Source: Arthrobacter sp. zg-Y919 (GTDB lineage: Bacteria; Actinomycetota; Actinomycetes; Actinomycetales; Micrococcaceae). Taken from it: a stretch of DNA of 64,000 nt. Shown here in pieces: positions 1 through 64,000 of the stretch. The stretch lies in the NCBI RefSeq assembly GCF_030142045.1, contig NZ_CP126242.1, forward strand, positions 806,001-870,000. The letters run 5' to 3'. The notes below the pieces were generated by a model. The model was not told where the DNA came from, searched no databases, and worked only from the letters and a program-made list of their open reading frames with translations. The position numbers and the translations under genes were made by a program. Each line of letters starts with the position of its first letter. Positions within the stretch are counted from its first letter, which is position 1.

Positions 1-76
1 GCGGGGCATGTCGTGCTAACCATACTAGTTTGCGTGCGGGCTTAACCCAATATGGCGCGCCCAGACGTCACGGCGC

Positions 77-535
77 CTAGTCCCCGTCCACCACCCAGCA
101 GCTGTAGACGCCGCCGGTGACCGCCGGGGAATCGGTGCGGAGTTCAAGGTGCTGGCTGCTGCTGTCCGGGGCGTCCGGTCCCAGTACCACCGTCTTCCAG
201 CCGACGACGGCGTAACTTTCGTTGAGTGCCTGCACCGCGCAGGCAGCAGTGCTGCCGGCGGACTTGTCGACCTTGAAATCAACAATGACCCGGTCCTCGG
301 CAGGGAAGCTGAAGCCCACGTCCTTGGAGGTTACCGTTCCGGTGGAAGAGGGGACGTTCATCCACGCTGCGGCCCCTACCGCGGCAATGACCGCGGCGGC
401 CGCTGCAATGATGCGGGTGCGCCGGGTGAGGCGCCGCTTTGGGGCGCCGTAGCGATTGGCTAATCTGGACTCGGACGTGGAAACGTCCGGCTGCTGGGGT
501 GCCGACGTCTCGGGCTGACCTTCCGAAGTACTCAC
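77..535 (-). CDS. DUF4307 domain-containing membrane protein
   Basis: A 152-residue protein of unknown function. About 40 polar, basic residues come first, then one hydrophobic segment at about residues 42-59, then an extracytoplasmic beta-rich domain with two cysteines (C99 and C146) that could form a disulphide. This one-helix layout and the FSFPAEDRVIVDF-like core match the actinobacterial DUF4307 family. The gene is divergent from mca with only 57 bases between them, so both promoters must lie there. No role can be assigned; family membership rests on motif recall. Confidence 0.85.
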   Translation of the reverse strand: MSTSEGQPETSAPQQPDVSTSESRLANRYGAPKRRLTRRTRIIAAAAAVIAAVGAAAWMNVPSSTGTVTSKDVGFSFPAEDRVIVDFKVDKSAGSTAACAVQALNESYAVVGWKTVVLGPDAPDSSSQHLELRTDSPAVTGGVYSCWVVDGD

Positions 536-592
536 AGCCCCATTTTAGCTGGTCGATTTCCACGCCATATTCCGCTTAGCTCAGGAGTTGCC

Positions 593-1510
593 TTGTCTGC
601 CCGTGAAAGCGCCGAAATCCGGCCCACCGCTCCACTGCGCCTGCTCGCAGTACACGCCCACCCCGATGACGAGGCCAGCAAGGGTGCGGCCATGATGGCC
701 TCCTACGCCGCCACGGGCGTCGACGTGATGGTGGCCACCTGCACCGGCGGGGAACGCGGTTCCATCCTGAACCCCGGCGCCGAAGGCGATCCCGCCGGCA
801 AACGGGACCTGGCCGGACTGCGCCGCCGGGAAATGGCTGGCGCGCAGGCCGCCCTGGGTATTCAGCACCGCTGGCTGGGCTTTGCCGATTCCGGGCTGCC
901 CGAAGGCGATCCGCTGCCGGACCTGCCCTTCGGCTGCTTCGCCCTGCAGCCGCTGGAACGTGCCGCCGCGCCGCTGGTGAAGCTGGTCCGGGAGTTCCGG
1001 CCGCACGTCATCATCAGCTACGACGAAAACGGCGGCTACCCGCACCCGGACCACATCATGGCGCACAAGGTTGCCGTGGAGGCCTTCACTGCCGCCGGGG
1101 ACCCCGCACGCTACCCGGGGACCGGAGCGGCGTGGGAGCCGCTGAAGCTCTACTATGACCGTGCCTTCAACCCCGAACGGTTCCGCGCCCTGCACTTTGC
1201 CCTCGAGGAAGCGGGCCTGCAGTCCCCGTACGCCGAGCGCATCGCGGCCTGGCAGGAAACCGACACGGAGGGCCACCAGCCGCCGGCTCCCACGCATGCC
1301 ACCACTACACAGATCGAGTGCGGAGACTTCTTCGAGGTCCGTGACGAGGCACTGCGCAGCCACCGCACCCAGGTGGATCCCGAAGGATTCTTCTTCGCCG
1401 TGAGCCCGGAGATGCAGCGCAAGGTCTGGCCCTGGGAGGACTACTCCCTGATCGAGTCCCGCGTGGAAACCGAACTGCCTGAAACTGATCTGTTCGCTGG
1501 CATACGATAG
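593..1510 (+). CDS. mca: mycothiol S-conjugate amidase Mca
   Basis: A 305-residue zinc amidase of the LmbE/PIG-L fold. Mca cleaves mycothiol S-conjugates of electrophiles into GlcN-Ins and a mercapturic acid for export. The metal motif HPDDE is at residues 23-27, followed by the ASKGAA stretch typical of Mca rather than MshB, and a second histidine motif HPDH at 151-154. Full length for the family. The TTG start at 593 is chosen because AGGAG lies just upstream at about 583-587. The next two genes follow on the same strand. Its presence implies a mycothiol-producing actinobacterium. Confidence 0.93.
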   Translation: MSARESAEIRPTAPLRLLAVHAHPDDEASKGAAMMASYAATGVDVMVATCTGGERGSILNPGAEGDPAGKRDLAGLRRREMAGAQAALGIQHRWLGFADSGLPEGDPLPDLPFGCFALQPLERAAAPLVKLVREFRPHVIISYDENGGYPHPDHIMAHKVAVEAFTAAGDPARYPGTGAAWEPLKLYYDRAFNPERFRALHFALEEAGLQSPYAERIAAWQETDTEGHQPPAPTHATTTQIECGDFFEVRDEALRSHRTQVDPEGFFFAVSPEMQRKVWPWEDYSLIESRVETELPETDLFAGIR

Positions 1511-1561
1511 ACCTCGGGAACGTAGGTTCCGCCGCAGTATTGGCTAAAAGAGAGATATACC

Positions 1562-1876
1562 GTGAACTTCCTGTACAGCCTGGCTACGGCCGTTACCCCG
1601 GCACCCGAGGAGACCCTTGCGCCTGGGGTCGACCCCAGCGATGTCACACCCGGCACGCTCGGGTTCCTCTTCACCCTCTTTATGGTGATCGCGATCATTT
1701 TCCTGATCCGCGATATGACCAAGCGCATCCGCCGGGTGCGTTACCGCGAGCAGCTGGTCACCGAGAAGCTGGAACGCGAAGCTGCCGCCGCCCCCGACGC
1801 CGCCGGACCCGTGCCCGCCAAGAGCACCCCCAGTGCTCCTGAGGACCGGGACACCACCTGGGACCACCTGAAGTAG
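1562..1876 (+). CDS. small single-pass membrane protein
   Basis: A 104-residue protein with a short N-terminus, one strong hydrophobic helix at about residues 32-49 ([15 protein letters not shown]), a basic juxtamembrane patch ([10 protein letters not shown]) and a charged Ala/Pro-rich tail. The basic patch after the helix suggests the C-terminus is cytoplasmic. The GTG start follows a purine-rich AGAGAG tract. It sits between mca and the DUF255 gene, 10 bases before the latter, so they are probably co-transcribed. I recognise it only as a conserved actinobacterial neighbour of mca; function unknown. Confidence 0.8.
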
Positions 1877-1886
1877 CAGGCACACC

Positions 1887-3998
1887 ATGGCTGAAAGACT
1901 GAGGAAGCAGGCATCGGCCTACCTCCGCCAGCATGCGGACAACCCGGTTGACTGGTGGCCCTTCGGCGAAGAAGCCTTCGCCGAAGCCCGCCGCCGAAAT
2001 GTCCCAGTCTTTATTTCCGTGGGCTACGCGGCCTGTCACTGGTGCCATGTGATGGCCCACGAATCCTTCGAGGATGCCGCCACAGCGCAGTACCTGAACG
2101 AGTTCTTCGTCTCGGTGAAGGTGGACCGCGAGGAACGCCCGGACGTCGACGCCGTGTATATGGCAGCCACCCAGGCACTCACCGGCCAGGGCGGCTGGCC
2201 GATGAGCGTGTTCACCCTCCCTGATGGGCGCACCTTCTACGCCGGCACGTATTTCCCGCCCCGGCAGCTGCAGGGCATGCCGTCCTTCCGGCAGGTGCTG
2301 GAGGCGGTTTCCTCCGCCTGGCGGGACCGCCCGGAGGAAGTAGAGGCCAGCGCGGCCCAGATCGCCGCGCACCTGGCCTCGGCCCAGGCCGGCAACCGCC
2401 GGCTGGTCGGTACCCTGGAGCTTGCCCCCGGCGGGTCTGGCCCGCTCTCCGGTGAGGTGCTTGCCACAGCGGTGGAGACCGTCGCCGAGCAGGAAGATCC
2501 CCGTTTCGGCGGACTCGGAGGTGCTCCGAAGTTCCCGCCGTCGCCCCTGCTGCGGTTCCTCCTCGAGTACGGTTCCACCGGGCGGCCCGCAGCCGGCACC
2601 GCTGCCGCCGTCGCCGACCGCACCATGGAAACCATGGCCCGCAGCGGGCTGTACGACCAGCTCGAAGGGGGCTTCGCCCGGTACACGGTGGACCGCGCCT
2701 GGGCTGTTCCGCACTTCGAAAAAATGCTTTACGACAACGCCCAGCTGCTGCGCCTCTACGCCCACTGGAGCCGCTCGGCACCCACCGGAGATCAGCGGAA
2801 CCTGGCACTGCAGGTCAGTACAGATACTGCGGCCTGGCTTGCCAAACGGCTGCGCGTGGACGGGGGAGGGTTCGCCTCCTCGCTCGATGCCGACACCCTC
2901 GTGGACGGGCAGCGGCGGGAGGGTGCCACCTATGTGTGGACCTCTGATGAGCTGCGCTCCGTGCTGGCCGGCGCCGGTCCGGATACAGATGCCGTCCTGG
3001 CCCTGCTTGACCTTGACACCGGGCGGATGGAGGACGGCGCCTCAACCCTGCACTTTGGGCGCAGCCTCGCGCCGGAGGAGGACCAGCTGTGGCAGCGTTA
3101 CCGGCCCGACCTGCTGGCGGCCCGGGACCGGCGGCCCCAGCCGGACCGGGATGACAAGGTCGTCGCGGGTTGGAACGGGCTGGCCATAGCGGGCCTGGCC
3201 GATGCTGCCGTGGCCCTGGCGGACGCAGGCTCCGTTCAGGCTGCCGGGCTGCTGGACCTGGCGCGGGAGGCCGCGGCCTACCTGCTCCGCGTCCATTACC
3301 GGGACGGCATTCTGGCCCGGGTGTCCCACAACGGCAGGGCCTCGGGCATCGAGGGCCTGCTGGAAGATTATGCGGGCACTGCGGAGGGCCTGTTTGCGCT
3401 TTTCGCGGCCACGGGCGAGGAAAAGTGGTACCTGGCCGCCGAGGAGCTGGTCCTGGCTGCAGAGCAGCGGTTCATTTCCGAAGGGACCCTCCAGGACACC
3501 GCCGTGCGCACTGACCAGCTGGCCGCTGCGCAGGGATCACTTTCCGCCGCCGATCCCATGGACGGCCCCACACCCAGCGGAACCGCCTTGTTTGCCGGGG
3601 TGCTGGTCACCTACGCGGCGTATTCGGGTTCCTCCCGGCACCGTGCCCTCGCCGAAGCGCTGCTGTCCCATGTGCAGCTGGTGGCGGCACGTGCGCCCCG
3701 GGCCGGCGGCTGGGCCATGTCCGTCCTGACGCAGGCATTGGAAGGTCCGCTGGAACTGGCCGTGACCGGCAGCGATCCCGTCTTGGTGGAGCAGCTGCTG
3801 CGGGCCGGCAGGAGCGCGGGCGGGCCCGGCGTCGTCGTCGCCCGCGGACCGGGCACGCAGACGCAGGTTCCGCTGCTGCGTGGCCGGACCGCCCCGGACG
3901 GCGGCGCCCTGGCCTACCTGTGCCGGGGCATGGTCTGCAGCCGCCCGGCCGCGGATCCCCAGGAGCTGGTGGAGCAGTTCCGCGGACTGCGTTCCTAG
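1887..3998 (+). CDS. thioredoxin domain-containing protein, DUF255 (YyaL/SSP411-like)
   Basis: A 703-residue two-domain protein. The N-terminal DUF255 thioredoxin fold carries a CHWC redox-type motif at residues 50-53, preceded by the family hallmark [13 protein letters not shown]. The rest is an alpha/alpha-barrel related to N-acylglucosamine 2-epimerases (motifs [24 protein letters not shown]). The biochemical role of bacterial YyaL proteins is not settled. It is full length and cytoplasmic, with no signal peptide. Its stop codon shares the palindrome CTAG with the stop of the convergent trhA gene, so the two genes overlap by four bases. Confidence 0.9.
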
Positions 3999-4747
3999 CC
4001 GGCCACTGAGCGGACAGCCAGCATGATCGCCGCGTAGTGCGCGGCGAATCCGGCCAGCGTCAGGGCATGGAAGATCTCATGGAAACCGAACCAGTCCACG
4101 GACGGATTGGGTTTCTTCATGGCGTACATCACGGCGCCGGCGATGTACGCCACGCCGCCCACGCAGATAAGGATTGCCGCCGTGGGGTTGGTGCCGTAGA
4201 AATCCGGAATGTAGAACAGGGAAGCGCAGCCCAGGGCGATATAGACGGGGGTGTAGAGCCAGCGGGGCGCGTTCAGCCAGAGCAGCCGGAAGGCGACCCC
4301 GACGAGGGCGCCGGACCAGATGATCCACAGCAGCGTCGAGGCGCTCTCCCGGGGGAGCAGGGACCAGGCAAGCGGGGTATAGGAGCCGGCGATCACCAGC
4401 ATGATGTTGGTGTGGTCCAGGCGCTTAAGTACCCGTTTGACCTTGGGGGACCAGTTGCCGCGGTGGTAGACGGCGCTGGTGCCGAACAACAGCACACCGG
4501 TGAAGGCGTAGATGGCCGAGGCAATCCGGGTGCCGGTGGTCGGGGCCACGGACACGAGGATGATCCCGGCCGCGAGGGCCAGGGGAGTGGCGCCGGCATG
4601 CAGCCAGCCACGCAGGCGCGGCTTGACTTCGAGTTCTTCGGCAATGGCTTCAACGGCGTTTTCAAGGGGGCCGGGCGCGGTCCGGGACTCCGGATCATGC
4701 TGGGCGGGAACACCTGTTGGGCGGGCGGAAAATGGTGACGAATCCAT
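3995..4747 (-). CDS. trhA: PAQR family hemolysin III / TrhA-type membrane protein
   Basis: A 250-residue membrane protein with about seven hydrophobic segments after a 50-residue polar N-terminus. Family markers: SAVYHRG in the first part, [15 protein letters not shown] in the middle, and the terminal [17 protein letters not shown]. These histidines form the presumed metal site of the PAQR/CREST superfamily. Bacterial TrhA has been linked to membrane-energetics homeostasis; the hemolysin name is historical. It is transcribed divergently from uppS across a 183-base spacer in which I could not place a convincing promoter. Confidence 0.9.
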
Positions 4748-4930
4748 AACGGAATTCTAACTTACGATCGGGTAACTTAGCGCGAGGCGGGTCGTTGCCC
4801 CCGCCGGTCGGCGCACCGGCAAGCCGGGCTAGCGGTAGCCTAGGAGAAGATTTTTCTACTTTGGGCAGAGCCGGAGCCTGCGGAACGTTCAGTTGCGTCT
4901 GTCCCGGACCCCAGGCACGTGAGGCAAACA

Positions 4931-5692
4931 ATGAAATTCCCCGGTGTTGTCTACGCCTACTACGAGCGTAAGCTGCGGCGGTCCCTGATTGGAGACCGCA
5001 TCCCCGAACACATCGGGGTAATGGTGGATGGAAACCGGCGGTGGGCCAAACTCGCCGGTGCGCCCACCAGCGACGGGCACCAGGCCGGAGCGGACAAGAT
5101 CCTGGAGTTCCTGGGCTGGTGCCAGGAACTCGGTGTGCGGATGGTGACCCTCTACATGCTCTCCACCGACAACCTGAACCGTGACGCGGACGAGCTGGAA
5201 CCGCTGCTGGACATTATCGGCAACACCCTGGACCGCCTGGGCGAAGAGGGCAACCTGCGGGTCCAGCCGGTGGGGGCCCTGGAGATCCTTCCGTCACGGC
5301 TGGCCAAGCAGCTCACTGAGCTCGGCGACAGCACCGGCGACGCCGACGGGCTGCATGTAAACGTGGCCATCGGCTACGGCGGGCGGCGGGAAATTGTCGA
5401 CGCCGTCAAGGAACTCCTGCGGGACGCTGACGCCGAGGACAAGTCAATCGCGGAAGTAACCGAGGAAATCTCCGACACCAAAATTTCCGAATACCTTTAC
5501 ACCCGCGGCCAGCCGGACCCGGAACTGGTCATCAGGACCTCCGGCGAGCAGCGTCTCTCCGGCTTCCTGATGTGGCAGAGCGCCTACAGCGAGTTCTATT
5601 TCTGCGAAGCACTGTGGCCGGATTTCCGGCGGGTGGACTTCCTGCGGGCCCTGCGTGACTACGCCAACAGGCAGCGGCGCTTCGGTTCCTGA
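4931..5692 (+). CDS. uppS: isoprenyl transferase (cis-prenyl diphosphate synthase)
   Basis: A 253-residue cis-prenyltransferase that condenses isopentenyl diphosphate onto an allylic primer to make the polyprenyl carrier for cell-wall synthesis. The catalytic-aspartate motif VMVDGNRRWAK is at about residues 30-40, and the C-terminal RTSGEQRLSGF and WQSAYSEFYF motifs are intact. ATG 4931 is chosen because GAGG lies six bases upstream; an in-frame GTG at 4919 would place that Shine-Dalgarno inside the gene. Actinobacteria often carry two paralogues (Z-farnesyl and decaprenyl synthases); chain length cannot be read from the sequence. Confidence 0.92.
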   Translation: MKFPGVVYAYYERKLRRSLIGDRIPEHIGVMVDGNRRWAKLAGAPTSDGHQAGADKILEFLGWCQELGVRMVTLYMLSTDNLNRDADELEPLLDIIGNTLDRLGEEGNLRVQPVGALEILPSRLAKQLTELGDSTGDADGLHVNVAIGYGGRREIVDAVKELLRDADAEDKSIAEVTEEISDTKISEYLYTRGQPDPELVIRTSGEQRLSGFLMWQSAYSEFYFCEALWPDFRRVDFLRALRDYANRQRRFGS

Positions 5693-5845
5693 ACCGCCTT
5701 CCCTGTGCGGCCGCCGACGGCCGTGTCCTGCTGCGGAACAGCGGGCCGCGGGCGTACTTTGGTGCTATCGGTCAGCTTAGGTGCCGGCCGAACTGTGTTT
5801 CATCCAGCGACCGGGGCCTTGGGGCGCCCCTGACGGGAGTTCCAC

Positions 5846-7174
5846 ATGGCAGCTGAACAGCAGGAAAATGCAGCGGAATCCGGGAGGTCCAGCTTTGTGC
5901 TGGACACTTCGGTGCTTTTGTCCGATCCCCGGGCGATACTCCGGTTTGCCGAACACGAGGTGATTCTTCCCCTGGTGGTGATTACCGAACTAGAGCGCAA
6001 GCGGCAGGATCCCGAGCTGGGCTATTTCGCGCGGAATGCCCTACGCCTGTTGGATGACCTGCGCGTTCAGCACGGCGGCCTCGGAGCGGCCATTCCCCTG
6101 GGGGACAACGGCGGCACACTGCGGGTGGAGCTGAACCACATCTCCACGGACGTCCTGCCCGCCGGTATCCGGGGAAGCGACAATGACAGCCGGATCCTGG
6201 CCGTCGCCAAGAGCCTGGCCGACGGCGGCCGGAACGTCACCGTGGTGTCCAAGGACCTGCCCATGCGGGTGAAGGCCTCGGCGATGGGGCTGGCCGCGGA
6301 TGAATACCGCAACGAACTGGTCCGGGATTCGGGCTGGACCGGAGTGGCCGAACTGGACATCTCCGACGCGGACATGGCGCTGCTCTACGACCACCAGGCG
6401 CTGTTGATCCCCGAAGCCGCGGAACTTCCCGTCAACACGGGTGCGGTACTGATGGCCGGGCGTGCTTCCGCCCTCGGCCGGGTGGGCGCCGATAAGCGGC
6501 TGCGGCTGGTGCGCGGGGACCGGGACGTCTTTGGGCTGCACGGACGCTCGGCCGAACAGCGGCTGGCCATCGACCTGCTGATGGACCGCGAGGTGGGGAT
6601 AGTCTCGCTGGGCGGACGGGCCGGTACCGGAAAGTCCGCGCTGGCACTGTGTGCCGGGCTGGAAGCGGTACTCGAACGCCGGGAACACCGCAAGGTCATG
6701 GTGTTCCGGCCGCTTTACGCCGTGGGCGGGCAGGAACTCGGCTACCTCCCCGGCACCGAGGCCGAAAAAATGGGGCCCTGGGGGCAGGCGGTCTTCGACA
6801 CCCTGGAGGCGCTCGTCTCACCGGAGGTGGTGGAAGAGGTCCTGGACCGCGGCATGCTCGAGGTGCTGCCCCTGACTCACATCAGGGGGCGCTCCCTCCA
6901 CGACGCGTTCGTGATCGTGGACGAGGCGCAGTCGCTGGAGAAAAACGTCCTGCTCACCGTCCTGTCCCGGATTGGACAGAATTCCAAGGTGGTCCTGACC
7001 CACGACGTCGCCCAACGCGACAACCTGCGGGTGGGCCGGCACGACGGCGTTGCTGCCGTGGTCGAGACGCTCAAGGGCCATCCGTTGTTCGGGCACGTGA
7101 CGCTGACCCGCTCCGAGCGTTCGCCCATCGCGGCACTCGTGACGGAACTCCTGGAGGAAGGACAGATCGGCTAG
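5846..7174 (+). CDS. PhoH family protein with N-terminal PIN domain
   Basis: A 442-residue fusion of a PIN ribonuclease domain (about residues 17-150, opening with [12 protein letters not shown]) and a PhoH-type P-loop ATPase (about 235-442). Walker [10 protein letters not shown] is near residue 256 and Walker [10 protein letters not shown] near 355. This is the PhoH2 architecture; in mycobacteria PhoH2 acts as an RNA helicase/ribonuclease and can be paired with a small antitoxin, PhoAT. I see no convincing antitoxin ORF in the 150 bases upstream. Probably monocistronic or weakly coupled to uppS. Confidence 0.92.
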
Positions 7175-7236
7175 CTTGTCCACAGCACCTGGCCGGTGTT
7201 CCGCGGAGGACTCCCGGGGTCGGTACGGTGGGCCCC

Positions 7237-7770
7237 ATGGTGGAGATCCTGGCGGGTTACTACGGTGCGGGTGCGGCCGGAACGGCGGGTGCTTCCGTCG
7301 CCGCGGTCCTGCTGGGTGCGGCCCTTGCCTGGTTCGCGGCTGTGGGCCTCCGGCTGGCCGTGATCGATATCCGCACCCGGCGGCTGCCCAACGGGCTGGT
7401 CCTGCCCTCCTACCCGGTTGCGGGGGTGCTGCTGGCCGGTGCCGCGCTCGCCGCCGGGGAACCGGACCGGATTGCCGCCATGCTGCTGGGTGCGGCAGGG
7501 CTGTGGGCCGGGTTCTTCGCGCTGAGGCTGGCGAATCCTGCGGGCCTGGGCTTCGGGGACGTGAAGCTTGCCGGACTGCTGGGCCTCTATCTGGGTTTTC
7601 TCGGCGCCGGCCACGTCCTGGCCGGGATGGTGGCGGCGTTTGTTTTCGGCGGCATCGGCGGGGTGGTGCTGATCCTCACCGGCCGCGGCACGGCGTCGTC
7701 GACGGTGGCCTTTGGCCCGTTCCTGCTCCTGGGATCCGCCGTGGCCATGATGGTCCCTGCCCTACAGTAG
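7237..7770 (+). CDS. prepilin peptidase, A24 family (TadV/CpaA-like)
   Basis: A 177-residue polytopic membrane aspartyl protease that would cleave type IV prepilin or Flp-pilin leader peptides. Both catalytic aspartates are present: D44 in VIDIRTRRLPN and D108 in GFGDVKL. The N-terminal methyltransferase domain of PilD is missing, as in the short TadV/CpaA subgroup. The start is uncertain: GGAGGA lies 27 bases before ATG 7237, and an in-frame GTG at 7228 is closer. No pilin or Tad secretion genes occur in this window, so its substrates must be encoded elsewhere. Confidence 0.85.
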   Translation: MVEILAGYYGAGAAGTAGASVAAVLLGAALAWFAAVGLRLAVIDIRTRRLPNGLVLPSYPVAGVLLAGAALAAGEPDRIAAMLLGAAGLWAGFFALRLANPAGLGFGDVKLAGLLGLYLGFLGAGHVLAGMVAAFVFGGIGGVVLILTGRGTASSTVAFGPFLLLGSAVAMMVPALQ

Positions 7771-7774
7771 GAGG

Positions 7775-8245
7775 ATGCCTACCCCAGATTTTGTCCTGTC
7801 CCTGCGCGAACGGATAGGGCACGATCCGCTCTGGCTGCCCGGCGTCACGGCCGTGGTGTTTAACGCCGCGGAGCAGGTCCTGCTGGGCCGGCGGGCGGAT
7901 AACGGACGGTGGGCGCTGATCACCGGCATGCTCGAACCCGGGGAAGAAGCCGGGCCGGGTGCCCTGCGTGAAGTGGAAGAAGAAACCGGCGTCCACGCGG
8001 AGCTTGAACACCTCATCCATGTGGGCGCCCACGGTCCGGTGACCTTTCCGAACGGCGACGTGTGCTCCTTCCTGAACCTCGCCTTCAGCTGCCGGTATCT
8101 CTCCGGTTCCGCGCGGGTGAACGACGACGAATCCACCAAGGTGGGCTGGTACGCCCTGGATGACCTGCCGCCGCTGAGCGACCGGCACCGCATGCTGATT
8201 GACCTGGCCCGCACGGCGACCGGTGTTCCCGTCTTCGAGCGCTGA
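7775..8245 (+). CDS. Nudix hydrolase
   Basis: A 156-residue Nudix hydrolase with an intact Nudix box between G51 and V73 (GMLEPGEE, then REVEEETGV). It hydrolyses a nucleoside diphosphate linked to another moiety; the substrate cannot be predicted. Five bases separate it from the prepilin peptidase stop, and AGGAGG abuts the ATG, giving an unusually short spacing. It ends just before a strong hairpin terminator shared with the convergent MFS gene. Confidence 0.9.
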   Translation: MPTPDFVLSLRERIGHDPLWLPGVTAVVFNAAEQVLLGRRADNGRWALITGMLEPGEEAGPGALREVEEETGVHAELEHLIHVGAHGPVTFPNGDVCSFLNLAFSCRYLSGSARVNDDESTKVGWYALDDLPPLSDRHRMLIDLARTATGVPVFER

Positions 8246-8266
8246 GCCACTGACAACCCAAACAGG

Positions 8267-8300
8267 AAAGGGCCGCCCCGCAGCAGCGGGACGGCCCTTT
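8267..8300. terminator. bidirectional Rho-independent terminator
   Basis: Two 15-base arms (8267-8281 and 8286-8300) pair with a single mismatch around the loop AGCA. The left arm begins AAAGGG and the right arm ends CCCTTT, so a short U-run follows the stem on either strand. It sits between the convergent Nudix and MFS genes. Confidence 0.8.
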
Positions 8301-8325
8301 CGCCGGTTAATGCAAAACGAATCCG

Positions 8326-10793
<2,468 letters not shown>

Positions 10794-10850
10794 CAGAGTG
10801 CAAATTGTGCCCGGGGATGTGTCGGGCGCGCCGGACGCACGGGGCAGAGC

Positions 10851-10882
10851 AAAGGAGCGCCCGGATGTCCGGACGCTCCTTT
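10851..10882. terminator. hairpin terminator beyond fumC
   Basis: Two 15-base arms (10851-10865, 10868-10882) pair with one mismatch around a two-base centre. The arms start AAAGGAGC and end GCTCCTTT, giving U-tracts in both directions. A second GC-rich stem (10895-10902 with 10919-10926) lies closer to the fumC stop. Together they would stop fumC transcription before the tetR promoter region. Confidence 0.7.
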
Positions 10883-10933
10883 GGCTGAAATGAACCGCCC
10901 CGGCTGTGGCTGATACCCGCCGGGGCCGGGGTA

Positions 10934-12355
10934 CTAGGCCTGCGGCGGCTTCGTCATCGACAGGACGTCCAGTGCCTTGTCCAGCTGCTCCACGGTCAGC
11001 TCACCGCGTTCCAGATAGCCGAGATCCTCGACGGCCTGGCGGATGGTTTTGCCTTCCTTGACCGAGTACTTGGCGATCTTCGCCGCGTTTTCGTAGCCGA
11101 TGAACTTGTTCAGCGGAGTCACGATGGACGGGGAGGCTTCGGCCAGGTAGCGGGCGCGCTCCACATTGGCCTCGATGCCGTCGATCATCTTGTCCGCCAT
11201 CACGACGGAGGAATTGGCCAGGAGGCGGATGGACTCCAGCAGGTTCGCGGCGATCACCGGGATACCCACGTTGAGTTCGAAGTAGCCGAAGGTTCCGGCC
11301 CAGGCCACGGCGGCGTCGTTACCCACCACCTGGGCGGCAACCTGGAGGACGGCCTCGGAGATGACGGGGTTGACCTTGCCCGGCATGATCGAGGAGCCCG
11401 GCTGCAGATCGGGGATGGCAATCTCGCCCAGGCCCGTGTTGGGGCCGGAGCCCATCCAACGCAGGTCATTGGCGATCTTGGAGAAGGAGACGGCGATGGT
11501 GCGGAGCATGCCGGAAACCTCGACCAGCGCATCGCGGTTGGCCTGGGCCTCGAAGTGGTCGCGGGCCTCGGTCAGCGGCAGCCCGGTGTCGGCCGCCAGC
11601 AGCTCGATCACGCGCTGCGGGAAGCCTGCAGGGGTGTTGATGCCGGTGCCGACGGCGGTGCCGCCCAGCGGAACCTCTGCCACGCGGGGGAGCGAGGCGT
11701 TGACCCGCTCGATGCCGTAGCGGACCTGGGCAGCGTAGCCGCCGAATTCCTGGCCGAGCGTGACCGGGGTGGCATCCATCAGATGGGTACGGCCGGACTT
11801 GACGACGTCCTTGAACTCCTCGGCCTTGCGCTCCAGGGACCCGGCAAGGTGTTCCAGGGCGGGGATCAGCTTGTTGATCAGTGCGGACGTGGCTGCAACG
11901 TGAACCGACGTCGGAAAGACATCATTGGAGGACTGCGAAGCGTTGACGTGGTCGTTGGGGTGGACAGTTGTCTCGCTGCCGGCGTCCTTCAGTGCCCGGG
12001 TGGCCAGCTCGGCCAGGACCTCGTTGGTGTTCATATTCGAGGAGGTGCCGGAACCGGTCTGGAAAATATCGATCGGGAACTGGTCGTTGTACGTGCCGCC
12101 GGCCACGGCATCGGCCGCTTTTTCAATGGCCCGGGCGCGCTCTTCGTCGAGCACCCCCAGTTCGGCGTTGGCGGTCGCTGCGGCCTTCTTGATCCGGGCG
12201 AGCGCTTCGATGTGCGAGGGTTCCAGCGTGGTGCCGGAAATGGGGAAGTTCTCGACCGCGCGCTGTGTCTGGGCGCGGTAGAGTGCGGAGGCCGGAACGC
12301 GGACCTCACCCATGGTGTCGTGTTCGATGCGGTATTCGGGGGTGTCGGAAGTCAT
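10934..12355 (-). CDS. fumC: class II fumarate hydratase
   Basis: A 473-residue iron-independent fumarase interconverting fumarate and malate in the TCA cycle. The superfamily signature [11 protein letters not shown] is at about residue 317, and upstream [15 protein letters not shown] and [15 protein letters not shown] motifs complete the composite active site of the homotetramer. Full length for the family. It is the last gene of a DUF4245-carbonic anhydrase-fumC run with gaps of 45 and 41 bases, so probably one operon. Argininosuccinate lyase and aspartase share the fold, but the motif set fits fumarase. Confidence 0.95.
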
Positions 12356-12396
12356 GCTCCCCAGCCTAATCTCCGAACGCGCCGCAGTGATAACCG

Positions 12397-13059
12397 CTAC
12401 TTGGGCAGTGTCGTACGCAGGACGGCGGGGTGTTCCAGGGCGCCGAAACCGGAGACGAGTTCGGCGCTGCCTTCCGCCAGCCGGTAGGACAGCCCAATCA
12501 CGGCAACCCGTCCCTCGTCGACGGCGGCCGCGATGAGCCTGGAGCTGTCCACCAGACGTTCGGCGGTCTGCTTCGTATGCTCCACCACCATGTCATTGAC
12601 CTCGTGCAGGTCCTTGCGCTGTGCCGCGAGCACGGAAGGGGTGATCCGTTCGACCAGGGAGCGGACATACCCGCTGGGCATCTCGCCGGTGTCGACGGTT
12701 TCCTTCGCGGCAGTGACGGCGCCGCAGTTGTCATGTCCCAGCACCGCAATCAGGGGTACACCCAGTGTGTCCACGCTGTATTCCAGCGAACCAAGGACGG
12801 CATCGTCGATCACCTGGCCCGCGGTGCGGACGACGAATGCGTCGCCGAGGCCGAGGTCAAAAATGATCTCAGCGGCAAGACGGGAATCCGAGCAGCCGAA
12901 GATGACGGCGAACGGGTTCTGTCCTTCCACCAGGGAGCTGCGCCGCGGCGCGTCCTGATTGGGGTGGCTCGCTGTGCCGGCAACGAAGCGTTCGTTGCCT
13001 TTACGCAGCCGATGCCAGGCCTGGGCGGGAGTGATGGTCGTTTCAGTCTCTGTTTCCAC
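12397..13059 (-). CDS. beta-class carbonic anhydrase
   Basis: A 220-residue beta-carbonic anhydrase interconverting CO2 and bicarbonate. The zinc ligands are visible: C56 in FGCSDSRL, then H109 and C112 in LGHDNCGA, with the D58/R60 dyad present. It has no signal peptide, so it is cytosolic and probably supplies bicarbonate for carboxylations. It lies between DUF4245 and fumC on the same strand with short gaps; the linkage to fumarase looks conserved but is not functionally explained. Confidence 0.93.
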
Positions 13060-13104
13060 GCTACCGAGGTTACTCCTGTGGTGCGGCCGGATGCGGGCGG
13101 AAGG

Positions 13105-13698
13105 TCAGTTGCCGCGCAGGTCCTGGACCGCGTGTTCGGCCAGGACATCGAATTCAGCCAGATCGGCGGAGCCGGACAGCAGGAGGGTCTGCCCCTCGAT
13201 CTCGGTGACCAGCGTTGCCTCGCCGTTGGAGGAATCACGCAGCTCCCACGTCACTCCGCCGGACTGGCGTTCCCCGGAGACGGTCGAGTCACCGGTGTGC
13301 TGGAAGATCCAGGTGGGATTCGCGGCGTTGGTCTGCGTCAGTGAGATGAATTCCGTCTCCGGGGTGAGATATCCCACCTCCCAGTTCGGGACGCCGTCAT
13401 TGGTCCCCGCGTTCCAGCGGGCGTAGTTCGCGGTCCAGCCGTCCGGCAGCTCCAGGGCCAGCGGGACGTATCCGGCATCACCGGCGGCCTGGTTGGCGGC
13501 CGCAGCGACATCGACGTCGCGCGCCTGCATCTTGGGGGCTGGGTTGAGCAGCACCGGCACCAGGCACAGTGCCAGTGTGAGGCCAGTGGCGATCAGCATG
13601 CCCATCACCGTGGCATTGGCCCGCTTTGCCTGCTTGGCGGTCAATACCGGCGTTACGGCGTCATCGGTCTGCTGGGGGTCGGGGTGCGTTTCGCTCAC
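13105..13698 (-). CDS. DUF4245 domain-containing membrane-anchored protein
   Basis: A 197-residue protein with a short cytoplasmic N-terminus, one hydrophobic anchor at about residues 30-50 and an extracytoplasmic domain containing PDGWTANYARW, typical of the actinobacterial DUF4245 family. Function unknown. It is the first gene of the probable operon with carbonic anhydrase and fumC, and is divergent from glpX, an arrangement familiar in actinobacteria. Confidence 0.87.
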   Translation of the reverse strand: MSETHPDPQQTDDAVTPVLTAKQAKRANATVMGMLIATGLTLALCLVPVLLNPAPKMQARDVDVAAAANQAAGDAGYVPLALELPDGWTANYARWNAGTNDGVPNWEVGYLTPETEFISLTQTNAANPTWIFQHTGDSTVSGERQSGGVTWELRDSSNGEATLVTEIEGQTLLLSGSADLAEFDVLAEHAVQDLRGN

Positions 13699-13771
13699 CC
13701 CTCCATAATCTCTTATGCGGGCGCGATGTCCTACTCGGTACAGCCACTGTCAGTGAAATCCCCGCGCAGGG

Positions 13772-13799
13772 TGGTGACGGGAGGCACTCAGACTATGAT
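13772..13799 (+). promoter_or_regulatory. candidate promoter of glpX
   Basis: TATGAT at 13794-13799 is a good -10 hexamer, with a weaker -35 (TGGTGA, 13772-13777) 16 bases upstream. Transcription would begin near 13806, leaving a leader of about 60 bases before the chosen glpX start. Sequence match only. Confidence 0.4.
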
Positions 13800-13867
13800 C
13801 GGACAAAAGGACATCCGCTCCCTGGCGGGTGTCCGTTTACATCGAAATTTCGAAGATGAGGTTTGAC

Positions 13868-14896
13868 GTGTCCAAAGGTGCCCAGTACTCCACACTTTCC
13901 CCCGCATTGGCAGTCGGGGATTCCGAGCCGGACCGGAACCTGGCCCTTGAGCTCGTCCGGGTCACCGAGGCAGCAGCCATCGCCGGCGGCCACTGGGTGG
14001 GCTTCGGCGACAAGAACGCCGCCGACGGCGCCGCCGTGGACGCGATGCGTTCACTCATTTCCACTGTCCACTTCAACGGCGTCGTCGTCATCGGCGAAGG
14101 CGAAAAAGACGAAGCGCCGATGCTCTACAACGGCGAACACGTGGGTGACGGCACCGGAGCACTGTGCGACGTCGCCGTGGACCCGATCGACGGAACCCGC
14201 CTGACCGCGCTCGGCATCAACAATGCCCTCGCCGTTCTTGCGGTGGCGGAGCGCGGCACGATGTTTGACCCCTCGGCCGTGTTCTACATGGAGAAGCTGG
14301 TCACAGGTCCCGAAGCCGCCGACATGGTGGACCTCCGCCTGCCGGTGAAGCAGAACCTGCACCTGATCGCCAAGGCCAAGGGCAAGAAGATCAACCAGCT
14401 CAACGTGATGGTCCTGGAACGCGACCGCCACAAGCCCCTCGTCCAGGAAATCCGCGATGCCGGCGCACGCACCCGGATGCTGATGGACGGCGACGTCGCC
14501 GGCGGCATCGCGGCGGCACGTGAAGGCACCGACGTCGATGCGTTGATGGGCATCGGTGGAACCCCGGAGGGCATCATTACCGCCTGTGCCGTCAAGACAC
14601 TCGGCGGCGTCATCCAGGGCCGCTTGTGGCCGACGTCGGACGACGAGAAGCAGAAGGCGATCGACGCCGGCCACGACCTGGACCGCGTGATGTCCACCAA
14701 TGACCTGGTCTGGAGCGACAACTGCTACTTCGCCGCCACGGGCATCACCGACGGCGACCTGCTGCGCGGCGTGCGTTACAAGAAGGACCGTGTGCTGACC
14801 CAGTCGATCGTGATGCGCTCCAAGTCCGGCACCATCCGCGTGGTGGACGGCGAACACCAGGCGCACAAGTGGGAGTCCTACGCCCGCTCGATGTAA
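13868..14896 (+). CDS. glpX: class II fructose-1,6-bisphosphatase GlpX
   Basis: A 342-residue GlpX-type phosphatase that converts fructose 1,6-bisphosphate to fructose 6-phosphate in gluconeogenesis. The metal and substrate motifs DPIDGTRLTALG and GIGGTPEGIITACAVK are intact, as is the early GEGEKDEAPML. GTG 13868 is preferred because GATGAGG precedes it with a six-base gap; earlier in-frame starts at 13829 and 13856 would add residues that do not look conserved. It is followed by a perfect hairpin terminator and is apparently monocistronic. Confidence 0.93.
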   Translation: MSKGAQYSTLSPALAVGDSEPDRNLALELVRVTEAAAIAGGHWVGFGDKNAADGAAVDAMRSLISTVHFNGVVVIGEGEKDEAPMLYNGEHVGDGTGALCDVAVDPIDGTRLTALGINNALAVLAVAERGTMFDPSAVFYMEKLVTGPEAADMVDLRLPVKQNLHLIAKAKGKKINQLNVMVLERDRHKPLVQEIRDAGARTRMLMDGDVAGGIAAAREGTDVDALMGIGGTPEGIITACAVKTLGGVIQGRLWPTSDDEKQKAIDAGHDLDRVMSTNDLVWSDNCYFAATGITDGDLLRGVRYKKDRVLTQSIVMRSKSGTIRVVDGEHQAHKWESYARSM

Positions 14897-14927
14897 GGGG
14901 CAGCGGCTCTCCAGGAAAACCCAGTAA

Positions 14928-14965
14928 GGGAAACAGGCGGCCGGATATCCGGCCGCCTGTTTCCC
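14928..14965 (+). terminator. hairpin terminator of glpX
   Basis: A perfect 38-bp palindrome with 19-base arms; the outer arms are GGGAAACAGG and CCTGTTTCCC. It lies 32 bases after the glpX stop and upstream of the femX-like gene. No long U-run follows. Confidence 0.75.
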
Positions 14966-15016
14966 TGTCACGCGCCTTTTTCGGGTGCGGCGGGGGAGCC
15001 AAGTAGGCTGGAAGGC

Positions 15017-16045
15017 ATGACTCTGCGCGTTACCCCCTGCTCCGATGCCGCCTCCTGGAACGAAACCGTTAACCGCTTCCGCGGACATCCGCAGCAGTTG
15101 TGGGGCTGGGGCCAGACCAAAGCCCAGCACGGGTGGAGCGTTGACCGTGTGCTGGTGAGTGACGACTCAGGCACCGTCCTCGGCTCCGCACAGGTCCTGC
15201 TGCGGGCCCTGCCCTTCCCGTTCCGTGCCCTGGCCTACATTCCCCGCGGACCCCAGGGGGAACCCGGGCGTGAACTGGACGTCCTGGACGCCGTAGGCAG
15301 CTATGTAAAGAGCACGCATTCCGCGGTGGCCCTGTCCATCGAACCGGACTGGGACGCTGACGGGAAGCTCGTGGCGGGACTGCCCGGACTCGGCTTCCGC
15401 CGCAGCGAGAACACCATCCTCATCGGCCGGACGCTGATCCTGGACCTGCAGCGCAGCCTCGAGGACCTTTCCGGCGACATGAGCAAAAAACACCGCCAGT
15501 ACATCCGGAAGTCCGGACGCGAAGACCTGACCTACCGGCGCGTGACGCGCGCGGAAATCGCCAAGTGCCTGGCGGTGTACAAGCTCACCGCCCAGCGGGC
15601 GGACTTCGGCATCCACGAAGACGCCTATTACCTGGATATCTTCGACAACCTGGGTGAGGATTCACCCGTCTACGCAGCCTTCAAGGGCGAGGACGTGGTC
15701 GCCTTCCTCTGGCTTTCCACGAGCGGCTACACCGCATTCGAGCTCTACGGGGGAATGACGGAGGAAGGCGAACGGCTGCGGGCCAACTACGCCCTGAAGT
15801 GGCACGCCATCTCCGACATGAAGGAGCGTGGAATCACCCGGTATGACTTCAACGGCCTGCTCAATGACGGGGTCTCGAAGTTCAAGATGGGCTGGGCGAA
15901 ACACGAAGACCAACTGGCCGGCACCTGGGACAAGCCCCTGTCGCCGCTGTACCCGGTCTTTTCCACCGCACTGCCCGTGGCCAAGACGGGGATGCGGAAG
16001 GCCCGCGGGGTGCTTACCGCCGTGAAGAGCCGGCTCGGCCGGTAG
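15017..16045 (+). CDS. FemABX-family peptidoglycan bridge aminoacyltransferase
   Basis: A 342-residue protein with the two GNAT-like halves of the FemA/FemB/FemX family. These enzymes transfer amino acids from aminoacyl-tRNA to the lipid II stem peptide to build the interpeptide bridge. Visible markers are SGDMSKKHRQYIRKSGRE in the middle and the C-terminal YDFNGLLNDGVSKFKMGWA that ends the second GNAT fold. It is soluble and cytoplasmic. It is convergent with manA, three bases away. The amino acid added cannot be inferred. Confidence 0.87.
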   Translation: MTLRVTPCSDAASWNETVNRFRGHPQQLWGWGQTKAQHGWSVDRVLVSDDSGTVLGSAQVLLRALPFPFRALAYIPRGPQGEPGRELDVLDAVGSYVKSTHSAVALSIEPDWDADGKLVAGLPGLGFRRSENTILIGRTLILDLQRSLEDLSGDMSKKHRQYIRKSGREDLTYRRVTRAEIAKCLAVYKLTAQRADFGIHEDAYYLDIFDNLGEDSPVYAAFKGEDVVAFLWLSTSGYTAFELYGGMTEEGERLRANYALKWHAISDMKERGITRYDFNGLLNDGVSKFKMGWAKHEDQLAGTWDKPLSPLYPVFSTALPVAKTGMRKARGVLTAVKSRLGR

Positions 16046-16048
16046 GGC

Positions 16049-17371
16049 CTAGGCCCCCAAATCCAGTCGGGGAGCATCCGGCTCCCGGTCCGGCGCCGTT
16101 CCGACGGTCACCGCAAAGGCGAGGGCGCCGTCGTCGTGCTGGGCGGAGTCGGCGGCGAGACGCGCCGTGACCGGGGCCTCGGCCGCCGGAACGAAGGCGC
16201 TCTGCCCGGCCTCCAGCGTGAGGCTGCCGGTGGGGGAAGCCAGGACGATGGTGCCCCGCACAGCGATAACAACGGCTGGCCCGTTCTGCAGCACCGGCAG
16301 TTCGGTGGGGAGGGAATCCCCGGCACTGCCCGCGGGTCCCTGTGCCAGTTCGAGGCGCTGGAGCGCGAACTCCTCGAACGGCGGCCGGAACACCTGCTGT
16401 CCGGGACCGGTGGTGTCGGCGGACAGGTAGGGGACGCCCAGGGGGCGGAAATCGACGGTCTTCAGCAGTTCGGGCACGTCGACGTGCTTGGGTGTCAGAC
16501 CGCCGCGCAGGACATTGTCGGACGCTGCCATGACTTCCACGCCCAGGCCGCTGAGATACGCGTGGACGTTCCCGGCCGGCAGGTATACGGCGTCGCCGGG
16601 CTGCAGCGAGACGCGGTTGAGCAGCAGGGAGAGCAGGACGCCGGGATCGCCCGGGTAGTAACCGTTCAACTCGGCTAGGGTGGCCATTTCCCGCCCGTAC
16701 GTGCCCCTGGCGGACTCCGCCGCAGCTGCGCTCAACTCGACGGCCGCGCGCACGGCTTCCCCGTCGTTGATCAGTGCGCGGAACACGGACTGCAGTCTTT
16801 CGGGTGCGGGATGGCCGGAGGACAGCTCCGCCACGATCCATTCCAGCAGCTCGGGCACGTCCCGGCCGGAAGCGGAAACGGCAGCAGTGAGGGCGCGGAA
16901 AAGCCCCGCAGCCTCGTCCGGGCTGCGGAATCCGCAGAGCGCTTCGAACGGCGTCAACGCGAAGATCATCTCCGGCTTATGGTGCTCGTCCTTGTAATTG
17001 CGGTCGCGGGCGCCGCGGTCAATGCCGGCCTCCTCCTCGGCGGCATAACCGGCGCGGGCCTGCTCGGGCGTGGGATGGACCTGCAGCGACAGGGGAGCGC
17101 CGGCCGCCAGGATCTTCGCCAGGAACGGCAGCTCCGGGCCGAAGCGGGCCACGGCATCGGCACCGAGCATCCGCTCGGGGTCGGTGGCAATCAACTCATC
17201 GAGCGTGTCGCTGCCCGCTACGGGGGGTACCAGCACCGAAGGCGCCCCGGAGTGCGCGCCGATCCACAGCTCGGCCTCGGGTTCGCCTGAGGGTTCGCGG
17301 CCGAATAGCTCGGCCATCGCCGTGGTCGATCCCCAGGCGTAGGGGCGAAGGGTGTTCCGGAGCAGGTACAC
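16049..17371 (-). CDS. manA: mannose-6-phosphate isomerase, class I
   Basis: A 440-residue type I phosphomannose isomerase interconverting fructose 6-phosphate and mannose 6-phosphate, the entry to GDP-mannose and mannosylated envelope polymers. Zinc-site motifs are present: LQVHP (Q97, H99) and HHKPEMIF (E134), with the family N-terminus YLLRNTLRPYAWGS. I start at GTG 17371 because homologues begin at that motif and GAGG lies just upstream; the frame stays open to 17449, which would overlap the LCP gene by 16 bases. No phosphomannomutase gene adjoins it. Confidence 0.9.
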   Translation of the reverse strand: MYLLRNTLRPYAWGSTTAMAELFGREPSGEPEAELWIGAHSGAPSVLVPPVAGSDTLDELIATDPERMLGADAVARFGPELPFLAKILAAGAPLSLQVHPTPEQARAGYAAEEEAGIDRGARDRNYKDEHHKPEMIFALTPFEALCGFRSPDEAAGLFRALTAAVSASGRDVPELLEWIVAELSSGHPAPERLQSVFRALINDGEAVRAAVELSAAAAESARGTYGREMATLAELNGYYPGDPGVLLSLLLNRVSLQPGDAVYLPAGNVHAYLSGLGVEVMAASDNVLRGGLTPKHVDVPELLKTVDFRPLGVPYLSADTTGPGQQVFRPPFEEFALQRLELAQGPAGSAGDSLPTELPVLQNGPAVVIAVRGTIVLASPTGSLTLEAGQSAFVPAAEAPVTARLAADSAQHDDGALAFAVTVGTAPDREPDAPRLDLGA

Positions 17372-17433
17372 GGGCCTCTTTTCGGTTGCTGGGCGGACGG
17401 CGTGCGGGGAAGCAGAGCGGCGGAGGTCCGGGT

Positions 17434-19053
17434 CTATCCCGGGCTGCACTCACCGTTGTTGTTCAGGATCGAGCCGAGGGTGACATCGTCGCCGATTTCC
17501 GCCAGATACTGCAGGTATTCCACCGTGATTTCCGCTTCCTCCTCCTGCGGCACCTCGGTCAGCGGGGTTCCGTCGGCAGCTTCGCCGTCAGTACCGGCAT
17601 CCGGCGCGGCTTCCGCAGGGGCCGCTTCTTCCGGGGCGGCTTCTTCGGCCGGGGCCGGTGCGGGATCGGGTTCAACAGGCGACGATTCGGTGCCGGCCAG
17701 GAAATCCTGCACCCGGGCGTGGATCAGGTTGAAGTCCGGATACGTCACGAAGTTTTCCGCTGCTGAGCCGAAGTCCGGAGGACCGATGGTCATCCGCTGC
17801 ATCGTGAGGCCCTTTGCCTTGAGGGCCAGGTCCACGAAGCTGCCCAGCTGGTCCTGGGGCAGATCCGTTTCCACAATCTCTTCACCTGCTGTGGCGATGG
17901 CCTGGAAGCGGGTGAGGAGGGTGGCCGGGTCCATTTGGGCAATCATGGCCTGCTGGACGCACTGCTGCCGGGAGATCCGGTGGTAATCGGTCACGAACTC
18001 GCGCGACCGCGCATACCAAAGGGCGTGGTAGCCGTCGAGTGTCTGGACGCCCGGGGGAATCCAGCCGTCCGGGGGATAGTGCCGGTTGGTGCCGGGAATC
18101 TCACCGGCAGTGATGGGCACCCAGCCGCCGGAATTGATCTTGATTCCGCCCATGGCGTCAATCAGGTGCGAGAAACCTTCCATGTCCACAATCACGTAGC
18201 CCTGCACCTCGAGGCCGAGGGTGCCGCTCACGGCGTCCATCATGGCTTCGGCACCGGGATCGTCGGAACCGGGGTAGAGATCCGCGTAGTTCTCCGTGAC
18301 GGTCTGGTAGAGGCTGTTGATGATGCACTCGTCACCGCAGTCGTAGCCGGTGGGGTACACATCGTTGAGCGGGGAATCGGCGGGGAACTGGGCGTTCTGG
18401 AAGTTGCGGGGGATGCTGAAGGTCACCGGCTGGCCGGTCTTGGCATCCACGCTGATCATCGAAATGCTGTCCGGACGCAGGCCTGTCCGGTCCTCGCCGG
18501 CGTCGCCGCCCATCAGGAGGAAGTTGTAGCGGCCGTCCACGGGATCAAGCGAAGGTCCGGAGGCGAAGATCGAGCCGAAGGTCTGGCGGCTGACGTTGAG
18601 CAGGTAGGCCCCGTAGGCGAGGCTGCCGCTGGTTGCGATCATCAGCAGTGCCAGACAGATGGAGACGAGGGGGCGTACGCCGCGCTCCAGCAGCGGAGGT
18701 CGGATGATGCGCAGGGTGTTCAGGAACAGCAGGGCCCATGCGACGGCTAGGACGGCCAAGATAATCATGACCAGGAACGAGGCCCACCCATGGGTAAGGA
18801 TATCGATGACCAGGGCGCGGTTTGTCAGGGCGAGCACCACTGCCGCGATGGCGACGGCCCAGGCTGTGAAGGTGACTTTGAGGGCGCGCCGGCCGAGCCG
18901 CCGGTCGCCGGCGACCACCTGTGCAGCTCCCGGAATCACCAAGGTCAGCAGCAGGAGGATAAAGGCACGTTTTGTCCGCACGCCCGGGGCGGCGGCCTGG
19001 GGGTAGCGCACGGGATCGGTGTAGCCGCTCCCTGCGTTGTATTGCTGGTTCAT
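17434..19053 (-). CDS. LCP (LytR-CpsA-Psr) family cell-wall polymer ligase
   Basis: A 539-residue protein with four hydrophobic segments (about 30-46, 62-80, 90-112, 128-150) and then an extracytoplasmic LCP phosphotransferase domain from about residue 175 to 420. The conserved acidic/arginine core GGDAGEDRTGLRPDSI is visible, as are SIPRNF and YARSREFVTDYHRI. LCP enzymes transfer glycopolymers from polyprenyl diphosphate onto peptidoglycan. The C-terminus is a low-complexity Glu/Ala/Pro tail. ATG 19053 follows the purE stop by seven bases, so it is co-transcribed with purK-purE. Confidence 0.92.
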   Translation of the reverse strand: MNQQYNAGSGYTDPVRYPQAAAPGVRTKRAFILLLLTLVIPGAAQVVAGDRRLGRRALKVTFTAWAVAIAAVVLALTNRALVIDILTHGWASFLVMIILAVLAVAWALLFLNTLRIIRPPLLERGVRPLVSICLALLMIATSGSLAYGAYLLNVSRQTFGSIFASGPSLDPVDGRYNFLLMGGDAGEDRTGLRPDSISMISVDAKTGQPVTFSIPRNFQNAQFPADSPLNDVYPTGYDCGDECIINSLYQTVTENYADLYPGSDDPGAEAMMDAVSGTLGLEVQGYVIVDMEGFSHLIDAMGGIKINSGGWVPITAGEIPGTNRHYPPDGWIPPGVQTLDGYHALWYARSREFVTDYHRISRQQCVQQAMIAQMDPATLLTRFQAIATAGEEIVETDLPQDQLGSFVDLALKAKGLTMQRMTIGPPDFGSAAENFVTYPDFNLIHARVQDFLAGTESSPVEPDPAPAPAEEAAPEEAAPAEAAPDAGTDGEAADGTPLTEVPQEEEAEITVEYLQYLAEIGDDVTLGSILNNNGECSPG

Positions 19054-19060
19054 TGCTGTC

Positions 19061-19591
19061 CTAGTCCGTTCCGGCCAGGGCGGTGCGCAGGGCAGCGCCC
19101 TTCGCCATGGCGGACTGGCGCAGTCCCCCGGCAAAATCGATGAGCTGCTGCTGCAGGCGGGCTGCCAGGGGATCGGTACCTGCGGCCAGCATCCGCACCG
19201 CCAGCAGTCCGGCGTTCCGGGCACCGCCAATGGAGACCGCAGCAACCGGCACGCCGGCAGGCATCTGGACGATGGACAGCAGGGAATCCATGCCGTCCAG
19301 GTACTTCAGCGGCACGGGAACACCGATGACGGGAAGCGGAGTCACGGAGGCAAGCATGCCGGGCAGATGGGCCGCACCGCCGGCTCCGGCAATGATGACC
19401 CGCAGGCCGCGCCGGTGGGCATTCTGTCCGTACTCCAGCATGTCCGCCGGCATCCGGTGGGCGGAGACGACGTCGGCTTCGTAGGGAATGTCGAATTCGG
19501 CCAGCGCGGCAGCTGCGGCGTCCATGACCGGCCAATCGGAGTCCGAACCCATAACGAGGCCTACCAGCGGTGTGGTAGCACGGTGGGGCAT
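19061..19591 (-). CDS. purE: 5-(carboxyamino)imidazole ribonucleotide mutase
   Basis: A 176-residue PurE class I mutase converting N5-CAIR to CAIR in purine synthesis. The start motif [13 protein letters not shown] and the catalytic-histidine segment [11 protein letters not shown] are intact, along with [11 protein letters not shown]. It lies four bases after purK and seven before the LCP gene on the same strand, so the three genes form one unit. Complete and ordinary for the family. Confidence 0.95.
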
Positions 19592-19595
19592 GCTT

Positions 19596-20762
19596 TCAGT
19601 TCTCCTTCAGGGGGTCGCGGCCGTCACGGATGATGGCCGCCGCCCGGCCGGCACTGCGGCGGAGGGCGGGGACGCCGTCGGCGGAACCGACGGCATTAAC
19701 GTGGCCGATCTTACGTCCCGTACGCACCGATTTGCCGTAGGTATGGACCTTGGCGGCGGGTTCGGCCGCCAGGGCCAGGGGATAGGAGGCAAACAGGTCG
19801 CTGTTTTCCCCGCCGAGGATGTTTTTCATCACGGCCGCCCCGCCGGTCAGGTCCGTTGACCCGAGGGGGAGGTCCAGGACCGCCCGCAGGTGCTGTTCGA
19901 ACTGGCCGGTGACGGAGCCGTCCATGGTCCAGTGCCCGGAGTTGTGCGGGCGCATCGCAAGTTCATTGACCAGAAATCCGGGGCCGCGGCCGGGAGTCTC
20001 GAAAAGTTCGGCAGCCATCACACCGGTCACGCCCAGTTCAGCGGCCAGGCGCAGGGCGGCGGCGGCAGCAGCTTCCGCGACAGCAGGATCAAGATCCGGC
20101 GCGGGCGCAATGACCTCGTCGCAGACCCCGCGAACCTGGATGGACTCAACGACGGGCCAGGCCGCCGTTTCCCCGCTTGGTGTGCGGGCGACGAGGGCCG
20201 ACAACTCGCGGCTGAAGGGGACTTTTTCCTCGGCCAGCAGCGGCCCGTTGCCGAACCAGTCGGCGCTGTCCCTGGCGGAACCGGCGTCGTCGACAACCCG
20301 CACGCCCTTGCCGTCGTAACCGCCGCGCGGTGTCTTCAGGACCACGGGCCAGCCAGCTGAGTTGCCGAAGGCCACCAGCTCCTCGACCGTGGTCACCTCC
20401 GCCCAGCGGGGATTGGGCAGGCCCAGGCGTTCCACGGCAGCACGCATAACGAGCTTGTCCTGTGCATGGATCAGCGCAGCGGGACCGGGCCGGACGTTGG
20501 TGCCCTTCTCGACCAGGGCCAGCAGATGCTCCCCGGGGACGTGCTCATGGTCAAACGTGACCACGTCCACTCCGGCGGCGAAATCGGCAAGGACCTGCAG
20601 ATCCCGGTAATCGCCTACTGTGGCATTCGCCACGGCCGGTACCGCCGACACATCGAGGCCCTCGGCGAGCACACGCAGCTCGAATCCGAGGGCTGTGGCC
20701 GCCGGGGCCATCATCCGGGCGAGCTGGCCGCCGCCTATCACGCCGATAATTGGGAAATCCAC
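19596..20762 (-). CDS. purK: 5-(carboxyamino)imidazole ribonucleotide synthase
   Basis: A 388-residue ATP-grasp enzyme that makes N5-CAIR from AIR, ATP and bicarbonate. Motifs include the N-terminal [13 protein letters not shown], the ATP-grasp loop [12 protein letters not shown] and the C-terminal [14 protein letters not shown]. The GTG start at 20762 has only a weak Shine-Dalgarno. It precedes purE and LCP on the same strand and is divergent from gtrA over 181 bases. Confidence 0.95.
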
Positions 20763-20943
20763 GTCTTAAGGGTACCTATAAGGGCAGTAGTTCCAGCGGT
20801 GCGACCCCGCCGTTCCCGCGGTCCCCGGGAAACTCCCATAAAGGACCGGTATTATCGGGAGTTGACCGCCGCGCGCCCGCGCGTCGGGTTTTGGCAGCCA
20901 TCGATCCTCAGGGAGTGCTGCCGTTGATCGGCCACGGAGGGTC

Positions 20944-21507
20944 ATGTTTACATCGCTGTCAGCTCGGATGCGGGGCCTCGTGTCCCTTTTTTGGCGCGAG
21001 GTTGCCAAGTTCGGAACGGTGGGCGCACTGGCCTTCATTGTCGACAACGGACTTACCCTGTACCTGATGCACGGGCCAATGTCCGGCAGTGAGGTCAAGG
21101 CACGTTTCGTGGGCGCCGTCGTCGCCACCATGTTCTCCTGGGTCGCCAACCGGTACTGGACATTCCGACGCCGCCGCAGCGTTGACAACGTCGGCCGCGA
21201 ACTCGGGTTGTTCCTCCTCATCAATGGTGTGGGCATCCTTATCTCCACCGGATTCACCTGGGTGGCGCGCTACCCGATGGGCATTGAAGACAAGAACATG
21301 CTCTTCCTGGCGGGCGTGCTGGGCATCGCCGTGGCCACGGTGCTGCGTTTCTTCGCCTACCGTTTCTGGGTGTTCAACGCCGAGCTGGACCAGGAACCCG
21401 GATTCGAGCAGGACCGCGCGCTCCTCGCGGAGCCCGTGGTCCAGCCCGGCAGTGCCGTCAATAACAGCGCCGTCAATAACGCGGTTAAGCCTCCAAGCGC
21501 TTCGTAA
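20944..21507 (+). CDS. GtrA family membrane protein
   Basis: A 187-residue protein with four hydrophobic helices between about residues 20 and 145 and the GtrA marker KFGTVGALAFIVDNG. A second basic-aromatic motif, RFFAYRFWVFN, ends the last helix. GtrA proteins are thought to move polyprenyl-linked sugars across the membrane for glycopolymer synthesis. The cytoplasmic tail is acidic and ends in an imperfect repeat (AVNNSAVNNAV) encoded by a 15-base duplication. That tail overlaps the end of the convergent TIGR03089 gene by 23 bases. Confidence 0.9.
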   Translation: MFTSLSARMRGLVSLFWREVAKFGTVGALAFIVDNGLTLYLMHGPMSGSEVKARFVGAVVATMFSWVANRYWTFRRRRSVDNVGRELGLFLLINGVGILISTGFTWVARYPMGIEDKNMLFLAGVLGIAVATVLRFFAYRFWVFNAELDQEPGFEQDRALLAEPVVQPGSAVNNSAVNNAVKPPSAS

Positions 21508-22219
21508 CCCGTTCCGACGCCAGCACCCGTTCATCCGGTTCCACGCCGGCTGCCGTCAGCACGACGGCGCCTCCCGACGCCCAGGTGCGCACTGCCCCGG
21601 CCAGGACGAGCGGCAGGTCCGGCCCTGAGGCCAGAAGTACTTCCGCGGCCGCACCGGTGCTCTCCAGCAGGGCGCCGAGCGATCCGTAGGACACCGTGCC
21701 GGTAAGGTCCCGGGCCGCGGTCGGGCCGGCGACCTCGAGTGCCGGCTGTCCGGCGTCGGGCAGGGCGGCCTCCATATAGGTGTCCGCGTACGAGCGCACC
21801 TCGGCTGCATAGTCGACGACGCCGGCCGGCAGTTCCGCAGGAAACGCCAGGTCAAGCGCCCCAAGCGCCACCGCAACCACTGTCCCCGCGGCACCGCTGT
21901 CCGGTGAAGCCGTCACGGTGACGTCCCTGGAACGCGCTTCCTCCGGGGAACCGAGGAGCACCGTGCATCCGGTCTGCCAGGCGGCCAACACCCACACCAG
22001 CGTCTTCCAATGGACCGGGAGATCCAGCTGGACGCGCAGGCCCGGCTCGGCGTCGAGTTCATCGACCAGGAAATTGGAGGTCTTGGCCACCCAGTTGTCC
22101 AGCACCTTGCCGGAGAGTTCGATCCGCTCGCCGCCGTCGCCGTACCAGATCAGGGCGGGGGAGGTGGCTTGGTGGGTGCGCAGCCCCGACAACAAGGTGC
22201 TGGCTGCAGACATAGACAT
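21485..22219 (-). CDS. TIGR03089 family protein (truncated ANL-like)
   Basis: A 244-residue protein resembling the N-terminal lobe of AMP-forming acyl/adenylate synthetases but lacking their C-terminal catalytic core and the usual SGTTGxPKG loop, which defines the actinobacterial TIGR03089 family. The opening (ALIWYGDGGERIELSGKVL and LVWVLAAWQTGCTVLLG) matches. Function unknown; catalysis of adenylation seems unlikely. It is convergent with gtrA, overlapping at the 3' ends, and divergent from whiB2. In M. tuberculosis the comparable gene (Rv3268) is beside the LCP gene. Confidence 0.85.
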   Translation of the reverse strand: MSMSAASTLLSGLRTHQATSPALIWYGDGGERIELSGKVLDNWVAKTSNFLVDELDAEPGLRVQLDLPVHWKTLVWVLAAWQTGCTVLLGSPEEARSRDVTVTASPDSGAAGTVVAVALGALDLAFPAELPAGVVDYAAEVRSYADTYMEAALPDAGQPALEVAGPTAARDLTGTVSYGSLGALLESTGAAAEVLLASGPDLPLVLAGAVRTWASGGAVVLTAAGVEPDERVLASERVTKRLEA

Positions 22220-22556
22220 GGGAATGGGCCTCTTTCATTTGGTTCCTGCCGGTGAACGCTGCATGCGCCGGCGTCGTCATACGAGCGGATGGATGCGTAG
22301 AATTTTTCGATTCCGGCTGCCCGGGAACGCGTGTAGTGTGCGACGCGCCGGGTAGTGGAGCGGAATCCCGGGCGTGGCGTTCCCCGCATCCGACGATTGA
22401 ACTCTATATGATGCCGGAACAGCTTGACGGAGTCGTATTACACGCGTGTAATTAGGTATCGGATTTGTTCCAGCCAAATGGACGGACCCGCGGGGCCCCG
22501 GTCCTGCCGGTGCAGCCACACAGCCGCCGCTGGAGCAGTAACACCGGGAGGACTCC
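22220..22556. promoter_or_regulatory. whiB2 upstream region with palindrome
   Basis: A 337-base gene-free stretch between the divergent TIGR03089 and whiB2 genes. It holds a perfect 16-bp palindrome, ATTACACGCGTGTAAT (22437-22452), and the nonamer ACGCGTGTA recurs at 22327-22335. A TATGAT-like -10 is at 22407-22412 without a good -35. GGGAGG at 22546-22551 is the whiB2 ribosome-binding site. The palindrome is a plausible regulator site for developmental or cell-division control of whiB2; the binding protein is unknown. Confidence 0.5.
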
Positions 22557-23096
22557 ATGGGGCAAGCAGAAGAAAAGCAGGACCGTACCGTCATAGCCGA
22601 GCAGGCTTCGGCCAGCTACGGCTCGAGGGGTGTTCCCGTCGACTGGTACGTGGATCCCGCGGATCCGGCTGCCGCCGAGCGGTACCGCCGGGAAACGGTC
22701 GGCACCCTCGAAGACCAGGCCACTGCTTTCCTTGCAGCGCATGAAGCGCTGGCCGATGTCCCGGAAGACCTCGTCCTTGACCCGCCCGTCTCGCTGTTCC
22801 CGAGTCCCGCCGAGTCCGAAAACCGGCCCGTCTGGATTGGCCTGCCGGGCCTGGGCCAGGATTACGCCGACGAAGGCGAACTGGGGTGGCAGGCGGACGC
22901 CCTCTGCGCCCAGACCGACCCCGAAGCATTCTTCCCGGAAAAGGGCGGCTCCACGCGGGACGCTAAAAAGGTCTGCGCCGCGTGCAACGTCCGGTCGCAG
23001 TGCCTGGAATATGCGCTGGCCAATGACGAGCGGTTCGGTATCTGGGGCGGCCTTTCCGAGCGCGAACGCCGCCGGCTTCGGAAGCAGGCAGTCTAA
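22557..23096 (+). CDS. whiB2: WhiB family iron-sulphur transcriptional regulator (WhiB2/WhmD-like)
   Basis: A 179-residue Wbl protein. The [4Fe-4S] ligands C117, C140, C143 and C149 have the expected spacing (C-x22-C-x2-C-x5-C), followed by the GIWGG turn (161-165) and a basic C-terminus. Wbl proteins act as redox-sensing partners of the primary sigma factor; WhiB2/WhmD governs septation. The neighbours (GT2, zincin-like, DUF3499) support WhiB2. Unusual is the N-terminal extension of about 110 residues, much longer than the compact mycobacterial protein. The start has a strong GGGAGG site five bases upstream. The TAA stop overlaps the apparent ATT start of the next gene. Confidence 0.93.
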   Translation: MGQAEEKQDRTVIAEQASASYGSRGVPVDWYVDPADPAAAERYRRETVGTLEDQATAFLAAHEALADVPEDLVLDPPVSLFPSPAESENRPVWIGLPGLGQDYADEGELGWQADALCAQTDPEAFFPEKGGSTRDAKKVCAACNVRSQCLEYALANDERFGIWGGLSERERRRLRKQAV

Positions 23097-26000
23097 TTCA
23101 TTCGCACGTCCACGTCTGTGCCGTTGTTGTAGCCCATAACGGTGCCGCTTACCTGCCCGAGACCCTTTCAGCCCTGACATCACAGACCCGCCCTGCGGAT
23201 TTTTACATCGGCGTCGACGCCGGTTCCACTGATGCCAGCGCCTCCCTGCTGCAGCTGGGGCTTCCGGTGGGGAGCCCCGTCATTGCCGGACCGGCGCGGG
23301 GCGGCTTCGGTGCCGCCGTGAAGGCGGGCCTGGCCGAACTCCCCGGGTCCGCCCGCACCCCGCACGGTGGCGGGGGCGGCGCTGATGCCGTGCAGGAATG
23401 GATCTGGCTGCTGCACGATGACTCGGCTCCGGACCCCGGAGCCCTTGAAGAACTGCTCCTGGCGGTGGAGCGTGCGCCGTCCGTGACGATCGCCGGCGCC
23501 AAGCAGGTGGAATGGGTCAATGACCGCCGCCTGGTGGACGTAGGCGTCAGCATCAACCGGTGGGCGGAACGGCTCACGCTGATCGACGCCGACGAACTGG
23601 ACCAGGGCCAGTACGACTTCCGCAGCGACATCTTCGCGGTGAACTCCGCGGGTATGCTGGTCCGCCGCGATGTGTGGGATGCGCTCGGCGGATTCGACCC
23701 GGCGCTGCCCGGAAGCGGCGACGACATTGACCTCTGCTGGCGGAACCGGCTGGCCGGAAACCGTGTGGTGGTGGTGCCGTCCGCGCGGATGCGCCACGCG
23801 GGCAACCGTCCCGGTCCTGCAGCCTCGGCCCCCGCGGCCCGCAAGGCGGAAATCTACCTCCGGCTCAAGCACGCACCCCTGTGGCAGGTTCCCTTCCTGG
23901 CCGTAGGCGCGGTCCTGGGCGGCATCGGCCGCTTTTTCCTGGGGATGGTCGCCAAGGATCCCGGCTATGCAATCTCCTCGCTGATCACCAGCACCGCCGC
24001 CGTCCTGCGTCCGGTGGACCTGTACCGGTCCCGGCGGCAAGCCGCGGCAACGCGGAAGCGCCCGCGCAGCGCCGTCAATGCCCTCCGCAGCGGAAACCGG
24101 GAAGTGCGCGAGCACCGACGGTCCCTGACCGAGTACCGGGCTGCGGCCCCGGACGGCAGGGAAACGGGCAGCGAGGAATACGTCCCCAGCGGGGATACGA
24201 ATAACGACTTTGCCGCCCTGGCGGGCCCGGGCCGGGCCTGGGTGGGGCTCGGCGCCCTGATGGCCGCACTGCTGCTGACCGGAATCTCGCTGGCCGGCCT
24301 GCATCGTCTCTTCGGTTCCCCGGCAGTTGCCGGCGGAGCACTCGTGCCGCTGGGCCAGGGCGTAGGAGACATGTGGGCCGCAGCCACCGGCTGGTGGGCG
24401 CAGGTGGGCTCCGGAGCCCCCGCCCACGGCGACCCGTTCAACTATGTCCTCTCCCTTTTGGCCGTGGCCGGGTTCGGTAACGGCAATGCCGCCGTGCTCA
24501 TCCTGCTGCTGCTTGCGCTTCCGTTGGCCGGGCTGAGCGCCTGGTTTGCTGCCGGGGCGTTTACCGGGCACCGCGGGCTGCGGTTCTGGGCGGCTATCTT
24601 CTGGGCGGCGGTTCCGGCGTTCCAGGTAGCCCTTGGCAGCGGCCGGCTCGGTGCGTTGATTGTCCACATCCTGCTTCCCCTGGCGGTGCTGGCCATGGCC
24701 CGTGCCGTCGGTGCAGGGACTCCCCGGGCCGCCGACATACCGGCAGGAGCGCCGTCCTGGACGGCCGCGGCTGCCGCCGGGTTGCTGCTGGCGGCTGTCA
24801 GTGCTTCAGCGCCGCTGCTCTTCGTGCTGGCTGCCGTGGCAGTGCTGCTCCTGACCCTGGGTCTCCGGCGCCGCGCGCGGACCCTGTGGTGGTCGCTGCT
24901 GCCGGCTGCCGCGCTCCTCCTCCCGCAGGTCTTGTCGGCAGCTCCGAACCTCCGCGCGGTCCTGGCGGATCCCGGAGTACCGCTCGCTTTTGTCCGGGCA
25001 GAGGCCTGGCAGCAGCTGCTGGGTTATCCGCTGGCCTTCGAGGTGAACGGCACATTGGGGGGCCTGCTCCCGGGCGGTCCCTGGAACCTGGTTCTTGCCC
25101 TTGTGGTCGGTGGCCCGGTTGTGCTCCTGGCTGCGCTGGCCCTCTTCCGGCCCGCGTCCGCACCGCTCGCCCGGCTGAGCTGGCTGCTGGCCCTGGCGGC
25201 ACTTGCGCTCAGTGCTGCTGCCTCCTACATCGGAACCGCTGCTGCCCCGGACGCCGTGGTAACAGCGTTCACCGGTCCGCTGGTCTCCGCATCCGTTGTG
25301 CTCCTGCTCTGCCCGGCCCTGGCCGCCGCCGGTGACATCCGTGTGCCTCGCCCGGGGGCTGCGCGCAACAGACGCCTCCTGGCCGCCGTGCTGGGAACGG
25401 TGCTGGCGGTAGGCCCTGCTGCCAGCCTGGGATTGTGGGTCATCCCGCAGTTCACGGGCAGTGGCTTCCCGGGTACCCAGGACCACGCCGCCGCTGACGC
25501 GGGTGTCCTGCCCGGCTTGACCACCGGCATCCAGGGTGCGGAGGACCGCACCCTGCCCGCTACCGCCGCCGATGCCGGCCGCGGTGACGCCCAGTCGCGG
25601 AGCCTGGTGCTCCATGTCGACGCTGACGGCAACGTCTCCGCCGCGCTGATGCGCGGGGGCGGAACAACCCTCGAACAGCACTCCACCATCTACGCCGCCC
25701 GCGATATCCAGGGCAGCATGGGCGGGGAACAGCTGTCTGACGGCGACCAGGCGACGGCGGACCTGCGCCAGGCGGTTGCTGTGATCACCGCCGGAACCGG
25801 TGTGGATCCGCGTGAGGACCTGGCCCGGCTCGGCGTCGCCTTCGTGGTGCTCCAGGAATCCGACACCGCTGCAGAACTGCTGGCCGGAAGGATGGATTCC
25901 GTTCCCGGGCTGTCCGCCGTGGGACAGACCGGTTCCGGATGGCTCTGGCGCGTGAGCGAGCCGTTGAGCTCGGCCGGTACGGAAACGCAGTCCGGGGCCG

Positions 26001-26530
26001 GGGCCAGGGTACGCATCCATAACGCGGATGGCAGTACGGCGGCCGAAGTTCCCTCCGGGAACGAAGGCGTTTCCACCTCCATCCCGGCCGGTGACGACGG
26101 ACGCCTGCTGGTGCTGGCTGAGCGTGCCGATGCCGGTTGGCGGGCCACGCTGAACGGCCAGCCGCTGACTGCCGCGGAACAGGAATGGGCGCAGGCTTTC
26201 GAACTGCCGGCCGAGGGCGGGGAGCTGAACGTGGACTACGTCAGCGCCGCCTCACCGTGGCTCGAGGCACTGCAGGTCCTGATCATCGGGCTGACCCTGC
26301 TCCTGGCGCTCCCAACGCCGAGCGGCCGCACCATCCGCCTCCCCGGAAAACGTGAATCCTCCGCCGCGGAGGCTCCTGCTGCGGACCTGCATTCCGCTGC
26401 CGATCTTCCCTCCGGGGACCTACCAGACGGCGGTTCCGGTCCTGCGGGGCATCCGGAGACAGCAGAAACACCGGTGCCTTCCGGCGCCGGCCCGCACCGG
26501 GAAAACCGGGCCCCGGAAGGACGCCAGTAA
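23096..26530 (+). CDS. large membrane-bound family 2 glycosyltransferase, apparent ATT start
   Basis: About 1144 residues: a GT-A glycosyltransferase domain followed by a multi-pass membrane region from about residue 390 and an extracytoplasmic C-terminal part. The domain begins AVVVAHNGAAYLPETLSAL and continues VDAGSTDAS, LHDDSAPDPGAL and DDIDLCWRNR. The reading frame opens after a TGA at 23024 and has no ATG, GTG or TTG until GTG 23267. Starting there would delete the nucleotide-binding N-terminus, so I take ATT 23096, which overlaps the whiB2 TAA as TAATT, with AGG seven bases upstream. Probably elongates an envelope polysaccharide. The next gene starts within its stop (TAATG). Confidence 0.85.
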   Translation: MHSHVHVCAVVVAHNGAAYLPETLSALTSQTRPADFYIGVDAGSTDASASLLQLGLPVGSPVIAGPARGGFGAAVKAGLAELPGSARTPHGGGGGADAVQEWIWLLHDDSAPDPGALEELLLAVERAPSVTIAGAKQVEWVNDRRLVDVGVSINRWAERLTLIDADELDQGQYDFRSDIFAVNSAGMLVRRDVWDALGGFDPALPGSGDDIDLCWRNRLAGNRVVVVPSARMRHAGNRPGPAASAPAARKAEIYLRLKHAPLWQVPFLAVGAVLGGIGRFFLGMVAKDPGYAISSLITSTAAVLRPVDLYRSRRQAAATRKRPRSAVNALRSGNREVREHRRSLTEYRAAAPDGRETGSEEYVPSGDTNNDFAALAGPGRAWVGLGALMAALLLTGISLAGLHRLFGSPAVAGGALVPLGQGVGDMWAAATGWWAQVGSGAPAHGDPFNYVLSLLAVAGFGNGNAAVLILLLLALPLAGLSAWFAAGAFTGHRGLRFWAAIFWAAVPAFQVALGSGRLGALIVHILLPLAVLAMARAVGAGTPRAADIPAGAPSWTAAAAAGLLLAAVSASAPLLFVLAAVAVLLLTLGLRRRARTLWWSLLPAAALLLPQVLSAAPNLRAVLADPGVPLAFVRAEAWQQLLGYPLAFEVNGTLGGLLPGGPWNLVLALVVGGPVVLLAALALFRPASAPLARLSWLLALAALALSAAASYIGTAAAPDAVVTAFTGPLVSASVVLLLCPALAAAGDIRVPRPGAARNRRLLAAVLGTVLAVGPAASLGLWVIPQFTGSGFPGTQDHAAADAGVLPGLTTGIQGAEDRTLPATAADAGRGDAQSRSLVLHVDADGNVSAALMRGGGTTLEQHSTIYAARDIQGSMGGEQLSDGDQATADLRQAVAVITAGTGVDPREDLARLGVAFVVLQESDTAAELLAGRMDSVPGLSAVGQTGSGWLWRVSEPLSSAGTETQSGAGARVRIHNADGSTAAEVPSGNEGVSTSIPAGDDGRLLVLAERADAGWRATLNGQPLTAAEQEWAQAFELPAEGGELNVDYVSAASPWLEALQVLIIGLTLLLALPTPSGRTIRLPGKRESSAAEAPAADLHSAADLPSGDLPDGGSGPAGHPETAETPVPSGAGPHRENRAPEGRQ

Positions 26531-28188
26531 TGAGCAGTAAAAACATGGGCAGCGAGTCCGCACAGCCGGGCCAGCCGGCCGGGGAGCCCGCAGCCGCCGG
26601 TGACCCTCAAGTAAGCAGCCCCAAAACAACCGGCCGCAGGACGAACGGCGCCAAGACCGCCGGACGCTGGGCCGGGGGAGTCCTGCTCCTGGCATCAACC
26701 GGAGCGCTCATAGCCGGGACATCGCTCGTCGGCATCGGAACGTCGGACGGCGCTGTCGAGGTCCCGTATGCGGAGGTACCGGCCGGCCCGCTGACAGGCG
26801 TGTGCCCGGAGCCGCCGCGCCTGCTCGCCGGCAATGTTGCGGGCACCGACGCGGAATTCAGTGCTGAGTCCAAGGATGCCAAGTCCACGGTGACCTCCGT
26901 CGTGCTCGCGGCTGCGGGCACTCCGGTGCCCGCAGCCGAGCTGACAACGGTGAAGGACGGCTCGGTGCTGAAGAGCATGGGCGGCGGCACCGACCTCCCG
27001 CTTGCGGGCGTCCGGACCGCCGGCGTCGTCCGCAGCCAGCCGGTTTCCGCGGCGGCGCTTTTGAGCGCGGAGCCGGAAGGTGCCCAGCAGGTCACCGCCG
27101 GTGCCGCCCTGGCCTACACGGCCACCGACGGCGACCTTGCCGGGCTTACCGCCGCCAACTGCCAGGCTCCGGCCAACGACCTGTGGCTGGTCGGCGCCCG
27201 GACCACTGTCGGTGCCACCGCCGTGCTGCAGTTGACCAATCCCTCCCAGACCGCCGCCGACGTCGACCTGGAGCTTTATGGATCTGCCGGGCCGATTTCC
27301 GGACCCGGCACCAGGGGCATCGCCGTGGGTGCCGGCGAAACAAAGTCCGTAGTCCTTGCAGGGCTGGCCGCCAACCAGGAGACCCTGGCCGTACGGGTGC
27401 GGAGTTCGGGCGGCCCGGTGGGTGCGGTGATCGCGCAGAACCTGCTGCGCGGTCTCACGCCCGGGGGTGTTGAGCTGATCCAGCCCACGGCCGCGCCCGG
27501 ACCGGCCCAGGTGGTCGGCGGCGTGCGGATCCAGGATCCCACCGCCACCCGCAACCTCGCGAAGGAAGACGGATACGCATCGGTGGGGCCTTCGCTCCAG
27601 ATCGCCGTTCCGGGGGCGAATGACGCGGTAGTGAACGTCCGTGTCTTCGGCAGCCAGGGCGAAGTGGTCCTGGAAGGTGGTGGAAGCTACAACGCCGCTG
27701 CCGGCACAGTGACCCGGCTTCCGCTGGATACGCTGCCGGAGGGCACGTACACGCTGGATATTTCCTCCGACGTCGCCGTTGCCGCTACTGCCGTGTTCAG
27801 CCGGGGTTCCGATGCCAAGGTAGGCACCGACCTGGCAGTTGCTCCTGCCGTCGAACGGCTGGGCAGCGAAAATCTGGCCGTGCTGCCCGCAGGCGACGCG
27901 ACCCTCTCCTTCACGGCGCCGGCGGGCGCTGCCGAAGTCCGCCTGGCGGCAGTGACCGCGGAAGGTGCCCTCCTGGCCGAGAAAACGGTCCAGCTGTCAG
28001 CTGCTTCCACTGTGTCCGTGCAGCCGGGTGATCTGGGCGAGTCCGCAGCAGCGGTCCTGATCAGTGCTTCCGGCGCACCGGTCTACGGAGCGCAGGTAGT
28101 GACCAGCGGTGATACCGGGATCAGTGTGCTGGCCTTGCCGCGGGGAAACGTCGGCGGCAGCCGGGTACAGGTCGGCGTGGGTTACTAG
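26530..28188 (+). CDS. DUF5719 family secreted or anchored protein
   Basis: A 552-residue protein with a polar N-terminus, one hydrophobic segment at about residues 46-70 that may be an uncleaved signal anchor, and a long extracytoplasmic beta-rich region. TNPSQTAADVDLELYG and GETKSVVLAGLA are typical of the actinobacterial DUF5719 family. Function unknown. Its ATG overlaps the glycosyltransferase stop (TAATG), so translation is coupled and the products may work together outside the membrane. It is convergent with the zincin-like gene seven bases away. Confidence 0.85.
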   Translation: MSSKNMGSESAQPGQPAGEPAAAGDPQVSSPKTTGRRTNGAKTAGRWAGGVLLLASTGALIAGTSLVGIGTSDGAVEVPYAEVPAGPLTGVCPEPPRLLAGNVAGTDAEFSAESKDAKSTVTSVVLAAAGTPVPAAELTTVKDGSVLKSMGGGTDLPLAGVRTAGVVRSQPVSAAALLSAEPEGAQQVTAGAALAYTATDGDLAGLTAANCQAPANDLWLVGARTTVGATAVLQLTNPSQTAADVDLELYGSAGPISGPGTRGIAVGAGETKSVVLAGLAANQETLAVRVRSSGGPVGAVIAQNLLRGLTPGGVELIQPTAAPGPAQVVGGVRIQDPTATRNLAKEDGYASVGPSLQIAVPGANDAVVNVRVFGSQGEVVLEGGGSYNAAAGTVTRLPLDTLPEGTYTLDISSDVAVAATAVFSRGSDAKVGTDLAVAPAVERLGSENLAVLPAGDATLSFTAPAGAAEVRLAAVTAEGALLAEKTVQLSAASTVSVQPGDLGESAAAVLISASGAPVYGAQVVTSGDTGISVLALPRGNVGGSRVQVGVGY

Positions 28189-28195
28189 CCTTTAG

Positions 28196-28708
28196 CTAGA
28201 GGGGCCGGAAACGGCCATACGCTGGATCAACGTTCTCGGGGTCCATTCCCATCAGCACCGCCAGCTGCTCAACGATGACGTCATGCACCAGCTCGCTGGC
28301 CGGCACCAGTCCACGGGCTGCTGTTTCGACTGCATGCCGGTAGATGGTGATGACAGGAGGCCGGTTCGGCGCGGGCGCCGTACCGGCGCCCAGCGGGATG
28401 GGCCCGCCGGAGCGTGCCAGCTCCTCGAGGCCGGGCGGGATTTCCTCCACGACGAACTGGTAGGCCTGTATCTTTTCGCCCCACAACCGTTCCAGCCGCT
28501 GTGCGGATTCAAGTACCCACTCGTCAAAGCGTTCGGCCCGCGTGCGGGCGCCGGCCAGGTGCGGGGGAATCACGTCTCCCCGCAGGCCCCGCCCGTGGCG
28601 GTTACGCCGCCGCTGCCGGAAGGACCGGGCAGGAGCGCCGGGGGAGGAAGCGGCCGCAGCACTCGACTCATCATCAAGGCGCACCCGGAACGAAGATCCC
28701 GTGAACAT
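28196..28708 (-). CDS. metallopeptidase-like (zincin fold) protein with degenerate HExxH
   Basis: A 170-residue protein of the actinobacterial zincin-like family found between whiB2 and DUF3499 (Rv3259-like). Basic low-complexity N-terminus to about residue 45, then FDEWVLESAQRL, VVEEIPP and a helix LVHDVIVEQLAVLMGMDPE. Where typical family members have HExxH, this protein reads VEQLA at 146-150: the glutamate remains but both histidine ligands are replaced. It may therefore not be a zinc peptidase. It is divergent from DUF3499. Confidence 0.85.
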   Translation of the reverse strand: MFTGSSFRVRLDDESSAAAASSPGAPARSFRQRRRNRHGRGLRGDVIPPHLAGARTRAERFDEWVLESAQRLERLWGEKIQAYQFVVEEIPPGLEELARSGGPIPLGAGTAPAPNRPPVITIYRHAVETAARGLVPASELVHDVIVEQLAVLMGMDPENVDPAYGRFRPL

Positions 28709-28873
28709 GTAAGAACTCTAACCGTTGTCCCCCGGCCCGTGGACCCCTTTCCTGCAACGCTGCGTTCCTCGGAGGTGCGCGCGCCCTCGCTGCGCACCCG
28801 CGCCCGGGCCCGCGGGCGCTGGTCCGGCGCGCCTGTGCGTCCGCCGCCCGGGGAACAGGTAAAGTGATCCTCC

Positions 28874-29260
28874 GTGGAATCCTTACGTCAGTGCTCCCGT
28901 TCAGCCTGCCGCCAGCCGGCGGTAGCCACGCTGACCTATGTTTATGCGGATTCCACCGCAGTGCTGGGTCCGTTGGCCACCTACGCCGAGCCGCATTGTT
29001 ACGATTTGTGCGCCGGCCACTCCGCCCGGCTGACCGCACCCCTGGGATGGGAACTGGTCCGCTTGAACCTGGACGGCCAGCCCCGGACCCCGAGCCCCGA
29101 TGAGCTCTCCGCCCTTGTGGATGCCGTCCGGGAACAGGCTGAGGAAGCTCCGGAAGCGGATGCCGAGCCCAGGACCGGCGGCAAGCATGCACTGGAAGCA
29201 CCTGCCGAGACCCCGGGAACCCGCAGGGCGCACCTGCGGGTGCTGCGCGAACAAAACTAA
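28874..29260 (+). CDS. DUF3499 family protein
   Basis: A 128-residue protein with four cysteines in two pairs (C7/C12 and C42/C46: CSRSAC and HCYDLC) that look like a zinc knuckle, followed by LGWELVRL and an acidic tail. This is the actinobacterial DUF3499 family, normally beside whiB2. Function unknown. GTG start at 28874 with a weak ribosome-binding site. Trm112 and ahcY follow on the same strand. Confidence 0.87.
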   Translation: MESLRQCSRSACRQPAVATLTYVYADSTAVLGPLATYAEPHCYDLCAGHSARLTAPLGWELVRLNLDGQPRTPSPDELSALVDAVREQAEEAPEADAEPRTGGKHALEAPAETPGTRRAHLRVLREQN

Positions 29261-29349
29261 GCACCTCCTTGCCGCTCTCCGCCACGCGCTACGCTTGGCT
29301 GTGATGCGCCGCCAACCGCGGCACCTGATTTCAAGGAAGTGCTGTACCA

Positions 29350-29535
29350 ATGGCCAGACTGACAGCCGGACTTCTCTCCGTCCTGCGTTGCCCCACCACC
29401 GGATCCCCGCTTGTCCAGGACGGTGACGAACTTATCTCCACCGTTCCCGGCCCGGCAGGCACGGCAGTCCGGTACCGCTTGGAGGAGGGAATTCCCGTCC
29501 TGTTGAAGGCCGCCGCCCCCAGGCAGGAGGGCTAG
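29350..29535 (+). CDS. Trm112 family small protein
   Basis: A 61-residue protein of the Trm112/UPF0434 type with the core [14 protein letters not shown] and the C-terminal EEGIPVLL. Only one cysteine remains, so the zinc site of the eukaryotic Trm112 methyltransferase activator is absent, as in many bacterial members. AAGGA lies upstream of the ATG. It is 35 bases before ahcY. In other actinobacteria such a gene sits among manB, SIS and manA, which are missing here. A partner methyltransferase cannot be named. Confidence 0.82.
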
Positions 29536-29570
29536 CCGCCCGGTCCCGCCTCAACCCTGAGGATTCCAGC

Positions 29571-31055
29571 GTGAGCATTGAGTTCAAAGTAGCCGACCTT
29601 TCCCTCGCCGAAGCCGGACGCCACCAGATCCGCCTGGCCGAACACGAAATGCCCGGCCTGATGGCCCTGCGCCGTGAGTACGGCCCCAGCCAGCCGCTGG
29701 CGGGTGCCCGCATTGCCGGATCCCTGCACATGACCGTGCAGACGGCTGTGCTCATTGAGACGCTGACGGCGTTGGGAGCCGAAGTCCGTTGGGCGTCCTG
29801 CAACATTTTCTCCACCCAGGATGAAGCCGCTGCGGCCGTGGTGGTGGGCAACGGAACCATGGACGAACCTGCCGGAGTTCCCGTCTTCGCCTGGAAGAAT
29901 GAGTCACTCGAGGACTACTGGTGGACGGCCGAGCAGATCCTGACCTGGCCCCAGGGCTCCGGGGGACCGAACATGATCCTGGACGACGGCGGCGACGCCA
30001 CCCTGCTGCTGCATAAAGGTGTGGAATATGAGGCCGCCGGGTTCGTCCCGGAAAACCCGCAGGACGGGGATGAGGACTACTCGTTCGAATTCACCGTTAT
30101 CCTGGACCGGCTGCGCCGCAGCCTGGCACACACCCCGGGGAAATGGACCGCAATCGCCGGGGGCATCCGCGGCGTCACCGAGGAAACCACCACCGGCGTC
30201 CTGCGCCTGTACCAGCTGGCGGCGGAAGGCAGGCTGCTCTTCCCGGCCATTAATGTCAACGACTCCGTCACCAAGTCCAAGTTCGACAACAAGTACGGCA
30301 TCCGGCACTCCCTGCCGGACGGCCTTAACCGTGCCACCGACACCCTCATCGGCGGCAAAGTAGCCGTTGTCTGCGGCTACGGCGACGTCGGAAAGGGAGC
30401 CGCGGAGGCGCTGCGCGGGCAGGGGGCACGTGTCATCGTGACGGAAATCGATCCCATCTGCGCGTTGCAGGCCGCCATGGACGGCTACCAGGTGGCCAGG
30501 CTGGAATCCGTGCTGGCGCAGGGCGACATCTTCATTACCACCACCGGCAACAAGGACATCATCATGGCCCGGCATATGGCCGCGATGAAGCACCAGGCCA
30601 TCGTCGGAAATGTCGGCCACTTCGATAATGAAATCGACATGGCCGGGCTGGCCCGGATCCCGGGCATCCGCAAGGTCGAGATCAAGCCGCAGGTCCACGA
30701 ATGGGTCTTCGACGAAGGCACCGGCACGCAGCGCAGCATCATCGTGCTGTCCGAGGGCCGCCTGCTGAACCTGGGCAACGCCACCGGCCATCCGTCCTTC
30801 GTGATGAGTAACTCCTTCGCGAACCAGACCATTGCCCAGATTGAACTCTTTACCCGGCACGGGCAGGCCGACGCCGACGGCAACCCGGTCTACGGCCGCC
30901 AGGTCTATGTGCTGCCGAAGGTGCTTGACGAGAAGGTGGCCCGCCTGCATCTGGGGGCACTCGGCGTCGAGCTGACGGAACTGACCAAGAGCCAGGCGGA
31001 TTACCTTGGAGTCGACGTCGCCGGACCCTACAAATCCGACCAGTACCGCTACTGA
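29571..31055 (+). CDS. ahcY: adenosylhomocysteinase
   Basis: A 494-residue S-adenosylhomocysteine hydrolase that splits SAH into homocysteine and adenosine, clearing product inhibition of methyltransferases. The NAD-binding motif GYGDVGKG is at about residue 270, with [12 protein letters not shown] just before it and the C-terminal KSDQYRY present. The length and internal insertion match the longer actinobacterial form. GTG start 35 bases after the Trm112 gene; no SAH or SAM riboswitch fits in that gap. Confidence 0.96.
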
Positions 31056-31203
31056 GGGCCGGACTCCCGGCGCCGGGCCCCGGAGTGCCGCTGATCACCG
31101 CCTCGCGAATGGGCGGGGTGGCGCGCGCCTCCACCCGGAGTCTCCCGGTAGGGTCGAAGTTAAGACCAGCGGAGTACAGTTTTTGGAAGTGAAAGAGGAA
31201 GCA

Positions 31204-33000
31204 GTGGCCAGCCACGACGAAACCCCCACGCATCGATCGACGGCGGGAGGGGAGCCCTCAGACGGAGCTCCGGTGCAGTCGCCCGGTGAAGCAGAGTCCG
31301 GTGCCGGTTCCTCCGCAGTGACCTCCCCGGGACTGTCCGGGGCCGGTGAACATGCCGATTGGGATGCGGAGTTCGACAGCCTCACCGGAACCGAGCGGGC
31401 AGAAGCGGAAGCAGCCAGGGAAGCGGAGGCTGCTGAGCCTGAAGCAGCTGCTGAGCCTGAGCCGGACATCGTTCCGGCTGACAACGCGCCGGCTGACCGC
31501 GCCGCGACGGACACTTCCGCTGATTCTGAGTTCCACGCTGCTGAATCCCACGCTGCCGAGCCTGACACCGCTGAATCAGACGCTGTTGAATCAGACACCG
31601 TTGAACCTGACGCTGTTGAACCTGACACCGTTGAGGCCCACGCTGTTGAGGCCGACGTCCTGGCCGCAGAGCAGGCCGAGTCCGGCAGCCCCGGCACTGC
31701 GGTTGCCGGCGGAACGGTTCCGGGCGGACATCCGAAGGTCGCCCAGCGCAGCCAGCTGCCGATGCGCCGTGCCAGCACCCTGCCCGATTTGAGCGGCTAT
31801 GCCCCCGACGGCGCGGACAGCGATGCACTCACCGACGCAGCGGACCTCCCGGCGGAAGGGACCGAGGAGGAACGGCCGCAGGCTGTGCCTTCCGGGTCCC
31901 ACGAAGCGGGCCAGCACGCGTCCGGCAGGTCCGGTTCCCATGAAGCTGCGCCCGCCCCGGCGGATGAAGGAGTGTTCGCGGCGTCGAAAGAGGCCAACGA
32001 CGACGGCGCCGGCGACGACGGTGACGACGCCGGTGTAGCCCAGGGCCGGGCAGCCCAGGGCAGTGCCGTTGACGGCGCGGCTGGGGCCTACGCCGCCGGA
32101 ACCGTCGGCACCGTCGGCACCGCCGGCATAAGCACCGCTGCCGGAACCAACGACGCGGCTGCAACTGACGACGCGGCCGATGCACCCGCGGCTGCAACTG
32201 ACGACGTGGACCCTTCACTCTCAGCCGCCGAAGTGCAGCGGCGGGCGCAGGAACGCGAAAAGGCCGCGGCCGGAAAACCCGTCCTCGCCCGTGTCCTGCA
32301 GGTGATGATTGCCGTGTTCTTCCCGGTCATGGTGCTGGCAGCAGCCATCCGTGCCGTTGCGACGCCGTTGTTCCTCTGGGTGGAGTACCACCGTCCCGGC
32401 TTCCCGGCAGACAGCTTCGGCTTCTCCACCGACGACCGCATGACCTACGGATCCTATGCCGTGGACTACCTGCTGAACTGGAGCGGTTCCCGGTACCTGG
32501 GGGACCTGGTCGGGGACGGCGGGGAGCCGCTGTACCTGGACACCGAGGTCAGCCATATGGCCGACGTCAAGACGGTGCTGACGGTTGCCTTCGTGGCCGC
32601 GACTGTGATGGCGGTCCTGAGCCTTTTGGCCGCACTGTATCTGTGGCGGCGCAGCCCGGGCGGCATCCGCCGGTCGCTCTTCTCCGGCGCAGTGCTCACA
32701 CTGGTGTTGGTGGCCGTGATGGTGGTCCTGGCTGTCATGGGCTGGGAGATGTTCTTTACCCAGGTGCATTCGATTTTCTTCGCCAACGGCAATTGGACGT
32801 TCCGGATGGATGACACGCTGATCCGGCTCTTCCCGGCCCAGTTTTGGATGGACGCCGGGATAGCCATTGCTGCGCTGGTGCTGCTCACCTGCACCGTGGT
32901 GCTTGTCTGCTGCTGGCCCACCCGGGCGCGCCGGGAACGTGTGCAGCAGGAACGTGCTGATGCACGCCGCCGCTACGACGAATCGCTCGATGCCCTTTAG
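31204..33000 (+). CDS. TIGR01906 family membrane protein with long acidic repeat N-terminus
   Basis: About 598 residues. Residues 1-350 are low complexity, rich in Ala, Glu, Asp, Pro and Ser, including eight pentapeptide repeats of the form (A/V)E(S/P/A)(D/H)x. The C-terminal part has four hydrophobic segments (about 362-385, 458-478, 495-515, 552-575) separated by an extracytoplasmic loop, matching the TIGR01906 (DUF1461) family of unknown function. GTG 31204 is chosen because AGAGG lies five bases upstream; the frame is open to 31006, inside ahcY. The C-terminal tail is basic. A strong terminator follows. Confidence 0.8.
   Translation: MASHDETPTHRSTAGGEPSDGAPVQSPGEAESGAGSSAVTSPGLSGAGEHADWDAEFDSLTGTERAEAEAAREAEAAEPEAAAEPEPDIVPADNAPADRAATDTSADSEFHAAESHAAEPDTAESDAVESDTVEPDAVEPDTVEAHAVEADVLAAEQAESGSPGTAVAGGTVPGGHPKVAQRSQLPMRRASTLPDLSGYAPDGADSDALTDAADLPAEGTEEERPQAVPSGSHEAGQHASGRSGSHEAAPAPADEGVFAASKEANDDGAGDDGDDAGVAQGRAAQGSAVDGAAGAYAAGTVGTVGTAGISTAAGTNDAAATDDAADAPAAATDDVDPSLSAAEVQRRAQEREKAAAGKPVLARVLQVMIAVFFPVMVLAAAIRAVATPLFLWVEYHRPGFPADSFGFSTDDRMTYGSYAVDYLLNWSGSRYLGDLVGDGGEPLYLDTEVSHMADVKTVLTVAFVAATVMAVLSLLAALYLWRRSPGGIRRSLFSGAVLTLVLVAVMVVLAVMGWEMFFTQVHSIFFANGNWTFRMDDTLIRLFPAQFWMDAGIAIAALVLLTCTVVLVCCWPTRARRERVQQERADARRRYDESLDAL
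31540..31659 (+). repeat. 15-bp coding tandem repeat (8 units)
   Basis: Eight in-frame 15-base units encode the pentapeptides AESHA, AEPDT, AESDA, VESDT, VEPDA, VEPDT, VEAHA and VEADV. Adjacent units differ by a few bases. Since the unit is a multiple of three, slippage would change protein length without breaking the frame. A related 20-base duplication (CGCGGCTGCAACTGACGACG) occurs further on, near 32155 and 32189. Confidence 0.9.
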
Positions 33001-33024
33001 GCAGCCCACCCCTGGGGCCAGGGC

Positions 33025-33080
33025 CAGGCAGTAAAAAATCCCCCGCACCGGAACAGGTGCGGGGGATTTTTTACTGCCTG
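33025..33080. terminator. strong bidirectional terminator
   Basis: Perfect 25-bp stem (arms 33025-33049 and 33056-33080) around the loop GGAACA. The stem carries AAAAAATCCCCC on one side and GGGGGATTTTTT on the other, so either transcript ends in a U-run. It separates the convergent TIGR01906 and acyl-CoA ligase genes. Confidence 0.92.
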
Positions 33081-33084
33081 ATGC

Positions 33085-34893
33085 CTACTTGGCGTAGAGC
33101 TTCTCGACCTCGTCGGAGTAGTCCGCAATGACAGCGTTGCGGCGCAGTTTCAAGGTGGCCGTGAGATGTCCCGATTCCAGGGTGAAGTCCTTGGCCAGCA
33201 CGGAGAATTTGCGGATCTGCTCGGCGCGGGAAACCGTGGCGTTGGCGGCGTCGATGGATTCCTGCAGAAGCTGCTGCACCCGGGGATCGTCGGCGGGGAC
33301 TCCATCCGGTGCCCCGTTTTCCCGGCTCCAGGCGGCAAGGGCTTCGTCGTCGAGGGTGATCAGCGCCGAAACGAACGGGCGTCCTTCACCCACCACGATG
33401 GCCTGGGACACCAGGCGGTTTTCCCGGATCTTTTCCTCCAGTGGGCCGGGGGCAACATTCTTGCCGCCCGCGGTGACCAGCAGGTCCTTCTTACGGCCGG
33501 TGATGCGCAGGAAACCGTCGTCATCGAGGACGCCCACATCGCCGGTCTTGAACCAGTCCCCTTCAAAGGCTTCGGCTGTGGCTTCCGGATTGCGGTGGTA
33601 GCCCTTGAACACGACGGCGCCGCGCACCAGCACCTCGCCGTCGTCGGCAATCCGGACCGTGGTGCCCGGCATCGGCAGACCGACGGAACCAACGCGTGTG
33701 CGCGACACCTGGTTCACGGTTGCCGGCGCGGTGGTCTCCGTCAGGCCGTAACCCTCCAGGACGGTGACGCCGCAGCCGCGGAAAAAGTGGGCCAGCATCG
33801 GGCTCAGCGCGCTGGCGCCCGAGATGGCGAAGGCAGCGTTGCCCCCAAGGACAGCGCGAACCTTTGGGTAGAAGAGCCGCTCGAACAGCTTGTGCTTTAC
33901 GGTCAGTGCCGCCGAGGGGCCGCGTCCGCCGCGGGCAGCGGAATCCTGCGCCTCCGAGTACGCGACGGCGACGGCCGCAGCGGCGGTAAAGGCCTTGCCC
34001 TTGCCGGCCTGCTCGGCGGATGCCTGGGCGCCGCTGTAGATCTTCTCGAAGATCCGCGGTACGGCCAGGAGGAAGGTGGGGGAGAAGGACTTCAGGTCCG
34101 ACATCAGGTCCGAGGCGCTGCGGGAGTGGCCCACCTTCACACCGGCGTGCAGGCAGCCCACCTGGACTGCACGGGCCAGCACATGCGCCAGCGGCAGGAA
34201 CATCAGGGTGGTGGGGTTCGGAACCTTCAGCATTTCCGGCAGGACTTCGAGGACGTTGACGCCGAAGAGGGCGAAGTTGCCGTGCGTGATCTCGCAGCCC
34301 TTGGGCCGGCCCGTGGTACCCGAGGTGTAGACCATGGATGCGGTGTCGGCGAGGGTGGCGGTGCTGCGGGCTGCCTCCAGCGTGTCGTCGCTGACACTGC
34401 TTCCGGCGGCGGTGAGGGCAGTGAACGTGTCGGCGCCGTCGCCGTTGTTCATCAGCCAGATGGAAAATTCCCCTTCAAGGGCGGAAGCGGCGGCCAGCAC
34501 GACGGCGGCCTTGCGCTCGTCCTCCACGAACACGTGCCGGGCACCGGAATCCTTGAGGATCCATTCGACCTGGGACGGGGAGGAGGTTTCATAAATCGGG
34601 ATGGTGACGGCACCGGCGAACCAGTTGGCCATATCCGCCACGGTCCACTCATAGGAGGTCCTCGACATCACGGCGACGCTGTCGCCGGGGCGGACGCCGG
34701 AGCCGATCAGGCCCTTGGCCAGCCGGGTGACCTCCGCGAGGAACTGAGCGGCGGTGACGTCTTCCCAGCTGCTGCCGTTCTTGACTGCGTACAGGACGCG
34801 GCCGGGATCTTTTTGATGCATCTGGAGCAGGAGATCCGTAACATTCGAATCTTCGGGAAGGCTAACCAGGAGGTCAGTGGCGGACTCGCGCAC
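33085..34893 (-). CDS. long-chain acyl-CoA synthetase (AMP-forming, FadD15-like)
   Basis: A 602-residue ANL-superfamily ligase activating a fatty acid to its CoA thioester through an acyl-adenylate. The P-loop YTSGTTGRPKG is at residues 189-199, with VLEGYGLTETTAP and the C-terminal-domain hinge GRKKDLLVTAGGKNVAP further on. Length and the NPTTLMFLPLAHVLARAVQ segment fit the FadD15/long-chain group. The GTG start has AGAGAGGG upstream. It follows the mannosyltransferase gene on the same strand by 43 bases. Confidence 0.92.
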   Translation of the reverse strand: MRESATDLLVSLPEDSNVTDLLLQMHQKDPGRVLYAVKNGSSWEDVTAAQFLAEVTRLAKGLIGSGVRPGDSVAVMSRTSYEWTVADMANWFAGAVTIPIYETSSPSQVEWILKDSGARHVFVEDERKAAVVLAAASALEGEFSIWLMNNGDGADTFTALTAAGSSVSDDTLEAARSTATLADTASMVYTSGTTGRPKGCEITHGNFALFGVNVLEVLPEMLKVPNPTTLMFLPLAHVLARAVQVGCLHAGVKVGHSRSASDLMSDLKSFSPTFLLAVPRIFEKIYSGAQASAEQAGKGKAFTAAAAVAVAYSEAQDSAARGGRGPSAALTVKHKLFERLFYPKVRAVLGGNAAFAISGASALSPMLAHFFRGCGVTVLEGYGLTETTAPATVNQVSRTRVGSVGLPMPGTTVRIADDGEVLVRGAVVFKGYHRNPEATAEAFEGDWFKTGDVGVLDDDGFLRITGRKKDLLVTAGGKNVAPGPLEEKIRENRLVSQAIVVGEGRPFVSALITLDDEALAAWSRENGAPDGVPADDPRVQQLLQESIDAANATVSRAEQIRKFSVLAKDFTLESGHLTATLKLRRNAVIADYSDEVEKLYAK

Positions 34894-34936
34894 TTATGAC
34901 CCTCTCTTTCTGTGCCTAAGCACATGGGTAATGAGA

Positions 34937-36604
34937 CTAAATCCAGCTGGGCATCCACATACGCAGCCGCCAGCCAGAATACGGGATGGTTTCCGCCGTC
35001 CAGACCGGCAGGAAATATGCCGAGAGTGCCAGGACCCCTGCGGCAAAGCAGCAAATCACCAGCAGCCCTATCCGCCGACGCCGCGCACTGTCGGTGCGGC
35101 GGCCCCGTATCAGGCCAAGCACATACACCAGGGCGAGCACTAGGAACGGTTCAAAGGACACCGCGTAGAAGAAGAAAGTGGTCCGTTCAGGATAGGCGAA
35201 CCACGGCAGGTAGCCAGCCGCCACTCCGGCCAGCAATGCACCGGCCCGCCAATCCCGCCGGCCCGCCCAATAGAACAGCACCACCAGCAGGGCCAGGGCT
35301 GCACCCCACCAGACCAGGGGATTGCCCACGGAAGTGACGGCCGTGGAGCAGGTGTCCACGGCGCACCCGGACTCGCCCCCCGCAGCGGACTCGTAGTAGA
35401 ACGAGGTGGGCCGGCCCATAAACAGCCAGGTCCAGGCGGACGATGAGTAGCTGTGCTCGGAACTGAGCCCGTTGTGGAAGGCGTAGGCGCTGCGGTGGTA
35501 TTCAGCCAGGGACCGCAGCGGGGCGGGCAGCCAGCTCCACCCGCTTTCCGGGTTCTGCTCGGCCCATTGCCGGTTGTATCCGTCCTCCGACCGCAGCCAC
35601 CCGGTCCAGCTGGCCAGGTAGGTAATCAGAGCGGTGGGAATGAGGGTCAGGAAGGCCGGCACCCCGTCCCGGAGCAGGGCTGACTCCCACTGCAGGACGC
35701 CGGCAACCCGCCTGGCGCTGACGTCCCAGAGCACGGTCATCACTCCAAAGACGGCCACGAACGCAAGAGCGGACCATTTGGTGCCAACCGCCAGGCCGAG
35801 GCAGACGCCCGCGGCAATCCGCCAGGGGCGCCAGAGCAGCCACGGCCCATACAGCAGCCATGGCGCGTCCAGCCGCGGTCCGCCCGGGGGCCGGGCGGAG
35901 TCCGGCCCGGCCCGGCCCGCCCGTCCGGCGAGTGCGCGGGCCAGCCGCAGCCGGCCGTCGCGGCGGTCCAGAAGCAGGGCGCCGAACGCTGCCACGATCC
36001 AGAAGGTCAGGAAGACGTCGAGCAGGGAGGTGCGGGAGTGGACCAGATGATGTCCGTCCACGGCGAGGAACAACCCGGCCAACGCGCCCAGGAGGGCCGA
36101 GGAGAACAACCGGCTGGCGATGAGAGCCAGAAGCAGGACCGTGAGGGTGCCCGTCAGGGCTGCACCGAAGCGCCAGCCGAAAGAGTTGTCCGAGCCAAAG
36201 AGTGCCATGCCAAGGGCGATCATCCATTTGCCCACCGGCGGATGCACGACGTATTCGGGCTCATCCAGCAGGATCTCCGGCCGTCCCGCGGCAAAGGATT
36301 CATTGGCGTCTTCGGGCCAGGCTCGTTCATAGCCGGACTGCAGCAGCGAGTAGGCGTCCTTGACGTAATAGGTCTCGTCAAAAACCAGCTCGCCCGGTTC
36401 ACCCAGGCGGGTGAACCGCAGCACACCGCCCAGCACGGCCATCACCAGCGGCAGGATCCAGCCTGCCGGTCCCAGCGGCACCAGGGCACTTCCCAGCAGC
36501 CGGTTCCGCAGGGCTTCGTAGGTGAAGGCATGCTGCGGGGACTCAACCCGGGCCTGCGCCCCGCGGCGGGTCGTCGAGGTACCGGAGAGACTCACGCGCC
36601 CCAC
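34937..36604 (-). CDS. dolichyl-phosphate-mannose-protein mannosyltransferase (GT39)
   Basis: A 555-residue polytopic membrane protein (about ten hydrophobic segments) that transfers mannose from a polyprenyl phosphate to Ser/Thr of secreted proteins. The catalytic-loop acidic motif FDETYYVKDAYSLL and the following HPPVGKWMIALG are intact, as is FRFGAA-like WRFGAALTGTLTV in the next helix. Conserved in actinobacteria as the Pmt/Rv1002c type, always next to rsmI as here, transcribed divergently with 28 bases between the starts. GTG 36604 has AGG seven bases upstream. Confidence 0.92.
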   Translation of the reverse strand: MGRVSLSGTSTTRRGAQARVESPQHAFTYEALRNRLLGSALVPLGPAGWILPLVMAVLGGVLRFTRLGEPGELVFDETYYVKDAYSLLQSGYERAWPEDANESFAAGRPEILLDEPEYVVHPPVGKWMIALGMALFGSDNSFGWRFGAALTGTLTVLLLALIASRLFSSALLGALAGLFLAVDGHHLVHSRTSLLDVFLTFWIVAAFGALLLDRRDGRLRLARALAGRAGRAGPDSARPPGGPRLDAPWLLYGPWLLWRPWRIAAGVCLGLAVGTKWSALAFVAVFGVMTVLWDVSARRVAGVLQWESALLRDGVPAFLTLIPTALITYLASWTGWLRSEDGYNRQWAEQNPESGWSWLPAPLRSLAEYHRSAYAFHNGLSSEHSYSSSAWTWLFMGRPTSFYYESAAGGESGCAVDTCSTAVTSVGNPLVWWGAALALLVVLFYWAGRRDWRAGALLAGVAAGYLPWFAYPERTTFFFYAVSFEPFLVLALVYVLGLIRGRRTDSARRRRIGLLVICCFAAGVLALSAYFLPVWTAETIPYSGWRLRMWMPSWI

Positions 36605-36632
36605 TCTATAGCCTGTCGCGTAGGGTTAGAGG

Positions 36633-37562
36633 GTGGACTCGAGCAAGGAAACCGGCAGTATGACAAGCAGCATGACAGGCAGCACCGCAGGCAGCACATC
36701 AGGCACCGCAAAGGACGGCGGCGCAGGTCCCGGACAGATTGTCCTGGCGGCAACACCCATCGGCAACATGGGGGATGCCACCAACCGGCTGATCGGCCTG
36801 CTGGAAAGTGCCGATATCATCGCCGCTGAGGACACCCGGCGGCTGCACCGGCTGGTGACTGCCCTGGGCATTACCACCCGTGGCAGGATCATCAGCTACC
36901 ACGAACACAACGAGGCAACACGTACCGCAGATCTGCTGGAAATGGTCCGCGGAGGCTCCACCCTCCTCATGGTGACCGACGCCGGGATGCCCGCAGTATC
37001 GGATCCCGGTTTCCGCCTGGTGGAGGCTGCGGCGGCCGAAGGCCTCACTGTCACTGCCGCGCCCGGGCCGTCCGCAGTACTGACCGCCCTCGCGCTTTCC
37101 GGCCTGCCCACCGACCGGTTCTGCTTCGAAGGTTTCCTGCCGCGGAAACCGGGCGAACGCAGCGGCCGGCTGGCGAAGCTGGCGGGTGAACAACGGACCA
37201 TGGTGTTCTTCGAAGCCCCGCACCGCCTCGAACCGATGCTGCGCGCCCTGGATGCGGCGTTCGGGGGTGACCGGCGTGCCGCCGTCGCCCGCGAGCTGAC
37301 CAAGCTGCACGAACAGGTGCTGCGCGGACCCCTGCGGGAGCTGCTGGAATGGGCCGAGGCAGGGGATGTCCGCGGCGAAATTGCGGTGGTGGTGGAAGGC
37401 GCCCCGGACGCTGCACCTGAACAGGCAGCGGACCATGTGGGTGCCGTGAATTCCCTGGTGGAGCAGGGCATCCGGTTGAAGGATGCCGTCGCAGCAGTGG
37501 CCGAGGACGCACGGATCAGCAAACGCGAACTCTATTCCGCGGTGCTGGAAGCGCGCAGCTGA
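36633..37562 (+). CDS. rsmI: 16S rRNA (cytidine(1402)-2'-O)-methyltransferase
   Basis: A 309-residue SAM-dependent methyltransferase of the tetrapyrrole-methylase fold that 2'-O-methylates C1402 in the ribosomal P site. Motifs: LAATPIGNMGDATNR, DAGMPAVSDPGFRLV and FFEAPHRL. The first 35 residues are a Ser/Thr/Gly-rich repeat (SMTSSMTGSTAGST) not found in typical family members, so the start may instead be one of the internal ATGs (36660 or 36672). GTG 36633 has AGAGG directly before it, an unusually short spacing. Confidence 0.93.
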   Translation: MDSSKETGSMTSSMTGSTAGSTSGTAKDGGAGPGQIVLAATPIGNMGDATNRLIGLLESADIIAAEDTRRLHRLVTALGITTRGRIISYHEHNEATRTADLLEMVRGGSTLLMVTDAGMPAVSDPGFRLVEAAAAEGLTVTAAPGPSAVLTALALSGLPTDRFCFEGFLPRKPGERSGRLAKLAGEQRTMVFFEAPHRLEPMLRALDAAFGGDRRAAVARELTKLHEQVLRGPLRELLEWAEAGDVRGEIAVVVEGAPDAAPEQAADHVGAVNSLVEQGIRLKDAVAAVAEDARISKRELYSAVLEARS

Positions 37563-37569
37563 CCCGGCG

Positions 37570-37586
37570 GCGGCCGTGACGGCCGC
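37570..37586 (+). terminator. candidate hairpin terminator of rsmI
   Basis: GCGGCCGT and ACGGCCGC are perfect complements around one central base, followed by ATTT. It lies eight bases after the rsmI stop and 90 bases before the aldehyde dehydrogenase start. Short, with a weak U-tract. Confidence 0.5.
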
Positions 37587-37676
37587 ATTTACAGACATCA
37601 CCCCGGAAGCCTACGGTGAAGGAAACAGCGGGCAGGCTGCCCGTGATGGATCCGATGAACTTTGGAGGCATTCCCC

Positions 37677-39158
37677 ATGGGTATTCCCGCAGACCGTGAA
37701 GCCGAACTGCTGGCACAGGTCCCCACCGGCCTGTTGATTGACGGGCAGTGGCGGGACGCGTCGGGCGGCCGTACGTTCGACGTCGAAGATCCCGCCACCG
37801 GCAAGGTGCTGCTCAGCATTGCCGATGCGTCCACCGAAGACGGTGCGCTCGCCATGGACGCCGCCGCTGCCGCGCAGGACGACTGGGCCCGGACCGCCCC
37901 CCGGGAGCGGGGCGAAATCCTGCGCCGTGCCTTCGAGCTGGTCACGGAACGCACTGAGGACTTCGCCCTCCTGATGACGCTGGAAATGGGCAAGCCGCTG
38001 GCCGAATCCCGCGGAGAGGTGGCCTACGGCGCCGAGTTCCTGCGCTGGTTCTCCGAGGAAGCCGTCCGGATCTCCGGCCGCTACAGCACCTCCCCGGATG
38101 GGAAGTCCCGCCTGCTGGTGAACAAGAAGCCCGTAGGGCCCTGCCTGCTGATCACCCCGTGGAATTTCCCGCTGGCCATGGCCACCCGCAAGATCGCCCC
38201 CGCCGTGGCGGCCGGCTGCACCATGGTGCTCAAACCTGCCAAGCTCACCCCCCTGACCTCCCAGCTTTTCGCCGCGGTAATGCTCGAAGCAGGGCTGCCG
38301 GCCGGTGTACTGAACGTGGTCCCCACCACCTCGGCTGGCGACGTCACCGGACCCATACTCAAGGATTCCCGCCTGCGGAAGGTCTCCTTCACCGGGTCCA
38401 CCCCGGTGGGCCAGGGCCTGATCCGCGATGCGGCCGAAAACGTCCTGCGTACGTCGATGGAACTGGGCGGCAACGCACCGTTCCTCGTGTTCGAAGACGC
38501 AGACCTGGACAAGGCCGTGGACGGTGCCGTGACCGCGAAGCTGCGGAACATGGGCGAGGCCTGCACCGCAGCCAACCGTTTCATCGTCCAGGACACGGTG
38601 GCGGAAGAGTTCGCGGAAAAGTTCGCGGCGCGGGTGGGTGCCATGACTACCGGCCGTGGAACTGAGGAAGACACCAAAATCGGGCCGCTGATTGACGGTA
38701 AGTCACGGGAGAAGGTGCACGCCCTGGTCAGCGAAGCGGTCGACGGCGGCGCCGTGGCCCTGGTGGGCGGGTCACCGGTGGACGGTCCGGGGTACTTCTA
38801 CCGGCCCACGGTCCTGAAGAACGTGGCCCCGGAGGCCCGGATCCTGAAGGAGGAAATCTTCGGGCCGGTGGCCCCGATCGTCACCTTCTCCACCGAAGAC
38901 GAAGCAGTGGCACTGGCCAACAACACCGAATACGGTCTGGTTTCCTACGTCTTCACCCGCGACCTGAACCGCGGGCTGCGGATCGGCGAAAAGCTGGAGT
39001 CCGGCATGCTCGGACTCAACGCCGGAGTGGTCTCCAACGCGGCAGCCCCTTTCGGCGGCGTGAAGCAATCCGGCCTGGGCCGTGAAGGCGGCGCCGAAGG
39101 CATCGAGGAATACCTGTACACCCAGTACATCGGCATCGCCGACCCCTACGCCGGATAG
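37677..39158 (+). CDS. NAD(P)-dependent aldehyde dehydrogenase (succinate-semialdehyde type)
   Basis: A 493-residue aldehyde dehydrogenase. Catalytic C296 lies in GEACTAANRF and the general-base glutamate in SMELGGNAPF; the cofactor loop is TPWNFPLAMATRKIAPA with KPAKLTPL. The ACTAANR version and overall similarity point to the succinate-semialdehyde dehydrogenase (GabD) group, but the substrate is not proven. ATG 37677 has TTGGAGG nine bases upstream; a TTG at 37662 is part of that site and is rejected. No gabT adjoins. Convergent with the transglutaminase gene. Confidence 0.9.
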   Translation: MGIPADREAELLAQVPTGLLIDGQWRDASGGRTFDVEDPATGKVLLSIADASTEDGALAMDAAAAAQDDWARTAPRERGEILRRAFELVTERTEDFALLMTLEMGKPLAESRGEVAYGAEFLRWFSEEAVRISGRYSTSPDGKSRLLVNKKPVGPCLLITPWNFPLAMATRKIAPAVAAGCTMVLKPAKLTPLTSQLFAAVMLEAGLPAGVLNVVPTTSAGDVTGPILKDSRLRKVSFTGSTPVGQGLIRDAAENVLRTSMELGGNAPFLVFEDADLDKAVDGAVTAKLRNMGEACTAANRFIVQDTVAEEFAEKFAARVGAMTTGRGTEEDTKIGPLIDGKSREKVHALVSEAVDGGAVALVGGSPVDGPGYFYRPTVLKNVAPEARILKEEIFGPVAPIVTFSTEDEAVALANNTEYGLVSYVFTRDLNRGLRIGEKLESGMLGLNAGVVSNAAAPFGGVKQSGLGREGGAEGIEEYLYTQYIGIADPYAG

Positions 39159-39183
39159 CTCCTGCGCCCACCGGGCCGCGCGG

Positions 39184-41535
39184 TCACTCGCGCCGGAAGC
39201 GCAGGGCGAGCGACGGCGGGAGGAACCGGGCGTGGAGCCGGGCCGGCAGGCCCGCACCCCGGTCCAGTTCCTCCCGCACGGTCTGCAGGTCCGCCCAGGT
39301 GGGAGCGGGTGCCCGTCCGTCGCGGCCGGCACCTGCATAGGCTTCTTCCTCGAACGAGCGGCGGATCCGGGTCAGCGCTTCCTCGGCCCGCGGGGAGAGG
39401 CCGGCTTCTCCGGCCAGCCGGAGGGCATATGTCCGGGGTGTGTCGGACCTCCTGCCGGGATATCCGTAGTCGGTTCCCAGATCCGCGAGTTCATCCCAGA
39501 CCGGCCCCGTGCGGGGACCGTCCGGCCCGGCGGCTGCGTGCCGCTGCCGGACCGTGCGGCGGCGCCGCCGCATCGCCCAGGGAGTCAGGACGGCACCGGC
39601 GGCAGCCAGCACTCCCAGCAGCGCGCCCAACCAGGCGGTCCCGCCGGCGGTGCCCGGTTCCAGCACGGTTTCGGGTGCCAGCGGCCCCTCCTGCGGGGCG
39701 GCCGGTGCGGACGGAAGCGCGTCAAGGGCCCGGGGATCGTCGTCGTCGTGGATAGTGGCATCGGAAGGCGTGCGCTGCTGCAGGGCATACGCCGGGACCG
39801 ATCCCCGGGACGGTGTGGGCTCAAAACGGACCCAGCCGGCACCCTCGAAGTACAGCTCGGGCCAGGCGTGCGCGTCAGTTGAATCAACCTCGAATTCGCG
39901 CAGCGCTTCCCCGTTGGGTCCGGTCCCGACCGGAGTTTGCCCGGTGCTGCGCCCCGGGGCATATCCCAGTGCCATCCTGCTCGGAATGCCTTCGTTCCTC
40001 GCCATAACGGTCATGGCGGCAGCGAAATGGATGCAGTAGCCGGCCTTGTGCTCCAGGAATTCGGACAGGACCCCCATGCCGTTCCCGTCGTAACCGCCGT
40101 CCACTGGAGCCTCCAGCGAATAGGAGAACTCCGGACCGCGCAGGTACCCCTGGATCGCCATGGCCTTGGCGTAAGGGGTGGAAGCATCCCCGACCGCGTC
40201 GTCGGAGGCTTCCCGGATGTTCGCGGGAAGATCCTCTGGCAGGTCCGTGAACACGGAATCGACGCTTCCACGGTCGGCCTCCGGAAGTGCCGCCAACTGC
40301 TCGGGGGTCAACTCCGCGGAAACACTCAGGACCTGGTAGTCCTGCATGGCCGCACCGTCTGATTCGTCGTCGAGCACGGTCATCGTCTTGGGGTCCCAGG
40401 ACCAGTTCCCTTCGGCGCCGGTGAACCCCAGCGGGAAGTAGGGGGCCAGCAGCCAGGGACTTGAATACGTCTCGGAGCTGATCCTTGTCACCACCGGAGC
40501 GCCCCGGGACCCGGGAGCCTGCCCGGTACCCTGCGCAATCTGGGGCACGCCCTCCCGGCGCTCGTCCGCACGAACGTCAGGAGCCCACCGGTCACCGGAA
40601 AAATCCTCCAACGTGGTGGAGCGCAGGTACACCGGCTCGTCTGAGGAGGTGGCATAAGTGATCCGCCCCGCGGATTGGGGCTGGCGAAGGTCGTTACCCA
40701 GCGTGACAACCGGGTTCAAGCCGGTGCTGCCGGACCAGAAGTTGAATCTGGTGCCTTCCGGGAACGCGCCGCCGGTGAATCCCGGCAGGACCGCCGGCAG
40801 CACCAGGGCCAATGCGAGGGCCGACGCCGAAACTGCGGTTCCCCTGGCCAGCCAGGTCCGCGGAACACGGGTTCCGGCGCGGTGCTGCTCCCGCCGGGCC
40901 CCGGCAGCAAGCAGCAGCAGGTATCCGGCGGCTGCGAGGAGGAAGTACCAGGTTCCCAGGCTCTCGGGTTTCAACACCGCGGGGATCATCAGGACCGCGA
41001 AAAGGCCCAGGCCGGCTGTGGCCGGCATCCGCAGCGTTGCCGCCAGGGTATCCGTCAGGACCGCCACCAGGCCGATTCCCGCGCAGCACAGGAACAGGAT
41101 GCCCGGCAGCGGCTGCACGGGGGTGACCTCTGTGATCACCACGGTGCGCGCCTCCGCCAGCAGCGCATCGGCCCGGGCGAGGGTACCCGGCCCGGGCAGG
41201 AACCCCAGGAACGACTCCTGGGCAGCGAACAGCCAGGTGAGCGTACAGGCCAGGACAGCCATGCCGGCCACCGGAACGAACGGCTGGGGTACCCTCAGCC
41301 GCCGGGCGCCTGCAGTGGCCGCCAGCGGAAGCAGCACCGTCAGCAGCAGCGGCACCAGCCAGGACCATCCGGCGATCACCCCATGCACGCTGAGCGAACA
41401 CAGCATCACAGCCGCGGCGGCAGCCGCCCCGACCCCCAGATTGGCAGCACCGCGGCCATCCTGGGGCGGGGAGGCCTGATCAGGAAGCCGGCCCTCCTGC
41501 GGAGCTGCCCCAGGCCGCGTCAGCACAGCGCTCAT
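39184..41535 (-). CDS. transglutaminase-like membrane protein (TgpA/DUF3488 type)
   Basis: A 783-residue protein: N-terminal block of about six hydrophobic helices (DUF3488), an extracytoplasmic transglutaminase-like cysteine protease domain, one further helix and a cytoplasmic tail. The triad is visible: Cys near residue 498 (AGYCIHFAAAM), His near 554 (STDAHAWPELYF) and the FEPTP segment behind it. It is the last gene of a MoxR-DUF58-transglutaminase operon and overlaps DUF58 as ATGA. Such trios are widespread, likely assembling or processing an envelope complex; the substrate is unknown. Confidence 0.92.
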   Translation of the reverse strand: MSAVLTRPGAAPQEGRLPDQASPPQDGRGAANLGVGAAAAAAVMLCSLSVHGVIAGWSWLVPLLLTVLLPLAATAGARRLRVPQPFVPVAGMAVLACTLTWLFAAQESFLGFLPGPGTLARADALLAEARTVVITEVTPVQPLPGILFLCCAGIGLVAVLTDTLAATLRMPATAGLGLFAVLMIPAVLKPESLGTWYFLLAAAGYLLLLAAGARREQHRAGTRVPRTWLARGTAVSASALALALVLPAVLPGFTGGAFPEGTRFNFWSGSTGLNPVVTLGNDLRQPQSAGRITYATSSDEPVYLRSTTLEDFSGDRWAPDVRADERREGVPQIAQGTGQAPGSRGAPVVTRISSETYSSPWLLAPYFPLGFTGAEGNWSWDPKTMTVLDDESDGAAMQDYQVLSVSAELTPEQLAALPEADRGSVDSVFTDLPEDLPANIREASDDAVGDASTPYAKAMAIQGYLRGPEFSYSLEAPVDGGYDGNGMGVLSEFLEHKAGYCIHFAAAMTVMARNEGIPSRMALGYAPGRSTGQTPVGTGPNGEALREFEVDSTDAHAWPELYFEGAGWVRFEPTPSRGSVPAYALQQRTPSDATIHDDDDPRALDALPSAPAAPQEGPLAPETVLEPGTAGGTAWLGALLGVLAAAGAVLTPWAMRRRRRTVRQRHAAAGPDGPRTGPVWDELADLGTDYGYPGRRSDTPRTYALRLAGEAGLSPRAEEALTRIRRSFEEEAYAGAGRDGRAPAPTWADLQTVREELDRGAGLPARLHARFLPPSLALRFRRE

Positions 41536-42872
41536 ACGAGTTCCCCGGCTGCGTGCAGGCCAGGCCGGTCCTGGTCAAGGAGGGACCACGCTGCCGGCAC
41601 CGAAGTTGCCGGCGTTACCGCCGCGGCAATCCAGCCTGCCTCCCGCAGGATTTTTAAGACAGGACGCAGCCCTGCCGGCCGTTCGGTGACCAGCAGTACC
41701 AGCGGTTGGCGGGCGTAGCGGGATGCCGGTGCCAGAGTGGCGGCTTCCGCTGTGCTGATCCGCCCCGCGATAACCAGCAGGGGTCCGGGTGCGTGGCCCG
41801 AACCGTCCAGGGCCAAAAACGGCGCAGGGTCGGTGCCCGGGGGTTGGGCTGCCGGCGAAGGCGGTGGCTCCAGTCCCAGGGCGGCCAGCCCCTCGGCAAG
41901 GTTCTGCACCCCGTCCGTACCGCGGAATCCGGCGGCTCCGCCGTCCAGCGCGGACGGAGAACGGGCCAGCCCGGGACGGGAAAGCTCATCGGTAAAGCGC
42001 ACGCTGTAACCGGATTCGGTGAAGAAGACGGCACAGGAGATGACGGCGGAAACCGCCCACTCGAACGTTTCCGAAGTCACCAGTTCCCCGGTATCGGACG
42101 GCGGTACGGATCCGTCAGCATAGGAGAGGAACCGCTGGTCAAGCAGGATGGATGCGGTGGGAGCGGTGACCGGTTCCTCCTGCCGGACCATCAGCTCGCC
42201 GTGCCGGGCCGTTGCAGCCCAGTGCACCCGGCGCATGGGGTCCCCGTGCCGGTACTCCCGGGTCGAGACGTCATCTTCGCTTGCCGTTCCGCGGCGCCTG
42301 CTCGGCGTGGTGCCGTCAGTCCCCGGAGCCCCGAACAACGACGACGCCGGGAGTTCAAGCGGTGCCGGGGCCACCGCCAGCTGGTCCGTTCCGCCCAAGG
42401 TATGCACGGTCCTGGCCAGGCCCAGGGGATCGGTAAAGTCCGCGGTTACCGGGCCGATGTCGTAGAGTCCGCGGCGGCTGGACCTCAGCCGGTATTCATA
42501 GGTGCTGAGTCCATCCCCTACAGCGTAGCCAGACGGAAACCGGAACACCGGGCTGGGTCCGAAGCGGAACGGCAGTCCCTCCCGCATGACTGCAGCCGAC
42601 GCCGAGGCGCCGCGGCTCCGCACGCGCAGTGCGACGGTAGCCGCCGTGCCTGTCTCCACCAACGGCGGAGTGAAGGTCCGTTCGACGTCGAAGCCGGGCT
42701 TGACCAGCCGCAGCAGGGCGGCGGCCAGGAGCGGAAGCCCGATAAGCAGGATGGACAGCGCCAACAGGTCCCTGCGCCCCAGCGCCGCAGCTCCGAGGAA
42801 CGCTGCGGCCCCGGCGGCCAGCAGGCCCCAGCCCCGCGGGGTGAAAAACCTCGTGACGGAGGCGGGTTCCAT
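41532..42872 (-). CDS. DUF58 domain-containing protein
   Basis: A 446-residue protein with two hydrophobic helices near the N-terminus (about 13-50), a beta-rich section, and the DUF58 core with EDDVSTREYRHGDPMRRVHWAATARHGELMVRQEE. DUF58 proteins contain a vWA-like fold and partner with MoxR ATPases. The gene lies 44 bases after moxR and overlaps the transglutaminase start by four bases, so the three are co-expressed. Complete. Confidence 0.92.
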   Translation of the reverse strand: MEPASVTRFFTPRGWGLLAAGAAAFLGAAALGRRDLLALSILLIGLPLLAAALLRLVKPGFDVERTFTPPLVETGTAATVALRVRSRGASASAAVMREGLPFRFGPSPVFRFPSGYAVGDGLSTYEYRLRSSRRGLYDIGPVTADFTDPLGLARTVHTLGGTDQLAVAPAPLELPASSLFGAPGTDGTTPSRRRGTASEDDVSTREYRHGDPMRRVHWAATARHGELMVRQEEPVTAPTASILLDQRFLSYADGSVPPSDTGELVTSETFEWAVSAVISCAVFFTESGYSVRFTDELSRPGLARSPSALDGGAAGFRGTDGVQNLAEGLAALGLEPPPSPAAQPPGTDPAPFLALDGSGHAPGPLLVIAGRISTAEAATLAPASRYARQPLVLLVTERPAGLRPVLKILREAGWIAAAVTPATSVPAAWSLLDQDRPGLHAAGELV

Positions 42873-42916
42873 GGTGGCCTTTCGCTCGAAGGTGCGGCAG
42901 GAACTGTCGGGTGCAG

Positions 42917-43999
42917 CTAGCGGTGCAGACGCTCCGGCGCAGCGGCCGTGCGGGGCACCGGGACGGACGCAATGATGGAAGCTATAACGCCGGCTGCGCT
43001 TTCACCGGCTCCGGCAGCCCTGCGCTGCAGCAGGAGCCGGTGGCCGAGGACAGGATCGGCGAGCCCCGCGACGTCGTCGGGCAGGACAAAATCGCGGCCC
43101 TCCAGTGCCGCATAAGCCTTGGCCGCACGCAGGAGCTGCAGGAGTGCGCGGGGACTGGCACCGAGCCGCAGATCGGGATGTTCGCGGGTGGCCCGGCCCA
43201 GCGCAACGGTGTAGTCCTTGACGGCGTCCGACACGTAGACGTTCCGGACCCGGGCGATCATGGCCGAGGCTTCACCTACCCCGACCACAGGGGTGATGCT
43301 CTCCAACGGTGAGCCGGCCTGATGGTTTTCCAGCATCTCGGCTTCGGACCGGGCATCCGGGTAACCCAGGGACAGCCGGGCCATGAACCGGTCCCGCTGG
43401 GCTTCGGGCAGAGGATAGGTCCCCTCCATCTCGATCGGGTTCTGCGTTGCCACGACCATGAAGGGTGCGGACAACCGGTGCGTGCCGCCGTCGACGGTGA
43501 CCTGGTGCTCTTCCATGCACTCCAGCAGGGCGGACTGCGTCTTGGCCGAGGCCCGGTTGATTTCGTCCGCGATCACCACGTTCGCGAAGACCGGGCCCTG
43601 TCGGAACTCGAACAGGTGGCTGTCCTGGTTGTAAATGGAGACCCCGGTGACGTCGGACGGAAGCAGATCCGGAGTGAACTGGATGCGGCTGACGGTGCAG
43701 TCAATGGTGCGGGCCAGGGTCTTCGCAAGCATCGTTTTGCCGACACCGGGAACGTCTTCAAGCAACACGTGCCCCTCGGCCAGCAGGACCGTGAGTACCA
43801 GCCGCGCGGCCTCCTCCTTGCCGTCGATCACCGTGTTGACGGCGGCAAGGATTCCCTCGGCGGCCGTCTGGAAGGATCCCGCGTCGACCGTGGGAGAAGC
43901 GGAGGAGGACGCGGAAGAGGAATGGAGGACTGTGGCCGCACGGGGAGAGGGGAAGCCGTTCAGGGACGCTGCTGAGGCAGAGGGGATCGGAGCGTCCAT
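42917..43999 (-). CDS. MoxR family AAA+ ATPase
   Basis: A 360-residue AAA+ ATPase thought to act as a chaperone for vWA-domain partners. Walker A GVPGVGKTML at about 80-90, Walker B VVIADEINRASAKTQSALLE, sensor-type VVATQNPIEMEGTYPLPEAQ, and arginine-rich DRFMARLSLGYP follow in order. A Ser/Ala-rich stretch of about 35 residues precedes the ATPase. ATG 43999 is preferred over GTG 44005 because GGAAGG lies five bases upstream. First gene of the three-gene operon; divergent from the TatD gene. Confidence 0.93.
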   Translation of the reverse strand: MDAPIPSASAASLNGFPSPRAATVLHSSSASSSASPTVDAGSFQTAAEGILAAVNTVIDGKEEAARLVLTVLLAEGHVLLEDVPGVGKTMLAKTLARTIDCTVSRIQFTPDLLPSDVTGVSIYNQDSHLFEFRQGPVFANVVIADEINRASAKTQSALLECMEEHQVTVDGGTHRLSAPFMVVATQNPIEMEGTYPLPEAQRDRFMARLSLGYPDARSEAEMLENHQAGSPLESITPVVGVGEASAMIARVRNVYVSDAVKDYTVALGRATREHPDLRLGASPRALLQLLRAAKAYAALEGRDFVLPDDVAGLADPVLGHRLLLQRRAAGAGESAAGVIASIIASVPVPRTAAAPERLHR

Positions 44000-44143
44000 G
44001 GACACCTTCCATATTCGGCGGTTGCAGCTGCAGCATCACCAGCCGCACCGGTACGGCGGCGGAGTCGGAGCAGCGAAAACTCCAACGTCAGCTTCAACGG
44101 CAGTTTGTCTGTTCAGGCTACTAGCTCACCTAGGCTTAAGAAC

Positions 44144-45073
44144 ATGAATAATCGAAGTGGATTTGTCCCGGGCAGCACACCGCCGGCCTACCTGCCGCCA
44201 GTTGAAGGTGCCGGACCCCTCCGGCACAAGGGCAAAGGCTATCCTCCGGCCCCCGAGCCGCTGCCCGTGCCCGTGATGGATAACCACACGCACTTCGATT
44301 TCCCAGCCGACGGCGCCACCGGCGACTTCGCGGTTGCGCTCGCCGATGCGCTTGATGCGGCCGAGGCCGTAGGCGTCCAGGGCGCCATCCAGGTGGGCAC
44401 CGACCTTGAGTCCTCCCGCTTCACCGCTGCCGCCGTTGATGCAGATCCACGCCTCCTCGGTGCGGTGGCCATCCATCCCAACGACGCGCCCGTGCTGGCG
44501 GCCCAGGGGACGCTGGAGCAGGCGCTCGCCGAAATTGAGGCACTCGCGGCCCACCCGCGGATCCGGGCCATCGGCGAGACCGGACTCGACTACTTCCGGA
44601 CGGGGGAGGACGGCCGGGAACAGCAGCATTATTCGTTTCGCCGGCATATCGACATTGCCAAGCGCCTTGGACTGGCCCTGCAGATCCACGACCGTGACGC
44701 CCACGACGACGTCGTGCGCCTGCTGAAGGAGGAGGGCGCCCCGGAGACGGTGGTGTTCCACTGTTTCTCCGGGGACGGCGAACTGGCACGTATCTGCAAC
44801 GAGAACGGCTGGTACCTGTCCTTCTCAGGCACCGTCACCTTCAAGAATTCGCACAACCTCCACGAGGCGCTCACGGCCGCGGACCGCAGCCTGCTCCTCG
44901 TGGAAACCGACGCACCGTTCCTTACTCCGCACCCGCACCGCGGACGGCCAAACGCCAGCTACATGGTGCCTTACACGGTGCGCTCCATGGCCAGCCGCCT
45001 GGATGCCGATCTGTCCGAGCTGGGCGCCGGACTGGCGGCCAATACCGTCCGGGCCTACGGTTCCTGGGCCTAG
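44144..45073 (+). CDS. TatD family metal-dependent hydrolase (putative DNase)
   Basis: A 309-residue TIM-barrel hydrolase of the TatD family, which includes 3'-5' exonucleases. Metal-ligand motifs are intact: MDNHTHFD at the barrel start, GETGLDYF, LQIHDRDAH, VFHCFSGD and VETDAPFLTP. An extra 40 Pro/Gly-rich residues precede the barrel. ATG 44144 has AGG nine bases upstream; the frame opens 13 codons earlier. It precedes rpf and rsmA-ispE, an order usual in high-GC Gram-positives. Confidence 0.92.
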   Translation: MNNRSGFVPGSTPPAYLPPVEGAGPLRHKGKGYPPAPEPLPVPVMDNHTHFDFPADGATGDFAVALADALDAAEAVGVQGAIQVGTDLESSRFTAAAVDADPRLLGAVAIHPNDAPVLAAQGTLEQALAEIEALAAHPRIRAIGETGLDYFRTGEDGREQQHYSFRRHIDIAKRLGLALQIHDRDAHDDVVRLLKEEGAPETVVFHCFSGDGELARICNENGWYLSFSGTVTFKNSHNLHEALTAADRSLLLVETDAPFLTPHPHRGRPNASYMVPYTVRSMASRLDADLSELGAGLAANTVRAYGSWA

Positions 45074-45383
45074 GGATCGGGCGGCACCGGCCCGCCGCGC
45101 CCGTGCTGCCCTGCGGACCGCCTCCGGCACCGGCCGAAAGCCCCGGTTGCCCTCAGATCACGGTTCGGTTACGGTAGGGAGCAATTAGCCGGGGTCGGGG
45201 AAGGCATCCGGACTATTACCTTTATAAGCAGTACCTCTCTGTCCGCAGCAGTCACCGGCTGCAGACACGGGGTCCGCTATGCCTGTGCCTGACCGTGTCC
45301 GTTTTCCGCCCTCCGGCGGGAAGCCCGGAATATGACGGCGCTCTAAGTCCCCGTGCCCGGATTCTCTGAGCGTTTGGAATTTC
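45074..45383 (+). promoter_or_regulatory. long leader region of rpf
   Basis: A 310-base gene-free stretch before rpf. It contains a direct repeat GGTTC/GGTTA in CGGTTCGGTTACGGTAGGG (45163-45181), an A/T-rich patch TTATAAG near 45221 that could be a -10, and several GC-rich inverted segments. Actinobacterial rpf genes can carry a c-di-AMP (ydaO) riboswitch here, but I could not find its conserved core. No functional element is proven. Confidence 0.3.
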
Positions 45384-46532
45384 GTGGCCAGTTCACTCGC
45401 AAGGCGTGGGGTAAAGCTTCTCGGACAGGCAACCGTCATGGTGTGCCTCCTGCTCGGGCTCGTTGCCTATGTGGGTGCCACCAAATCGGTGGTGTTGACG
45501 GTCGACGGCGAAAGCCAGGAGGTGCAGACCTTCGACGGCACCGTTGCCGATGTACTGGCCAAGGCAGACGTTTCCGTGCGGACCGCGGACCGGGTAACGC
45601 CGGAACCCACAGCCGCGTTGGAGGACGGGGCCACCATCGAAGTCCAGCGTGCACGCGCCGTCGACGTCATGGTGGACGGCAACGGAACCACTGTCCACAC
45701 CACGGGCGAGACAGTCGCCGACCTGGTCTCGGAGCTCCGGGTCTCGGCCCGCTCCGCTGTGTCCGCCCCGCTGGATACCTCGCTGGCCGGGTTGGACGGA
45801 AGCATTTCAATCTCCACTCCCAAGACAGTGTTCGTCACGGTGGACGGGCAGACCCACGAGCGAAACACCACGGCGGCGACCGTGAGGGACCTGCTGAAGG
45901 AATCCGGCGTCAGCCTCGCGGCGGCCGACCGGGTGTCGGCGCCGAGGAGCGCGGCACTGGTGAATGGCATGGGTCTGAAGGTCACGCGTATTGCCGCCGG
46001 TGTTGAGCAGACCGTGACCGAGCCGGTCCCCTTCACCAGCTCCGAGGTCCCCAACGCGGACCTGCTGGAGGGGGAGAAGAAGGTCACCACTGCCGGCGTG
46101 AACGGTGAGCGTTCCCGCGTCTTCTCCGTGACCCTCGTGGACGGCAAGGAAGTTTCCCGCTCCCTCCTGAAGGACAGCGTTACCAAGGAACCGGTGGCCG
46201 AGGCGGTTGCCAAGGGCACCAAGAAGCGCCCTGAGGCTAAGCCGGCCACCCCTGCTGCCGGCGGCGGCGGCGGAGAAGCACCGACGTCCGGAACGTGGGC
46301 TTCCCTTGCCCAGTGTGAATCCGGTGGAAACTGGCACATCAACAGTGGCAACGGCTATTACGGCGGCCTGCAGTTCAGCCAGTCCAGCTGGCTCGGCGCC
46401 GGCGGTGGAGCGTACGCGCCGGTTGCCAGCGATGCCACCCCGGAGCAGCAGATCGCTGTGGCTGAGCGGCTGCGCGCCAACGGTGGATGGGGTCACTGGC
46501 CTTCCTGCTCCTCGAAGCTGGGGTTGCGCTAG
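45384..46532 (+). CDS. resuscitation-promoting factor (DUF348 x3, G5, Rpf domain)
   Basis: A 382-residue secreted or anchored muralytic enzyme that promotes exit from dormancy by cleaving peptidoglycan. Order: hydrophobic signal segment (12-30), three DUF348 repeats (about 34-75, 88-130, 146-190, each with a V-T-V-D-G type strand), a G5 domain (about 200-275), a Pro/Gly linker and the C-terminal lysozyme-like Rpf domain with catalytic E312 in LAQCESGGNWHIN. RpfB architecture. The GTG start is preceded by TTGGA. One base separates its stop from that of the convergent XRE regulator. Confidence 0.94.
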   Translation: MASSLARRGVKLLGQATVMVCLLLGLVAYVGATKSVVLTVDGESQEVQTFDGTVADVLAKADVSVRTADRVTPEPTAALEDGATIEVQRARAVDVMVDGNGTTVHTTGETVADLVSELRVSARSAVSAPLDTSLAGLDGSISISTPKTVFVTVDGQTHERNTTAATVRDLLKESGVSLAAADRVSAPRSAALVNGMGLKVTRIAAGVEQTVTEPVPFTSSEVPNADLLEGEKKVTTAGVNGERSRVFSVTLVDGKEVSRSLLKDSVTKEPVAEAVAKGTKKRPEAKPATPAAGGGGGEAPTSGTWASLAQCESGGNWHINSGNGYYGGLQFSQSSWLGAGGGAYAPVASDATPEQQIAVAERLRANGGWGHWPSCSSKLGLR

Positions 46533-46533
46533 C

Positions 46534-47745
46534 TCAGCCGGCTGCCAGCTCGTGGGCCAGCGCCGCCGCATGTGCGGCGCGGTCCCGGGCCCCGGCGGAG
46601 CGGAAGGACTGTTCGCTGTCCACCAGGCAGGCCGATCCGGCGTCGGGCCGGCCGGTATGCGCCAGGGCCAGGCCAAGGTGGAGTGCCAGCTCGCCCGAGT
46701 CCTGCGGAGAAAGCTCGTCCCGGTGGGCATACACATCCAAAAGCATGCCCACCGCCCTCAGATGCTCGCCATTCAGGTCCAGCCAGAGTCCACGGCTATG
46801 CGCTGGCTCCAGCCGTTCTGGTCCATACAGGCCGACCACCGACATGGCCGCCTCGGCGTGCTCTATGCAGGCAAGCGTCTCATCGTCGTGGATCCCCGCG
46901 GCAAGCCGCATGGCCGCCGTGGCACTGTTGAAACGGGCCCACAGTTCGACGTCGGTACCTGGCTGCAGCAGGGCGGCTGCAGCCCGGTGGTGCAGAAGTC
47001 CGGTGTAGACGTCCCCGCGGCGGAAAGCCACATTGCCTGCGGCCCACAGTGCTTTGCCCTTGGTCTGGCGGTCCACCCCGGTCTCCAGCAGCGGAAGTAC
47101 GAAGGTGCGGCAATAGCTCCAGGCTTCGTCCAGCCGGCCCGCTTCGGCCAACGCGGACACCAGTGCCCCGCAGGCTTCCAGGAAAACGGCTCCGCCGGTT
47201 GCCGGCACTCCCTCTACGGCAGTGCGCGCATGGGCAATGGCCCGGCCCAGCTCTCCGGTGCCCTGGTAGGCCGTGGCGAGCAGCGTCTCGGCCTGGGCGC
47301 GGAGAACGGGATCCGCCGTGAGCGGATGGCAGGAAAGCAGCGACGCTTTTCCGATGCATTCCCGGTACGCATGCAGGGTGCAGAGGCAACGGGCGGCCAA
47401 AAAGGTCATGCCCCACCAGGTAGGGGGATCTCCGGCAGCCAGCGCTGCTTCCGCTGCTGTTCCTGCCAGCCCACAAGCCGCAGCGTAGTCGCGCTCATCC
47501 TCGGCCTGGCGGGCCGAAAGTTCCAGGAACAGGGGCGTCGCCGCTACTGCCCGGTGCCCGTCCACTGTGCCGTGGGACGCGAGGCGTTGGGAGAGGATCC
47601 GGACGGCACCGGAAACGGGCTCCCTCCGTCCGGTCTCCAGCAGGGAAATCTCCCGCGGCCGGAAGGTTCCATTTCCAAGTTGAGCCTGCGTTATGCCCCG
47701 CTTCAACCGCTCTGAACGAAGCTTGTCACCGAATGATTTACCCAT
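46534..47745 (-). CDS. XRE family regulator with TPR-like C-terminal domain
   Basis: A 403-residue protein with an N-terminal Cro/CI-type HTH (about residues 4-60: LRSERLKRGITQAQLG, then ISLLETGRREP) and a long Ala-rich all-helical region built of TPR-like repeats (LGLALAHTGRPDAG, TAYQGTGELGRAIAHARTAVEG). Such HTH-TPR proteins often sense small ligands or peptides, but no partner peptide gene was found in the 259 bases before rsmA. ATG 47745 puts the HTH at the N-terminus; a GTG at 47775 would add ten residues. It breaks the usual rpf-rsmA adjacency. Confidence 0.85.
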   Translation of the reverse strand: MGKSFGDKLRSERLKRGITQAQLGNGTFRPREISLLETGRREPVSGAVRILSQRLASHGTVDGHRAVAATPLFLELSARQAEDERDYAAACGLAGTAAEAALAAGDPPTWWGMTFLAARCLCTLHAYRECIGKASLLSCHPLTADPVLRAQAETLLATAYQGTGELGRAIAHARTAVEGVPATGGAVFLEACGALVSALAEAGRLDEAWSYCRTFVLPLLETGVDRQTKGKALWAAGNVAFRRGDVYTGLLHHRAAAALLQPGTDVELWARFNSATAAMRLAAGIHDDETLACIEHAEAAMSVVGLYGPERLEPAHSRGLWLDLNGEHLRAVGMLLDVYAHRDELSPQDSGELALHLGLALAHTGRPDAGSACLVDSEQSFRSAGARDRAAHAAALAHELAAG

Positions 47746-48004
47746 GGCAGATTCCGCCGATCCCGGATGCGGCACACTGTCACCGGTGCCGGCAATGCAT
47801 TCGATGCTACCGGCCGGGTCCGGCTGCGGGCAGAGGAGCAGCGCCTAATCGCAGGCAAAACAGGGAACTACATTTTGCGTCCCCGGGAAAGCCTGGGGAA
47901 ACCCCGGCGGGCGCCGGGAATCAGGTTCCGCGGACTGTGCCGGCGGCCTGCAGCTACCGGACGACCGGAGCCGGCTGCGGTGCCCGCTCGGCTAGTATTA
48001 CTGG

Positions 48005-48889
48005 GTGAGTGAATCCGAACCCGCCCCCCGAACATCTGTCCCCGCACTCCTTGGTGCCACGGACATCCGGTCGCTGGCGGAGGAGCTCGGGGTCCGCCCC
48101 ACCAAGACCCTCGGCCAGAACTTCGTGATCGATGGAAACACCATCCGCCGGATTGTGGCTGCGGCTGATATCGCTCCCGATGAAACCGTGCTGGAAGTTG
48201 GGCCCGGGCTCGGGTCGCTGACCCTCGGACTCCTCGACGCAGCCGAGTCAGTGGTGGCCGTGGAGATCGATCCCGTCCTTGCCGGGAAGCTGCCGTCCAC
48301 CGTGGCTGAACGGCGTCCGGAAGCGGCCGGCCGGCTGCACGTTGTGCTCGGCGACGGTATGCGGATTAAGGAACTGCCCAAGGAGCCCACCGCACTGGTG
48401 GCGAACCTGCCGTACAACGTAGCGGTCCCGGTGGTGCTGCACCTGCTGGAGCACTTCCCGTCCCTGCGGCACGGCCTGGTTATGGTCCAGGACGAAGTGG
48501 CGGACCGGATGGCCGCCAAACCAGGGTCCAAGACCTACGGCGTGCCGTCCGTGAAAGCAGCCTGGTATGCGCAGATGCGCAAGGCCGGAGTCATCGGCAT
48601 GAACGTGTTCTGGCCCGCCCCGAAGATTGCCTCCGGGTTGGTGGGGTTCGTCCGGCACGAGCCGCCGCAGACGCGTGCCACCAGGGAAGAGGTATTTGCC
48701 GTCATCGATGCCGCCTTTGCCCAGCGCCGCAAGACCCTGCGTGCCGCCCTCGCGGGCTGGGCGGGCAGCCCCGCCGAAGCGGAAAAGGCGCTGCGCGCTG
48801 CTGGGGTGGATCCCAGTGCCCGCGGTGAGGTCCTGGACATCGCCGCGTTCGCCCGCATTGCCGAGGCCCGGAAGCCGCTCGTTGCCTGA
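48005..48889 (+). CDS. rsmA: 16S rRNA (adenine(1518)-N6/adenine(1519)-N6)-dimethyltransferase
   Basis: A 294-residue KsgA/RsmA methyltransferase that dimethylates A1518 and A1519 of 16S rRNA late in 30S assembly. The SAM-binding segment [12 protein letters not shown] and [11 protein letters not shown], and the catalytic NLPYNVAVP, are intact, and the C-terminal [11 protein letters not shown] is typical. GTG start. ispE and the ABC-F gene follow within about 20 bases and six bases, so they form an operon. Confidence 0.96.
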
Positions 48890-48908
48890 GGACAAGGGAA
48901 CCGAAGCA

Positions 48909-49865
48909 ATGCCGCAAACGCGCTCCGTTAGTGTCCGGACCCCCGGCAAGATCAACGTCTCCCTCCGGGTGGGTCCGCCCCGTGCGGACGGCTACCACAG
49001 CGTGGCCAGCGTGTACCTGGCCGTGTCCCTCTTCGAGGAGGTCACCGCTACGGCGCTGGCAGGGGACGAGATCCGGCTGACACTCAGCGATCCCGACCAC
49101 CGCCTCCCGGACGGCGGCATCCCGCTGGACGGGGACAACCTGGCTGCCCGGGCTGCCCGGGCCGTCGCCTCCCGCGCCGGCCGGAAGCATGCGGGCGTCC
49201 ATCTGCACATCACTAAGCGGGTGCCGGTGGCGGGCGGAATGGGCGGCGGCTCAGCCGATGCCGCAGCCGCACTGGTGGCCTGCAACGAACTGTGGAACAC
49301 GGGCCTGGACCCGGTCGAACTGGCGGAGCTGGCGGCCGGACTCGGAGCCGACGTGCCGTTCGCCCTGCTCGGGGGAGCCGCCGCCGGGCTGGGCGTGGGG
49401 GACCGGCTGACCCCGGTACCGGCACCGCAGCCGCTGCACTGGGTTCTGGTTCCGGCGCCGTACGGGCTCTCCACCCCGGAGGTCTATTCCGCCGTCGACC
49501 GCCTCCGCGCCGGGACAGATGTCCCCGAGCCGGACGAAGTGGACCCGGTGATCCTCGCCGCCCTGGCCGACGGGAACACCGCCGCGCTGGCAGGCGTTCT
49601 AGTCAATGACCTGCAGCCGGCAGCACTGGAGCTCGCCCCCCAACTCGCATCCGTGCTGGAAGCGGGAACCCGGCTCGGCGCCCTGGCGGGCATGGTCTCC
49701 GGATCCGGCCCCACCCTGGCCTTCCTGGCAACCGATGAAACCGCAGCGTCCGTCCTGGCCGCGGCCCTGCGCGCGGAGGGCCACGCTGCACTGGCCGTTT
49801 ACGGACCCGCCGAGGGTGCCGTTGCGGCTGCCGACACCACCGCACCTCAGACGTACAGAAAGTAG
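48909..49865 (+). CDS. ispE: 4-(cytidine 5'-diphospho)-2-C-methyl-D-erythritol kinase
   Basis: A 318-residue GHMP kinase that phosphorylates CDP-methylerythritol in the MEP pathway of isoprenoid synthesis. Motifs: TPGKINVSLRVG with GYHSV at the start, the ATP loop PVAGGMGGGSADAAAAL, and the C-terminal SGSGPTLAFL. The frame is open far upstream within rsmA, but ATG 48909 gives the conserved N-terminus (MPQTRSVSVRTPGKI) and lies 19 bases after the rsmA stop. It feeds the prenyl precursors used by uppS. Confidence 0.95.
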   Translation: MPQTRSVSVRTPGKINVSLRVGPPRADGYHSVASVYLAVSLFEEVTATALAGDEIRLTLSDPDHRLPDGGIPLDGDNLAARAARAVASRAGRKHAGVHLHITKRVPVAGGMGGGSADAAAALVACNELWNTGLDPVELAELAAGLGADVPFALLGGAAAGLGVGDRLTPVPAPQPLHWVLVPAPYGLSTPEVYSAVDRLRAGTDVPEPDEVDPVILAALADGNTAALAGVLVNDLQPAALELAPQLASVLEAGTRLGALAGMVSGSGPTLAFLATDETAASVLAAALRAEGHAALAVYGPAEGAVAAADTTAPQTYRK

Positions 49866-49871
49866 TACCGA

Positions 49872-51764
49872 TTGGCACACCTGCTTGGTGCTGAAAACCT
49901 CAGCATTTCCTTTGGCACGCGCACCATCCTCGACGGGGTTTCCCTGGGCCTGGAAGAGGGGGACCGCATTGGCGTCGTCGGCCGCAACGGCGACGGCAAG
50001 TCCACCCTGATGCGCCTGCTGGCCGAACGGCAGACGCCCGATGAGGGCCGGGTCACCCGCCGCCGCGACGTCACCGTTGGCTATCTGGACCAGTCCGACG
50101 TGCTCGACGGCGACCTCACCGTCGGCGAAGCGATCGTCGGTGACGCCGCAGACTACGAGTGGGCTTCCAACGCCCGGATCCGCGACGTGATGAGCGGGCT
50201 GATCCAGGAAGTGGACTGGAACGCCCGGGTTTCCTCGCTCTCCGGCGGGCAGAAGCGCCGTGTGGCACTGGCCAAGCTCCTGACCGGCGACGACGACGTC
50301 GTCATGTTGGACGAGCCCACCAACCACCTGGACGTGGAAGGCGTTGCGTGGCTCGCCAAGCACCTGAAGACCCGCTGGCGCTCAGATGCCGGCGGCCTGC
50401 TCGTGGTTACCCACGACCGGTGGTTCCTGGACGAAATCTGCACCCGCACGTGGGAAGTCCACGACGCGGTGATTGACCCGTTCGACGGCGGCTACGCAGC
50501 GTACGTGCTGGCCCGCGCCGAGCGCGACCGCATGGCCGGCGTCATCGAGGGCAAGCGCCAGCAGCTCGTGAAGAAGGAACTGGCCTGGCTGCGCCGCGGT
50601 GCCCCGGCCCGCACCGCGAAGCCCAAGTTCCGCATCGAGGCCGCGAACAACCTGATTGCCGACGTACCCGAACCGCGCGACACCCTCTCACTGAACAAGA
50701 TGGCCACTGCGCGCCTGGGCAAAGATGTGCTTGACCTCGAGGAAGTGTCGCTGACCCTGGGCGACACCGAACTCTTCAAGAACATCACCCTGCGCCTGGC
50801 ACCCGGTGAGCGGCTCGGCCTGGTCGGCGTCAACGGTGCCGGCAAGACCACCCTGCTGCGCCTGCTCAACGGCGAAATCGAGCCCACCAAGGGTCGGCTG
50901 AAGCGCGGCACGACCGTGCAGACCGCCGTGCTCACCCAGGAGGTCAAGGAGCTCGACGAGGTCGCGGACCTGCGCGTCATCGAGGTCATCGAAAACGAGA
51001 AGCGCGTCTTCAGCGTCGGCGGCAAGGAGGTTTCAGCCGGGCAGCTCGTGGAGCAGCTGGGCTTCAACCAGCAGCGCCAGTGGACTCCGGTCCGTGAGCT
51101 CTCCGGCGGTGAGCGCCGCCGGCTGCAGCTGCTGCGCCTGCTCGTGGGCGAACCCAACGTGCTGATGCTCGATGAGCCCACCAATGACCTGGACACGGAC
51201 ACCCTTGCCGCGGTCGAGGACGTGCTGGACGGCTGGCCCGGAACCCTCGTGGTGGTCTCGCACGACCGGTACCTGCTCGAGCGCGTCACCGACCACCAGA
51301 TGGCACTGCTCGGCGACGGCAAGCTGCGCGGCCTGCCCGGCGGCGTGGACCAGTACCTGGAACTGCGTAACGAAGCGCTGGCCGCCAACTCTTCCGCGTC
51401 GACTGCAGCGCGGGGCTCCTCGCAGGCGGCCCGTGCGGCTGCGGCAGGGTCCTCCCGTCCCGGCGGTTCCTCCGCCTTCACTGCACCCTCCGGCGGCGGA
51501 ACGGCGACGGCGCTGGCCGGTTCGGGTGCTTCGGAAGCCGAGAAGCGGGCCGCGAAGAAGGACCTGACCCGGATCGAACGCCAGCTGAGCAAGCTCACCG
51601 CGCAGGCCGAGAAGATCAACGCCCAGATGAATGAGGCGACGCAGAAGTCCGGCGGCGCCGACTTTGAACTGATCGGCGAGCTCAACGCCAAGCTGCAGGC
51701 CGTCGCGGCCGAGCAGGAGGGCCTCGAAATGCAGTGGCTGGAGGCGTCGGAGATCCTCGAATAG
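49872..51764 (+). CDS. ABC-F family ATP-binding protein
   Basis: A 630-residue soluble twin-ABC protein without membrane segments. First cassette: GRNGDGKST near residue 37, LSGGQKRR, MLDEPTNHLD. Second: GVNGAGKTT near 319, LSGGERRR, MLDEPTNDLD. The inter-domain linker is charged, and the C-terminus, after a Ser/Ala/Gly-rich spacer, ends in a coiled coil of about 70 residues. ABC-F proteins act on the ribosome as translation factors or antibiotic-protection proteins; which applies here is unknown. TTG start six bases after ispE. Confidence 0.92.
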   Translation: MAHLLGAENLSISFGTRTILDGVSLGLEEGDRIGVVGRNGDGKSTLMRLLAERQTPDEGRVTRRRDVTVGYLDQSDVLDGDLTVGEAIVGDAADYEWASNARIRDVMSGLIQEVDWNARVSSLSGGQKRRVALAKLLTGDDDVVMLDEPTNHLDVEGVAWLAKHLKTRWRSDAGGLLVVTHDRWFLDEICTRTWEVHDAVIDPFDGGYAAYVLARAERDRMAGVIEGKRQQLVKKELAWLRRGAPARTAKPKFRIEAANNLIADVPEPRDTLSLNKMATARLGKDVLDLEEVSLTLGDTELFKNITLRLAPGERLGLVGVNGAGKTTLLRLLNGEIEPTKGRLKRGTTVQTAVLTQEVKELDEVADLRVIEVIENEKRVFSVGGKEVSAGQLVEQLGFNQQRQWTPVRELSGGERRRLQLLRLLVGEPNVLMLDEPTNDLDTDTLAAVEDVLDGWPGTLVVVSHDRYLLERVTDHQMALLGDGKLRGLPGGVDQYLELRNEALAANSSASTAARGSSQAARAAAAGSSRPGGSSAFTAPSGGGTATALAGSGASEAEKRAAKKDLTRIERQLSKLTAQAEKINAQMNEATQKSGGADFELIGELNAKLQAVAAEQEGLEMQWLEASEILE

Positions 51765-51797
51765 GGCGCAGCGTGCGGTTCTGCTGCCGTTTTGCTG

Positions 51798-51827
51798 TTC
51801 TGCTGCCGGGTTAAACCGGCAGCAGAA
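51798..51827. terminator. bidirectional hairpin terminator
   Basis: TTCTGCTGCCGG and CCGGCAGCAGAA form a perfect 12-bp stem with the loop GTTAAA between the convergent ABC-F and TetR-Nudix genes. There is no clear U-run, but a preceding partial copy (TGCTGCCGTTTTGCTGTTC) gives T-rich flanks. Confidence 0.65.
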
Positions 51828-51854
51828 TCCCGAAGCGGCGGGAGAAAGCGGCAG

Positions 51855-52928
51855 CTAGCCCAGCAGGCGCGGCAGGAGGTACTCGCTAAGCAGCGGGGAC
51901 AGGTCGGTGCGTTCCGCCGCGTCCGCAGGTGCGGCCCAGAGGATTTCCTCGATCTCCGCAGCCGCGGCCGGGGGAGCGCTGCCTGCGGGCAGGGTCCAGC
52001 CAAACAGGCCCGCGTCTATGGAGGTGTTTTCCTCGTTCGCGGCCGGTCCGTACCAGCTGCCCAGGTCTTCAAGATCCTCTGCGGCAACCGCCAGTCCAAG
52101 TTCTTCGCGTACCTCCCGGACGGCGGCCTGCACGAAGGTCTCCCCGGGCTCCAGTTTTCCGCCAGGCTGCATAAAGCGCGAGGTTCCGCGTTTGCGCACC
52201 AGCAGGATGCGGCCGGCGTCGTCCCTGACCAGGACCGCCGAAAGCCGAAGGACGGCGGTGCCGTCACCGCCGGCGCGGGCGCCGTCCAGGTCAGGCGGCA
52301 TATGGGAAAGCCGGGGATCCTTTTGCAGGCCCGCGAGGCCGTTCCAGGACAGGTTCACCAGATGCGCAGCCACGGCGGCCTTGTCCGGGGAGCGGGTATC
52401 CAGCCACCACTGGCCGGTCATGGCAACCATGCCCACCAGCATCTGCGCGTACATGCCACCCACCTCGGCGCTCAGGCCGCGGCTGCCGAACTCCTTGGAC
52501 AGGATGTGTTCCACGTGCCGGGTGATCGTGGACAGCAGGGTGGAGAATGTTCCCTCCGGCTGCGACGGCGGCGCGTCCCGGGTGAGGATCCGGAAACCGT
52601 CGGTGTGTTTTTCGATGTAGTCCAGCAGGGCGTAGGCCGCACGTTCCAGCAGGACCCGGGGACCGGCGTCGGCGCTGAGGGACTCGGTCATCACGTCCAG
52701 CAGGCGGCGGAACTCAATGTCCACCACCTCGGTGTACAGGCCCTCTTTGGAACCGAAGTGTTCGTAGACCACCGGTTTGGAGACGCCTGCCGCGGCCGCA
52801 ATGTCCTCGATGGTGGCGCCGTCCAGTCCGCGCAGGGCAAAGAGCCCGCGTGCCACTTCGATCAGCTGGGCGCGCCGCTGGACGCCGGTCATGCGCAGGC
52901 GCGTTCCGCCGGCGGGAGTCTTTACCAC
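51855..52928 (-). CDS. TetR regulator fused to a C-terminal Nudix hydrolase domain
   Basis: One open frame of 357 residues encodes two domains. Residues 17-205 are a TetR regulator: HTH at 39-58 ([20 protein letters not shown]), then a helical ligand-binding domain. After a Gly/Ala linker (about 212-224), residues 225-357 form a Nudix domain with an intact box: G257, E263, R271-E272, E275-E276 and G278. There is no stop or frameshift at the junction. The combination suggests a regulator that binds or hydrolyses a nucleotide-type ligand, unlike NrtR, where Nudix precedes a winged helix. GTG 52928 or ATG 52892 may be the start. It is divergent from tRNA-Gln/glmU and probably autoregulated. Confidence 0.88.
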
Positions 52929-53043
52929 CGGACCAGTCTACCCACGTGTCCCGTGGAGGGCCGTCGATGCCGCCGCGCCGGCCGTGCGCCCCGTCCCGCC
53001 CCCTGTCCCGCGCCGGCCGTGCCCTGGCTCTGCATCCTGTCCT

Positions 53044-53063
53044 GCTGCATGCTGCATGCTGCA
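53044..53063. repeat. short 7-bp tandem repeat
   Basis: GCTGCAT repeated nearly three times within a 239-base non-coding spacer that also contains two copies of CGCGCCGGCCGTGC (around 52976 and 53010). The spacer separates the TetR-Nudix gene from tRNA-Gln. No role is evident. Confidence 0.7.
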
Positions 53064-53167
53064 CCGCCCGCCCCGCATCCTGCCCCGCGCAGCCGCAGCC
53101 CAACTCGCGTCCGCATCGGCTCCCGTGGCAGACTAAACTCTTGTGTGCGTGGCTCGCCAGGCACATG

Positions 53168-53239
53168 ATCCGCCCTGGTGTAATGGCAGCACCCCGGCCT
53201 TTGGAGCCGTGGAGTATAGGTTCGAATCCTATGGGCGGA
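53168..53239 (+). tRNA. tRNA-Gln (anticodon TTG)
   Basis: The acceptor arms TCCGCCC and GGGCGGA pair perfectly, the T-arm reads ATAGG-TTCGAAT-CCTAT, and the anticodon loop CTTTGGA carries TTG. The D-arm GTGT/AGCAC is short, as usual for tRNA-Gln, and the anticodon stem has one end mismatch (C/T). The 3' CCA is not encoded. It lies just upstream of glmU. Confidence 0.93.
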
Positions 53240-53315
53240 ACGCTATGCAGTGTGCCTGTGAAAGGCTGCCGCGCAGCAGATATACCCCGGCCGGACCACT
53301 AAGGAGCGCCATTTC

Positions 53316-54848
53316 GTGACCACCAACGATGCCCGATCCAGCGGAAACCCTCCGGGCAGTTTGTCGGCGGTGATCGTCCTTGCCGCCGGGGCCGGTACAC
53401 GAATGAAGTCCCGGACCCCGAAAATCCTGCACCCCGTGGGCGGCATTTCGATGCTCGGCCATGCCCTCGCCGCGGCACAGGAGCTGCACCCCCGCTTCCT
53501 GGCGGTTGTCGTGCGGCACGAACGCGACATGGTGGCGGCACACGCCGCCGCACATGCGCCGGCCGCCGTCATCGTTGACCAGGACGAGATCCCCGGCACG
53601 GGCCGCGCGGTCCAGGTGGCGCTCTCGCAGCTGGACGCCGCCGCCGGGCTGGAAGGCACCGTCGTAGTGACCTACGGGGACGCCCCGCTCCTCGAAGCCC
53701 AGACACTGCGCAACCTGGTCGCGGTGCATGAAACGGACGGCAACGCCGTAACGGTCCTCACCGCCCGGCTGGCGGATCCCACCGGCTACGGACGCGTGCT
53801 GAGGGCGGAAGACGGCACGGTCACCGGCATCGTCGAGCACAAGGACGCCACCGACGAGCAGCGCGCCGTTCGCGAAATCAACTCCGGCATCTACGCCTTC
53901 GACGCCGCAGTCCTGCGCAGCGCGCTGGCATCGGTGACCACCTCCAACTCGCAGGGAGAGATGTACCTGACCGATGTCCTGGGCATCGCCCGCTCAGCCG
54001 GCGGCCGCATCAGCGCCGTTGCCACTGACGACACATGGCAGGTGGAAGGCGCTAACGACCGCGTCCAGCTCGCCGCCCTCAATGCCGAACACAACCGCCG
54101 CAATCTGGATAAATGGATGCGGGCCGGCGTGACCGTTGTGGATCCGGCCACGACCTGGATCGACTCGACCGTGACCCTGGCCGAAGACGTCACCATCCTG
54201 CCCGGCACCCAGCTGCATGGCGCCACGACCATCGCCCGGGACGCCGTCGTCGGACCGGACACCACGTTGACGGACGTGTCCGTAGGGGAGGGGGCAAGCG
54301 TGGTCCGGACCCACGGCAGCAATGCCGTCCTTGGCGCCGGCAGCAGCGTGGGGCCCTTCGCCTACCTGCGTCCGGGAACCGTACTGGGTGCGGACGGAAA
54401 AATCGGCACCTTCGTGGAAACCAAGAACGCCAACATCGGCGCCGGGTCCAAGGTTCCCCACCTTTCCTATGTGGGGGATGCCACAATCGGCGAGCAGTCC
54501 AACATCGGTGCCGCGTCCGTCTTCGTGAACTACGACGGCGTGAACAAGCACCATACGACCATCGGGTCCCACGTACGCATGGGCAGCGACAACATGTATG
54601 TAGCCCCCGTCACGGTAGGCGACGGCGCGTACAGTGGAGCTGGAACGGTGGTCCGCAAGGACGTCCCGGCCGGCTCCCTGGCCATCAACGTGGCGCCCCA
54701 GCGCAACCTCGACGGCTGGGTGCTGACCAACCGTCCGGGCACCGCGGCAGCCGACGCGGCGGCCGCGGCCAACGCTTCCGCTACGGCCACTGATTCCACA
54801 ACCTCTTCCGCCGATACTGATTCCCCCACGCGAGAAAGCGATCATTAA
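53316..54848 (+). CDS. glmU: bifunctional UDP-N-acetylglucosamine pyrophosphorylase / glucosamine-1-phosphate N-acetyltransferase
   Basis: A 510-residue bifunctional enzyme making UDP-GlcNAc for peptidoglycan and glycopolymers. The N-terminal uridylyltransferase has LAAGAGTRM at residues 22-30 followed by KILHPVGG; the C-terminal half is a left-handed beta-helix of hexapeptide repeats with the acetyltransferase segment HLSYVGDATIGEQSNIGA. The last 35 residues are a low-complexity Ala/Ser/Thr tail. Its TAA overlaps the prs start (TAATG), so the two are translationally coupled. Confidence 0.96.
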   Translation: MTTNDARSSGNPPGSLSAVIVLAAGAGTRMKSRTPKILHPVGGISMLGHALAAAQELHPRFLAVVVRHERDMVAAHAAAHAPAAVIVDQDEIPGTGRAVQVALSQLDAAAGLEGTVVVTYGDAPLLEAQTLRNLVAVHETDGNAVTVLTARLADPTGYGRVLRAEDGTVTGIVEHKDATDEQRAVREINSGIYAFDAAVLRSALASVTTSNSQGEMYLTDVLGIARSAGGRISAVATDDTWQVEGANDRVQLAALNAEHNRRNLDKWMRAGVTVVDPATTWIDSTVTLAEDVTILPGTQLHGATTIARDAVVGPDTTLTDVSVGEGASVVRTHGSNAVLGAGSSVGPFAYLRPGTVLGADGKIGTFVETKNANIGAGSKVPHLSYVGDATIGEQSNIGAASVFVNYDGVNKHHTTIGSHVRMGSDNMYVAPVTVGDGAYSGAGTVVRKDVPAGSLAINVAPQRNLDGWVLTNRPGTAAADAAAAANASATATDSTTSSADTDSPTRESDH

Positions 54849-55831
54849 TGAGCAGCGAGATCACCGCACAAGGTGAAAAGAAGCTTGTCCTTGCCACTGG
54901 CCGGGCACACCCGGAACTGGCCGAGGAGATCGCCCGCTGCCTTGACACGGAGCTGCTGCCGCTGGCCTCCTACGACTTCGCCAACGGCGAGATCTATGTC
55001 CGTCCCGGCGAGAGTGTCCGCGGCACCGATGCCTTCGTCATCCAGGCGCACCCGGCACCGATGAACAACTGGCTGATGGAACAGCTGATCACCGTTGACG
55101 CACTGAAGCGGGCCTCCGCCAAGCGCATCACCGTGGTTTCCCCGTTCTACCCGTACGCCCGGCAGGACAAGAAGGGACGCGGCCGCGAGCCGATTTCCGC
55201 CCGCCTGATTGCCGACCTGTACAAGACCGCCGGCGCGGACCGCATCATGAGCGTTGACCTGCACACCTCGCAGATCCAGGGCTTCTTCGACGGCCCCGTG
55301 GACCACCTGATGGCCATCCCGCTGCTGGCAGACTACATCCGCACCCGCGTGGATGTCTCCAACGTCACGGTGGTCTCCCCGGACACCGGGCGCGTCCGTG
55401 TTGCCGAGCAGTGGGCGGAACGCCTCGGCGGCTCGCCGCTGGCGTTCGTGCACAAGAGCCGCGACCTGACCGTCCCGAACCAGGCTGTATCCAAGCAGGT
55501 CGTGGGACAGGTCGAGGGGCGTACCTGCGTGCTGATCGACGACATGATCGACACCGGCGGCACCATCGCCGGCGCCGTGCGCGTCCTCAAGGAAGCCGGT
55601 GCCAAGGATGTCATCATCGCGGCCACCCACGCCGTGTTCTCGGATCCGGCAGCCCGTACCCTGGCCGAGTCCGGTGCCCGCGAAGTAGTGGTCACCAACA
55701 CCCTGCCGATCCCGGCCGCCAAGCGCTTCGACCAGCTGACGGTGCTGTCGATCGCACCGCTGATCGCCCGGGCCATCAAAGAGGTCTTCGAAGACGGGTC
55801 CGTCACGAGCCTCTTCGACGGCAAGGCCTAG
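54848..55831 (+). CDS. prs: ribose-phosphate pyrophosphokinase
   Basis: A 327-residue class I PRPP synthetase making PRPP from ribose 5-phosphate and ATP for purine, pyrimidine, His, Trp and NAD synthesis and, in actinobacteria, decaprenyl-phosphoryl arabinose. The PRPP-binding motif DDMIDTGGT is at about 231-239, with DLHTSQIQGFF and YARQDKK upstream. Its ATG overlaps the glmU stop. A GC-rich hairpin follows. Confidence 0.96.
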   Translation: MSSEITAQGEKKLVLATGRAHPELAEEIARCLDTELLPLASYDFANGEIYVRPGESVRGTDAFVIQAHPAPMNNWLMEQLITVDALKRASAKRITVVSPFYPYARQDKKGRGREPISARLIADLYKTAGADRIMSVDLHTSQIQGFFDGPVDHLMAIPLLADYIRTRVDVSNVTVVSPDTGRVRVAEQWAERLGGSPLAFVHKSRDLTVPNQAVSKQVVGQVEGRTCVLIDDMIDTGGTIAGAVRVLKEAGAKDVIIAATHAVFSDPAARTLAESGAREVVVTNTLPIPAAKRFDQLTVLSIAPLIARAIKEVFEDGSVTSLFDGKA

Positions 55832-55850
55832 GCACTGTCCGTTTGATCCA

Positions 55851-55892
55851 CCGCCCGCCCGGACCCGGAGTAACCGGCGTTCGGGCGGGCGG
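55851..55892 (+). terminator. GC hairpin after prs
   Basis: CCGCCCGCCCG (55851-55861) and CGGGCGGGCGG (55882-55892) form a perfect 11-bp stem with a 20-base loop, 20 bases after the prs stop. No U-run follows, so it may act only as an attenuating or mRNA-stabilising structure. Confidence 0.5.
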
Positions 55893-55989
55893 ACTTGTGC
55901 TGGTAGCATTGAGACCGATGCCTAGGCGAGGGAGCGGCCCGGAGAATTCCGGCCGAACTCCGTTATCGACGGTGGCTGGCAACTTCTGG

Positions 55990-56019
55990 CCGTACACAGG
56001 GACCCTCCGGTCCGTACGG
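55990..56019 (+). promoter_or_regulatory. hairpin in the rplY leader
   Basis: CCGTAC pairs with GTACGG, and inside it GGACC pairs with GGTCC around the loop CTCC, leaving a one-sided bulge ACAG. It lies 60 bases before the rplY start. Stem-bulge leaders are common in ribosomal protein autoregulation, so this may be an L25-binding site, but that is inference. Confidence 0.35.
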
Positions 56020-56078
56020 TGGAGTGTTCCGAAACCGGCGCCTGAGGCAACCACGGAACACCACTTACAGGAGTAGCA

Positions 56079-56687
56079 ATGTCTGAGCAGAAGCTCGCAG
56101 GAACCGCCCGCACCGAGTTCGGCAAGGGAGCAGCCCGCAAGGCCCGCGCCGCCGGCCAGATCCCGGCAGTCATCTACGGCCACGGCGCCGATGTTATGCA
56201 CATCCTGCTGCCGGCCAAGGCCACCACGCTGGCTGTCCGCACCTCCAACGCCCTGCTGGAAATCGACGTCGACGGCGAGTCCCACCTGGCCCTGGCCCGC
56301 GACATCCAGCGCGATCCGATCAAGCAGATCATCGAGCACATCGACCTCCTGACCGTCCGTAAGGGCGAAAAGGTCGAGGTCGAGGTCAACATCCACGTTG
56401 AGGGCGAACTGGCTGCAGGCGACTCGGTCTACAACCAGGAAGCCAACACGGTCCTGGTTGCTGCCGACGCCACCAACCTGCCGGAAACCATCGTGGTCAG
56501 CATCGAAGGCCGCAAGGCCGGCGAGCACATCTACGCCTCGGACCTCGTACTGCCTGCCGGCGTCGAGCTCCTGCTGGATCCCGAAACCATGATCATCAAC
56601 ATCTCCGAGCCCACCGTGCAGGACCTTGGCGCTCCGTCCGACGAGCAGGTTGCTGTTGCAGCTGCTGAAGTTGGCGCTGAAGCGTAA
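56079..56687 (+). CDS. rplY: 50S ribosomal protein L25/general stress protein Ctc
   Basis: A 202-residue L25 of the long CTC type. The N-terminal 5S rRNA-binding domain (TEFGKGAARKARAAGQIPAV, then YGHGADVMHI) is followed by the C-terminal TL5 beta domain (VEVNIHVEGEL, ASDLVLPAGVELLLDPE) and an acidic tail. A 247-base leader separates it from prs, so it probably has its own promoter. pth follows 66 bases later, the usual partner. Confidence 0.95.
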   Translation: MSEQKLAGTARTEFGKGAARKARAAGQIPAVIYGHGADVMHILLPAKATTLAVRTSNALLEIDVDGESHLALARDIQRDPIKQIIEHIDLLTVRKGEKVEVEVNIHVEGELAAGDSVYNQEANTVLVAADATNLPETIVVSIEGRKAGEHIYASDLVLPAGVELLLDPETMIINISEPTVQDLGAPSDEQVAVAAAEVGAEA

Positions 56688-56753
56688 TTCACTTCCGGGG
56701 TCTGCTCCCCGCAGCGGAGCCGTCCGGTTCTCATCGAAGGAGCAGTACCCGCA

Positions 56754-57341
56754 GTGAACAGTAACACCTGGCTTGTAGCCGGGCTCGGAAACCCCGGGCC
56801 CGGCTACAGCCGTAACCGGCACAATGTCGGCCAAATGGTTTTGGACGAACTGGCCCTCCGCATGGGCGGAAAATTCAAGGTCCACCGCTCGCACGCGTCC
56901 ATTGTCGAAGGACGCCTCGGCATCGGCGGTCCACGCGTGGTGCTAGCGAAGCCGCTGACCTATATGAACCTGTCCGGGGGCCCCGTATCCTCTCTGGCCC
57001 GCTTCTTCGATATTGACCCGGAGCAGGTGGTGGCGGTCCACGACGAGATCGATATCCCCTTCAACACCGTCCGGCTCAAGCGCGGCGGCGGAGAGGGTGG
57101 CCACAACGGTCTCCGGGACATCAGCAAAGCCCTGGGTACCAAGGATTACCTGCGGGTCCGGGTGGGCGTCGGCCGTCCCCCGGGACGTATGGACACGGCC
57201 GACTACGTACTCAAGGACTTCTCGGGGACCGAGGCGAAGGAACTTCCGTTCCTCGTCGGCGATGCTGCGGACGCTGTCGAACTCCTCCTGACGGAGGGGT
57301 TGACGGCCGCCCAGCAGAAATTCCACGGCGCCGGGTCCTGA
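56754..57341 (+). CDS. pth: peptidyl-tRNA hydrolase
   Basis: A 195-residue Pth that recycles peptidyl-tRNA. The active-site N13 and H23 lie in AGLGNPGPGYSRNRHNVGQMV (split here as GLGNPGPGY and NRHNVGQ), and the other catalytic segment VHDEIDIPF and GGGEGGHNGLRDI are present. The GTG start follows AAGGAG. In related genomes this gene closes the glmU-prs-rplY-pth block; here the next region is the LuxR array. Confidence 0.95.
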   Translation: MNSNTWLVAGLGNPGPGYSRNRHNVGQMVLDELALRMGGKFKVHRSHASIVEGRLGIGGPRVVLAKPLTYMNLSGGPVSSLARFFDIDPEQVVAVHDEIDIPFNTVRLKRGGGEGGHNGLRDISKALGTKDYLRVRVGVGRPPGRMDTADYVLKDFSGTEAKELPFLVGDAADAVELLLTEGLTAAQQKFHGAGS

Positions 57342-57677
57342 CTCTTTGGCCTAGGTATCAGCGGGGCAGAATGGAGTAGTTTTCCAGCGTCCCGAATAGC
57401 GGGGAAGCATTGTTTCGGTTCCGTTACCCGGCCTAAAATGGAGCCAGCCTGAAGGGCTCCCAAAGCGGGGCCGACGTCGGGAGGCCTCCGAGACTGGGCC
57501 ACCCCCATCCCGGCGTCGGTCCCTTATTCTGTTCCCGCGACCAGCCGCTCCCTCCTGCATCTAGACGCTGCCCCGGGCCGGGCGTATGCTCCAGTCCACC
57601 GAGCAGTTGCTACCAAAAGCAGCCGGTGTCCGGAACCCGGATCCGGTGCGGGCGTTGTGGGGGGCGTGGGCTGGCTG
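57342..57677. promoter_or_regulatory. spacer between pth and the LuxR array with candidate promoter and terminator
   Basis: A gene-free stretch of about 335 bases. A possible promoter is TTGTTT (57410-57415) and TAAAAT (57434-57439) with an 18-base gap. Downstream, 57469-57481 pairs with 57509-57522 (13 bp including one G-U and one bulged base), enclosing a GGCC/GGCC stem and followed by TTATT, which may be a terminator or an attenuator for the array. Weak evidence for each element. Confidence 0.4.
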
Positions 57678-60284
57678 ATGAAAAGTGCGTTGAGCGTAGC
57701 TGAGCTTGTAGGGCGTGCAGAAATCATTGATGAGCTCTGCTCCGCACTCGCCGGCGGCGGCGCAGGCGCAGTGATCCTCGGACGTTCCGGAGTGGGCAAG
57801 ACCGCGGTGCTCAACGCCGTGGCGGGCCGCCTCCAGGCCGACTTTCACATCGTCCCGGTGCGGGGCACCGCCATTGCCGCCGAGACACCTTATGGAGCCT
57901 TGGCCTACCTGATCAGCGGACTGCCTGAAGACGCGGCACACAATCCTGTGAAGCTGCTGCAGGACCTTAGCCGCTCCTTCGTGGCGCGGGCCGGGGGAAA
58001 GCGTGTCCTGGTGGCGGTGGACAACGCGGACCGGCTGGACCGGTTCACCATCATGGCCTTGTCCCAGTTGCTGCGGCGCGGGACCGTCGCCGTGGTGGCG
58101 GCTGCTTCCGTCCATTGGGAAGCCGACCCCGAACTGGTGCGCCTGTGGAGCGAAGGGCTGCTGGCGAGGGTTGATCTCGCGCTCCTCACCGAGCGGCAGA
58201 CCCGCCAGCTGATGCAGCAGATACTGGGCGCGGCGGTCTCCGGGCTTGCGGCGGCCACTATGTGGCAGGAAACCGAGGGCAGCCCGCGGTTAATCCGGCT
58301 CATGACCAACGTCCAGGTCCACTCCGGAACGTTGGTCCGCAGGGAATCCACCTGGGTCCGCACGGCCCCCTTCACCCGCACCGGTGAGGTCAGTGAAGTC
58401 GTGGACACAGTTCTGGCCCGGCTGGACGCCCCTGAACGGCAGCTGGTGGAAGTCCTGGCGCTGTGCATCACCCTTCCCCTGCCCCGGGCCCTGGAACTGG
58501 TCCCGGCCGCGGCCCTTGATGCCCTCGAGGAGCAGCAGGTGATCTCCGTGGCCGGCAACCCGCCGCGGGTCCGGCTAAGCGGCGGAACCCCGGGGTCAGT
58601 CATAGCGGCGAGCATGGCACCGGGACGGAGGAGGGAACTGTGGGAGGACATGTCGCCCCGGATGGACCCCGCCGGGCTGGAAGCAGAGGAACTCACCGCC
58701 TACGTGGGCTGGGCCCTGTGCTGCGGTGAGGAGCCCGGCCCGTCCGTGGCCCTCCGCGCGGCGCGTGCGGCCAACGAACGGGCGGATGGGGCCGCCGCCC
58801 TCCGGTTTGTCCGCGCGGTGCCCGTCGGGACGCGCAGCCAGGAGCTGGTCTGTGAAGAGGTCCGTGCCCTGCACGGCGCCGGGAAGCTGGCGGAAGCACT
58901 CGCCGCCTTCAAACAGATCGAACCGCGGCTGTCCCCTCAGGAGCGGGCGGGCTACGTGCCCCTGCAGCTGCTGCACAGCCAGACGCTTGCCCGTGTGCCG
59001 GGAGCCGGTGACCCTTTGGAGCCGCTGCTGGCAGTGGAGGGATCCCGCCCGGCGGAAGGGGACCAGCCGGAGCTGGCTGCGGCCCTGATCCTGGCGCACA
59101 GCAGGCTCGCCGCTGACGGGGGCCGTGTCCGGGAGGTTCCGGACGAACTCTTCGGCCTGTCCGGGAAAGCGGAGCTGAAACCCTCCACCCGGATACATGC
59201 CGCCGCGCTGTCGGCGAATATCCTGGCCCTGTCCGGGCGGACAAGCGAAGCGCTGGATATTCTCGCGCAGCTGGGGGCGCCCAAGGATTATGCCCTCGGT
59301 CCCGGGAACGCCACGGAAGTCTGCACCCGCATCTTCGATACCTATGTCCTTTCGGGCGAGCTCGACCGGGCAGCGGATTTCGTCAAAGCCTTCGACAAGA
59401 CCGGAATCCGGCCTTCCTATGCGGGCAGCGCCGGTGAACTGGCGGTGGCGGTCCTGGCCGCCTGGCAGGGGCAGGACGGTGCCGCCCGGGAAGCACTTAC
59501 CGGCGGCATGGGGCAGCTCAGGGTCCACGATCCGCACGATATGCTCCCACTTGCCCGCACCCTGTCTGCCTACCTCAACCGGGAGCGGCACGCTGAATCC
59601 GGCGAAAGCCTGAACCAGGCACACAACGCGAAGCAAAACTCCGGCTACTTCCGGGGATTCCTGATCCGCTATTTCGCTCTCCAGGCCGGGAACAACGATG
59701 CCGGGCTCCGCTGCAGGCGGCTCCGCGAGGAAGCCGGGTCCGCCCAGGCTGCAGGTTACGCGGCGCCGGCGCTCCATTTCCTGGCGGCAGCCGTCCAGTC
59801 GGGGGACCGGCAGGCGGCCGCGGACCTCCTCGCGGCAGCGGACGACGCCGGCGGAAGGTTCGGTTCCCTGGTGTCGGACTTCGCCGCCGGCGTCCTCCAC
59901 GATGATCCTTCCCTGCTCGTAAACGCCGCACAGGGTTTCCGGAACCTTGGACAGCACCTGTTGTGCCGTAGCGCCGCCCACGCGGCGGAGGAAAGCGCGG
60001 TGCACGGCAGTCCGGGGGAGCGCAGGGCACTGGCGAGGTCTGCCCGCGCCCTGGCAAACGCCAGTCTGCGGTCAATGCAGCACGTCGGCGGACGGGCGGA
60101 AACTCTGGCCGGATTGAGCGCATTCGAGGCGGATCTTGCGCACCGGGCCGTCACGCTGGCCACCACCACGCAGATCGCCGGGGAGTTGAACCTATCGCCC
60201 CGAACCATCGAGTGGCACCTGGGAAAGATCTTTGCGAAGCTCCACGTCTCCGGGCGTTCCGAACTTGCCGAGATCCTGGCCTAG
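57678..60284 (+). CDS. large LuxR family ATPase regulator (LAL/STAND type), first of three
   Basis: An 868-residue signal-transduction ATPase. Walker A GRSGVGKT at residues 35-42, a Walker B-like LVAVDNADRLD near 115 in which Asn replaces the second acidic residue, a long helical TPR-like middle, and a C-terminal HTH (last 60 residues: QIAGELNLSPRTIEWHLGKIFAKL). The usual LuxR lead-in LTxRExEV is degenerate (LSAFEADLAHRAV). The frame opens at GTG 57657; ATG 57678 is my choice, but no clear ribosome-binding site supports either. The next regulator begins 22 bases downstream. The inducer is unknown. Confidence 0.88.
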   Translation: MKSALSVAELVGRAEIIDELCSALAGGGAGAVILGRSGVGKTAVLNAVAGRLQADFHIVPVRGTAIAAETPYGALAYLISGLPEDAAHNPVKLLQDLSRSFVARAGGKRVLVAVDNADRLDRFTIMALSQLLRRGTVAVVAAASVHWEADPELVRLWSEGLLARVDLALLTERQTRQLMQQILGAAVSGLAAATMWQETEGSPRLIRLMTNVQVHSGTLVRRESTWVRTAPFTRTGEVSEVVDTVLARLDAPERQLVEVLALCITLPLPRALELVPAAALDALEEQQVISVAGNPPRVRLSGGTPGSVIAASMAPGRRRELWEDMSPRMDPAGLEAEELTAYVGWALCCGEEPGPSVALRAARAANERADGAAALRFVRAVPVGTRSQELVCEEVRALHGAGKLAEALAAFKQIEPRLSPQERAGYVPLQLLHSQTLARVPGAGDPLEPLLAVEGSRPAEGDQPELAAALILAHSRLAADGGRVREVPDELFGLSGKAELKPSTRIHAAALSANILALSGRTSEALDILAQLGAPKDYALGPGNATEVCTRIFDTYVLSGELDRAADFVKAFDKTGIRPSYAGSAGELAVAVLAAWQGQDGAAREALTGGMGQLRVHDPHDMLPLARTLSAYLNRERHAESGESLNQAHNAKQNSGYFRGFLIRYFALQAGNNDAGLRCRRLREEAGSAQAAGYAAPALHFLAAAVQSGDRQAAADLLAAADDAGGRFGSLVSDFAAGVLHDDPSLLVNAAQGFRNLGQHLLCRSAAHAAEESAVHGSPGERRALARSARALANASLRSMQHVGGRAETLAGLSAFEADLAHRAVTLATTTQIAGELNLSPRTIEWHLGKIFAKLHVSGRSELAEILA

Positions 60285-60306
60285 GAACAGAAGGGCAGGG
60301 GAAGGG

Positions 60307-63006
60307 ATGTACGGGTTGAACCCGAGGTCGCTGGCAGGCAGGGACACCATGCTTGTCGCCGTGCTCGAGAGCCTCCGCCGGCCACCCGGGCACGGGGCCG
60401 TCATCGCTGCGGAAGCCGGGATGGGCAAGACTGCGGTGGCTACGGCTGCCGTGCAGGAACTGCAGGGCCCCGTGTACTGGGTCTACTCAAGCCCGGCACT
60501 GAAGTCCGTACCGTACGGTGCGCTCGCAGCACTCCTGCCAGACCTCGCTCCGGGGCAGACCGGGTCTTCGCTGGCAGTGATGCGGGCGCTCATGGCGCGG
60601 TTCTTTCCGACGTCGCCGCCAGGGGGAGCACCCGCTTTCCAGCCGGGCCGGGAACCCCTGGTCGTCGTCGACGACGCGCACGACATCGACGGGTATAGCC
60701 TCGACCTCCTCGCCCAGCTCCTTGATGCCCGGTACATCAGGCTTCTTGTCCTCACCCAGGCGTTCGCGGACATTTCCGGCATCCTTCCGCACATGTGGGA
60801 CGGGCAGCTGACCCGCCACCGGCTGCGGGCCCTGGCCGAACCGGAAGTCCTGCAGCTGTGCGAGCAGGAGCTTCAGGGGCAGGTCAGCACTACAGCCGCC
60901 GTCGAGTTGACCCGCCTGACCGGGGGGAACCCGATGTACCTGCTCGCGCTGATTGACGAGTCGGTCCGCAGCGGCTTCCTGGTTCAGCGGCACGGAGTCT
61001 GGGTAACGACCGAGAGCGAGCCTCCGGTGGGCGGGAGGGTCGGAGACCTCGTCAAGGCGCAGGTAAGGAGCCTCGGCCCCGCAGACCGCACAGCGATGGA
61101 GACAATCTGCCTTGCCGAACCGCTGCCCCTGCGGTCGGCTTTCCGGCTCGGCCTGCACGCCTCGGTGGACCGTCTCACGGAGGCCCTCCTTGTGGTGGTT
61201 TCAGGAGACCACGACGGCGGACAAACGCTGCGGCCCCTGCATCCCATCTATGGGGAAGTGGTCCGGTGGATGGTCCCGGCAGCGCGGAGCGCGCGTCTCC
61301 TGAAAGAACTGGAAAGCGTTCCGGCAGGGATGGGCCTGGGGGAGGAGGGGGTGCTCCGCCGGGTTTCCTGGTCGCTGGCACTGGGGGCGCCGGTCCCCGG
61401 GCGAGAGCTGCTGCGCGCGGCCGAAAGCGCAAACAACCGCTCGGATCCGCGGCTGGCCCTCCGGGCCGCTGCCGCAGTGGGGAGCGGCGAACTGCGGATC
61501 TGCGCACGGGTACAGGAGTCCCGCGCGTTGCTGCTGCTGGGTGAGACTGCCGCCGCAGCGGAAGCCCTGGAGGGGGTGCTTGAGCAGGCGCCGGATCTGC
61601 GCACCGTGAAACAGGCAATGATGGTTCATATCCAGCTGGCGTTGCAGTCGGCGGCGGCATCCGGGTGGGCGGTTCCCCTGGCACAGCGGTGGAACCGGGA
61701 AATTGACCGCCTTTCCGGACGCGAATCCTCCGACTCCGAGGAACGTGCCCGGGGCGGCGCGCAGATGCTCGATCTGCTCGGCCGGATCAGGAAAGGCGAG
61801 TATGCCCACACCGAACTGGAACTCGCGGAGCTCCTCCGCAGTGCCCGTGCGGGTGGCCACACAGAGGCGGTCGTCATGGCCGAGGCCATGATGGCCGAAG
61901 TCCTGGTGGCAACCGGTCGCGCCCAATCAGCGCTCGGACATAGTACGGCCGCCATGGAACTGCTGCGGGAAGGTACTTCCGGGTCCCGGCTCTTTGGTCC
62001 GTTTGTCCTGCACCGGCACCTCACGGTCCTGACGTGGCTGGGGGAATGGGAGCAGCTGCAGCAGTGCGTCGCCTCTGCGGATTCCCCCGACCAACGCACG
62101 CTGTTGCATTCCGGCGGCTTCGCAGACTTCTCCGTGGGGATTGGCCACCTGCGCGCCGGGTCCCTGGAAGATGCCGTAAAGGACTTTTGTGCAGCGGCCG
62201 AAGCAGCTGCGATCAATGATCCTGAAGGTATTCTCCCGCTGTCCCTGGCACTTGGCTCCTTTGCCGCAGGCAGCCTGGGCCACCGGGACCTCGCTTCGCG
62301 GCTGCTTGAAACCGCAGAGCGGACAGCCCCGCGGGGAGCCGAGCATTACCAGCTGCTGGCCGAAGGCATCCTGGCCGGTGGAAGGCTCGCCCGGAATTCA
62401 GACGATGCTGCCCTGCACGAACTGCGGAACGCGGCCGCCGCCGCGCAGGAGCGGTCATTCACCGCCACGGAATTCACCCTGCGCCATTTCGCGATGCGCA
62501 TGGGTGATTTCTCCGATGCCGGGCGGCTGTTGAAGGTAACAGAAGGATTCGAAGGTCCGCAGGCGCCCGCGTTGAACCGGGTGGCGCGCGCCGTCGTCGA
62601 CCAGGACAGTGCGGCGCTGGTGGCGCTGGCCTCGGACCCGGACCCGGAACTGGACCCGCAGCTGGCACGCCAGTGCCTGCTTGAAGCCCAGCGCCTTGCC
62701 CGCAGGAATGATGACCGTGTACTGCTGAACCGGATACAACGGCTGCTGGGGCGGAACGGCGGCGGCAGCCGCGGTGCGCTTCCCCAGCTGACCCGGCGGG
62801 AACGCGACGTCGCGGCGCTGGTAGCGGCCGGACAGCGCAACGCCGACATTGCCAAGGCATTGAAACTCTCCGTCCGGACCGTGGAAGGCCACATCTACCG
62901 GATCTACGAAAAGCTCGGGATCAGCCGCCGGGATGAACTGAAAGCCCGGTTCCCCCTGCTGGACCACCCCTCCGGCGGCTGGAGCCGACCGTTGCCGGCC
63001 GAGTAA
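60307..63006 (+). CDS. large LuxR family ATPase regulator, second of three
   Basis: An 899-residue paralogue. Walker A AEAGMGKT at 35-42 (allowed A-x4-GKT form), canonical Walker B LVVVDDAHDID near 120, the STAND-type LTGGNPMYLLALI further on, a long TPR-like region and a canonical C-terminal LuxR HTH at about 827-885 (LTRRERDVAALVAAG, then LSVRTVEGHIYRIYEKLG). ATG 60307 follows the purine-rich AGGGGAAGGG; the frame opens at 60232 inside the previous gene. Co-transcription with the first gene is likely. It has the most intact motifs of the set. Confidence 0.9.
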   Translation: MYGLNPRSLAGRDTMLVAVLESLRRPPGHGAVIAAEAGMGKTAVATAAVQELQGPVYWVYSSPALKSVPYGALAALLPDLAPGQTGSSLAVMRALMARFFPTSPPGGAPAFQPGREPLVVVDDAHDIDGYSLDLLAQLLDARYIRLLVLTQAFADISGILPHMWDGQLTRHRLRALAEPEVLQLCEQELQGQVSTTAAVELTRLTGGNPMYLLALIDESVRSGFLVQRHGVWVTTESEPPVGGRVGDLVKAQVRSLGPADRTAMETICLAEPLPLRSAFRLGLHASVDRLTEALLVVVSGDHDGGQTLRPLHPIYGEVVRWMVPAARSARLLKELESVPAGMGLGEEGVLRRVSWSLALGAPVPGRELLRAAESANNRSDPRLALRAAAAVGSGELRICARVQESRALLLLGETAAAAEALEGVLEQAPDLRTVKQAMMVHIQLALQSAAASGWAVPLAQRWNREIDRLSGRESSDSEERARGGAQMLDLLGRIRKGEYAHTELELAELLRSARAGGHTEAVVMAEAMMAEVLVATGRAQSALGHSTAAMELLREGTSGSRLFGPFVLHRHLTVLTWLGEWEQLQQCVASADSPDQRTLLHSGGFADFSVGIGHLRAGSLEDAVKDFCAAAEAAAINDPEGILPLSLALGSFAAGSLGHRDLASRLLETAERTAPRGAEHYQLLAEGILAGGRLARNSDDAALHELRNAAAAAQERSFTATEFTLRHFAMRMGDFSDAGRLLKVTEGFEGPQAPALNRVARAVVDQDSAALVALASDPDPELDPQLARQCLLEAQRLARRNDDRVLLNRIQRLLGRNGGGSRGALPQLTRRERDVAALVAAGQRNADIAKALKLSVRTVEGHIYRIYEKLGISRRDELKARFPLLDHPSGGWSRPLPAE

Positions 63007-63368
63007 TTTGCTGCACAAACACCAGTAGCTTTTACTCGGGTGCCGCTGTTGGAGGGTTCGTAGCGTTAGAAGCGCAACTCAAGGTCCAACCGGACCGCAG
63101 CGGGCACATCCAGGGCACATCTGGCATTATCCAGAGCTCAACGGGCGGCCCACTGCACCGGTACCTCGGGTCCCATATACGGAGCCGGCGGCGTCGATGC
63201 CCTCTGAGACCGGGGCGTCCCCCCAGCCGCCGCCGGCTCCTTCCCGGAACATTCCATGGCGCTGCCCAATGGACGCTGGCCGATTTGGCGCCGGCTGACC
63301 CACAACGCTGACCCACTACAAGACCGTGACGCAACAGCGGCGGGTGACGCCGGCGGAGGAGCCGTTCG
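63007..63368. promoter_or_regulatory. spacer before the third regulator with candidate promoter
   Basis: A gene-free stretch of 362 bases. TTGCTG (63008-63013) and TTTACT (63031-63036), 17 bases apart, are a possible promoter right after the second regulator's stop. GGAGGA at 63355-63360 is a good ribosome-binding site for the third gene. No repeat or RNA element was recognised in the rest. Confidence 0.35.
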
Positions 63369-64000
63369 ATGGAAGTTGCCGGACGCCCACTGCACCGTGA
63401 AGACAGCCGCCCCGAAGACAGCCGGAACCCCGGTAACGAAGCCGGTTTCCGTCCGGGCGTCCCTGTGCTGGCCCAGATGAAGTATGCCGCGGCCCGTGCA
63501 ATTGAAGCACTCTCGGAAGGCAAGAGTGTTGTGGTCACGGGGGCACCGGGAACAGGTAAATCCACTGTTATGGCCGGCGTCCTGGCCGGCCTGGGCAGTG
63601 GTTATTCGGTGCTGCAGCTTCGCGGAGCAGCATCGTGGTCCGGCAGGCCGTTCGACGGACTGCTCTGGCTGTTGAGCGAGCTTCCGCCCGAGTCCCTCTC
63701 GGATCCGGTCTATGTCCTCCAATACGTCCGGAGCGTGTTCCGGGAAAGGGCGACCGGTCGCACGCTGGTTCTTGCCGTGGAGAACATAGAGGATCTGGAT
63801 GGGGCAACCACTGCCGTCCTCCTTCAACTGTGCAGGGCGGGTTCGGCGCTCATCCTGTGCACCGTCCGGGACCTGTCCGCCTGCACCGGGGAATTCGTCC
63901 GGTGGTGGGCCGAAGACGGGGTGCATAAGGAGAGTCTCGAGGCGCTGCGTCCCAGTGGAACCCGCGCCTTGCTGGAGGGGTTGGCAGGAGGAGCGGTTTC
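63369..64000 (+). CDS. P-loop ATPase regulator, third of three (5' part only)
   Basis: The N-terminal 210 residues of a protein cut by the window edge; the frame stays open to base 64000. It has an Asp/Arg-rich 35-residue start, Walker A GAPGTGKST at residues 58-66, and LVLAVENIEDLDGATTAVL, a Walker B-like strand with Glu-Asn where Asp-Asp is expected. Layout and position suggest a third LAL-type LuxR regulator, but the HTH lies outside the window. ATG 63369 has GGAGGA eight bases upstream. Confidence 0.8.
   Translation, partial: MEVAGRPLHREDSRPEDSRNPGNEAGFRPGVPVLAQMKYAAARAIEALSEGKSVVVTGAPGTGKSTVMAGVLAGLGSGYSVLQLRGAASWSGRPFDGLLWLLSELPPESLSDPVYVLQYVRSVFRERATGRTLVLAVENIEDLDGATTAVLLQLCRAGSALILCTVRDLSACTGEFVRWWAEDGVHKESLEALRPSGTRALLEGLAGGAV

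Follow-up and report, generated by a model that had tools for sequence, protein, structure and literature searches.

Why should a bacterial repressor carry a hydrolase at its C-terminus? The question is raised by a gene of Arthrobacter sp. zg-Y919 that joins a TetR-family regulator to a Nudix domain. We examined it within a stretch of 64,000 nucleotides (contig NZ_CP126242.1, positions 806,001 to 870,000), hereafter the window, and compared it with relatives from the same genus, family (Micrococcaceae) and class.

One reading frame encodes a TetR regulator and a Nudix hydrolase

A sequence-only reading of the window had proposed that TetR and Nudix domains share a single uninterrupted frame, and its coordinates, strand and frame proved correct. 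The gene and the parts of its product are listed here.

51855..52928 (-): TetR-Nudix fusion gene, 357 aa, GTG start
52725..52865 (-): TetR_N helix-turn-helix, residues 22-68 (Pfam PF00440, 59.3 bits)
52326..52685 (-): TetR ligand-binding/dimerisation domain, residues ~82-201 (TetR_C_46 / TetR_C_32)
52257..52307 (-): variable flexible linker, residues ~208-224 (9-40 residues across 29 genomes; low pLDDT)
51858..52256 (-): Nudix hydrolase domain, residues 225-357 (Pfam NUDIX)
52092..52160 (-): Nudix box, residues 257-279 (sequence motif)
52044..52046 (-): Pro295, 16 residues past the Nudix box, probably in the specificity (X) loop

By Pfam, the N-terminus is a TetR/AcrR helix-turn-helix (59.3 bits against a gathering score of 24) followed by a helical C-terminal ligand/dimer domain (TetR_C_46, 35.2 against 27 bits; TetR_C_32, 30.4 against 27). 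The C-terminal half has the Nudix fold, with NUDIX matching residues 231-342 at 60 bits, above its gathering score, and Pfam finds no domain besides TetR and Nudix in the fusion. The residues singled out beforehand (G257, E263, R271, E272, E275, E276 and G278) fit the pattern G-x5-E-x7-R-E-U-x-E-E-x-G-U exactly. This confirms that the TetR DNA-binding and ligand domains are followed by a MutT-like Nudix domain whose catalytic box is complete.

The AlphaFold model consists of two confident domains with a low-confidence linker between them. The TetR half is modelled as all-helical, with FasR as the matching structure; FasR is also the closest solved structure to this half. In a sequence search, none of the best 60 of 224 PDB chains matched both halves. 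FasR was rejected as the identity of the TetR half because its score of 93.6 bits lies below the NCBIfam equivalog cut-off of 330. Another protein of this genome, 26% identical to the query, appears to be the better FasR candidate.

In the literature searched, which mostly excluded subscription papers, no paper on a TetR-Nudix protein was found; as far as that literature goes, the fusion combines two known families in a way not described before. One source gives a database fusion (P0019) the automatic label AcrR regulator/MutT.

The fusion is kept throughout the genus

Every one of the 29 genus genomes searched has the fused frame open, so the fusion is no assembly artefact. It gives a single uninterrupted match in 28 of them; in the other (G014) the match falls into two segments of one 388-aa frame with a longer linker. 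Separate genes in relatives, together with a stop or frameshift near the joint, had been named beforehand as the signs of a false fusion. Outside the genus the genes are indeed separate, but within it the joint is free of stops and frameshifts in all 29 genomes.

The core of the Nudix box, through its last E-E, is intact in all 29 genus genomes and in all 38 database fusions (P0001-P0038), and with the G-U end included the box is complete in 28/29 and 37/38, respectively. These 38 clusters hold both halves among the best 120 of 7993 proteins, and those that name an organism are from Arthrobacter. Median dN/dS is 0.05 for the helix-turn-helix, 0.10 for the ligand domain and 0.20 for the Nudix domain, rough values since dS is near 1 (351-404 of 406 pairs, dS 0.05-1.5; the linker yielded no value). 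To judge by these ratios, both halves alike look to be under purifying selection.

We rejected the short Arthrobacter NUDIX entries of the database (P0202-P0212, P0217) as separate genes, since their loci carry the open fused frame. Eleven of the 12 match open fused loci at 97.5-100% (P0202, P0203, P0207 and P0208 at 100%, each on a contig as long as that of its fused locus), and the twelfth, P0211, does so at 88%; they are best read as truncated gene calls from a start within the linker. A further entry, P0039, bears the end of the TetR half and is read as a fragment. Near the joint, 19 of the 29 genus genomes have a Met and 10 have other codons. A conserved internal start giving a free Nudix protein was therefore rejected as a general feature, although such a start is possible in single species.

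The invariance of the box core also bears on whether the Nudix half could act as a second sensor, binding a nucleotide and modulating DNA binding by the TetR half, with catalysis secondary. Precedent comes from the NrtR family, in which an N-terminal Nudix fold can gate a C-terminal winged-helix DNA-binding domain and one member, BtAraR, is described as being without the catalytic residues (PMC4666351). Like NrtR and AraR, the fusion puts a Nudix fold on the same polypeptide as a DNA-binding domain. However, it differs in carrying an N-terminal TetR with a ligand domain and a C-terminal Nudix with an intact box; the opposite order to that described for NrtR (PMC4666351) had already been noted in the sequence-only reading, rightly. 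The TetR half thus retains a ligand domain of its own, the DNA-binding domain is unlike that of NrtR in fold as well as order, and the catalytic core is invariant, with no decay. We regard a second sensor as very improbable. Membership in the NrtR family was rejected on the order of TetR before Nudix, with no other domain found by Pfam.

The TetR half is probably of the Rv1019 type

The neighbours of the fusion gene are as follows; the names glmU, prs, rplY, pth and ABC-F-type ATPase are what we take these window genes to be.

53169..53241 (+): tRNA-Gln(TTG), divergent from the fusion gene
53316..54848 (+): glmU, divergent neighbour, followed by prs, rplY and pth in conserved order
49872..51764 (+): ABC-F-type ATPase gene, convergent with the fusion gene

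The TetR half was matched in 161 of 246 class genomes (E<=1e-25), with 52-65% identity in most of the matches listed, and in 35 of 149 family genomes (E<=1e-30), from 8 of 32 genera. Going by these matches, it is a widespread actinobacterial regulator, and the recognition region of its helix-turn-helix is kept between fused and stand-alone proteins. The divergent position beside tRNA-Gln and glmU-prs, also pointed out earlier, turns out to be common. TetR and glmU were both present in 71 of the 127 loci searched, a count that includes the fused loci and some loci that are one genome fetched twice. They are divergent with starts less than 1.6 kb apart in 58 of the 71, divergent but farther apart in 9, and on the same strand in 4. 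The adjacency is not universal: no glmU turned up in the stretch fetched for most Streptomyces loci, and in L169 and L170 it lies ~9 kb from TetR on the same strand.

In another family (f22, loci L164-L168), the TetR is 56-59% identical, and in five of five stretches glmU-prs is divergent and mfd-mazG follows; four of these stretches have rplY and pth in order as well. This order agrees with what we take to be that of Rv1014c-Rv1021 in M. tuberculosis H37Rv. Because of this agreement, together with sequence similarity in f22, the TetR half is probably an orthologue of Rv1019.

The original paper on Rv1019 is said to be that of Pushparajan (2020). A review describes Rv1019, reported to repress mfd-mazG, as a negative regulator of mfd whose overexpression lowers survival under oxidative stress (PMC9579286). 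An upstream motif for it is listed at 1.9E-17, in the less significant class and without letters (PMC4482099). The likeness of our locus to this system lies in the f22 relatives, which share the divergent glmU-prs and have mfd-mazG behind the TetR gene. In contrast, mfd and mazG are ~39 and 73 kb away in this genome, and no Nudix domain was seen at the five f22 loci. Among the loci examined, mazG was matched beside the TetR gene in L164-L168 only, and the parallel with MazG therefore depends on a single family. The downstream neighbours of 25 loci were inspected by eye for a nucleotide hydrolase. A MarR-like gene was seen by eye downstream of the Rv1019-type TetR in L040, L043, L169, L170, L173 and L176.

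Upstream of the fusion gene there is one promoter-like element.

52935..52940 (-): TAGACT, -10-like element 6 nt upstream of the GTG

The pattern TA.ACT before the GTG is invariant in the 29 fused genomes, and the 6-nt spacing of TAGACT suggests that the fusion message may be leaderless. We searched ~290 bases in the 29 genomes for perfect or one-mismatch inverted repeats with identical arms (an earlier search covered nine genomes and ~100 bases before the GTG). None of the repeats before the GTG recurred in more than 5 of the 29, though diverged arms would escape this search; one repeat overlapping the start/coding sequence was found in 9 of 29, all close relatives. The suggestion that glmU and prs are regulatory targets has so far found no support: no upstream repeat occurs in more than 5 of 29 genomes, and Rv1019 is reported to act on mfd-mazG.

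Origin of the fusion

Stand-alone TetRs of the family mostly end within ~15 residues past the match to LQKDPxL, which is where the linker starts in the fusions. The fusion joint thereby coincides with the C-terminus of the stand-alone relatives. At a locus that has the TetR only (L062), the ABC-F match starts ~30 bases after the TetR match; the Nudix half occupies the gap between the ABC-F gene and the TetR end. No Nudix gene was matched in 32 family TetR neighbourhoods (L038, L056-L069, L177, L235-L250), among which at least two genomes occur twice.

In the TetR tree, which leaves out L242 (in-frame stop), L060 (a copy of L240), and L166-L168 and L046 (long/divergent frames), the fused halves form one group. 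The fused Nudix halves also form one group (92/68, the SH-aLRT of 68 being moderate) in a tree of 29 fused halves, 28 sister-genus loci and seven named proteins. Their sisters are stand-alone copies from one genus (g8), the joint branch having support of 95/96. No TetR orthologue was found in the five g8 genomes, where the best matches have 24-27% full-length identity. Four of the five have the Nudix (E<=1e-20), divergent from glmU at 0.4, 9.1, 14 and 37 kb, and the fifth (G035) has no match at that threshold. In G325 (Arthrobacter mobilis), in which no TetR orthologue was found, the Nudix directly adjoins tRNA-Gln/glmU, the place that the fusion holds in our window.

The fusion apparently arose once. 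The simplest account would be a common ancestor with a tandem or fused TetR-Nudix pair, from which the fusion was kept here and the Nudix alone in g8, although the events may have run in reverse order. Because the Nudix is kept in four of five g8 genomes, where TetR matches reach only 24-27%, the enzyme can do without this repressor. The idea in the sequence-only reading that the Nudix domain destroys the ligand sensed by the TetR domain is so far unsupported.

It could also be that a lost stop codon merged two neighbouring genes, with the halves keeping separate jobs and the fusion having no regulatory meaning. Such an accident would fit a joint at the TetR C-terminus with a Met nearby in 19 of 29 genomes, a variable linker, halves that are found apart elsewhere, and a Nudix subfamily that is also fused to precorrin methyltransferase-like, LOG-like and other domains (see below). 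However, the gene is unsplit in 29 of 29 genus genomes even though the TetR is often missing in the family (35 of 149 have it), and with no Met there in 10 of the 29, the internal start is not a conserved one. We therefore hold a fusion of no consequence to be improbable.

The Nudix half and its possible substrates

Matches to the Nudix half occur in 111 of 149 family genomes, the genus itself included (E<=1e-20), with one match each except for two in G361. Outside the genus, none of the 20 fetched stretches has a Nudix copy beside this TetR; a UvrD/PcrA-type gene is present in 12 of these neighbourhoods and a SucC-type gene in 8. The MutT-like Nudix hydrolases of Micrococcaceae are thus of the same subfamily as the fused half, but they are not joined to this TetR and are usually located elsewhere. 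In one sister-genus locus (L222, 6346-8185), the Nudix is divergent from a ROK-family repressor, adjoining an ABC exporter and near pcrA and sucC.

No family model points to a substrate: among the NCBIfam matches, none of the 25 listed (of 30) reached its cut-off. The equivalogs MutT (35.3 against 97.9), NudG (29.1 against 156) and NudB (27.1 against 103) were all missed, NudG and NudB being the names that we take these models to have. In ADP-ribose diphosphatases the loop proline has a spacing of exactly +16. A proline is present at the Pro295 site in 29 of 29 fused proteins and 91 of 108 listed stand-alone relatives (P0213-P0320). Because it is so common among the stand-alone proteins and its equivalent is absent from three other TetR-Nudix proteins (P0154, P0157 and P0175), Pro295 is only a lead, though a loop proline is described as common to ADP-ribose diphosphatases (PMC5389931). 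A pneumococcal Nudix enzyme is reported to cleave UDP-X peptidoglycan precursors (PMC3655063), so by analogy a substrate from the GlmU pathway is conceivable.

Each of those three proteins has a TetR first and the same Nudix subfamily second, with 47-48% identity over the Nudix half. They differ from ours in their ligand domains (TetR_C_14 in P0154 and P0157, TetR_C_33 in P0175), and since these are of other types they are independent fusions, in which the TetR-Nudix pairing recurred. Among the best 120 proteins, counted by eye, ~20 rows pair the subfamily with precorrin methyltransferase-like domains and ~13 with LOG-like domains. With a subfamily that fuses so freely to unrelated partners, being fused says little by itself about a functional link. 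The Nudix fusions with PF00590 / PF03641 include P0121, P0122, P0125, P0134 and others, and the named ones are mostly actinobacterial.

It is tempting to speculate that the ligand in the TetR pocket is a nucleotide-linked metabolite and at the same time the Nudix substrate or its product, so that induction would yield more of the enzyme that removes the signal. A shared polypeptide kept genus-wide (29/29) and the same Nudix subfamily placed C-terminal to TetR_C_14 and TetR_C_33 types (P0154, P0157, P0175) are consistent with this, as is FasR, which has also been solved with C20-CoA; an acyl-CoA is formally a nucleotide pyrophosphate. However, four of five g8 genomes have the Nudix while no TetR match there exceeds 27% full-length identity, and the TetR persists in other genera without this Nudix at the locus. 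A linker that varies between 9 and 40 residues makes rigid allosteric coupling less likely but does not speak against a shared ligand. On this evidence, a ligand shared by sensor and enzyme seems unlikely. We give slightly less credence still to a one-protein feedback device, recruited at least three times with different TetRs, in which the TetR would sense a nucleotide-linked signal that its own C-terminus destroys.

A probable repressor with a tethered hydrolase

On balance, and with only modest confidence, we favour an autoregulated repressor with a tethered active hydrolase, formed by a single ancestral fusion and acting by dosage coupling. An Rv1019-type TetR gene would have fused once, in the ancestor of the genus or slightly earlier, with a MutT-like Nudix encoded just downstream. 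The product would be a bifunctional dimer. Its TetR half would bind DNA close to the promoter of the fusion gene and repress that gene, possibly its neighbours too, and its Nudix half would be an active pyrophosphohydrolase held by the flexible linker. Most likely, hydrolase supply would track the autoregulation of the repressor, because the enzyme forms part of it. We infer DNA binding, catalysis, autoregulation and the dimer state. For autoregulation, given that no operator palindrome is widely shared, we rely on the habit of the TetR family to autoregulate and on the reports on Rv1019. Against the repressor-hydrolase reading stands the fact that the TetR is dispensable within the family (35 of 149 genomes have it).

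The fusion ties a little-studied, widely conserved actinobacterial regulator of the Rv1019 type to a nucleotide hydrolase. MazG is another nucleotide pyrophosphohydrolase, and the same regulator precedes mfd and mazG in mycobacteria-like genomes, which suggests that the cue sensed by Rv1019-type regulators could be nucleotide damage or a nucleotide signal. The two-domain protein of this soil genus would make the question of that cue directly testable.

A separate observation concerns the DNA directly after pth, where a tandem run of five consecutive co-oriented genes encodes AAA/STAND-type ATPase and LuxR-type (GerE) regulators of 738-965 aa (window 57657-60284, 60232-63006 and 63369-64000; L051 6743-9640 and 9637-12390). 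A g8 locus (L216, 3321-6146 and 6324-6704) has a comparable AAA-LuxR regulator next to a stand-alone Nudix copy, the two genes being convergent.
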